Assembly (NCBI GenBank): GCA_903882645.1
Contig: CAIRXZ010000035.1
Span: 1-37,187, forward strand
Direction of reading: 5' to 3'
Length of the DNA stretch: 37,187 bases
Source: an uncultured Acidobacteriia bacterium
GTDB taxonomy: Bacteria > Acidobacteriota > Terriglobia > Bryobacterales > Bryobacteraceae
Part shown: in pieces, positions 1 through 37,187 of the stretch
Layout of the letters: each line of letters begins with the position of its first letter
Numbering within the stretch: the stretch's first letter is position 1
Position numbers and translations under genes: made by a program
Notes under the pieces: generated by a model
Databases searched by the model: none
Told to the model about the DNA's origin: nothing
Seen by the model: only the letters and a program-made list of their open reading frames with translations

Positions 1-114
1 CCGGCAGAACTCAACGCGGCTCAGCCCGCTGGCTTCGTACTCGCCCGCCACCTGCTCGGCCTCCGCCCGAGTCCGGCGGCGCCGCACTTCCACAACCTGC
101 ACCTGATCGTCCAT
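1..114 (-). CDS. tnpA: IS66-family accessory protein TnpA, N-terminal part
   Basis: The first 38 codons of a minus-strand gene cut by the window edge. The start is ATG at 114-112, with a GGAGGG ribosome binding site about 5 nt upstream. The visible protein has a basic RRRRTRAEAEQV stretch followed by EYEASGLSRVEFC. This matches the opening of the small helix-turn-helix proteins encoded first in IS66 elements, in which this region begins the DNA-binding helices. The DNA-binding role is known for the family; nothing beyond residue 38 can be seen. It lies correctly oriented inside the GTAAGCG terminus at 165-171, which supports the assignment. Confidence 0.6.
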   Translation of the reverse strand, partial: MDDQVQVVEVRRRRTRAEAEQVAGEYEASGLSRVEFCR

Positions 115-171
115 CCCTCCACTGCATCACCAACGGCGGCACTTGGACAGATGGGTTAGTCTAACGCTTAC
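1..171 (-). mobile_element. Left end of an IS66-like insertion sequence (runs off the window)
   Basis: Read on the minus strand, the sequence starts at 171 with GTAAGCG (165-171), the typical terminal heptamer of IS66-family inverted repeats. It runs through a short leader into a TnpA-type accessory gene (114 down to 1). IS66 elements carry tnpA, tnpB and tnpC in that order, so the rest of the element would lie left of base 1. A perfect short palindrome, GTTAG-T-CTAAC (155-165), sits just inside the end. IS66 elements usually duplicate 8 bp of target; here that would be 172-179 (CATCGACG), but the other copy is outside the window. The call rests on the end motif plus the gene. Confidence 0.6.
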
Positions 172-308
172 CATCGACGCAAGCCTGGGCGCCGAACCTG
201 CCGACAGCTTCCGCCGCGACCTCAAGGCCCGCATCGGTTTCCGCGACGCTCTCCGCTTAATCAGCTTTGCAGGTTCGCAGCAGGCGTTAACATCGCCAGG
301 AGAATTCA
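172..308. other. Short unassigned stretch between IS66 end and DUF262 gene
   Basis: 137 bases of host sequence adjoin the insertion element. One plus-strand frame stays open through it, but I do not recognise the peptide and it has no convincing start. It may be the truncated end of an older gene. It ends with the AGGAGA ribosome binding site (299-304) of the following gene. Confidence 0.3.
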
Positions 309-2444
309 ATGGAAGCAACGCCAACCCAAATCATCAACTACTTCAGCGGCTTCAAGCAGAACCTCGTTCCGCTGTTTCAGCGCCCATACACCTGGGGTGA
401 GCGTCAATGGAGCACGCTTTGGGAGGACATCATCGCCTTTTACGAACGCGAGGGTGCTGACCCGAAATCCACCAATTTCATGGGTGCCATCGTGACGATG
501 CCCGCCCGCAGCGTTCCGGTGGGCGTCTGTAAATTCTTAGTGATCGACGGTCAGCAGCGACTGACAACCATCGCCACCTTGCTGTGTGCTATCCGCGACG
601 ACCTAAACGCCGCAGATCAGGTCCTGAGACGCCGGATTCAGGACTACTACCTGACCAATGATGGGTACGAAGGATTGGATTTTTTCAAGCTGCTTCCAAG
701 TCAGGGCGACCGGGCGGCCTACTCACCGTTGGTCCAGAACTCGGGTGAGCTTCCCGACTCGCAATTCAAGAAGTCGTATGACTTCTATCGCCGGCGGCTG
801 AAAGACCGCGACGATGATGGCAATGCGCTGGACGCCAAACGGATACTGGAGATCATCGAGACCCGTCTGATGGTGGTGATGATCAACTTGAGCGATAGCG
901 ATGATCCCTACCAGATTTTCGAGAGCTTGAATTTCAAAGGATCGCCGCTAGAGCAAGCGGACCTGGTCCGAAACTATTTTTTTATGCGGTTCCCGGTGAC
1001 TGACCAGCAGGGCATCTATGACGGTCTGTGGCTGCCAATGCAGAATCGACTGGGTCCCAGCCTCACCGAATTCATGAGGCACTTCCTTGGCTCGGAAGGC
1101 GAGGAAGTCCGCAAGGGCGATGTGTACGCCGTCATCAAACGCCTTGTAGCGGATTCGAACGCCTCCTCAATTCGTCTGTTGATGAGCCGCATGGCACAGA
1201 TGTCGATGTTCTACAGTCGCATCGCTACGCTCGTGCCTGAACCAAAAGACGAGCTTCGACGCTTCTTCGTTCGATTTCGCCGATTGGACTTCGGTACGGC
1301 ATATCCCCTCTTACTATCGCTTTACGAAGATTACGAGGATGGTCAGTTCGGAGCCGAGGAATTCATCGCCAGCTTGCGGATTCTAGATTCCTATATCGTG
1401 CGGCGGATGGTGGTCGGAGTTCCGTCGAACTCCCTCGCTGGGATTTTCATTTCGCTTTGCAGGGCCAAGCCGGTCACCGATGGCCCCTCCGCGTGGTTGT
1501 CTGCAGCACTCGCGCGCGAGAGCAAGAACCGCCGCTGGCCCACAGACGCCGAGTTCTCTGAGCGTTGGCTAAGAGCGCCAATCTACGGTAGCCGCGCTTG
1601 CCAGGTGATCCTGGGGTGCATCGAGGAACAGTTTGGGCATCACGAGGGCGTAGTGCTCGCCGGCGCAACGGTGGAGCACGTGCTGCCCCAGACCTTGAGC
1701 CCAGAGTGGGAACAGGCGCTCGGCGAGAACGCCGCCATTATCCAGTCCGAATGGCTGCACACAATAGGTAATCTGACTTTGACCGGGTACAATCCCGAAC
1801 TCGGGAACAAGGGGTACGCGGAGAAGCGGACGATCTATGCGGACAGCCACTTCGAGCTCAACAAGTTCTTCGGAAATTGCGAAGTCTGGGGCGCTTCTCA
1901 GATACGGGAACGGGCGGAGTTGCTCTTTGAAACGGCACGGCGGCTTTGGCCGCGGCCGGCCGTTGCCCCTGAAGAGGAACCTCCGATGCCGCGGGTGGAA
2001 TCCGCGAATTTCCATGCCGACTGCATTCGGGCTGCTCAGAAGCTTCTTCACGTCGTGTTTTCAAAAGTGTCGCAAACGCGATATGAGGCTGGTGACCAGG
2101 GAACACGCCTGGTGTGCGCAGTCTCGGCGGAACACAACGAGAGCGGCGGAACCCCGTACTTCTATTTCGGGCTTCATCTCAACCAGCTAGAGTTCCTGGA
2201 AGCGGTGCCTTCCGCATGGCTTTGCTTTGGTTGTGGGTCGCCCGAACAGACGTTGGTTGTGCCGACGTCGGTCGTCACACCGCTCCTCGCACAGATGAGC
2301 GTATCGACCCTCGGGGATCGCCACTGGAATATTGTTGTGCAGAGAAAGAATGGGAAGCTCATTTTGCGTCTCCTGGGTGCCACTGACGGACCCGATTTGA
2401 CGGGGTATCTGGTGTCAAACCAAAATCTCCCAACAAGGGCCTAG
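309..2444 (+). CDS. DUF262 and DUF1524 (GmrSD-like) domain protein
   Basis: A 711-residue protein of the DUF262 family. The N-terminal ParB/Srx-like DUF262 domain shows FQRPYTW (residues 23-29) and DGQQRLTT (80-87), the nucleotide-handling signature. FESLNFKGSPLEQADL in the middle is also typical. A DUF1524 HNH-type nuclease domain follows, with EHVLPQ (456-461) and GNLTLTGYN (487-495). Known relatives include GmrS/GmrD, a modification-dependent restriction enzyme, and several phage-defence nucleases. Residues from about 570 to the end form an extra domain that I cannot name. The start is ATG with AGGAGA five bases upstream. It sits between an IS66 end and an hsdR remnant, so a defence role is plausible but inferred. 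The gene appears intact. Confidence 0.85.
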   Translation: MEATPTQIINYFSGFKQNLVPLFQRPYTWGERQWSTLWEDIIAFYEREGADPKSTNFMGAIVTMPARSVPVGVCKFLVIDGQQRLTTIATLLCAIRDDLNAADQVLRRRIQDYYLTNDGYEGLDFFKLLPSQGDRAAYSPLVQNSGELPDSQFKKSYDFYRRRLKDRDDDGNALDAKRILEIIETRLMVVMINLSDSDDPYQIFESLNFKGSPLEQADLVRNYFFMRFPVTDQQGIYDGLWLPMQNRLGPSLTEFMRHFLGSEGEEVRKGDVYAVIKRLVADSNASSIRLLMSRMAQMSMFYSRIATLVPEPKDELRRFFVRFRRLDFGTAYPLLLSLYEDYEDGQFGAEEFIASLRILDSYIVRRMVVGVPSNSLAGIFISLCRAKPVTDGPSAWLSAALARESKNRRWPTDAEFSERWLRAPIYGSRACQVILGCIEEQFGHHEGVVLAGATVEHVLPQTLSPEWEQALGENAAIIQSEWLHTIGNLTLTGYNPELGNKGYAEKRTIYADSHFELNKFFGNCEVWGASQIRERAELLFETARRLWPRPAVAPEEEPPMPRVESANFHADCIRAAQKLLHVVFSKVSQTRYEAGDQGTRLVCAVSAEHNESGGTPYFYFGLHLNQLEFLEAVPSAWLCFGCGSPEQTLVVPTSVVTPLLAQMSVSTLGDRHWNIVVQRKNGKLILRLLGATDGPDLTGYLVSNQNLPTRA

Positions 2445-2462
2445 CAGGAAGGGCTCAAAGAT

Positions 2463-2753
2463 TTGCACCTCACCGACGATGAGATCGCCTTCTACGACGC
2501 CCTGGAAGTGAACGACAGCGCCGTGGCCGTGCTCGGCGACGAGAATTTGCGTATGATCGCCCGCGAGCTGGTGGCCGCCTTGCACGCCAACACGTCCATC
2601 GACTGGGCGCTGAAGGAATCGGTGCGCGCAAAGATTCGCGTCCTGGTAAAACGAATCCTGCGCCAGCACGGCTACCCGCCCGACAAGCAGGAAAAGGCCA
2701 CGCAAACCGTCCTGGAGCAAGCCGAAATGCTGTGCGCCGATTGGGCGGGATAA
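2463..2753 (+). pseudogene. hsdR: C-terminal remnant of type I restriction subunit HsdR
   Basis: A 96-codon piece resembling the C-terminal (DUF3387-type) tail of type I restriction endonuclease R subunits, with [30 protein letters not shown] and YGYPPDKQ-like ([18 protein letters not shown]) elements. HsdR is normally about 800-1000 residues, with nuclease and helicase domains; all of that is missing. The reading frame is open from 2445, the base right after the stop of the DUF262 gene, and lies in the same frame. The nominal start would be TTG at 2463, with no good ribosome binding site. I read it as the stump of a deleted restriction gene rather than a working protein. Confidence 0.75.
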
Positions 2754-2776
2754 GGCGCGAAACGCCGACCCGGAGG

Positions 2777-3115
2777 CTACGCGCCGACTGCGGTAGTGGC
2801 AGCCGCGGCTGCCGCAGCTTCCTCCTGCTGCTTCTTCGCGCGCATCACCACCGTCTGCTGCCCGCCCGTGCCTGCAATCGTGACCAAGCCGTAGCCCATA
2901 CCCTTTAGCTGGTTATGCCAGCGGATCCGCCCTGTAGCAACATCCAGACAGAAAAGCTCGCCGTGGGTCGCGGCGTACAGGTCGCCGTCCTGAACCACCG
3001 CGTTGACGAAATCGCCGCCCTTGAGTTCCGTTCGCCAGACTTCCTGGCCGGTGGCGCGGTCGATGGCGGCGACGGTTCCCTTGATGCCGATGAAGATCGC
3101 GCTGGGCTGTGCCAT
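2777..3115 (-). CDS. Small PQQ-repeat (beta-propeller-like) protein
   Basis: A 112-residue protein made of PQQ-type repeats. Typical units are GTVAAIDRATGQEVWRTEL and GELFCLDVATGRIRWHNQL, the W-motif strands of quinoprotein-like propellers. Full propellers need seven or eight blades; only about two fit here, so this is a fragment-sized protein or an oligomer. The C-terminus is a low-complexity Ala/Glu tail. ATG at 3115 is preferred over an upstream in-frame start because GGAG lies 8 bases before it. No signal peptide is apparent, unlike many PQQ proteins. The neighbours do not suggest a function. Confidence 0.6.
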   Translation of the reverse strand: MAQPSAIFIGIKGTVAAIDRATGQEVWRTELKGGDFVNAVVQDGDLYAATHGELFCLDVATGRIRWHNQLKGMGYGLVTIAGTGGQQTVVMRAKKQQEEAAAAAAATTAVGA

Positions 3116-3394
3116 TTTCGCTCCTATGGGCCATTGTAACGCCCGGCAGCGGAGAGAAACCGCCGGTCTTACGGAACGCATTCGCTGTCGAACGGGCCGC
3201 AACACCCTCAGCCGAAATCGCGTTCACAGTCGATTTCACCGAGTTTTTCTCTGAAAACAAAGCACTTAGTCATAATCTCCGTACACCCCCGTTCTATCAT
3301 GGAGTTGAGGATGATATGCTCACGCCGCAAACTCGAATCACGCGCGCCAATGGCGCCTGCTCCCATGGCCCCGTCACGCGCAAGGCCGGACGCC
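3116..3394. other. Non-coding stretch, nothing recognised
   Basis: Between the PQQ-repeat gene and the tandem repeat array, several short frames are open by chance, but none has a ribosome binding site or a recognisable product. It must carry the promoter of the minus-strand PQQ gene, but no clear -35/-10 pair stands out. Confidence 0.4.
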
Positions 3395-3525
3395 AAACGA
3401 ACCCAATCCCATTTCCGGACAGTGGGCGCCCCCGGAGATACCAAACGAACCCAATCCCATTTCCGGACAGTGGGTGCCCCCGGAGATACCAAACGAACCT
3501 AATCCCATTTCCGGACACTCGCAAA
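3395..3525 (+). repeat. Tandem array of a 48-bp repeat (three copies)
   Basis: Three head-to-tail copies begin at 3395, 3443 and 3491, an exact 48-base period. Each opens with AAACGAACC(C/T)AATCCCATTT and continues CCGGACA, then GTGGG(C/T)GCCCCCGGAGATACC before the next copy. The last copy carries CCTAATCCC instead of CCCAATCCC and ends in GGACACTCGCAA. A degenerate fourth unit, GCCCCCGGAAATGCG plus AAACGAACCCAATTCCG, lies at about 3620-3652. The same family recurs at 6364-6443, downstream of the kinase gene. Confidence 0.9.
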
Positions 3526-3544
3526 GCAGCGCCACTGAGATTCC

Positions 3545-3571
3545 ATGGTGTGCAGGCCCTATGGCCTGCCA
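3545..3571. repeat. Hairpin of the GTGGGG/GCAGGCC repeat family
   Basis: The palindrome GCAGGCC-CTAT-GGCCTGC is a short member of the hairpin family that recurs at 7035, 11927, 19661, 24685, 24746 and 33202. It lies between the 48-bp array and the kinase gene. Confidence 0.6.
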
Positions 3572-3694
3572 ATCCGCGCGCTTCCCTGCCCCGGTCTGTC
3601 GGCGCACGCCGCCGCCGTGCGCCCCCGGAAATGCGAAACGAACCCAATTCCGCCATCAGCCCAAACCCCCGCGAACTGCTGGGCCCGATGTCGA

Positions 3695-3724
3695 TTGAAT
3701 CGCCTCTGGCCTGTGGGTTAAACT
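3695..3724 (+). promoter_or_regulatory. Candidate sigma70 promoter of the Ser/Thr kinase gene
   Basis: TTGAAT (3695-3700) and TAAACT (3719-3724) are separated by 18 bases. The expected transcription start, about seven bases after the -10 box, falls within a few bases of the ATG at 3734, and no ribosome binding site is visible. The message may be leaderless. Confidence 0.4.
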
Positions 3725-3733
3725 AGGCCCGAC

Positions 3734-6328
3734 ATGCCGCCCCAACGAGTCGGCCCCTACGAGATCGCGGAGAAGCTTGGCGAAGGAGCCATGGGCGTAG
3801 TCTACAGGGCCACGGACGCGCGCCTTGGGCGCAGCGTCGCCCTGAAGTTCGTCAAAGCGCAGTTCACCCGGCAGTGGGAGCGCGAAGCGCGAGCCGTGGC
3901 GGCGCTGAATCACCCGCACATCGCCACGCTCTACGACGTGGGCGAGCACGAAGGCTCGCCTTACCTCGCCATGGAGTTCGTCAAAGGCGCGCCGCTGAAG
4001 GGGCCGCTGGCGCTGCAAACGGTGGCGGAGTACGGCATCCAGGTGGCCGACGCGCTGGCCGCCGCGCACGCGGCCGGGATCGTGCACCGGGACCTGAAAC
4101 CCGCCAATATCCTGGTGACGCAGAAGGGCTCCGTGAAGGTTCTGGACTTCGGACTGGCGAAACTGACGGAGCAAAGCCAGGACGGCGCCACGCCCACGAA
4201 CCAAACAACGGCCATGGCCGGCACGCCGGGGTACATGGCGCCGGAGCAGTTGCAGGGCAAGTCGGCGGACGCGCGCAGCGACATCTTCGCCTTCGGCTGC
4301 CTGCTTTACGAACTGATCGCCGGGCGGCGGGCGTTCCCCGGCGATACCATGGCGGCGGTCCTGGCCTCCACAGCGATGGCCGAGCCGAAGCCGCTGGAGA
4401 ACGTCCCGGAGGAACTCGATAAACTGGTCCGCCGCTGCCTGCGCAAGAACCCGGAGCGGCGGTTGCAGTACATTGCGGATGCCAGGGTCGCCCTGGAAGA
4501 CATCCGCGACGAATCCGGCCCGCGGCGCGCTGCCGGTTCCGCCCCGGTTGGCGGCTCCCGCGCAAAGCCCGGCCGGCCGGGGCGGTGGGTCGCGGCGGCG
4601 CTGGCCGGTCTGGCGTGCGCCGTTGCCGGCGCCGCGCTGGCCGGACTTCTTGTTTCAGCCTCCAGGCCCGAAAAAGCCGAGCGGTTTACGCCATTCGCAA
4701 CGGAATCCGAAGGGGAGACCATGCCCGCGTGGTCGCCCGACGGGAAGTCTCTCGCCTACCTGGTGGAGATCGACGGCGTCGCTCAGGTTTTCACGCGCAG
4801 CCTGGACTCGCCGGTCCGCGTGCAAGTTACGAAAACGCCCGCCGGCTGCGGGCCGCCATTCTGGTCCCGCGATGGCTCCCGGATCTTCTACCAGTCCGGA
4901 AGGAACGTGTGGTCGAGCGGCGTTGCCGGCGGAGAGCCCCGGCTGGAACTCGCCGATGCCGTCCAGCCGGCCATCTCGCCGGACGGGAAAACCTTCGTCT
5001 TCTTCCGGGGCGGCATGGGCGCGCGAAGCCTATGGACGGCCACCCGCGACGGGAAGGCCCAGCCCTACGCGCAAGAGCCATTTCCGGCCACCTTCGTCGC
5101 GGGGTATCAGCCCACGTTCCTCGCGGACGGGTCGCGCATCGGCGTACTCGTGGACCGTTCCAGCGGCGGCGGCGCCGGCGAGTTCTGGGTGCTGCCGTGG
5201 CCCTCCGGCAAGCCGCGCCGCGTTCCGGCCCCTCTGCCCGCAAGCGCCTGGCTGCACTTCGCATGGTGGCCCGGCGGCCGCTACGTTCTCCTGGGCAGCG
5301 AGGATCCGGCCTACCACCACCTCCGTACGATGGACACGAAGACCGGGTCCATGCGGTGGTTCACAGCCGGCACCGGCCTGGAGTCCGCCCCGGCCATCTC
5401 CCCAGAGGGAAGCAGGATCGCGTTCGTGTCCGGGACGGCGGACCGCGACCTGGTCGAGATTCCGCTGGACGGCTCCTCCATACGGCCCCTGCTGGCAACC
5501 AGCAGCCGCGAGGAGTCCGGCGAATGGCTGCCCTCCGGCAACCAGTACGTTTATATTACGGACGTGCGCGGCGCTCAGGAGGTTTGGCTGCGCAGTACGT
5601 CGGAGAATTGGGCGAGGCCGATTCTGGCCGCCGGCGCGGAGGCGCCTCCACCCTGGTACTTCCTTGCCGATCTCCGCGTCTCTCCCGATGGGCAGCGCAT
5701 CGCCTGCGATGTCTTGGGTGCCCGCCACGGGATCTGGATACTATCCCTGGCGGGGGGCCACGCGGTTCCTCTCGAGACGGAGAGCACCGACCAGCACTGC
5801 GCGAGCTGGTCGCCGGACGGCAATCGGGTGGCCTACCGGCGGCTGCGCGATGGCAAATGGGAGTTGGCCGTGGTTTCTCTCGGCGGCGGCAAGCCCGCAT
5901 CTCTGGCTGAGAACGGCTCGGAGGCCGGCGCAGGCGGCTACGATTCGGGCGGCGTGACCGACTGGTCCCCTACCGGCGAGTGGATCTCCTATCAGAGCTC
6001 CAAGGGCCTCGAACTGGTGGCGCCGGACTTCAGGCGAACAAGGCTGTTGAGCCCGTCCAGGTATAGGTACTTCGCATTCTCGAGAGACGGCGCCACGCTG
6101 TTCGCCCTTCGCCGGTCGGAAAGCCGCAAGTGGCAACTGGCGATTTTTGACGTAGTTAGCGGAATGGAACGCCCGCCACGGGACCTCCCCATACCCGTCG
6201 GCTCCGGCCTGTCCAATATCACAGTGCACCCTGACGGCAAGAGGCTGCTGGCCACGCTCAGCACTCCCAGGCAGGACATCTGGATCATGGAGAACTTCGC
6301 CCAACCGGGCTGGCGGTTGTGGTTCTGA
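3734..6328 (+). CDS. Transmembrane Ser/Thr protein kinase with TolB/PD40-like sensor domain
   Basis: An 864-residue eukaryote-type kinase of the bacterial Pkn class. The glycine loop GEGAMGVVY (16-24), catalytic K38 in VALK, HRDLKPAN (118-125), DFG (138-140) and GTPGYMAPE (163-171) are all present, so the kinase should be active. A Pro/Arg/Gly-rich linker leads to one membrane span (about 285-307). The rest, about 550 residues, consists of TolB/PD40-type propeller repeats such as WSPDGKSLAYL, FWSRDGSRIFY and WSPDGNRVAYR. The topology implies a cytoplasmic kinase and a periplasmic propeller; the ligand is unknown. It stands alone, flanked on both sides by arrays of the same direct repeat (3395-3525 and 6364-6443). 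Confidence 0.9.
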   Translation: MPPQRVGPYEIAEKLGEGAMGVVYRATDARLGRSVALKFVKAQFTRQWEREARAVAALNHPHIATLYDVGEHEGSPYLAMEFVKGAPLKGPLALQTVAEYGIQVADALAAAHAAGIVHRDLKPANILVTQKGSVKVLDFGLAKLTEQSQDGATPTNQTTAMAGTPGYMAPEQLQGKSADARSDIFAFGCLLYELIAGRRAFPGDTMAAVLASTAMAEPKPLENVPEELDKLVRRCLRKNPERRLQYIADARVALEDIRDESGPRRAAGSAPVGGSRAKPGRPGRWVAAALAGLACAVAGAALAGLLVSASRPEKAERFTPFATESEGETMPAWSPDGKSLAYLVEIDGVAQVFTRSLDSPVRVQVTKTPAGCGPPFWSRDGSRIFYQSGRNVWSSGVAGGEPRLELADAVQPAISPDGKTFVFFRGGMGARSLWTATRDGKAQPYAQEPFPATFVAGYQPTFLADGSRIGVLVDRSSGGGAGEFWVLPWPSGKPRRVPAPLPASAWLHFAWWPGGRYVLLGSEDPAYHHLRTMDTKTGSMRWFTAGTGLESAPAISPEGSRIAFVSGTADRDLVEIPLDGSSIRPLLATSSREESGEWLPSGNQYVYITDVRGAQEVWLRSTSENWARPILAAGAEAPPPWYFLADLRVSPDGQRIACDVLGARHGIWILSLAGGHAVPLETESTDQHCASWSPDGNRVAYRRLRDGKWELAVVSLGGGKPASLAENGSEAGAGGYDSGGVTDWSPTGEWISYQSSKGLELVAPDFRRTRLLSPSRYRYFAFSRDGATLFALRRSESRKWQLAIFDVVSGMERPPRDLPIPVGSGLSNITVHPDGKRLLATLSTPRQDIWIMENFAQPGWRLWF

Positions 6329-6363
6329 GCCTGTTTCAGGGACAGTTTCGGGGAGGGGACGCA

Positions 6364-6443
6364 CAGCGAACCCAATCCCGTTTCCGACAGCGGGGCCTTC
6401 GGAAATACCAAACGAACCTAATCCCATTTTCGGACACTCGCAA
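6364..6443 (+). repeat. Second array of the ~48-bp repeat (two copies)
   Basis: Two copies start at about 6364 and 6410, a 46-base spacing, in the same orientation as the array at 3395. The first is degenerate (GCGAACCCAATCCCGTTTCC). The last reads AAACGAACCTAATCCCATTT and ends CGGACACTCGCAA. It thus shares both its variant base and its 3' junction with the last copy of the upstream array. Confidence 0.85.
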
Positions 6444-6445
6444 GC

Positions 6446-6484
6446 TGAGAGTTGATAACCTGATGGCTGATAGCTGATGGCTGT
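6446..6484. repeat. Heptamer repeat of the CTGATGG type
   Basis: Imperfect 7-base units (CTGAGAG, TTGATAA, CTGATGG, CTGATAG, CTGATGG, CTGTCCC) lie immediately before the Maf gene. The complementary form, with TCAGC units, occurs at 11888-11922 and around 20787. Confidence 0.6.
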
Positions 6485-6496
6485 CCCTGGAACCCC

Positions 6497-7063
6497 ATGC
6501 TCGTCCTTGCTTCCCAGTCCCCGCGCCGCGCCGAGATCCTTCGCCAGGCGGGTATCCCATTCACCGTTCGGACGGCTCCGGTCGACGAAACCCCCTTGCC
6601 TGGGGAGCGGCCCGTGGACTACGTGCTTCGCGTCGCCGAATGGAAAGCGCTCGCCGTCCCCATCGGCCCCGGCGAGATCGTCCTCGGCGCGGATACGACC
6701 GTGGTGGCCGAAGGCGAAATGCTCGGAAAGCCCGCCGATCCGGCCGACGCGCGGCGCATGTTGGCCGCTCTCGCCGGCCGGCGCCACGAGGTGCTCACCG
6801 GCATATGCCTTCGGCGTACGGCGGGCATCGTTCGAGATCGGGCCTCCACCGAAGTCTGGTTCGCGCCCATGAGCGCCGCCGAAATCGATTCCTACGTCGC
6901 CAGCGGCGAGCCTATGGATAAGGCCGGCGCCTACGCCATACAGGGTTTGGCCTCCCGTTACATAGAGAAGATAGCCGGCTGCTATTTCAATGTCGTCGGC
7001 CTCCCCGTGGCCTTGGTCTACCGCCATCTCGTACGTGGGGTCGGGCCTTCCGGCCCGCGATGA
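6497..7063 (+). CDS. maf: Maf-family nucleotide pyrophosphatase
   Basis: A 188-residue Maf protein. These enzymes hydrolyse non-canonical or pyrimidine nucleoside triphosphates (dTTP/UTP and modified forms) to monophosphates in the cytoplasm and are linked to septum control. Signatures are [10 protein letters not shown] (5-14), LGADTTVV with the catalytic aspartate, [12 protein letters not shown], the GRRHEVLTG element, and [14 protein letters not shown] near residue 140. Length is normal for the family. No clear ribosome binding site precedes the ATG. The last residues (about VGPSGPR) and the stop codon are encoded inside a hairpin repeat that starts at 7035, so the original C-terminus seems to have been replaced by repeat sequence. 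Confidence 0.9.
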
Positions 7064-7122
7064 CGCCTTCTGGCGTCATCAGCCGGGCGACAGCCCGGCC
7101 ACGGCAGGCTCGACGCTTGCCC
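7035..7122. repeat. Multi-hairpin repeat element, copy 1
   Basis: Starts GTGGGGTC and contains three consecutive hairpins: CGGGCC-TTCC-GGCCCG, TGACGCC-TTCT-GGCGTCA and GCCGGGC-GACA-GCCCGGC. The 66 bases from 7035 align without gaps to 33202-33267 with nine differences, several compensatory. Inverted G+C-rich palindromes continue to about 7180. The element overlaps the 3' end of maf. Confidence 0.85.
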
Positions 7123-7259
7123 CGCCAAAGGCATCGCCCGCCCGCATAGGGCCGGGCAGGCCCGGCCCGCGGCCCCTGGAAGGAGTGCCCGCAAAGTACC
7201 CGCGCGATCACCGCTTTTTGCAGGTCATTTGCATGTGGATTTTTACGACAAGAGGGCCT

Positions 7260-7265
7260 TATAAT
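7260..7265 (+). promoter_or_regulatory. Candidate -10 box for the PFOR operon
   Basis: A perfect TATAAT lies about 44 bases before the preferred start of the oxidoreductase gene. No good -35 box stands at 16-18 bases; TGGATT at 7236 is the nearest. Confidence 0.35.
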
Positions 7266-7295
7266 AGGGTTTAAGGAAGTGAATCCAATACCAGC

Positions 7296-7302
7296 AAGGA
7301 GG
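7296..7302 (+). promoter_or_regulatory. Ribosome binding site that decides the PFOR start
   Basis: AAGGAGG lies six bases before TTG at 7309. The alternative in-frame GTG at 7279 has only a weak AAGGA directly against it. The start is therefore placed at 7309. Confidence 0.75.
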
Positions 7303-7308
7303 GGAGAG

Positions 7309-10868
<3,560 letters not shown>

Positions 10869-10872
<4 letters not shown>

Positions 10873-11885
10873 TCGACCTCAGCAAGACGATTGATCTTTC
10901 CACGACCTATCTGGGTCTGAAGCTGAAGAACCCCTTGGTTGCTTCGTCCTCGCCGATCTGCGAGGACGTGGGCAACGTCCGGCGGCTGGAGGACTCCGGC
11001 GCCGCCGCCGTGGTGCTGCAATCGCTGTTCGAGGAGCAGATCGAGCTCGAGAACGAAGAGCTGGACCGCTTCATCACGGAAGGTTCCGAGCTCTCCGCCG
11101 AATCCGTGACGCACTTTCCCGAGCTGACCCGCCGCGTGGCCGGGCCGGAAGCCTACCTCAAGCACATCGAACGCTGCAAGCAGGCGGTCGGGATTCCGGT
11201 CGTCGCCAGCCTAAACGGTTCCACCAAGGGCGGCTGGGTCGGCTACGCCAAGCAGATGGAACAGGCCGGCGCGGACGCGCTCGAGCTGAACATCTACTAC
11301 ATCCCCACGGACCCCGCCGTGTCCGGCGAGCAGGTCGAGCAACGCTACGTCGACCTGGTGCGGGCGGTCAAAGAGACCGTCGGCATCCCCGTCGCCGTGA
11401 AGCTTGGGCCTTATTTCAGCTCCCTCGGGAATATGGCCGGGAAGCTCGATGCGGCCGGCGCCGACGCGCTGGTGCTTTTTAACCGCTTCTACCAACCCGA
11501 TTTCGATCTGGAAGCCCTCGAGGTGGTGCCCAACCTGATCCTGAGCAACTCGCACGAGCTGTTGCTGCGGTTGCACTGGATCGCGGTGCTCTACGGGAAC
11601 GTGAAAGCCGATTTGGCCCTCACCGGCGGCGTCCACAACGCCGCGGACGTCGTCAAGGCCATGATGGCCGGTTCCAAGGTCGCCATGATGACCTCGGCGC
11701 TCCTCAAGCGCGGCATCAGCTACCTCGACACCATCGCCACCGAGCTGCTGGTCTGGATGGGCGAGCACGAATACGAATCGATCCGGCAGATGCAGGGCAG
11801 CATGAGCCGCCGGTCCGTCCCGCAGCCCGCCGCCTTCGAGCGCGCCAACTACATGAAGGTCCTCAGCTCCTACTCGATGAGGTAG
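10869..11885 (+). CDS. Dihydroorotate dehydrogenase-like FMN protein
   Basis: A 338-residue TIM-barrel flavoprotein of the DHODH-like family, with TTYLGLKLKNPLVASSSP at the start, GNVRRLEDSGAAAVVLQSLFEEQ, LELNIYY, VAVKLGPYFSS and a C-terminal phosphate-binding area (ALTGGVHNAADVVKAMMAGS). Proteins of this subtype often lie directly behind single-chain PFOR genes; the substrate is not established and pyrimidine synthesis should not be assumed. ATG overlaps the PFOR stop (ATGA) and GGAGGAGA precedes it inside the PFOR gene. The functional link to PFOR, for example as an electron-transfer partner, is inference from the coupling. Confidence 0.85.
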
Positions 11886-11887
11886 GA

Positions 11888-11922
11888 AGCTGTCAGCGGT
11901 CAGCTTTCAGCGTTCAGCTACA
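11888..11922. repeat. Heptamer tandem repeat (GCTNTCA type)
   Basis: Consecutive 7-base units GCTGTCA, GCGGTCA, GCTTTCA, GCGTTCA and GCTACAA directly follow the stop of the flavoprotein gene. It is the reverse-strand counterpart of the array at 6446-6484. Confidence 0.75.
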
Positions 11923-11926
11923 ACCA

Positions 11927-11952
11927 GTGGGGCAGGCCTCCCGGCCTGCCCT
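11927..11952. repeat. GTGGGG hairpin repeat, possible terminator of the PFOR operon
   Basis: GTGGGGCAGGCC-TCCC-GGCCTGCC is an 8-bp perfect G+C-rich stem preceded by the GTGGGG signature of the family at 7035 and 33202. It has no T-run, so terminator function is uncertain. Confidence 0.6.
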
Positions 11953-11997
11953 CGTCACCTTCAAGAGCAGACAACCTCTGCGGAGCGAAGATCCTGA

Positions 11998-12180
11998 TGC
12001 CAATTTCTCTCGAAGTACCTTCATTGGTCCGTGAACGATGCGTTTCCTATCTGGGATAGCCAAGCCCGAAGGGCGCTGAACAACGACGCTGAAGTAAGTT
12101 GGGAATCCTATAGGGACTGGCTGATCTGCGTCCGGAAGGAAGCGGCAACGCACAAGGCCTGCTGTCTGGAACACGTCCGG
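11998..12180 (+). pseudogene. Fragment of an unidentified protein gene
   Basis: An open frame without a start codon gives SKYLHWSVNDAFPIWDSQAR and then VSWESYRDWLICVRKEAATH, ending near LEHVR at 12180. Composition and amphipathic pattern look like a real protein core (a hydrophobic/aromatic segment then a helix), but I cannot name the family. The frame begins right after TGA at 11995. Beyond 12180 it runs antisense into the antitoxin-like gene and loses protein character. I read it as the middle of a gene whose ends were lost when the neighbouring toxin-antitoxin sequence arrived. Confidence 0.4.
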
Positions 12181-12427
12181 CCAGCCCAAGCCTCCGCATG
12201 GATTCATCATGCGGAAGACCTTCACCGCCGCGCCGGGCGAGCCAGTCGCGCGCTTCGGCCGCGCCCTGCCTCTCCTCATCCGTCTCGGGCTCGTCGTCCA
12301 TGGGTGCGTTACGCAGAGCGGCGGCGACCGGATCGACGATCGTTTCGAGCAACCCGACCAAGGCCGAGACTTGGGTCTCCGGCAATCGGTCGATCAGGTG
12401 GTGGGCCTCCTGGCGGGGGTCGGTCAT
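12047..12427 (-). CDS. Antitoxin-like protein with an aberrant C-terminal tail
   Basis: Codes for 126 residues; only about the first 82 (12427 down to 12182) look native. They resemble the antitoxin at 16787: HHLIDRLPETQVSALVGLLETIV against HQLLDQLGPGQLAAVVHLLETMV, then EARDWLARR with PHDESMRRLGL against EADEWLKHN with PHEEVLAEFGL. The start is ATG at 12427, with GGAGG six bases upstream and TATAAT at 12474-12469, so it may be expressed. The tail (AGRVPDSRPCALPL onward) reads antisense through the fragment at 11998-12180, and the expected toxin gene downstream is absent. I infer an orphaned antitoxin truncated at its 3' end. Confidence 0.5.
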   Translation of the reverse strand: MTDPRQEAHHLIDRLPETQVSALVGLLETIVDPVAAALRNAPMDDEPETDEERQGAAEARDWLARRGGEGLPHDESMRRLGLAGRVPDSRPCALPLPSGRRSASPYRIPNLLQRRCSAPFGLGYPR

Positions 12428-12573
12428 CGTTTGCCTCCGGAATCGGCGTTGAGAGAAGCGCGATTTTAATTATAGTTTATCGTCCGATGCGCCCGCGTTG
12501 ATGCCGATTCGTCCGCGCGACTACAAGAACCGCTCCCTGACGGTCGCGGCTCTGACTCGTGCACTGTCACCCC

Positions 12574-13923
12574 CTACGGCCGGTTCGAATACTTCCGATA
12601 CAACTCCGTCTGCCGGTTCGTGAGTTCGACTTCCCTGCCCTTGATGTAGATGTGCTTGTATTCGGTCTGGATCTCCAGCGGGTCCCCGTTGGTGACGGTC
12701 AGGTCGGCCCACTTGCCTTTCTCGATGGACCCGATTTGGTCCGCCACGCCCCAGATCTGCGCCGGGTTGATGGTGAGGGCCTTCAGCGCTTCGTCGTAGG
12801 GCAGCCCGAAGGCCACGGCCGCCGCCGCTTCGTAGGGCAGGTTGCGTACGAACTCGTTGCCGAAGGTCCCGAAAGCGAACTTCACGCCCACTTTATAGGC
12901 TTCCGCTGCCAGCGTGTGCGGCGCGTCGTAGGCGTCGTCTTCGTTTTCCGGCAGCGCCAGCACGCGCCCCAGAACGATCGGGATGTCCTTGGCCTTCAGT
13001 TCCGGCGCAGCCTTGGCCACGTCGCGCGGCTGAAGGATCACGATCTTGACGCGCTGCTTGTCGGCGAATTGCACGGCGTCGTGAATCGCGCTGGCGCGGC
13101 TCGCGGAGATCGCCACCGGAACTTTGCCGTCGAGCACGGGAATCATGGCCTCGAATTTCAGGTTCCGCCGGAACCCGGGAAGGTCGGCTGCCTTGGCTTT
13201 CTGGTAATTGCGGGCGTCGTCGAAGAACTGGTTGACCTTGGCGATCTGTTCGTCATAGGTCCGCTTGGCCGCCGTTACGCCCGTGGCCGCGGCGCTTCCC
13301 GCGACCTCGGTTGGCGTCGTCTCGATGGCAGCGGCGCCCCCGCGGCCCGCGCGCGGCATGGCGGGAAAGATCAGATGAACCGCCGCGCCGGGCTTGATCG
13401 CCATGTCGTCCCAGGTCCAGCCATCGGTATGAATCAACGCGGCCTGTCCCGAAATGAACTGGCGTTCCGTGCCGCCGAAACGCCCGCCGCCACCGCCGCC
13501 GCCCGTGCTGCCGGAGGATGGAAACGTCATCACGCTGGTGATGCCGTTCACCCGCACCACCGGGAAGTGCTCGCTGGCCGGGTTCACCGCGGAGAGCGCT
13601 CGAAGCTGCGGCATGAACTCGCCCAGCTCGCCGGTATCCTCCGTCTCGCGCACCAATTCGATCTCCTGAAGGCCGAGTTCCGTCGCCGAATCGATCATGC
13701 CCGGATACACGCGCAGCCCCTTGGCGTCCACCACTCGGATGCCCTTCGGCGCCACGATCTTCGGCGCGATATCGGCGATCTTCCCATCCTGCACCAGCAC
13801 CGACACGCCCTTCATGACCGGTCCCGTGACCGGATACACGTCCGCGTCGCGGATCAGAAACGTATCGTTCGAAGCCGCGCCGGCCGCCAGGGCGCAGCCC
13901 ATCAGTAATCCGAGGAGTTTCAT
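12574..13923 (-). CDS. Exported amidohydrolase-like protein lacking the HxH motif (third in operon)
   Basis: A 449-residue protein starting MKLLGLLMGCALAAGAAS, a signal peptide. It keeps the amidohydrolase composite architecture: an N-terminal beta-sandwich strand set (LIRDADVYPVTGPV, VLVQDGKIADIAPKI), the barrel, and the C-terminal return (LTINPAQIWGVADQIGSIEKGKWADLTV). At the position where active members read PGLIDxHxH, this one reads PGMIDSATELG. The late aspartate region also differs (FGTFGNEFVRNL). It is therefore probably not a metal hydrolase. ATG at 13923 overlaps the upstream gene's stop by four bases. It is the last of three coupled paralogues. A binding or scaffolding role beside the intact middle enzyme is inference. 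Confidence 0.8.
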   Translation of the reverse strand: MKLLGLLMGCALAAGAASNDTFLIRDADVYPVTGPVMKGVSVLVQDGKIADIAPKIVAPKGIRVVDAKGLRVYPGMIDSATELGLQEIELVRETEDTGELGEFMPQLRALSAVNPASEHFPVVRVNGITSVMTFPSSGSTGGGGGGGRFGGTERQFISGQAALIHTDGWTWDDMAIKPGAAVHLIFPAMPRAGRGGAAAIETTPTEVAGSAAATGVTAAKRTYDEQIAKVNQFFDDARNYQKAKAADLPGFRRNLKFEAMIPVLDGKVPVAISASRASAIHDAVQFADKQRVKIVILQPRDVAKAAPELKAKDIPIVLGRVLALPENEDDAYDAPHTLAAEAYKVGVKFAFGTFGNEFVRNLPYEAAAAVAFGLPYDEALKALTINPAQIWGVADQIGSIEKGKWADLTVTNGDPLEIQTEYKHIYIKGREVELTNRQTELYRKYSNRP

Positions 13924-15269
13924 GCCGATGGTCTCCTTGCCGGCTGCTGCCGGTTCTGCTGCTGGTTCTGCTTCTCCTTTTCGATCAGGCGCTGCCTCTC
14001 CGTCTGCTTGGCGGCGGCTTCGCTCAGCGCCTTCTCGCGGTCGAAGTACACCGTTCCGTCGATCAGCACCTTGACCGTCTTGGCCGAAGCGGAAAGCGGG
14101 TACTTGTCGTAGATCGCGAGGTCGGCGTCCTTGCCGGCCTCGATGGAGCCGACGCGCCGGTCGATGCGCAGTTGTTTCGCCGGGTTGATCGTCACCATCG
14201 CCAGGGCTTCGCTTTCGCTCAGCCCGCCGTACTTCATGACTTTGGCGGCTTCGATGTTCAGGTGGCGCATCAACTCCGCGTCGTCGCTGTTGAGGCTCAC
14301 CAGCACGCCCGCTTTTTGAAGGATGGCGGCGTTGTACGGGATGGCGTCCATGGCCTCCACTTTGTAAGCCCACCAATCGCTGAACGTGGTGACGCCGGCG
14401 CCGCGGGCGGCGATCTCCTTGGCGATCTTATACCCCTCCAGCCCGTGTACGAACACGCTGATCTTGAAGCCGAAGTCCTCGGAGACGTGGAGCATCATGA
14501 GCAGTTCGTCGGCGCGGTAGCCGTGGCAATGCACCATGCGCGTTCCTTCCAGGATTTCGACCAGCGGATCGAGCCTCAAATCCCTGCGCGGAGGGATGGG
14601 ACTCTCGCCGCGCGCCACCTTGGCCCGGTACTCGCTCCACTCCGCCTGGTAGGCCTTGGCCTCGGTGAACGATTCGCGGATCACGTCCTCCACTCCCATG
14701 CGCGTGGCCGGGTAACGGGCCGCCGGCGCCGCCCCCGTGGCGGTTCGACCCGTCGGGTTGCCGGAGCGCTTGGGATTCTCGCCGAGAGCGAATTTCAGGC
14801 CCGGCGCCGCGCCTTCGAAGATCAGTCCCTGCGCGTCCTTGCCCCAGCGCATCTTCAGCGTGATGGTCTGCCCGCCGACGGAGTTGGCCGACCCGTGCAG
14901 GATGTGGGCCGTGGTCACGCCGCCCGCGAGCGCGCGGTATATGGCGATGTCCTCGGGGTCGATCACGTCCTTGATGTTCGTGATGGATGAATCCGAGATG
15001 CTGCCCTCGTTCACGCCGCCATCGACCGCAATGTGCGAGTGGCAGTCGATCAGTCCCGGAATGACGTACTGCCCGGTGGCGTCGATGATGGCGGCGTCCC
15101 CAGGAATCAGCACCTTCTCACCCACTTCGGCGATCTTGCCGTCCCGGATCAGGATGTCGCCCTTGATGGTCCCCTTGGTCACAGTCAGAATCGTCGCGTT
15201 GCGTATCGCGACGGTCTGGGCGCTCAAGGGCGCGAGCGCGATCATCGCCGCGAAGACTATCTTCTTCAT
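13920..15269 (-). CDS. Exported metal-dependent amidohydrolase (imidazolonepropionase-like; middle of operon)
   Basis: A 449-residue amidohydrolase with a signal peptide (MKKIVFAAMIALAPLSAQ). It keeps the metal signature PGLIDCHSH with H77 and H79, a lysine in GLKFALGENPK, later histidines in MVHCHGYRADE and VFVHGLEGYK, and an aspartate in SLNSDDAELMRHL. The C-terminal motif is ITINPAKQLRIDRRVGSIEAGKDADLAIYD-like. Family members hydrolyse cyclic amides, dipeptides or related bonds; the substrate is unknown, and the location should be periplasmic. The C-terminus is a Gln/Arg-rich low-complexity tail. It overlaps both neighbours by ATGA junctions. It is the only member of the trio with a full set of likely ligands. 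Confidence 0.88.
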   Translation of the reverse strand: MKKIVFAAMIALAPLSAQTVAIRNATILTVTKGTIKGDILIRDGKIAEVGEKVLIPGDAAIIDATGQYVIPGLIDCHSHIAVDGGVNEGSISDSSITNIKDVIDPEDIAIYRALAGGVTTAHILHGSANSVGGQTITLKMRWGKDAQGLIFEGAAPGLKFALGENPKRSGNPTGRTATGAAPAARYPATRMGVEDVIRESFTEAKAYQAEWSEYRAKVARGESPIPPRRDLRLDPLVEILEGTRMVHCHGYRADELLMMLHVSEDFGFKISVFVHGLEGYKIAKEIAARGAGVTTFSDWWAYKVEAMDAIPYNAAILQKAGVLVSLNSDDAELMRHLNIEAAKVMKYGGLSESEALAMVTINPAKQLRIDRRVGSIEAGKDADLAIYDKYPLSASAKTVKVLIDGTVYFDREKALSEAAAKQTERQRLIEKEKQNQQQNRQQPARRPSA

Positions 15270-16669
15270 CGGACACCTCCAGGAGTCTCCGCAGTCTGCC
15301 CCCGTCCCCCGCCCGCCGGGGGAGTCTCGGGCGGCGGGATGTACTTGACGCCGTCGACAAAGACCATTTCCACCTTCGTGCGGTCGTCGAACAGGTCGCC
15401 GCGGGTCACCACCAGATTTCCGATTTTGCCTTTCTCAATGCTGCCGAGCCGGTCCGCCACGCCGTAGATTTCGGCGGGCGAGAGCGTCAGGGCGCGGATC
15501 GCATCGTCCCGGGAAAGCCCGGCGTCGATGGCCTTCTTGACCGCGCGCTGCAAGTCGCGCGCCTGATCGAGGCCGTCGGAGTAGAGCGCAAATGGCACGC
15601 CGGCCTTCCGCAGCAGCGCTGGCGCGGATGCGGCCTGGTCGCGCGTCTGGAGCGTCCGCAGGCTCTCGACCAGCTCGGGATCGGGGTCGCGCGGCGGCTC
15701 CGGCCAATGCATGCTGACCAGCACCGGCGCGCCTGCCTTCTTCAGCAAATCCACGGCCTCGGGGCGGTAACCCTCGCGCACGCCATAGAGGATCGCGGGC
15801 TGCTTCAACTCGGCCGCGAAGCGCAGCATCCGGTCGATCTCCACCAGGCGGCCGGCGGGAAGCAGAATCCGCTTGGATTCCAAGACGCCTTCGAGCGCCC
15901 GATCGTATTCCGGCCGCGCCATGCCGCGCGGAGAGCGGGCATAGGCTTCCTTGACCAGGGCGTAGTGCTGGGCGTCGAGATAGACTTGGCGGACATAGGC
16001 GATTTCGCCCATGAGCGAGCCGGGAAAACCGCCGCCACCCCCGCCCCCGCCTCCACGTCCGCCGGCGGTCAGCGAAATGTACTGACCCGCTCCCTGGGCC
16101 ACCACCATCGCGCCGGGCCGTTCGGCCGAGAGCAGGTCGATGATGGCGCCTTGGCCGGCGAAGATCCCGCGCGTCGGGAACACGACGGCCGAAGTGAAGC
16201 CGGCCGCGCGCGCGGTGGCGATGCGCGGGTCGGTGGGCGACAACTCATCGGCCGCGTTCAGCCAGCTTGTGGTTTGCGGGCGGTCCTCAGGCCCGCGCGA
16301 GGGGGTAGTGGCGGCGGCCGGAGCGGCGGGAGCCGGCGCCGGAGTTGCCGGCGTAGCGCCCCGGCCGGCAGTGGCGCCACGCCCGCCGGCGGCAGCCGCG
16401 GCCGCGCCGGGGATGCCCCACGTGCTCAGGGCGTCGATCAGGCCGGGGTATACCGTCATGCCCTCGCCTTCGACCACCGCCGCATCGGGCGGCGCTTGCA
16501 CGTTCTCCCCCACATCGACGATCAATCCATCGCGGATGACTACCGTGCCCTTGCTCAACACCGGACCGCCGACCGGCACGATCTTTGCATTGCGTATCGC
16601 CACGGCCGTATGGGTTTGGGCCGCCGCGCAGGCGCAAAACAGAAGCAGCGCAGTTGTCAATTTGTTCAT
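15266..16669 (-). CDS. Exported amidohydrolase-like protein lacking the HxH motif (first in operon)
   Basis: 467 residues with signal peptide MNKLTTALLLFCACAAAQ. The N-terminal strands (VAIRNAKIVPVGGPV, VIRDGLIVDVGENV) and the C-terminal motif (LTLSPAEIYGVADRLGSIEK) are those of amidohydrolases. The metal site is degenerate: PGLIDALSTWG replaces PGLIDxHxH, although LYSDGLDQARD keeps an aspartate. Two low-complexity inserts are present, an Ala/Pro/Gly-rich stretch near residues 95-125 and a run of nine or more glycines near 210. It is the promoter-proximal gene of the trio; TATAAT lies 14 bases upstream of the ATG, and the stop overlaps the next ATG by four bases. Probably a non-catalytic partner of the middle protein (inference). 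Confidence 0.8.
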   Translation of the reverse strand: MNKLTTALLLFCACAAAQTHTAVAIRNAKIVPVGGPVLSKGTVVIRDGLIVDVGENVQAPPDAAVVEGEGMTVYPGLIDALSTWGIPGAAAAAAGGRGATAGRGATPATPAPAPAAPAAATTPSRGPEDRPQTTSWLNAADELSPTDPRIATARAAGFTSAVVFPTRGIFAGQGAIIDLLSAERPGAMVVAQGAGQYISLTAGGRGGGGGGGGGFPGSLMGEIAYVRQVYLDAQHYALVKEAYARSPRGMARPEYDRALEGVLESKRILLPAGRLVEIDRMLRFAAELKQPAILYGVREGYRPEAVDLLKKAGAPVLVSMHWPEPPRDPDPELVESLRTLQTRDQAASAPALLRKAGVPFALYSDGLDQARDLQRAVKKAIDAGLSRDDAIRALTLSPAEIYGVADRLGSIEKGKIGNLVVTRGDLFDDRTKVEMVFVDGVKYIPPPETPPAGGGRGQTAETPGGVR

Positions 16670-16683
16670 GGCTTGAAGGGCTT

Positions 16684-16689
16684 ATTATA
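16684..16689 (-). promoter_or_regulatory. Candidate -10 box of the amidohydrolase operon
   Basis: TATAAT on the minus strand (plus-strand ATTATA) lies 14 bases before the ATG at 16669. No matching -35 box is seen. The predicted leader would be only about 8 bases and has no strong ribosome binding site. Confidence 0.4.
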
Positions 16690-16786
16690 GTTCGATGCGC
16701 GGGCGGGGATGGGCCGCTCATTCGTGGAGCGAGGACAGACAAGCGGGGACCGTTCTGTGATACGATTCTTGACGGGGAAGAACACA

Positions 16787-17071
16787 ATGGCCCCTGAGAT
16801 CCAGCACGCCCATCAGTTGCTTGACCAGCTCGGCCCTGGCCAGCTCGCCGCCGTGGTGCATCTGCTCGAAACCATGGTGTCGCCCGAGGAGGACCGGGAC
16901 ACCCTCGGCAATGCCGAGCGCAAAGCCGTCGCCGAGGCCGACGAATGGCTCAAACACAACCCGCCGATCCCGCATGAGGAAGTCCTGGCAGAGTTCGGCT
17001 TGACGGCGGCCGACTGGGACAAGATGGGCAGCGAGCCGCTACCGGAAAAAACATCCGGGCGCAATGGCTAA
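16787..17071 (+). CDS. Antitoxin-like protein of a RelE/ParE-type module
   Basis: 94 residues. A helical N-terminal half (HQLLDQLGPGQLAAVVHLLETMV) is followed by an acidic middle and a C-terminal segment (PHEEVLAEFGLTAADWDKMG) of the kind that wraps around RelE/ParE toxins. ATG at 16787 is preferred over an upstream in-frame codon because GGGGAAG precedes it by a few bases. A possible extended -10, TGATACGAT, lies at 16758-16766. The stop overlaps the toxin start by eight bases, the usual tight coupling. A related but damaged copy lies at 12182-12427. No classical DNA-binding fold is obvious, so autoregulation is uncertain. Confidence 0.65.
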   Translation: MAPEIQHAHQLLDQLGPGQLAAVVHLLETMVSPEEDRDTLGNAERKAVAEADEWLKHNPPIPHEEVLAEFGLTAADWDKMGSEPLPEKTSGRNG

Positions 17072-17315
17072 GCGCATCGTCTGGACCAAACAGGCCAAGG
17101 CCGACATCCGCAGCATCGAGCAAACCATCGCTTTGCAGATCCTCAAGACGCTGGCCCGCTATACCCAGACGAGCGAGGGGGACACAACGCAGCTCACAGA
17201 CATCGATCCGCCTCTAATCCGCCTCCGTGCCCAAAACCACCGAATTCTCTTTCGCGACAAGGGCGACTACCTGGAAATCTCCCGCGTGTTGGACCGTAAG
17301 GAAGCCTACCGCTGA
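17064..17315 (+). CDS. RelE/ParE-family toxin
   Basis: An 83-residue basic protein with the RelE/ParE pattern: WTKQAKADIRSIEQ at the N-terminus (strand then helix), a second helix (ALQILKTLARYTQ), then IRLRAQNHRILFRDKGDYLEISRVLDRKEAYR, the beta-sheet and final strand typical of this fold. RelE-type members cut mRNA on the ribosome and ParE-type members poison gyrase; the sequence alone does not decide. It starts inside the last codons of the antitoxin gene. No partner other than the gene at 16787 is likely. Confidence 0.8.
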   Translation: MAKRIVWTKQAKADIRSIEQTIALQILKTLARYTQTSEGDTTQLTDIDPPLIRLRAQNHRILFRDKGDYLEISRVLDRKEAYR

Positions 17316-17532
17316 AGGATCCCCAAGGGCGAAGGGGGGATGTCCCCATTCGGCCCCCGAAACTCCTATATCAAATAGGCTCGAGACAAACCTCCGTTGG
17401 GTTTGGCGTGCCATGACACGAGTTCTGCTGGGTTCACTCCAGGAAACCGGGACGGGAAGACCGGACGTAACCCGTTCGATTGTCTGCACCCGTTTCCGGG
17501 CTCTGGTTGCGAGCCCACCCGTCGCCAGTAAG

Positions 17533-17562
17533 ACCATATCTAATGCTGGTGTTGAATATGGT
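17533..17562. promoter_or_regulatory. Candidate operator of the vapBC-like module
   Basis: A perfect 7-base inverted repeat, ACCATAT (17533-17539) and ATATGGT (17556-17562), is separated by 16 bases just before the antitoxin gene. It adjoins a possible -10 box TATTCT (17562-17567). VapB-type antitoxins typically bind such repeats to repress their own operon. Confidence 0.4.
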
Positions 17563-17574
17563 ATTCTGGGCGTC

Positions 17575-17778
17575 GTGCAGACAACGCGCAAGATCACCGT
17601 CGAGGCGCCGGCGGAGCTTCTCGAGAAGGCGCAACGAGCCACCGGCAGCGGCATCACCCAGACCGTTCGTACCGGCCTGGAGTTGGTTGCGGCGTCGGAG
17701 GCTTACGCACGGCTGCGCCAACTCCGGGGCAAGGTTCGCTTCTCGCGCAAGCTGGCCGATCTCAAGGCCGACCGATGA
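17575..17778 (+). CDS. vapB: VapB-type antitoxin
   Basis: A 67-residue protein starting at GTG (17575), MQTTRKITVEAPAELLEKAQ, a ribbon-helix-helix-like strand and helix. A second helix (ITQTVRTGLELVAASEAY) follows, then a basic C-terminal arm (RLRQLRGKVRFSRKLADLK) of the type that binds PIN toxins. No ribosome binding site is visible, and the -10 box TATTCT ends only seven bases before GTG, so translation may be leaderless. The stop overlaps the toxin ATG by four bases. Function follows from the family and the adjacent toxin. Confidence 0.75.
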   Translation: MQTTRKITVEAPAELLEKAQRATGSGITQTVRTGLELVAASEAYARLRQLRGKVRFSRKLADLKADR

Positions 17779-18158
17779 TCGCCGTCGACACCAGCACCTG
17801 GATCGCCTTTCTGCAAGGAGATGGCGGCGAGGACGCGGACCTGCTCGATAGGGCGCTCCAGGACCGGCAGGCGCTCATGGCGCCCGTTGTGCTCACCGAA
17901 GTGTTGAGCGACCCGAAGCTTCCTCCGGAGGTTTCACAGACTCTCGCGGAACTGCCTCTTATCGAAGTCACGCCTGGCTATTGGCAACGAGCGGGCGAGT
18001 TACGAGCGAAGGTGCTGGCGAAGCGCCGCAAGGCGCGCCTGGGCGATGCTTTGATCGCACAGAGCTGCATCGATCGCGGGGTTCCTTTACTTACGCGGGA
18101 CCGGGATTTCCGAGCGTTCGCCGAGGCTGCGGGCCTCGATCTCGTCGTTACGAAATAG
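17775..18158 (+). CDS. vapC: VapC-type PIN-domain toxin
   Basis: A 127-residue PIN-domain ribonuclease. Conserved acids are visible: D5 in MIAVDTSTWIAF, a glutamate in VLTEVLSD, D91 in ARLGDALIAQ and the acid pair in LLTRDRDF near 108-110. VapC toxins cleave tRNA or rRNA with a Mg2+-bound acidic site. It is coupled to the antitoxin by an ATGA overlap. Length is typical and there is no sign of damage. Confidence 0.88.
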   Translation: MIAVDTSTWIAFLQGDGGEDADLLDRALQDRQALMAPVVLTEVLSDPKLPPEVSQTLAELPLIEVTPGYWQRAGELRAKVLAKRRKARLGDALIAQSCIDRGVPLLTRDRDFRAFAEAAGLDLVVTK

Positions 18159-18213
18159 CTATTCCAACCGCTCCCCGACCCGGCGCAGCCGGAACCAAAC
18201 AGGACTCGTCTTT

Positions 18214-18280
18214 GACGCGGAGACGCGAAGACGCGGAGAGAGCGAAGGATTCACCGCAGAGGCGCGGAGACGCCGAGAAG
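18214..18280. repeat. Repeat rich in GCGGAGACGC / CCGCAGAGGCGC units
   Basis: Successive units ACGCGGAGACGCGAAG, ACGCGGAGAG, ACCGCAGAGGCGC and GGAGACGCCGAGAAG lie downstream of the PIN toxin. The same CGCAGAGACGCCGAG core forms the terminal inverted repeats of the element at 23621-23817. Confidence 0.65.
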
Positions 18281-18523
18281 AACGGTCGATTCGGTTGAGT
18301 TTGTTATCCACACATGTGCTCTTCCCGGGGTTCGGGCAGCAGAGGGGGCAGAGGAATGCGCCAAGCCCGAGCTGCTGGCGCAGGCCGGAAGTTGGAGTTA
18401 ATTTCGGAGTGCAGCCGGGCGCCCATGAACATGGGCGGATATGCACATGGTCGATAATACTCTTGCCAGAACGACAAGAATTCAACTCCGTAGGTACTGA
18501 CGGCCGCGGCTCCGACTCGAGTG
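18281..18523. other. Intergenic stretch without recognisable genes
   Basis: No frame here has a believable start and product. A small hairpin GCCCAT-GAAC-ATGGGC (about 18421-18436) is the only structure I see. It separates the toxin module from the convergent acyltransferase gene. Confidence 0.35.
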
Positions 18524-19615
18524 CTAATCCCCGGGTATGCGGTCCGGCTTCGCCCCGAAGGTCCAGCCGTAGGCGGCCAGGGTGGCTCTAACCTGGTGGC
18601 GGTAGGTCTTGATCGTCGAGATCGCCAGCATCAGCAGAATCACGACGACGGCGGCGATGACGGTCTGAAGCTCCGTGAGGTTGCCTTTGACCAGCCACGC
18701 GGCGCGGCCGTAGACCAGCTCGATGTGCACCCAGTAGGTCAGCAGCGACGTGGTCCCGAATTGCCGCACCCAACTCCAGCCCTCTTTGGCGCCGTAGCGC
18801 GTCCACAGGAACGCGAGCGCCAGCATCAGCATGGTGACGCCCTGCTTGGTCAGGACCTGCGCCGGGCTATTCAGCCAGTAGTCCGACTTGGCGTAAACCG
18901 TGTAGGGCAGATCGGCGAAATACCGGCAAGCGACGATGAGCGTCCCGCCCAGCAGGGCCGCCCATTGCATGGCGCGCTCGATGGCCTCCGGGGGAATGAC
19001 GCGAATGGCGCTGCCGGCGCTCATGCCGAACGCCAGGTACGCTCCCCATGGGAAAAGGCCGAAGGAGTGAAAATCCGGGACGATGTAGCTGCGCACCAGC
19101 CACGGCACGCCAGACCAGTTCAGTTGGCTCACCAGCGGCGAAGCGAAGGCGATCGCCAACCCCAGCACGGCGCAGAGCCGCGCGCGCTCCATGGTCCGGA
19201 AGGCCGCCATGCCCGAAAAGACGGCAACCGCGAAGCCCATGCAGTTCAGGATGTCCACGCGGATCAGGTTGATGAACGGCGATGGCGCGCCGGTAATCCA
19301 GAGTTGCAGCCGGAACGCGAAAGCCAGGAAGAACAGATAACCGGAGCGGCGGAACGCGGTGATCACGCGCTCCCGAGGCGCCAGGCCCTTGCGCTCCGTG
19401 CTGTCCATGAGGAATGCCAGAGTCGCGCCGGTCAGGAACAGGAAGATGGCCGGCGGCATTCCACCCAGGAATTGCGAGAATATGAAAGGCCCGCGGTTCT
19501 TGAGGTCGTTTCTGAGGAAGGAATCGAAGACGTGGCCCTGCAGCATGATCACCGCGCCCAGGCCGCGCAACCAGTCCAGGTACTGAAGCCGATATGGGCT
19601 GGTCCGGGTCTTCAT
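18524..19615 (-). CDS. Multi-spanning membrane acyltransferase-like protein (DUF1624/HGSNAT-like)
   Basis: A 363-residue integral membrane protein. It opens YLDWLRGLGAVIMLQGHVFD, close to the RxxxxxHxxxH-type start of membrane acyltransferases of the heparan-alpha-glucosaminide acetyltransferase/DUF1624 group. About ten hydrophobic spans follow (for example GGMPPAIFLFLTGATLAFL, LTYWVHIELVYG and IAAVVVILLMLAIS). Such proteins transfer acyl groups to surface or cell-wall sugars; the acceptor here is unknown. ATG at 19615 is chosen over 19684 because the upstream extension is encoded by a hairpin repeat (19661-19684). It lies on the same strand as, and just downstream of, the LolA-like gene. Confidence 0.75.
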   Translation of the reverse strand: MKTRTSPYRLQYLDWLRGLGAVIMLQGHVFDSFLRNDLKNRGPFIFSQFLGGMPPAIFLFLTGATLAFLMDSTERKGLAPRERVITAFRRSGYLFFLAFAFRLQLWITGAPSPFINLIRVDILNCMGFAVAVFSGMAAFRTMERARLCAVLGLAIAFASPLVSQLNWSGVPWLVRSYIVPDFHSFGLFPWGAYLAFGMSAGSAIRVIPPEAIERAMQWAALLGGTLIVACRYFADLPYTVYAKSDYWLNSPAQVLTKQGVTMLMLALAFLWTRYGAKEGWSWVRQFGTTSLLTYWVHIELVYGRAAWLVKGNLTELQTVIAAVVVILLMLAISTIKTYRHQVRATLAAYGWTFGAKPDRIPGD

Positions 19616-19660
19616 GGGGCTACCCGTCCCGAACCATCGGAAGCTGGGAAAAGAACGGTT

Positions 19661-19684
19661 GGCAGGCGAAAGCGCCTGCCCCAC
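19661..19684. repeat. GTGGGG hairpin repeat (inverted orientation)
   Basis: On the minus strand it reads GTGGGGCAGGCG-CTTT-CGCCTGCC, the same layout as 11927-11952. It lies between the LolA-like gene and the acyltransferase and could act as an intergenic processing or attenuation structure. Confidence 0.65.
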
Positions 19685-19697
19685 GCGCCTGCGCTTC

Positions 19698-20378
19698 TCA
19701 CTTCTGCGGATACTCCCTTTTTACGTTTCTCGGCAGGTTCAGGGCAGCGGCGGAGTCCGGGATGCCGGGGTTGATCTTCATGTTCGTGTAGGACGCCATC
19801 TGGTAGTCCCCGCCCCGCATGTACAGCTTCTGCTGGACGGCGACGCCGGTCGCGTCGGAGATCCAAAGCTCCGCCTTGATCAGACCCAGCCCGGTATCGG
19901 TTTTCCTGGGAACCAATTCGAGCCTGGTGGTCTTCTGACCGGCGATGGTTTCGGGTCCGCCCAGGGCGATCGTGTATGACGCCTGCAGCTCCTTGGAGCT
20001 GGAACCGAACCCGAGCAACAGGTACTGGTTTATCTGCGAGCCGTACTTGTCGACATCCCAAACCTGAACCAGGTTGGAAGCCGGCAGGTAAATCTCCGCC
20101 GTGTGACCCGAATAGGCCACCATTTTCGCGTTGGCGCCCTTGACTGCGAATAGCGCGCGCAGATCCTTCGCCTTGGAGCGCTTCACGACGAGCGTGCCTT
20201 CGTCCACGTCGTTTTCGTCGATCGCGGCGGTGTGCGAAACCTTCTTTATGTCCGCTGTCAGGCCTCTGAACGATGCAGCCGCCGCGTCGATCCTGGCCAA
20301 TGTTTGCTGAAGCGGGTCCGCCGCAAAGCCCGCGGCCACGAAGAGGAGCGGAAGGAGAACAAGGCGCGGTAGACGCAT
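19698..20378 (-). CDS. LolA-like outer-membrane lipoprotein carrier/sorting protein
   Basis: About 226 residues with a signal peptide (MRLPRLVLLPLLFVAAGFAA). The mature part follows the LolA/LolB-like plan: LQQTLARIDAAAASFRGLTADI, a set of beta strands that forms a half-barrel for lipid, GQKTTRLELVPR and LIKAELWISDATGVAVQQKL. LolA proteins carry lipoproteins through the periplasm; distant members such as this may carry other lipids. ATG at 20378 is preferred because AGGAAG lies nine bases before it; an in-frame ATG at 20396 adds six residues. The small membrane protein gene lies about 40-56 bases upstream on the same strand, probably in one operon. Confidence 0.75.
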   Translation of the reverse strand: MRLPRLVLLPLLFVAAGFAADPLQQTLARIDAAAASFRGLTADIKKVSHTAAIDENDVDEGTLVVKRSKAKDLRALFAVKGANAKMVAYSGHTAEIYLPASNLVQVWDVDKYGSQINQYLLLGFGSSSKELQASYTIALGGPETIAGQKTTRLELVPRKTDTGLGLIKAELWISDATGVAVQQKLYMRGGDYQMASYTNMKINPGIPDSAAALNLPRNVKREYPQK

Positions 20379-20434
20379 CTGGCGTGACTTCCTCATAAGA
20401 CGCGGGTTTGGAGGTCCATGTTACCGCCCGGCGA

Positions 20435-20785
20435 TCAGGGTCTGGCGAACGCCATATAGCCTAGCAACTCGTCCTCCGAACCGCGGACTTCCTCGACGCG
20501 CGTCACGGACAGATGGCGATTCCCGGTCAGCGCCCGAAGCGGCTCCGTCAGCTTGGCTGTCTGCTGCTTCTCAGGCGTGTCGCCCAGGAGTTCCTTGTCG
20601 ATCCAAAAGGCCGAGCTTCCATTCTCCGAAGGAAGCATAGCGATGCTTCTGGCGTTGTGAATGCGCGGCTGATCCCGGAACCAGTCCCGCGGCGTCAGGA
20701 AGAGAAACGCGAGGATGACGCCCACCATCACGTCGTACTGCCAGCCCCCACGGGGGTACTCCCACAGAATGAACCGTTTGAGCAT
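20435..20785 (-). CDS. Conserved-looking small membrane protein of unknown function
   Basis: A 116-residue protein. The N-terminus, MLKRFILWEYPRGGWQYDVM, is followed by a single hydrophobic span (VGVILAFLFLTPRDWF). A soluble C-terminal part then includes SAFWIDKELLGDTPEKQQ and LRALTGNRHLSVTRVEEVRG. I do not recognise the family. It is first in a presumed operon with the LolA-like protein and the acyltransferase, so an envelope role is likely. Heptamer-type TCAGC repeats lie immediately upstream (around 20787-20806). Confidence 0.6.
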   Translation of the reverse strand: MLKRFILWEYPRGGWQYDVMVGVILAFLFLTPRDWFRDQPRIHNARSIAMLPSENGSSAFWIDKELLGDTPEKQQTAKLTEPLRALTGNRHLSVTRVEEVRGSEDELLGYMAFARP

Positions 20786-20868
20786 CTTCAGCTTTCAGTT
20801 TATCAGCATGCGCCAGGGGCGGCGGGGCGAACCGCTTCGCGCAGCGGCGGTTGAGACTCCACGGCTTC

Positions 20869-20874
20869 TATAAT
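20869..20874 (+). promoter_or_regulatory. Candidate -10 box, possibly leaderless start
   Basis: TATAAT ends six bases before the ATG at 20881, which would place the transcription start on or next to the initiation codon. The nearest TTGAGA (20851) is only 12 bases away, too close for a normal -35. Confidence 0.4.
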
Positions 20875-20880
20875 GGATTC

Positions 20881-21312
20881 ATGTTCTTTCGCCGGAAGCG
20901 CCCCGCGAATCCCACTTTCGCCGAACGGTTGGACGGGCTGAAAAAGTCGGGCCTGACGGTCTCGCCCATCGCGGGCGGCGGAGTCCGCGTCTCGCGGGAG
21001 AATTGCGCGATAGACCTGGAGGAGGAGAACGGGGCTGTCCGGGGGGCGGGCAGGGCCGGCGTCGCGATGGGGGATGAGATCGGGGCGCTGGTGGACGGTG
21101 GTTTTCAGAAGTTCTTCCGGACGGCCTCGGGCCACCGGAAACCCGCCACGGCGGACGATCTGGCGGCGCTTCACGAGTTCGAAGAGGACCTAAAGGAAGG
21201 CTTGGGCGAAGAGAGCTACTACAACGACTCGCTGGGAACGGTGTCCACGTACTATCTCTACGACCGCGTGAAGGACCGCGACCGCGGCGTCCCGAAACGG
21301 GCCTGGGAATAG
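20881..21312 (+). CDS. Hypothetical protein, no recognised family
   Basis: A 143-residue soluble protein beginning MFFRRKRPANPTFAERLDGL. It has an N-terminal basic stretch, a beta-rich middle (VSPIAGGGVRVSRENCAIDLE) and an acidic C-terminal half (LAALHEFEEDLKEGLGEESYYNDSLGTVS). There is no signal peptide and no membrane span. ATG at 20881 follows a -10 like box and lacks a ribosome binding site. The response-regulator gene starts 28 bases downstream and may be co-transcribed. Confidence 0.6.
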   Translation: MFFRRKRPANPTFAERLDGLKKSGLTVSPIAGGGVRVSRENCAIDLEEENGAVRGAGRAGVAMGDEIGALVDGGFQKFFRTASGHRKPATADDLAALHEFEEDLKEGLGEESYYNDSLGTVSTYYLYDRVKDRDRGVPKRAWE

Positions 21313-21340
21313 CGCCGGCTTCCGGCGGAGGACCACAGCA

Positions 21341-21778
21341 TTGGAGCAGCCAATCCGAGTGCTCATCGTGGACGACGAGGAGAGCCAGCGCAGCGGGCTG
21401 GCGGCCATCGTATCCGCATGGGGCATGCGCGCGGAAACCGCGAGCGACGGCAACGAGGCGCTGCGGAAGCTCGAGAGGTTTCCGGCGGACGTAATTCTCA
21501 CCGACCTGAACATGCCGGGGCTGGACGGGTTCGGACTCCTGCGGCGCCTGCGGGATTGCGGCGATATGCCGCCCGCCATTGTGCTGACTGCGTTCGGCAA
21601 CATCGAGACGGCGGTCAAGACGGTGCATGAACTGGGCGCCTATTGGTTCCTGAAGCGTCACGACTGGCCGGGTAACGTGCGCGAATTGCGGAATGTGCTT
21701 GAGCGCACGGCGGAGATCCTGGGAATCAGCTTAAGGACGCTGCACAACAAGCTCAAGGAGTACAGCGGGGCGGGATAG
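21341..21778 (+). CDS. Response regulator resembling NtrC with the AAA+ domain deleted
   Basis: A 145-residue protein. Residues 1-104 are a receiver domain: DDEES (11-15), phosphoacceptor D55 in VILTDLNMPG, T83 in VLTAFG and K105. From about 107 it reads HDWPGNVRELRNVLERT, the end of a sigma54 AAA+ domain, and then AEILGISLRTLHNKLKEY, the recognition part of the Fis-type DNA-binding helix pair. Full NtrC-type regulators are about 450-480 residues. The order is right but roughly 200 AAA+ residues and about 60 linker residues are missing, both in frame. The start is TTG with GGCGGAGGA about eight bases upstream. It could be a remnant or a working mini-regulator; without the GAFTGA-bearing ATPase it cannot activate sigma54. 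Confidence 0.75.
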   Translation: MEQPIRVLIVDDEESQRSGLAAIVSAWGMRAETASDGNEALRKLERFPADVILTDLNMPGLDGFGLLRRLRDCGDMPPAIVLTAFGNIETAVKTVHELGAYWFLKRHDWPGNVRELRNVLERTAEILGISLRTLHNKLKEYSGAG

Positions 21779-21784
21779 CCTGGG

Positions 21785-21848
21785 GCAAAAAGGGTACAGG
21801 CACGAAGTTTCGCAAAAGCGGCGAAATTCGAGCCAGTCCCCTTTTTGC
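21785..21848. terminator. Long palindrome between convergent genes, likely bidirectional terminator
   Basis: A 64-base inverted repeat starts GCAAAAAGGG and ends CCCCTTTTTGC. Inner arms (CGAAGTTTCGC and GCGAAATTCG) extend the stem with a few mismatches. Each strand ends in a run of five T after G+C pairs, as expected for intrinsic termination of both the truncated regulator (plus) and the NarL-type regulator (minus). The sequence also resembles mobile REP-type palindromes. Confidence 0.7.
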
Positions 21849-21855
21849 AGACTGC

Positions 21856-22599
21856 CTATTTTCCGGCGTGCAGGTTGTTGTGGATGGCGTAGAGGGCGAG
21901 CTCCAGGCGGTCGGAGACTCCCAGCTTGTCGAAGATGTTGTGCAGATGGTTCTTCACGGTCTGCTCGCTAATGAACATCTTCTCCGCCATTTCCTTGTTC
22001 TTGAAGCCCTGCGCCACCAGCGCCACGATTTCCCGTTCGCGCTGGCTGAGAGGGGAGCGATCCCGGTCGCGCATCTGCGGGGCGGGCTGGGGCGGGGCCG
22101 GCGGCTGCGGCTCCTCGTTGGCCACGAACTGCCGGATCACGACCTGTGTGGTGTGGGAATCGAGCCAGATTTCCCCGGCGTGCACCTTGCGAATGCTCTT
22201 GATGAGCAAATCGGTTGCGGTTTGCTTTAAGACGATGCCCGAGGCGCCCAGCTTCATGGCCTGCACGAACTCGTTCTTATCGTCCGCGGCGGTGAGCACG
22301 ATGACCCGGGTCTGGTTCTTGGCGGCTTGCAATCGCTGCAAAGTGGCGAGGCCGTCCAAACCGGGCATTTTGAGATCGAGGAGGAGGATATCGGGATCGA
22401 ACTGCTGCAAGACGTCCAGCACCTGCCGGCCGTCCTCGGCCTGCGCTACGACCTCGAAATCTTCCTCGAGGGCAAGGAGTCTGCAGAGCCCGTCGCGAAA
22501 GATCGGATGGTCGTCGGCCACCACGATGCGGATGTGGGGCTTGCCACCTGTCCCCGCGCCAGGGGCCGGCGCATTGAAAACGGTGCTGTTGTCGGACAT
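21856..22599 (-). CDS. NarL/FixJ-type response regulator
   Basis: A 247-residue two-domain regulator. The receiver has ADDHPIFRDGL near the start, the phosphoacceptor in ILLLDLKMPGLDG and the switch region VIVLTAADD, ending with GIVLKQTATDLL, in which the lysine is conserved. A Pro/Gln-rich linker (EEPQPPAPPQPAPQ) leads to a LuxR-type helix-turn-helix: LSQREREIVALVAQGFKNKEMA, then SEQTVKNHLHNIFDKLGV. ATG at 22599 is preferred over 22638, which adds a Ser/Gln-rich extension. No histidine kinase lies next to it. It is divergent from the TrmB-type gene. Confidence 0.88.
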   Translation of the reverse strand: MSDNSTVFNAPAPGAGTGGKPHIRIVVADDHPIFRDGLCRLLALEEDFEVVAQAEDGRQVLDVLQQFDPDILLLDLKMPGLDGLATLQRLQAAKNQTRVIVLTAADDKNEFVQAMKLGASGIVLKQTATDLLIKSIRKVHAGEIWLDSHTTQVVIRQFVANEEPQPPAPPQPAPQMRDRDRSPLSQREREIVALVAQGFKNKEMAEKMFISEQTVKNHLHNIFDKLGVSDRLELALYAIHNNLHAGK

Positions 22600-22691
22600 A
22601 CTCGTTCCGTTACTCTGGCTTAATTGTATAGTCCCCATAGTACCAAGTCAATTTGAATGGGCCCGGCCGGGCCGATCGGCTATGAGGTTTT

Positions 22692-22708
22692 CCCCCCCCC
22701 CTCCCCCC
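22692..22708. repeat. Poly-C tract between divergent regulator genes
   Basis: Ten C, one T, then six C lie 43 bases upstream of the TrmB-type ATG and within the divergent promoter region. Confidence 0.9.
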
Positions 22709-22750
22709 ACGGTCGCGGCTTGGCCACGCGTTTGCTAAGGTGAAGAGGAT

Positions 22751-23569
22751 ATGGGCGAAGAACTAGCGGAAGTCGATTTTCAGCGCTTCTGGCGGCGCCT
22801 GCAGCAGATCGGGCTGAACGCCTATGAATCGCGTTCGTACCTGGTGCTGTTGGGACATTCCAGGTTCAAGGCGCTGGAGCTCGCCGCGCGGTCCCACGTT
22901 CCGCGACAGAAGATCTATGAAGTACTGGACAGCCTTGTGGAGAAGGGCTTTGCGCAAGTTGTGCAGGAGAAGACGAAGCTGTTCTCGGCCGTGGAGCCTA
23001 CGCTGGCGATCCCAGGGTATCTTAGCCGCAAACGCCAGATCCTGGAACAGGAGCTGACCGATGGCGGGCGCGCCGGGTCGGCTTTAATCGACGATCTGAA
23101 GGCGCTGTACTCCGAGGGCCAGGGCGGCCGCGGGACGCTGGATTTCCTGCGCATCGTCACGGAACCGGCTCAGACCGCGGCCGAGTTCCGGCGCATGCTC
23201 TCGGAGGTCAAACAGGAATACGTGGAGTTCTCGCGCCCGCCTTACGCGGTGGATCCTCTGGACGAGAAGCTGGTCAAGCAGGCGCGCCTGGCCGGCGTGG
23301 CGTGCCGTTTGCTGCTCGAAGCGGGCGCGCCGGACGAGGAGCACCGCCAGCGTCTGGCCGAGTACATCGCGTGCGGCGTGGAGGTGCGGATGGCGGACTC
23401 GCTTCCGATGAAACTGGCGGTGTTCGACGGCCGGGCCGGCATGATCGCGCTTCTCGACCCGGTGATCACGCGGCCGGCATGGACCTCGGTGGTCTTCCGG
23501 CACGAGGGCATGGGCGAAGCGATGGCGGGGCTTTTCGAGCATCACTGGCGGAGAAGCAGAAGCCTGTAG
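22751..23569 (+). CDS. TrmB-family transcriptional regulator
   Basis: 272 residues. The N-terminal winged helix (LQQIGLNAYESRSYLVLLG, FKALELAARSHVPRQKIYEVLDSL, VEKGFAQVV) is characteristic of the TrmB family. A helical spacer follows, then a PLD-like effector domain (EYVEFSRPPYAVDPLDEKLV, GVACRLLLEAG, GVEVRMADSLPMKLAVFDG). TrmB proteins sense sugars or other metabolites in archaea and some bacteria; the ligand here is unknown. GAAGAGGA precedes the ATG. The promoter region, shared with the NarL-type gene, contains a ten-base C run. Confidence 0.8.
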   Translation: MGEELAEVDFQRFWRRLQQIGLNAYESRSYLVLLGHSRFKALELAARSHVPRQKIYEVLDSLVEKGFAQVVQEKTKLFSAVEPTLAIPGYLSRKRQILEQELTDGGRAGSALIDDLKALYSEGQGGRGTLDFLRIVTEPAQTAAEFRRMLSEVKQEYVEFSRPPYAVDPLDEKLVKQARLAGVACRLLLEAGAPDEEHRQRLAEYIACGVEVRMADSLPMKLAVFDGRAGMIALLDPVITRPAWTSVVFRHEGMGEAMAGLFEHHWRRSRSL

Positions 23570-23620
23570 ACCGGAGATCGCGCCAATATCCGAACAGAGG
23601 CGACACATTTTTGGATATAC

Positions 23621-23817
23621 CGCCGAGACGCAGAGACGCCGAGTTTAGAAGGGTATCTGTCTCCGCTTCCTCGGCTTGCTCCGCGCTCGAAGCGGGGGAA
23701 GAAGGGAAGCGCGATGCGTTCGAGGCGGGTTGTCCCGGAAGCCCGGACGGAGCGCGGAGGAAGCCGAGGGCGCAAAGTTCCGGATCCGGCTTCTCTCGGC
23801 GTCTCTGCGTCCCGGCG
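23621..23817. mobile_element. 197-bp non-coding element with 23-bp terminal inverted repeats (MITE-like)
   Basis: The left end is CGCCGAGACGCAGAGACGCC-GAG (23621-23643). The right end (23795-23817) is its reverse complement with one mismatch in 23. A second inverted pair lies inside, CCTCGGCTTGCTCCGCGCTC (23669-23688) against the complement of 23749-23769, so the whole unit can fold on itself. No believable gene lies inside. It fills most of the 312-base gap between the TrmB-type gene and lpxA. Confidence 0.75.
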
Positions 23818-23881
23818 GTGAACTGTCTTGTCGGTTTGACGTCGAAGACCTCACCAGACCGGTAGATAGAGAGACGATTTC

Positions 23882-24670
23882 ATGCCCATCGACCCATCCG
23901 CCGCGGTGGCCGCTACGGCGCGCGTGCATGCGGACGCCCGCATCGGGCCGCTGGTCCGAATCGGCGAATACTGCGTGATCGAAAGCGATACCGCCATTGG
24001 GGCCGGGTGCGCGCTCGAGCCCTACGTCTATGTGAAGCGCTGGACCACGCTCGGCGAGCGCAATGAGATCTCGGCGGGCACGGCGCTGGGCACGGACCCG
24101 CTCGACAAGCACTTCACGGGGGAGCGCAGCTATCTGCGAATCGGCGCGGGCAACAAAATCCGCGAGCACTTCACCATCTCGCGCGGCACCGCTCCGGAAT
24201 CCGCCACCGAGATCGGCGACGGGAACTACATCATGACGTCGGGCCACATCGCGCACAACTGCAAGGTCGGCGACAACAACGTGATCGCGAGCTGCGCGCT
24301 GTTGGCCGGGTACGTCGAGGTAGAGGACCAGGCGTTTATTTCCGGCGGCGTGGCCATCCACCAGTTTTGCAGGATCGGGCGGCTGGCCATGATCGCGGGG
24401 AATACCGGCGTGAGCAGCGACGTTCCCCCGTTTATTACCTGCGCCGGCTTTCGCGGCGACGCGGCGGGCCTGAACCTGACGGGGCTGAAGCGGGCCGGCT
24501 ACCAGGCGCCGCAGATCGCCGGAATCAAGCGGGCGTACCGGATTCTGTACCGCTCAGGGTTGCCGCTCGAGGAAGCCCTGGCGAAGATCGAAGCCGAAGC
24601 CGCCACGCCCGAAACGCTGCACATGGCGAGGTTCATCCGGCGTTGCGAGCGCGGGATCTGCCGGGAGTGA
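23882..24670 (+). CDS. lpxA: UDP-N-acetylglucosamine O-acyltransferase
   Basis: A 262-residue LpxA, the first enzyme of lipid A synthesis, which moves a hydroxyacyl chain from acyl carrier protein to UDP-GlcNAc. The N-terminal left-handed beta helix shows hexapeptide repeats (ARIGPLVRIGEYCVIES, and so on). SGHIAHNCKVGDNNVIA contains the catalytic histidine, and GGVAIHQFCRIGRLAMI and the DVPPFITCAG segment are diagnostic. The C-terminal helical part starts NLTGLKRAGY. It is a lone copy: fabZ, lpxD and lpxB are not adjacent, unlike many proteobacterial clusters. It shows the organism makes lipid A. Confidence 0.93.
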   Translation: MPIDPSAAVAATARVHADARIGPLVRIGEYCVIESDTAIGAGCALEPYVYVKRWTTLGERNEISAGTALGTDPLDKHFTGERSYLRIGAGNKIREHFTISRGTAPESATEIGDGNYIMTSGHIAHNCKVGDNNVIASCALLAGYVEVEDQAFISGGVAIHQFCRIGRLAMIAGNTGVSSDVPPFITCAGFRGDAAGLNLTGLKRAGYQAPQIAGIKRAYRILYRSGLPLEEALAKIEAEAATPETLHMARFIRRCERGICRE

Positions 24671-24684
24671 GAAGGACGCCGGCG

Positions 24685-24792
24685 GTGGAGTGGGCCTCCG
24701 GCCTGCCATGCCCGCTTTCTTGCGGGCATCCGCCGGCCATTGAGAGGATGCCGCCAGGAATGGCGGCATGGCAAGCCGGAGGCTCGCTCCAC
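24685..24792. repeat. Pair of GTGGAG/GTGGGG hairpin repeats in inverted orientation
   Basis: Copy one (24685-24731) reads GTGGAGTGGGCCTCCGGCC and then ATGCCCGC-TTTCTT-GCGGGCAT. Copy two (24746-24792) on the minus strand reads GTGGAGCGAGCCTCCGGCTT and then ATGCCGCC-ATTCCT-GGCGGCAT. The inner stems differ in sequence but stay paired. It lies between lpxA and the pyrophosphatase and could fold into one long cruciform or terminate lpxA. Confidence 0.8.
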
Positions 24793-24814
24793 AAACGCAG
24801 CCGCCCCACCGGGT

Positions 24815-24844
24815 TTGAAATCCGACCTGTATATCTCTTATACT
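24815..24844 (+). promoter_or_regulatory. Promoter of the membrane pyrophosphatase gene
   Basis: TTGAAA (24815-24820), 18 bases, then TATACT (24839-24844). The predicted start near 24851 gives a leader of about 32 bases containing the GAGGAGG ribosome binding site at 24865-24871. Confidence 0.65.
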
Positions 24845-24882
24845 GAGCCTTCCACGCATTTCCCGAGGAGGTTCCTTTACCA

Positions 24883-27369
<2,487 letters not shown>

Positions 27370-27374
27370 CGCGG

Positions 27375-27408
27375 CAAGGGCTTCGCCCTTGAAATCCCTT
27401 CGGGATTT
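27375..27408 (+). terminator. Twin UUCG-loop hairpins after the pyrophosphatase
   Basis: Two adjoining perfect stems, CAAGGGC-TTC-GCCCTTG (27375-27391) and AAATCCC-TTC-GGGATTT (27392-27408), begin five bases after the stop. There is no long T-run, but their stability and position suggest termination or 3'-end protection. Confidence 0.55.
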
Positions 27409-27536
27409 GGGAGTCGGGAGATAGAAGTCGGAAGGCCCGCGCGGTTTCGCATCGCGCGGGCCGATCTGTTTACTGGGACGATCAGTTCTGCAATCCGGCG
27501 CCCGCGAGAACGCGACGACACCTTCGAGGAAGTAGA

Positions 27537-27737
27537 ATGATTGTAATGAGCACAGCTCGTTACGTCCACTGGCAAGACGGAACCATGTGGCTCGGGCATT
27601 TTGAGGAGTTCCCGGATTACCTCACCCAAGGCGAGACGCTGGCCGAGTTGGAGGAGAATCTCCGCGATCTCTACGGGGACCTGACTAGCGGCGAGATTCC
27701 CGGCATCCGCAGAGTCGCCGAGCTTGCCGTCGGATGA
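27537..27737 (+). CDS. hicB: HicB-family antitoxin
   Basis: A 66-residue protein with the HicB partial RNase-H-like fold: RYVHWQDGTMWLGHFEEFPDY, then TQGETLAELEENLRDLYGDL. HicB proteins bind and neutralise HicA. No separate DNA-binding tail is present. GAGGAAG lies four bases before ATG 27537; a second in-frame ATG at 27546 is possible. The stop overlaps the hicA start by four bases. The order is hicB then hicA, the reverse of the more common arrangement. Confidence 0.8.
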   Translation: MIVMSTARYVHWQDGTMWLGHFEEFPDYLTQGETLAELEENLRDLYGDLTSGEIPGIRRVAELAVG

Positions 27738-27910
27738 AGCGGGCCGACTTGATTCGAAAGCTCGAAGCATCGGGGTGCTCGCTGGTTCGCCACGGGGGGA
27801 AGCACGATTGGTATCGCAACCCAAAGACCGGCATGTCCCAGCCAGTGCCCCGGCACACGGAAGTGAACGAAACCCTTGCAAAGCACATCCTGAAGAAGCT
27901 CGCCGATTGA
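27734..27910 (+). CDS. hicA: HicA-family mRNA interferase toxin
   Basis: A 58-residue protein, MKRADLIRKLEASGCSLVRH followed by GGKHDWYRNP, then PVPRHTEVNETLAKHILKKL. This is the single dsRBD-like HicA fold, with its catalytic histidine in the GGKH element. HicA cleaves mRNA and tmRNA when freed from HicB. ATG at 27734 overlaps the hicB stop (ATGA). Too short for many gene finders, but the motif spacing and the coupled antitoxin make it convincing. Confidence 0.85.
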   Translation: MKRADLIRKLEASGCSLVRHGGKHDWYRNPKTGMSQPVPRHTEVNETLAKHILKKLAD

Positions 27911-28006
27911 GGGCGCCGTTGGCAGCTTTTTCTTGAGGGAATTTAATGAAACCTGCCGAAAGAATCAGGAATCCAGGGTGTTGAATAGGACTGGAGGCGA
28001 AGCAAG

Positions 28007-29788
28007 ATGATTCGCAAAGCGGGCTACTGGGCAGCCCTTCTGGCGATGGCGGCGGCGCCGATGTTCGCGGATGCGGGCGATCCGCCTTCGCGAGTGGCTC
28101 GCCTGAACTATAAAAGCGGCTCGGTTTCTTTTCGCCCCGGCAGCGTGGAGGAATGGACCGAAGCCACGCTCAACTATCCTCTCACACCTGGCGATCGCCT
28201 GTGGACGCAGCCGGGAGCGCAGGCGGAGCTGCACACCGGGTCGACGGCCATCCGCATGGCTTCCGAGACGGCGCTGGCGATTCTGAACCTGGACGACCGC
28301 GCGGTTCAACTGAGCCTCACGCAGGGCGCGCTGAACGTGCATATCCGCGACCTGGCGTTCAACGAGAGCTTCGAAGTGGACACGCCTAATGCGGCCATCG
28401 CGCTGCTGCGGCCCGGCGATTACCGCATCGATGCGGATGGCGACAAAGGTCTCACCGTGGCGGCGGTGCGGGATGGCGAGGCCGATGTCACGGCGGGCGG
28501 CGCCACAACCCCGGTCCGGATGCGGGAGAGCATGCGCATATCGGGCGTCGACCAGGTGGCGCAGGAGGCCGGTCCGGTTCCGCCGCTCGACGAATTCGAC
28601 CGCTGGTGCGCGGCGCGCGATCTTCGCGAGTCGCAGTCGCGGTCCGTGCAATACGTGTCGCGCGAGACCATCGGCTACGAAGATCTGGACCAGTACGGCG
28701 TGTGGCGTCAAATACCGCCTTACGGAATGGTCTGGATCCCGGCCGGCATGCCGGGGGATTGGGCCCCGTACCACTGCGGCCATTGGGCGTGGGTTGAGCC
28801 GTGGGGCTGGACCTGGATCGACGATGCGCCGTGGGGCTTCGCGCCGTTCCACTACGGCCGTTGGGCTTATGCGGGCGGCATTTGGGTCTGGGTGCCTGGG
28901 ACGGTCATGGCTCGCCCGGTGTACGCGCCCGCGCTGGTGGCCTTCGTGGGCGGACCGGGCTTTGGCCTTTCGGTCGCTCTGGGCGCCGCCGGCGGAGTGG
29001 CGTGGTTCCCGCTCGGCCCCGGCGAACCGTTCCGCCCGGCCTACCGGGTGAGCGACGTCTACGTGCGCCAGGTCAATGTCACGCAGGTCAACGTCACCAA
29101 CATCAACGCGGTTAACCTCCGCTATGCGAATCGCGACGTACGAGGCGCGGTGACCGCGGTTCCGCGGGAAGCCTTTGTGACGGCGAGGCCAGTGGCGGGG
29201 GCGGCCGTCGCGGTGGACGAGCGGGAAATCGCCCGCGCGCAGGTATTGGGTACGGCCCCGCCGGTGGCTCCGCGGCGCGAAAGCGTTCTGGCGTCTCAGG
29301 CGCAGGGGCGCGTGGCCGCGCCTCCCGCCCGGTTCGTGGACCGCGCAGTGGTAGCGCGCACCGCGCCGGTGCCGCCGCCGGTCGCTTTCGCCGCGAAGCA
29401 GCGGGCGCTGGAGACCAATCAAGGGCGTCCGCTCGATGCCGGAGCGCTGGAGAATCTGCGCCGTGCGGCTCCGCCGAGCGGCCCGGTGGTCCGGACCTTG
29501 CAGGCCCCGCAGGGAGGCTTCCGCCAGGCGAATCCCGGCGGCAACGCGGCGCCCTCACAGGCCGTGCGCCCGCCGGCGCAGAACGTACCCAACGACCGTC
29601 CGCGCACGCCTGTCCAACAGCAGAATCGCCCGCCCGAGCGCACTGAGCCGCCGCGCAGCGACCGTCCGGCGCAAGTGGCGCCTCCAGTCAATCCGCCGCC
29701 GGCCCGCAATGCCGCTCCGGCGCCGAAGCCGGAGAAGGCGCCTCCCAAGAAGCCGGAGAAAGCGCCTCCCAAGAGGGAAGACAAGTAG
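28007..29788 (+). CDS. Secreted FecR-like/DUF6600 protein with proline-rich tail
   Basis: A 593-residue protein with a signal peptide (MIRKAGYWAALLAMAAAPMFA). Residues about 30-180 resemble a FecR-type beta domain (GSVSFRPGSVEEW, LTPGDRLWTQPGAQAELHTGS, FEVDTPNAAIALLRPGDYRI). Then comes a Trp/Tyr-rich DUF6600-like block with repeats such as WAPYHCGHWAWVEPWGWTW and PWGFAPFHYGRWAY. The last 200 residues are Pro/Ala/Arg-rich and end in Lys-rich PEKAPPK repeats, probably disordered and perhaps wall-associated. No enzyme motif is seen. GGAGG precedes the ATG. It is separated from the sugar operon by its own stop and a new promoter. Confidence 0.75.
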   Translation: MIRKAGYWAALLAMAAAPMFADAGDPPSRVARLNYKSGSVSFRPGSVEEWTEATLNYPLTPGDRLWTQPGAQAELHTGSTAIRMASETALAILNLDDRAVQLSLTQGALNVHIRDLAFNESFEVDTPNAAIALLRPGDYRIDADGDKGLTVAAVRDGEADVTAGGATTPVRMRESMRISGVDQVAQEAGPVPPLDEFDRWCAARDLRESQSRSVQYVSRETIGYEDLDQYGVWRQIPPYGMVWIPAGMPGDWAPYHCGHWAWVEPWGWTWIDDAPWGFAPFHYGRWAYAGGIWVWVPGTVMARPVYAPALVAFVGGPGFGLSVALGAAGGVAWFPLGPGEPFRPAYRVSDVYVRQVNVTQVNVTNINAVNLRYANRDVRGAVTAVPREAFVTARPVAGAAVAVDEREIARAQVLGTAPPVAPRRESVLASQAQGRVAAPPARFVDRAVVARTAPVPPPVAFAAKQRALETNQGRPLDAGALENLRRAAPPSGPVVRTLQAPQGGFRQANPGGNAAPSQAVRPPAQNVPNDRPRTPVQQQNRPPERTEPPRSDRPAQVAPPVNPPPARNAAPAPKPEKAPPKKPEKAPPKREDK

Positions 29789-29817
29789 CGTACTTCCTGC
29801 ACGCCGGCATTTTCCGG

Positions 29818-29846
29818 TTGACAGCCAAGTTGCACGATGGGATATT
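29818..29846 (+). promoter_or_regulatory. Consensus-like promoter of the sugar operon
   Basis: A perfect TTGACA (29818-29823), a 17-base spacer and GATATT (29841-29846). The predicted start near 29853 gives a leader of about 17 bases to the symporter ATG, with no clear ribosome binding site. I see no obvious operator palindrome beside it. Confidence 0.7.
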
Positions 29847-29869
29847 GGCTCGTATTCCCCTGAATCGTT

Positions 29870-31552
29870 ATGACATCCCATCTGATCGCTCTGGCTCCAG
29901 TCGACCTCGTTATCATCGCGGCGTACTTCGCGGCAGTTTTAGCGGTTGGCTTTTACTTAAAGGGCCGCTCCAGCACCGGCGAGGATTTCTTCCTTGCGGG
30001 ACGCGAGATGACGGCCTGGATTGCGGGCCTCAGTTTCCTCTCCGCCAATTTGGGATCCCTGGAACTGATGGGCTGGGCCGCCGCCGCCTATCAATACGGC
30101 ATCCTGGCAACGCACTGGTACTGGATTGGGGCTATTCCGGCGATGCTCTTTCTGGGCGTCGTCATGATGCCGTTCTACTACATTTCCAAGACGCACTCGG
30201 TCCCGGGCTATCTCAAGCTGCGGTACGGCGAATCCAGCCGGGCGCTGGCGGCCGTCAGCTTCGGCTTCATGACCGTTCTCATGTCGGGCATCAACATGTA
30301 CGCCATGGCCGTGGTCTTGAAGACCGTGCTCGGGTGGAGCATCGGCTTCAGCATCTGGGTCTCTTCCCTGACGGTGGCGATTTATGTCGCCCTGGGCGGC
30401 CTTCGGTCCGCCATTTTCAATGAGGTCCTCCAGTTTTTCCTCATCTGGCTGGGCGCGTTGCTGGTGCCGATTCTCGGCTTGATCGAAACCGGCGGCTGGG
30501 GCGGGCTCAAGGCGCGCATCCTAACCAACCTCGGGTCGGCCCAATATACGCACCTCTGGAGCGGCCTGGGTTCGTTCAAAGACAACCCCATGGGCATCCA
30601 CTGGACGGGCATCGTGTTCGGCCTGGCATGGGCGATTTCTTTCGGCTACTGGACCACCGACTTCCTGGTCGTCCAGCGCGTACTGGCGGCCAAGGACTTG
30701 CGTTCGGCGAGAATGGCTCCAATCATCGGCTCGGCCTTCAAGATGGCGGTGCCGTTCATCGTAATTTTGCCCGGTTTGCTGGGCCTCGCCGTGTTGCCGA
30801 TGAAGCTGACGGGCGATCCGGCGGCGCTGGCGGCGGGCGGCCACAGCTACAACGAGGTGCTGCCGCTCATGCTGGCGCGCTACTTCGGACCGGGGCTGCT
30901 GGGGCTCGGGATTACGGCGTTGATCGCAGGCTTTATGTCGGGCATGGCGGGCAACGTCAGCGCTTTCGCCACGGTCTGGACCTACGATATTTATCGCGCC
31001 GGAATCCGCAAGAACGCCCCGGACGCGCACTACGTGGCGATGGGCCGCTGGTGCACGATCGTCGGCGTTTTGGCGAGCATCGGGACGGCCTACCTGGTGA
31101 TGCACTTTAAGAGCATCATGGATTATGTGCAGGCCCTGTTCAGCTTCTTCATCGCGCCATTGCTTGGAACCGTGATACTGGGCATGCTCTGGAAGAGGGC
31201 GACCCGCCAGGGCGGATTCTGGGGGCTCCTGTGCGGCACGTTGGGATCGATCGGCATGTACGTATGGGTGAAGGTGGATCCCACGGCGTTGCGCGTTATC
31301 GCGCTTTCCAGCGCCGCCAAGGACATGGCCGAAAACATGTACCGCGCCCTGTGGTCGTTCTCGATATGCGCCATCGTCACGGTGGTTGTCAGTCTCTGCA
31401 CAAAGCCGAAGCCGGAAAGCGAGCTTGTAGGGCTGGTCTATGGCTGCACCGAAATCCCCAAGGAAAAGGACGAGTCGTTGTTCCAGAAGCCGATTTTCTG
31501 GGCGGCCGTGGTGGCGGTGGTGTTCGTGGCGCTTCAGATTGTATTCTGGTAA
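29870..31552 (+). CDS. Sodium:solute symporter (SSS family), probably sugar uptake
   Basis: A 560-residue membrane protein with about 14 spans. Typical SSS elements are FFLAGREMTAWIAGLSFLSANLGSLELMG near the N-terminus (the Na+ and substrate region of the SGLT branch), SVPGYLKLRYG, and FMSGMAGNVSAFATVWTYDIY. These transporters move sugars, amino acids or vitamins with Na+ across the inner membrane. The neighbours encode sugar isomerase, kinase and epimerases, so a pentose or related sugar is the likely cargo (inference). A small membrane-protein gene starts six bases after its stop. Confidence 0.88.
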   Translation: MTSHLIALAPVDLVIIAAYFAAVLAVGFYLKGRSSTGEDFFLAGREMTAWIAGLSFLSANLGSLELMGWAAAAYQYGILATHWYWIGAIPAMLFLGVVMMPFYYISKTHSVPGYLKLRYGESSRALAAVSFGFMTVLMSGINMYAMAVVLKTVLGWSIGFSIWVSSLTVAIYVALGGLRSAIFNEVLQFFLIWLGALLVPILGLIETGGWGGLKARILTNLGSAQYTHLWSGLGSFKDNPMGIHWTGIVFGLAWAISFGYWTTDFLVVQRVLAAKDLRSARMAPIIGSAFKMAVPFIVILPGLLGLAVLPMKLTGDPAALAAGGHSYNEVLPLMLARYFGPGLLGLGITALIAGFMSGMAGNVSAFATVWTYDIYRAGIRKNAPDAHYVAMGRWCTIVGVLASIGTAYLVMHFKSIMDYVQALFSFFIAPLLGTVILGMLWKRATRQGGFWGLLCGTLGSIGMYVWVKVDPTALRVIALSSAAKDMAENMYRALWSFSICAIVTVVVSLCTKPKPESELVGLVYGCTEIPKEKDESLFQKPIFWAAVVAVVFVALQIVFW

Positions 31553-31558
31553 ACCGAC

Positions 31559-31774
31559 ATGACAAGCAAAACTCCCATTTCAGTCTGGTTTTTCACCGGC
31601 GTGCTGGTGGCTTTCTACGGCCTGGTGATCCTCGGCTACGGTTTGTTTGCGCTGGGAGCGCCGCCTTCCGGCCGCCCGCTGAGCGAACTGCATCCGGACA
31701 TCTGGTGGGGCTGCGTTATGCTGGCTATAGGCGCTACATACACGATCAAGTTCTATCCGGGCGCTAAAAAGTAA
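31559..31774 (+). CDS. Small two-span membrane protein next to the symporter
   Basis: A 71-residue protein with two hydrophobic segments (VWFFTGVLVAFYGLVILGYGLF and WWGCVMLAIGATYTIKF) joined by a Gly/Pro-rich loop (APPSGRPLSELHPD) and ending in basic GAKK. I do not know the family. It starts six bases after the symporter stop and ends 17 bases before the isomerase gene, so it is firmly in the operon. It may be an accessory subunit of the symporter, as small proteins are for some other SSS carriers, but this is inference. Confidence 0.65.
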   Translation: MTSKTPISVWFFTGVLVAFYGLVILGYGLFALGAPPSGRPLSELHPDIWWGCVMLAIGATYTIKFYPGAKK

Positions 31775-31791
31775 AGGAACATTCCATTCTT

Positions 31792-33195
31792 ATGTCCATG
31801 ACGTTCGGATTGATTGTAGGCAACCGCGGGTTTTTCCCGGACCACCTGGCGCGCAGCGGGCGCGAGCAGACGATCGCGGCGCTCACAGCGGCCGGCCACC
31901 AGGTGGTGTGCCCGACCCCGGAGCAGACCAAGCACGGCGCGGTGGAGAATCGCGCCCACGCGAAGATCTGCGCCGACTTGTTCCGCCAGAACCGCGGCCG
32001 AATAGACGGCGTGATCGTCACGCTGCCGAATTTCGGCGAGGAGAAAGCCATCGCCGACGCAATACGCCTCGCGGACCTCAACGTTCCAGTGCTGATTCAC
32101 GCCTTCCCGGATACCACGGACCGGATGCTGATCGCCGACCGGCGCGACAGCTTCTGCGGCAAGATGAGCATCTGCAATAATCTGAAACAATACCGCATTC
32201 CGTATTCGCTCACCACGCTGCACACCGAAGGCCTGGATTCGGACGAGTTCAAGAAAGACATCGAGTGGTTCGCGGGCGTGTGCCGCGTGACCAACGGCCT
32301 GCGCAAGCTGCGCATCGGCGCGATCGGCGCGCGCCCCGCGGCGTTTAACACGGTCCGCTACAGCGAGAAGCTGCTCGAAGGCGCCGGCATTACAATCGAA
32401 CCTCTGGACCTTTCGGAAGTGTTCGGCCGCATCGGGAAGCTCTCGACGGCGGACGCGGGCGTGCAAGCCAAGATCGCGGCCATCCGCGCGTATGTTCCCA
32501 CGGGCGGCGTTCCCGACGCGGCGTTGGCCAAGATGGCGAAGCTGGGGGTGGTGATCGAAGACTGGATGCGCGAAAACGATCTTCAGGTGAGCGCGGTGCA
32601 GTGCTGGACGTCGATGGAGGAGTACTTCGGCGTTGTGCCATGCACGGTCATGAGCATGATGAGCAACAGCCTCATGTCGAGCGCGTGCGAGGTGGACGTT
32701 CCCGGGGTTGTGGCGATGCACGCTTTGCGGCTGGCTTCCGAGACGCCGAGCGCCCTGCTCGACTGGAACAACAACTACGGCAGCGATCCGGACAAGGCCG
32801 TGTGTTTCCATTGCAGCAACCTGCCGAAGCGCTTCTTCGAAGACGTGAAAATGGATTATCAGGAGATCATCGCCGGAACGGTCGGGAAGCTGAACACGTT
32901 CGGGACCTGCGTGGGTCGCGTGAAGGCTTCGCCCATGAGCTTCGCGCGCTTCTCCACGGACGACGCCTCGGGCAGGATACGCGGCTACGCCGGCTGCGGG
33001 CGATTCACGAACGACCCGCTCGAAACCTTCGGCGGCGCGGGCGTGGTGGAGATCCCACATTTACAGCAGTTGCTGCGCTACATCTGCGAAAACGGCTTCG
33101 AGCATCACGTGGCCGCCAGCCTGAGCCTCACGGCCGGAGCGGTGTACGAAGCGGCGAAGAATTATCTCGGCTGGGAGATGTACTGGCATCAGTAG
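31792..33195 (+). CDS. L-fucose/L-arabinose isomerase-family protein
   Basis: A 467-residue protein of the fucose/arabinose isomerase superfamily rather than classical AraA. N-terminal GLIVGNRGFFPDHLARSGRE is followed by an AI/FI-like domain (GVIVTLPNFGEEKAIADAI). The core contains LQVSAVQCWTSMEEYFG and ACEVDVPGVVAMHALRL, with glutamate and aspartate likely to bind the metal, and a C-terminal domain (GRFTNDPLETFGGAGVVEIP). Such enzymes convert aldoses to ketoses. With ribulokinase and AraD downstream, an L-arabinose to L-ribulose step fits best, but L-fucose-like substrates are possible. AAAGGAA lies about 12 bases before ATG 31792; an in-frame ATG follows at 31798. Confidence 0.8.
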   Translation: MSMTFGLIVGNRGFFPDHLARSGREQTIAALTAAGHQVVCPTPEQTKHGAVENRAHAKICADLFRQNRGRIDGVIVTLPNFGEEKAIADAIRLADLNVPVLIHAFPDTTDRMLIADRRDSFCGKMSICNNLKQYRIPYSLTTLHTEGLDSDEFKKDIEWFAGVCRVTNGLRKLRIGAIGARPAAFNTVRYSEKLLEGAGITIEPLDLSEVFGRIGKLSTADAGVQAKIAAIRAYVPTGGVPDAALAKMAKLGVVIEDWMRENDLQVSAVQCWTSMEEYFGVVPCTVMSMMSNSLMSSACEVDVPGVVAMHALRLASETPSALLDWNNNYGSDPDKAVCFHCSNLPKRFFEDVKMDYQEIIAGTVGKLNTFGTCVGRVKASPMSFARFSTDDASGRIRGYAGCGRFTNDPLETFGGAGVVEIPHLQQLLRYICENGFEHHVAASLSLTAGAVYEAAKNYLGWEMYWHQ

Positions 33196-33201
33196 GGTTC
33201 C

Positions 33202-33352
33202 GTGGGGTCAGGCCTTTCGGCCTGCGATGGCGCCTTCCGGCGCCAGCAGCCGGGCGCAAGCCCGGCCGGCGGGGCTGGATTCGATCCCCAGGCCACGTCT
33301 AGAGCGGCGCGCCGGCCGGAAGGCCGGTGGCAGCCCAGAAGGGCTGGCCCCA
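33202..33352. repeat. Multi-hairpin repeat element, copy 2, inside the sugar operon
   Basis: A 151-base element begins GTGGGGTCAGG and ends CTGGCCCCAC, an inverted pair. It contains hairpins CAGGCC-TTTC-GGCCTG, TGGCGCC-TTCC-GGCGCCA, GCCGGGC-GCAA-GCCCGGC, a GCCGGCC-GGAA-GGCCGG stem and CAGCCC-AGAA-GGGCTG. Its first 66 bases match 7035-7100. It fills most of the 182-base gap between the isomerase and kinase genes. Confidence 0.85.
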
Positions 33353-33377
33353 CCGGGCGCTGCTCAAGGAGATTTTC

Positions 33378-34982
33378 ATGGCGATCGTAGCGGGAGTGGA
33401 TTACGGCACGCTGAGCGTGCGCGTGTCGATCGTCGATAGCGAACGCGGGCGGCTTGGCGCCGGCGTGGCCGAGTATCCGCTGAACCGGCGCCGCGACGAC
33501 CCGGACTATGCCACCCAGAGCCACGCCGATCACATGCGCGCGCTTGCCGAGGCGGTGCGGAAGGCGCTGGTTTCAGCGGGCGCGGCGGGTTCGGCCGTCG
33601 AGGCCATCGCCGTGGACACCACCGGATCCAGCGTGGTTCCGGTGGACGAACGCCTCGAACCGATCGACGACTACTATCTTTGGTGCGACCACCGGGCATC
33701 GCGCGAAGCCGCGCTCATCACCGAGACGGCCCATCGCACGGGACTTGCCGCCATCGACTGGTGCGGCGGCGTGTACTCCTCCGAGTGGGGTTTTTCCAAG
33801 CTGTTGCACTGGCTCCGGCGCAACCCGGAGAAGCGCGGCCGTTTCTTCACGGCCCTGGAACATTGCGACATGGCCGCGGCCACGCTGTGCGGGATCCGCG
33901 ACCCGCGCCAGGCGCCGCGCTCCATCTGCGCCATGGGGCACAAGTGGATGTGGAACGCCTCGCTGGGCGGCCTGCCGCCGGAGGAGTTCCTGGTGGAAGT
34001 CGATCCGCTGCTTCGGGGCGTGCGGGAGCGCCTGAGGGGCCGCTATGCCGCCAGCGACGGGATCGCGGGAGGGCTGTGCGGCGAATGGGCCGCGAAGCTC
34101 GGGTTCCGCGCCGGCATCCCCATTCCGGTGGGCGCTTTCGACGCGCACTGGGACGCCATCGGCGCGGGCGTTCAAGCCGGAGACGTGGTCAACGTGGTGG
34201 GCACGTCCACCTGCATCATGGCGATTGCGCCTTCGGCGAGTTTGATTCCCGGGGTCTGCGGCGTCGTGCAGGGGTCGGTGCATCCCGGGATGGCGGGGAT
34301 CGAAGCCGGGCTTTCGGCCACCGGGGATATCTTCGAAGCCATCGCGCGGCGCGCGGGGACCACGGTGGCCGCGCTCTCGGAAGGCCTCGAAACGTGGCGC
34401 GCCGGGCAGGCGGGGCTGCTGCGCCTCACCTGGGACAACGGCGACCGCACGGTCCTGGTCAATCCCGAGCTTGGCGGCGTGACATTTGGCTGGACGCTGA
34501 CGCACACCGCGCAGGACGAGTTGTTCGCCGCCATCGAAGGCACGGCATTTCACACGCGGGTGATTCTCGACCGCATGGCTGAGCACGGCGTCCCGATTCG
34601 CCGCGTGATCAACGGCGGCGGCATCCCCCAGAAGAACGAAGCGCTGAATCGCGTCTATGCCAACGTGCTGAACAAGCCGGTGCTCGTGCCGGAGACCGAG
34701 GTCACGAGCCTGGGTTCGGCGATCTTCGCGTTTCTGGCGGCGGGGACGTTCCGGAGCGTGGAAGAGGCGCAGCGCGCGCTTTGCCCGAAATACCGCGTTA
34801 TCGAGCCGGACGCCGAAGCCGCCGCGGCATACGAAGAACTCTATCGGGCATGGCGCAAGGTTTATTTCGCGCTGGGCCGGAGGTCGGCCGAACCGGCCGC
34901 GATTGGCGATATCCTGCCCCTGCTGCGCCGAATGGCCAGGGAAGCGCACAATAAGAACAATGCTGCTGCAACCATTGCGTGA
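33378..34982 (+). CDS. araB: Ribulokinase (FGGY family)
   Basis: A 534-residue sugar kinase that phosphorylates L-ribulose (and often other ketopentoses) with ATP. It opens VAGVDYGTLSVRVSIVD, the AraB form of the first ATP-binding motif. VDTTGSSVVPVD, YYLWCDHRA, SEWGFSKLLHWLR, CAMGHKWMW and VVGTSTCIM are all typical of AraB rather than xylulose or glycerol kinases. The catalytic aspartate region GAFDAHWDAIGAG is present. ATG at 33378 is chosen because AAGGAGA lies 6 bases before it. The 3' end overlaps the next gene by 23 bases. Confidence 0.92.
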   Translation: MAIVAGVDYGTLSVRVSIVDSERGRLGAGVAEYPLNRRRDDPDYATQSHADHMRALAEAVRKALVSAGAAGSAVEAIAVDTTGSSVVPVDERLEPIDDYYLWCDHRASREAALITETAHRTGLAAIDWCGGVYSSEWGFSKLLHWLRRNPEKRGRFFTALEHCDMAAATLCGIRDPRQAPRSICAMGHKWMWNASLGGLPPEEFLVEVDPLLRGVRERLRGRYAASDGIAGGLCGEWAAKLGFRAGIPIPVGAFDAHWDAIGAGVQAGDVVNVVGTSTCIMAIAPSASLIPGVCGVVQGSVHPGMAGIEAGLSATGDIFEAIARRAGTTVAALSEGLETWRAGQAGLLRLTWDNGDRTVLVNPELGGVTFGWTLTHTAQDELFAAIEGTAFHTRVILDRMAEHGVPIRRVINGGGIPQKNEALNRVYANVLNKPVLVPETEVTSLGSAIFAFLAAGTFRSVEEAQRALCPKYRVIEPDAEAAAAYEELYRAWRKVYFALGRRSAEPAAIGDILPLLRRMAREAHNKNNAAATIA

Positions 34983-35685
34983 ACAAGTCCTGGAGGCCAA
35001 TCTCGAACTCTCCCGGAGAGGGCTGGCGCTTCTCACATTCGGAAACGCCAGCGGAATCGACCGCTCGCGGGGCCTGGTCGCGATCAAGCCGAGCGGCGTG
35101 CCCTACGAGCGCATGCGCGCCTCCGACCTGCCGATTGTGGACCTGGAGGGCAAGGTCGTAGACGGTGAGATGAGACCATCTTCGGATCTCGACACGCATC
35201 TGGCGCTGTACCGGTTCTCGAAGGACATCGGCGGGGTGACGCATACGCACTCCCGATCGGCGACGGTTTGGGCGCAAGCGCGCCGGCCCATCCCGTGCCT
35301 GGGCACCACGCACGCGGATTACTTCCGGGGAGAGATACCGGTGACGCTACCGCTCTCGGACGAAGAGGTCCGGACGGAAGAAGCCTCCACCGGGGAGGCG
35401 ATTGCGCGCGCGCTGGCTGGCCGAGGGCCTCTGGAGATGCCCGCGGCGCTGGTGGCGGGGCATGGCCCGTTCACCTGGGGGCGGGACGCCGCCGAAGCCG
35501 CCCATCACGCCGTGATCCTCGAAGAGGTTGCGGCGCTGGCGCTGGCGACGCTCGGCGTGAACCCGGCCGCCGCGCCCATCCCGCGGGATCTATTGGACAG
35601 GCACTTCCTGCGAAAACACGGGGCCGGAGCGTTTTACGGCCAGCCCGCGGCGCGTTCGGAAACCAAGGGGAATACACGATGCTGA
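34960..35685 (+). CDS. araD: L-ribulose-5-phosphate 4-epimerase (class II aldolase family)
   Basis: A 241-residue class II aldolase/epimerase. TFGNASGID and IKPSGVPYE form the phosphate site, and MRPSSDLDTHLALYR carries the acidic residue. The zinc histidines are seen in THTHSRSATVWAQ, and the third in AAHHAVILEEVA. The GTTHADYF segment matches AraD rather than FucA. The enzyme turns L-ribulose 5-phosphate into D-xylulose 5-phosphate for the pentose phosphate pathway. ATG at 34960 lies 23 bases inside araB, and its stop overlaps galM by seven bases, so translation is coupled along the operon. Confidence 0.9.
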   Translation: MLLQPLREQVLEANLELSRRGLALLTFGNASGIDRSRGLVAIKPSGVPYERMRASDLPIVDLEGKVVDGEMRPSSDLDTHLALYRFSKDIGGVTHTHSRSATVWAQARRPIPCLGTTHADYFRGEIPVTLPLSDEEVRTEEASTGEAIARALAGRGPLEMPAALVAGHGPFTWGRDAAEAAHHAVILEEVAALALATLGVNPAAAPIPRDLLDRHFLRKHGAGAFYGQPAARSETKGNTRC

Positions 35686-36725
35686 AACGATATTTCGGAA
35701 GAACCGCGGCTGGCGAAGCCGCGGATCTTTATACGCTCGCAAACGCCTGCGGCGTGGAGGCGTCCATCACGACCTACGGCGGCGCGCTGGTATCGCTGAA
35801 GGCGCCGGACCGCGCGGGCCGGTTCGCGGATGTTGTGCTGGGCTTTCACGACATCGACGGATATCTGAACGCGGAGTTTTATCCCGGAGCGCTGGTGGGG
35901 CGCTATGCCAACCGCATCGCGAAGGGGCGCTTCGCGCTGAACGGGGTCGAGTACAAACTGGCCTGCAACAACGGCGAAAACTCGTTGCATGGCGGCATCA
36001 AGGGGTTCGACAAAGCCGTGTGGTCCGCGTGCGAGATTGCCGACGGCGACCCGGCGCTCGAGCTGACCCACTTCAGCCCGGACGGCGACGAGGGCTACCC
36101 CGGCGCCCTTAGCGTGCGCGTGGCGTACACGCTGAACCAGAACAGCGAACTCCGCATCGACTACTCGGCCACGACGGACAAGGACACCGTTCTCAACCTG
36201 ACCAATCATGCGTACTTCAACCTGGCCGGGGAAGGCAGCGGCGACATCCTGGGTCACGTGGCGCAACTCAACGCGGACCGGTTCACGCCCGTCGACTCGG
36301 GGCTGATTCCGACCGGCGAATCGCGCCCCGTCGAAGGCACGCCTTTCGATTTCAGGCGGCCCACGCCGATCGGCGCGCGCGTGAACGAGCGCGACGAGCA
36401 ACTGGAGCTGGGCCACGGTTACGATCACAATTTCGTCGTGAACGGCCGGGCGGGAACGCTTCGCAAGGCGGCGCGCGTGGTGGACCCGAAGTCGGGCCGG
36501 GTGCTGGACGCGCTGACTACCGAGCCGGGAATCCAGCTCTACATCGGCAACTTCCTGGACGGCCTTTCGGTCGGCAAGAGCGCCAGACCCTACGGCCGCC
36601 GCTCCGGTTTCTGCCTCGAAACGCAACACTTCCCGGATTCACCCAACAGGCCGGAGTTCCCCAGCACCGTGTTGCGCGCCGGGGAAAAGTTCGAATCGAC
36701 CACGGTTTTCCGGTTCAGCGTGTAA
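35679..36725 (+). CDS. galM: Aldose 1-epimerase (mutarotase)
   Basis: A 348-residue mutarotase that interconverts alpha and beta anomers of free aldoses. Landmarks are ITTYGGALVSLKAPDR, GALVGRYANRIAKGRF, NNGENSLHGGIKGFDKAVW with a catalytic-region histidine, LNLTNHAYFNLAG with the second key histidine, LGHGYDHNFVV, and SGFCLETQHFPDSPN with the catalytic glutamate. No signal peptide is evident, so it is cytoplasmic. Its place at the end of the operon suggests it prepares the anomer needed by the isomerase. It overlaps araD by seven bases. Confidence 0.93.
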   Translation: MLKRYFGRTAAGEAADLYTLANACGVEASITTYGGALVSLKAPDRAGRFADVVLGFHDIDGYLNAEFYPGALVGRYANRIAKGRFALNGVEYKLACNNGENSLHGGIKGFDKAVWSACEIADGDPALELTHFSPDGDEGYPGALSVRVAYTLNQNSELRIDYSATTDKDTVLNLTNHAYFNLAGEGSGDILGHVAQLNADRFTPVDSGLIPTGESRPVEGTPFDFRRPTPIGARVNERDEQLELGHGYDHNFVVNGRAGTLRKAARVVDPKSGRVLDALTTEPGIQLYIGNFLDGLSVGKSARPYGRRSGFCLETQHFPDSPNRPEFPSTVLRAGEKFESTTVFRFSV

Positions 36726-36779
36726 TAGCGGCGCGCGCACGTGGCGTTGGCACTCTTGCCTGCCGCGCCACCAACCCGT

Positions 36780-37055
36780 TTACTTGAAATACGGGTGTGG
36801 TTCCGGCACGGCGGCGCCATCTTTACGTGGGTCCGATGCGCCCCAATTCACGCCCTTGGCGGAGTCGTGGACGACGGCTTGGCCGCCGCCCATATCGCCC
36901 GAGAAATCGCCCAGCACTTCCAGCTTGTGGCCTTTGGCCGCTAACGCGTCGCGAACCTCTTTCGGGATGCGGTTCTCCACCGACACGTCGCAGCCGCCGA
37001 TCGCCTTCTTGGTGAAGCGCGGGGCCTCCAGCGCGGCCTGGATGTTCGGCTCTAT
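36780..37055 (-). pseudogene. C-terminal fragment of gamma-glutamyltransferase
   Basis: The frame ends HPYFK-stop at 36780. Its last ~90 residues match the small-subunit tail of gamma-glutamyltransferases: NIQAALEAPRF, ENRIPKEVRDALAAKGHKL, GDMGGGQAVVHD and GASDPRKDGAAVP. The bases to the right of about 37055 encode nothing like the preceding GGT segment (which should read like an NVI-type strand before the NIQAALEAPRF helix). The catalytic Thr, the Gly-Gly loop and the whole large subunit are absent. Either the gene is broken here, or a rearrangement or assembly join lies near 37050. Confidence 0.7.
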
Positions 37056-37187
37056 AGCAGAATCTATGGGTAGGATTGGTGGCTCTTGGGGGAATTCGTG
37101 GCTGAATCGGTGGGAGTGAACCCTCCTGCACCCGACGGGGGGCGCACCCTCTGAGAACCCAAACAAAACCTTTCTGAGAAGGAAAAA

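Follow-up and report, generated by a model that had tools for sequence, protein, structure and literature searches.

Three overlapping genes for amidohydrolase paralogues occur in the window, by which we mean the whole 37,187-nucleotide stretch of DNA from an uncultured Acidobacteriia bacterium analysed here, and only the product of the middle gene has a recognizable metal site. One apparently live enzyme is encoded together with two relatives that seem to have lost its catalytic residues. The explanation that we consider probable is that the three proteins, called A, B and C, together form one exported hetero-oligomeric amidohydrolase, with B as the catalytic chain, C as its core partner and A as a later duplicate. 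Comparison of related loci and structure models of natural fusions give good support to a functional unit, which is most likely a hetero-complex.

Layout of the locus

A, B and C follow one another in that order on the minus strand. Gene A (16669..15266) encodes 467 amino acids, and genes B (15269..13920) and C (13923..12574) encode 449 each. Every one starts with ATG; the start of C was taken as the ATG at 13923, and a 600-aa frame at 14376..12574 is the C frame extended upstream into B. The initial annotation had described stop/start overlaps of four bases at both junctions and an HxH motif in the middle protein only, and both descriptions agree with what we see. The overlaps lie at 15266..15269 (A/B) and 13920..13923 (B/C), and in an alignment of the three proteins PGLIDCHSHI of B, the sole member of the trio with a metal site, lines up with PGLIDALSTWG in A and PGMIDSATELG in C. 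All three exceed the cut-off of 25 bits for the Pfam family Amidohydro_1 (A 47.3, B 78.5, C 43.7), the match of A and C being to the C-terminal part of the profile only. On inspection each protein has a short hydrophobic stretch at its N terminus, which fits export of all three.

The window belongs to a 5.27-Mb draft genome, and the nearest named relatives among the best 80 of 586 matches are Bryobacteraceae and other metagenome-assembled Acidobacteriota. Scanning for promoters and terminators gave 1 and 4 matches, close to the shuffle values of 0.5 and 3.1 and none of them useful, and an Rfam scan gave zero matches at the gathering score.

Loss of the metal site in A and C

Six ligand positions, in the numbering of window B, were compared across aligned domains, leaving aside locus L067 and any domain below 150 bits or spanning fewer than 330 residues. 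Window B has the full amidohydrolase set of HxH, lysine or glutamate, two further histidines and an aspartate. The codons of H77-S78-H79 are at 15033..15041 on the minus strand, as are those of K159 (in KFALGEN, 14793..14795), H249 (HGYRADE, 14523..14525), H275 (VHGLE, 14445..14447) and D329 (NSDD, 14283..14285). H77, H79, H249, H275 and D329 are each found in 132/132 B domains, and K159, the putative bridging lysine, in 131/132, the remaining domain having an X. When near-duplicates are dropped (L130, identical to L063, and L120, a Rufibacter locus near-identical to L135), all six ligands are present in 129 of the 130 B domains and the last one is again the X.

Neither A nor C has this set. 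In the HxH columns the alignment places L81 and T83 of A (L81-S82-T83, 16421..16429, minus strand) and A80 and E82 of C (A80-T81-E82, 13678..13686, minus strand) where B has its histidines. The same is true of relatives. The initial annotation had named outer genes that keep HxH as a refutation, and both HxH histidines occur in 0/111 A and 0/128 C domains, or 0/109 and 0/126 without the near-duplicates. Over all six positions the non-redundant A domains keep none in 98 of 109 cases, one in 7 and two in 4, while C domains keep none in 70 of 126, one in 38, two in 15 and three in 3, so that the maximum is two for A and three for C; the numbers for both are tied to the merged alignment, where the final position is mostly a gap in A. 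The C members with two or three of the positions are mostly of the B-C pair type described below or from Bacteroidota. Judged by their residues, A and C are amidohydrolase relatives by descent and not active members.

Losing the ligands has not left these proteins without conserved features of their own. Columns conserved at 85% or more number 109 in B, 38 in A and 51 in C. The C family has a signature just after the first barrel strand (G84, L85, E87, D96 and E99; 13627..13674, minus strand), with E87 in 98%, D96 in 99% and E99 in 95% of the 128 C domains. Together with R124 these three residues, which lie shortly downstream of the old HxH, form a polar set specific to C at 95-99%. Since the former active-site loop of C has such a charged signature, C is more likely to touch the substrate or the active site of B than to act as filler. 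Conservation of this kind could also be expected if A and C were still alive and hydrolysed with a reduced or different site, using one metal, other ligands or none. The near-invariant E87, D96, E99 and R124 fit that idea, as do the C members that retain two or three ligand positions. However, the many domains of C and especially of A with none of the six ligands argue against it, and A has just nine polar or charged columns at 85% conservation (Q228, D232, R280, E287 and five others). No substitute set of ligands was apparent in either. We regard live outer chains as quite unlikely.

Conservation of the pair and the trio

We fetched 40 regions from the phylum around matches to A and built family profiles from them. 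A, B and C are all present in 37/40; of the exceptions, L033 ends at a contig end, L040 has A alone with B-C on a different contig, and L067 consists of five tandem amidohydrolase genes without A. In a sample of 149 phylum genomes, B was found in 64 genomes at 68 places, for which adjacency was tallied by hand. C adjoins B at 66 of these, and a contig ends at the other two (G052 and G017:C208). For 55 of the 68 places the genome also has A, which lies near B on the same contig at 51; in G039, G035, G098 and G025 it is on a separate contig from B-C. Both contigs are large in G025, so A is truly unlinked there. The remaining 13 places are B-C pairs without A. The constant presence of C beside B and the absence of A at 13 places indicate a B-C core to which A is an addition. 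Neither this core nor the wide spread of the pattern could be seen by the initial annotation.

Twelve of the 13 pair-type regions were fetched (L161-L172). B keeps HxH in 12/12 of them. The first-strand motif of the partner is visible in 10/12, none of these with the full HxH and four with the second histidine; it was not found by pattern in L168 and L169.

Searching named genomes with the B alignment extended this picture beyond the phylum. The loci considered are the best 80 of 586 confirmed relatives, a choice that favours close ones; 72/80 contain A, B and C, a few of these being partial. In six of the 80 (L084, L104, L106, L119, L141 and L143) A would fall past the contig end, and two Armatimonadota loci (L093 and L097) have an A-B fusion with no C within the stretch. 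By taxonomy label the three genes co-occur in 11 phyla, one of them doubtful. Actinomycetota is represented by a single record (L098), 65% identical to window B, which may be misbinned.

A looser search gave a second tier of B-like genes with 263-316 bits. Eighteen regions were picked by hand as a subset of its matches, and 18/18 are tandem or fused pairs; the partner has a visible first-strand motif in 16/18, without HxH and often with the first histidine kept, and no such motif was found by pattern in L192 and L193. Five plasmid records also match B. Two Sphingomonadales records are live-dead pairs, in Hymenobacter volaticus (L204) every gene of a trio is broken across several frames, and solitary relatives with HxH occur in Acetoanaerobium noterae and in Nonomuraea gerenzanensis, the latter scoring best against the C profile. 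The solitary relatives imply that the chemistry need not require a partner. That the arrangement recurs across the phylum and beyond points to more than chance.

Selection on the three genes

Given the loss of ligands, A and C could be recent duplicates in decay. The A gene of L152 is cut by a frame shift and the plasmid copy in L204 is broken throughout, as this would predict. However, no other close relative has a shifted frame, the L152 shift is next to an ambiguous base (N), and in L204 the B gene is broken too. Pairwise dN/dS against L152, L153, L154 and L156 was 0.21, 0.22, 0.24 and 0.31 for A, 0.20, 0.24, 0.24 and 0.35 for B, and 0.15, 0.22, 0.30 and 0.36 for C (L155 was excluded, since no separate A was recovered from its stretch and its A row matches C). 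The outer genes are constrained much like B, and they are retained across phyla, with all three domains in nearly all of the fetched phylum regions. We rejected decay as a general account on these grounds and give it next to no credence; it was another of the refutations named by the initial annotation. A and C are paralogues kept under selection without catalytic residues, as expected of the dead members of an enzyme/pseudoenzyme complex.

The three proteins have also diverged in parallel. Pairwise distances over 103 loci, near-duplicates included, agree among A, B and C with r of 0.78-0.86, compared with a permuted maximum of 0.10, as linked genes that are inherited together would in any case show.

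Fusions and structure models

Further evidence comes from fusions. Among 117 loci with a strong B, 71 have the genes fused in one frame (A-B in 50, B-C in 15 and A-B-C in 6) and 46 have them separate or cut, a fusion being defined as a stop-to-stop open frame, in which internal starts are possible. This count leaves aside B below 500 bits, L067, L161-L174 and the near-duplicates L130 and L120. L137, of the Singulisphaera acidiphila type, is an example of a natural A-B-C fusion. Architecture changed at least 12 times on a FastTree phylogeny of B from these 117 loci, and in five loci (L062, L065, L085, L086 and L087) the order is B-C and then A. The fusion of all neighbouring combinations is the strongest evidence from sequence that the chains may work in contact. 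What the fused frames show is linkage and not binding between separate subunits.

Two natural fusions were modelled with AlphaFold2. The A-B fusion of L126, with 42 natural rows, gave a pTM of 0.85 and a mean pLDDT of 82.5, and the B-C fusion of L130, with 11 rows, gave a pTM of 0.78 and a pLDDT of 76.8, the five models of the latter spanning 62.9 to 76.8; neither output gives an inter-domain error. For two well-folded halves lacking a set orientation a pTM closer to one half would be expected, and we therefore read these values as suggesting a defined arrangement. The order of strands and helices is alike in both halves of the fusion models. Together with the natural A-B, B-C and A-B-C fusions, the models lend support to the hetero-complex that had been proposed at the outset.

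These results also bear on a simpler possibility, in which A and C share a pathway with B and form no complex. They would then be separate exported and co-transcribed proteins, for example binders that hold a substrate or product in the old pocket. This would accommodate the unlinked A of G025 and the 13 places where A is missing, and a conserved charged loop like that of C is what a binder would have. Co-transcription, though, does not call for repeated fusion in all three combinations or for the pTM of the fused models, and we consider separate proteins unlikely. One complex built from the three chains is the reading we retain.

Comparison with known systems

Complexes of an enzyme with its own pseudoenzyme are familiar from mitochondrial processing peptidase, a heteromer of a catalytic subunit and a dead paralogue, which has another fold than A, B and C and two subunits rather than three. 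Closer in fold is dihydroorotase, a member of the amidohydrolase superfamily. In P. aeruginosa an inactive pseudo-dihydroorotase is reported to be necessary for the activity of aspartate transcarbamoylase (PMC7053772). This precedent suggests by analogy that a pseudoenzyme with the amidohydrolase fold can be an essential subunit. In both cases a dead chain would serve an enzyme complex; the working enzyme there is the unrelated transcarbamoylase, whereas here one or two dead, exported-looking chains are paralogues of the live chain. The same case (PMC7053772) could be cited for the view that A and C are dedicated chaperones that B needs in order to fold, take up metal or be exported and that stand outside the working enzyme. 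A chaperone that turns over should not need one-to-one gene dosage and is unfit for covalent fusion to its client, which makes that role very unlikely, and we keep to A and C as subunits.

We found no account of tandem, fused or active/inactive amidohydrolase sets of this kind in the titles and abstract openings of the matches listed from the open-licence literature. A metal-dependent bile salt hydrolase of Desulfovibrionaceae (PMC13081902), whose family has an additional C-terminal domain and residues for sulfonate binding, was set aside, since its description places it apparently in a different branch, and PMC7847538 was dropped as a lead because its subject is N-carbamoylputrescine amidohydrolase.

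The closest solved relative of all three proteins by sequence is 3ooq (B 2.5e-63, C 2.2e-34, A 1.6e-25), a Thermotoga maritima amidohydrolase consisting of one 396-residue chain, whose title names no function. Fold searches, filled mainly by the B halves of the models, agree: the B half of the A-B model matches 3ooq with Z 47.1 and an rmsd of 1.9 over 370 aligned residues at 35% identity, and that of the B-C model with Z 39.9. The next matches, at Z of about 25, include prolidases, adenosine deaminases, isoaspartyl dipeptidase and imidazolonepropionase, among others.

Origin of the dead chains

Of the 111 domains in one tree, the 63 dead ones (A, C, pair-type C and second-tier partners) fall on one side with an SH-aLRT of 91, and A nests within the C lineage, where starred sets of 45 and 50 rows enclose it. 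In a smaller tree that includes the solitary enzymes, one starred set (98) again unites A with C, and the live side (94) takes in the solitary enzymes along with L192_C2, a presumed dead partner. The two trees are rooted differently. A single loss of catalysis for the dead chains is suggested by the grouping in the larger tree, and we infer that A arose later, as an inactive duplicate from the C lineage, and would have been added as a third subunit. Our reading of the path is that a solitary enzyme gave rise to a live-dead pair, and that the pair may then have become a trio through duplication of the dead chain.

Possible substrates

The family models do not identify a substrate. Among the matches of A, B and C the NCBIfam equivalogs all score far below cut-off, such as imidazolonepropionase (HutI, TIGR01224; B 58.4, C 38.5 and A 33.2 against 298.15 bits) and Xaa-Pro dipeptidase (NF051886; C 52.7, B 52.4 and A 42.6 against 500 bits). 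Xaa-Pro dipeptidases, prolidases and isoaspartyl dipeptidases have the fold and the type of metal site in common with B, but the score of B is a long way from what an Xaa-Pro dipeptidase would require.

Gene neighbourhoods are generally not conserved. The commonest recurring neighbour family appears in 15/136 loci, and the recurring families vary in distance and strand over these loci, with no pathway readable from them. Some neighbours do hint at peptides. In Qipengyuania a peptide MFS transporter gene lies directly before B and C, which again overlap by four bases; a Peptidase_M24 gene is just upstream of the solitary B-like gene of Acetoanaerobium; L046 and L048 have Peptidase_M20 genes upstream; and some loci have amino acid permeases nearby. 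These are a few cases among the 136 loci, picked from the recurring families and open to selection. On the basis of the nearest folds and these few neighbours, B might hydrolyse a peptide-like amide met outside the cytoplasm, a suggestion that is tentative and on balance more doubtful than probable.

Implications

The mechanism we propose starts from B as the catalytic chain and presumed metal enzyme, with its HxH, lysine, two more histidines and aspartate; the ligands are assigned by conservation and the chemistry is that expected from the superfamily. C would be an inactive sister that stays beside B at almost all B places in the phylum sample and whose own conserved pseudo-site may contact the substrate or the active site of B. 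A would be an inactive third subunit derived from the C lineage. Overlapping genes or direct fusion could then keep the subunits in step.

We put forward one wider claim with slightly less than even confidence. The set could represent a widespread and so far undescribed class of exported amidohydrolases, an obligate paralogue set in about eleven phyla that has been fused repeatedly in every neighbouring combination. It would combine a live chain with an old dead chain, whose remodelled and conserved pseudo-site helps to handle the substrate, and, in the trio, with a second dead chain split from the first.

Where we have seen such genes annotated, they are called "amidohydrolase family protein" or just "amidohydrolase". 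Should A-B-C or B-C be the working unit, pieces of the set may be inactive when assayed singly, assays of single genes would mislead or come out negative, and separate annotation would be needed for the dead chains. These chains have been kept across many phyla, often fused to the live one, and probably aid B rather than being leftovers. The solitary enzymes, live-dead pairs, live-dead-dead trios and fusions also form a natural series that can be used to study how an enzyme becomes a hetero-oligomer that includes pseudoenzymes.

Neighbourhood of the trio

Genes for small proteins flank the amidohydrolase trio on both sides (12047-12427, minus strand, and 16709-17071, plus strand), and neither has a Pfam match. 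Judged by eye the two proteins resemble each other, with LLETIVDP in one and LLETMVSP in the other. Upstream of the trio, the start of a ParE-type toxin gene (17064-17315, plus strand; Pfam ParE_toxin) overlaps the second small gene, so that together they occupy 16709-17315 on the plus strand. A PIN-domain gene (17775-18158, plus strand) also lies upstream, and both it and the ParE-type toxin gene look like toxin-antitoxin modules.

Besides the trio, the window holds a further case of tight gene coupling at 7279-11885 (plus strand), where a four-base overlap (10869-10872) joins a gene that we take to be pyruvate:ferredoxin oxidoreductase-like to a dihydroorotate dehydrogenase-like one (Pfam DHO_dh).

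Variant arrangements in related loci

In the Hymenobacter volaticus plasmid locus (L204, 2320-6738) A, B and C are all split over several frames, which could be due either to decay or to sequence errors. Another locus, L098, has a separate-gene trio under a record titled Acidimicrobiia (Actinomycetota). Since this trio shares 65% identity with B of the window, the label of the bin may be wrong. Five amidohydrolase frames stand in tandem in L067 (G006:C4, 3670-11367), a mixture of HxH-positive and HxH-negative frames of which one is a two-domain fusion, and this array has the look of several adjacent live-dead systems. Finally, genome G025 carries A and the B-C pair on separate large contigs (L040 and L175), and is a natural example of the third subunit without linkage to B-C.
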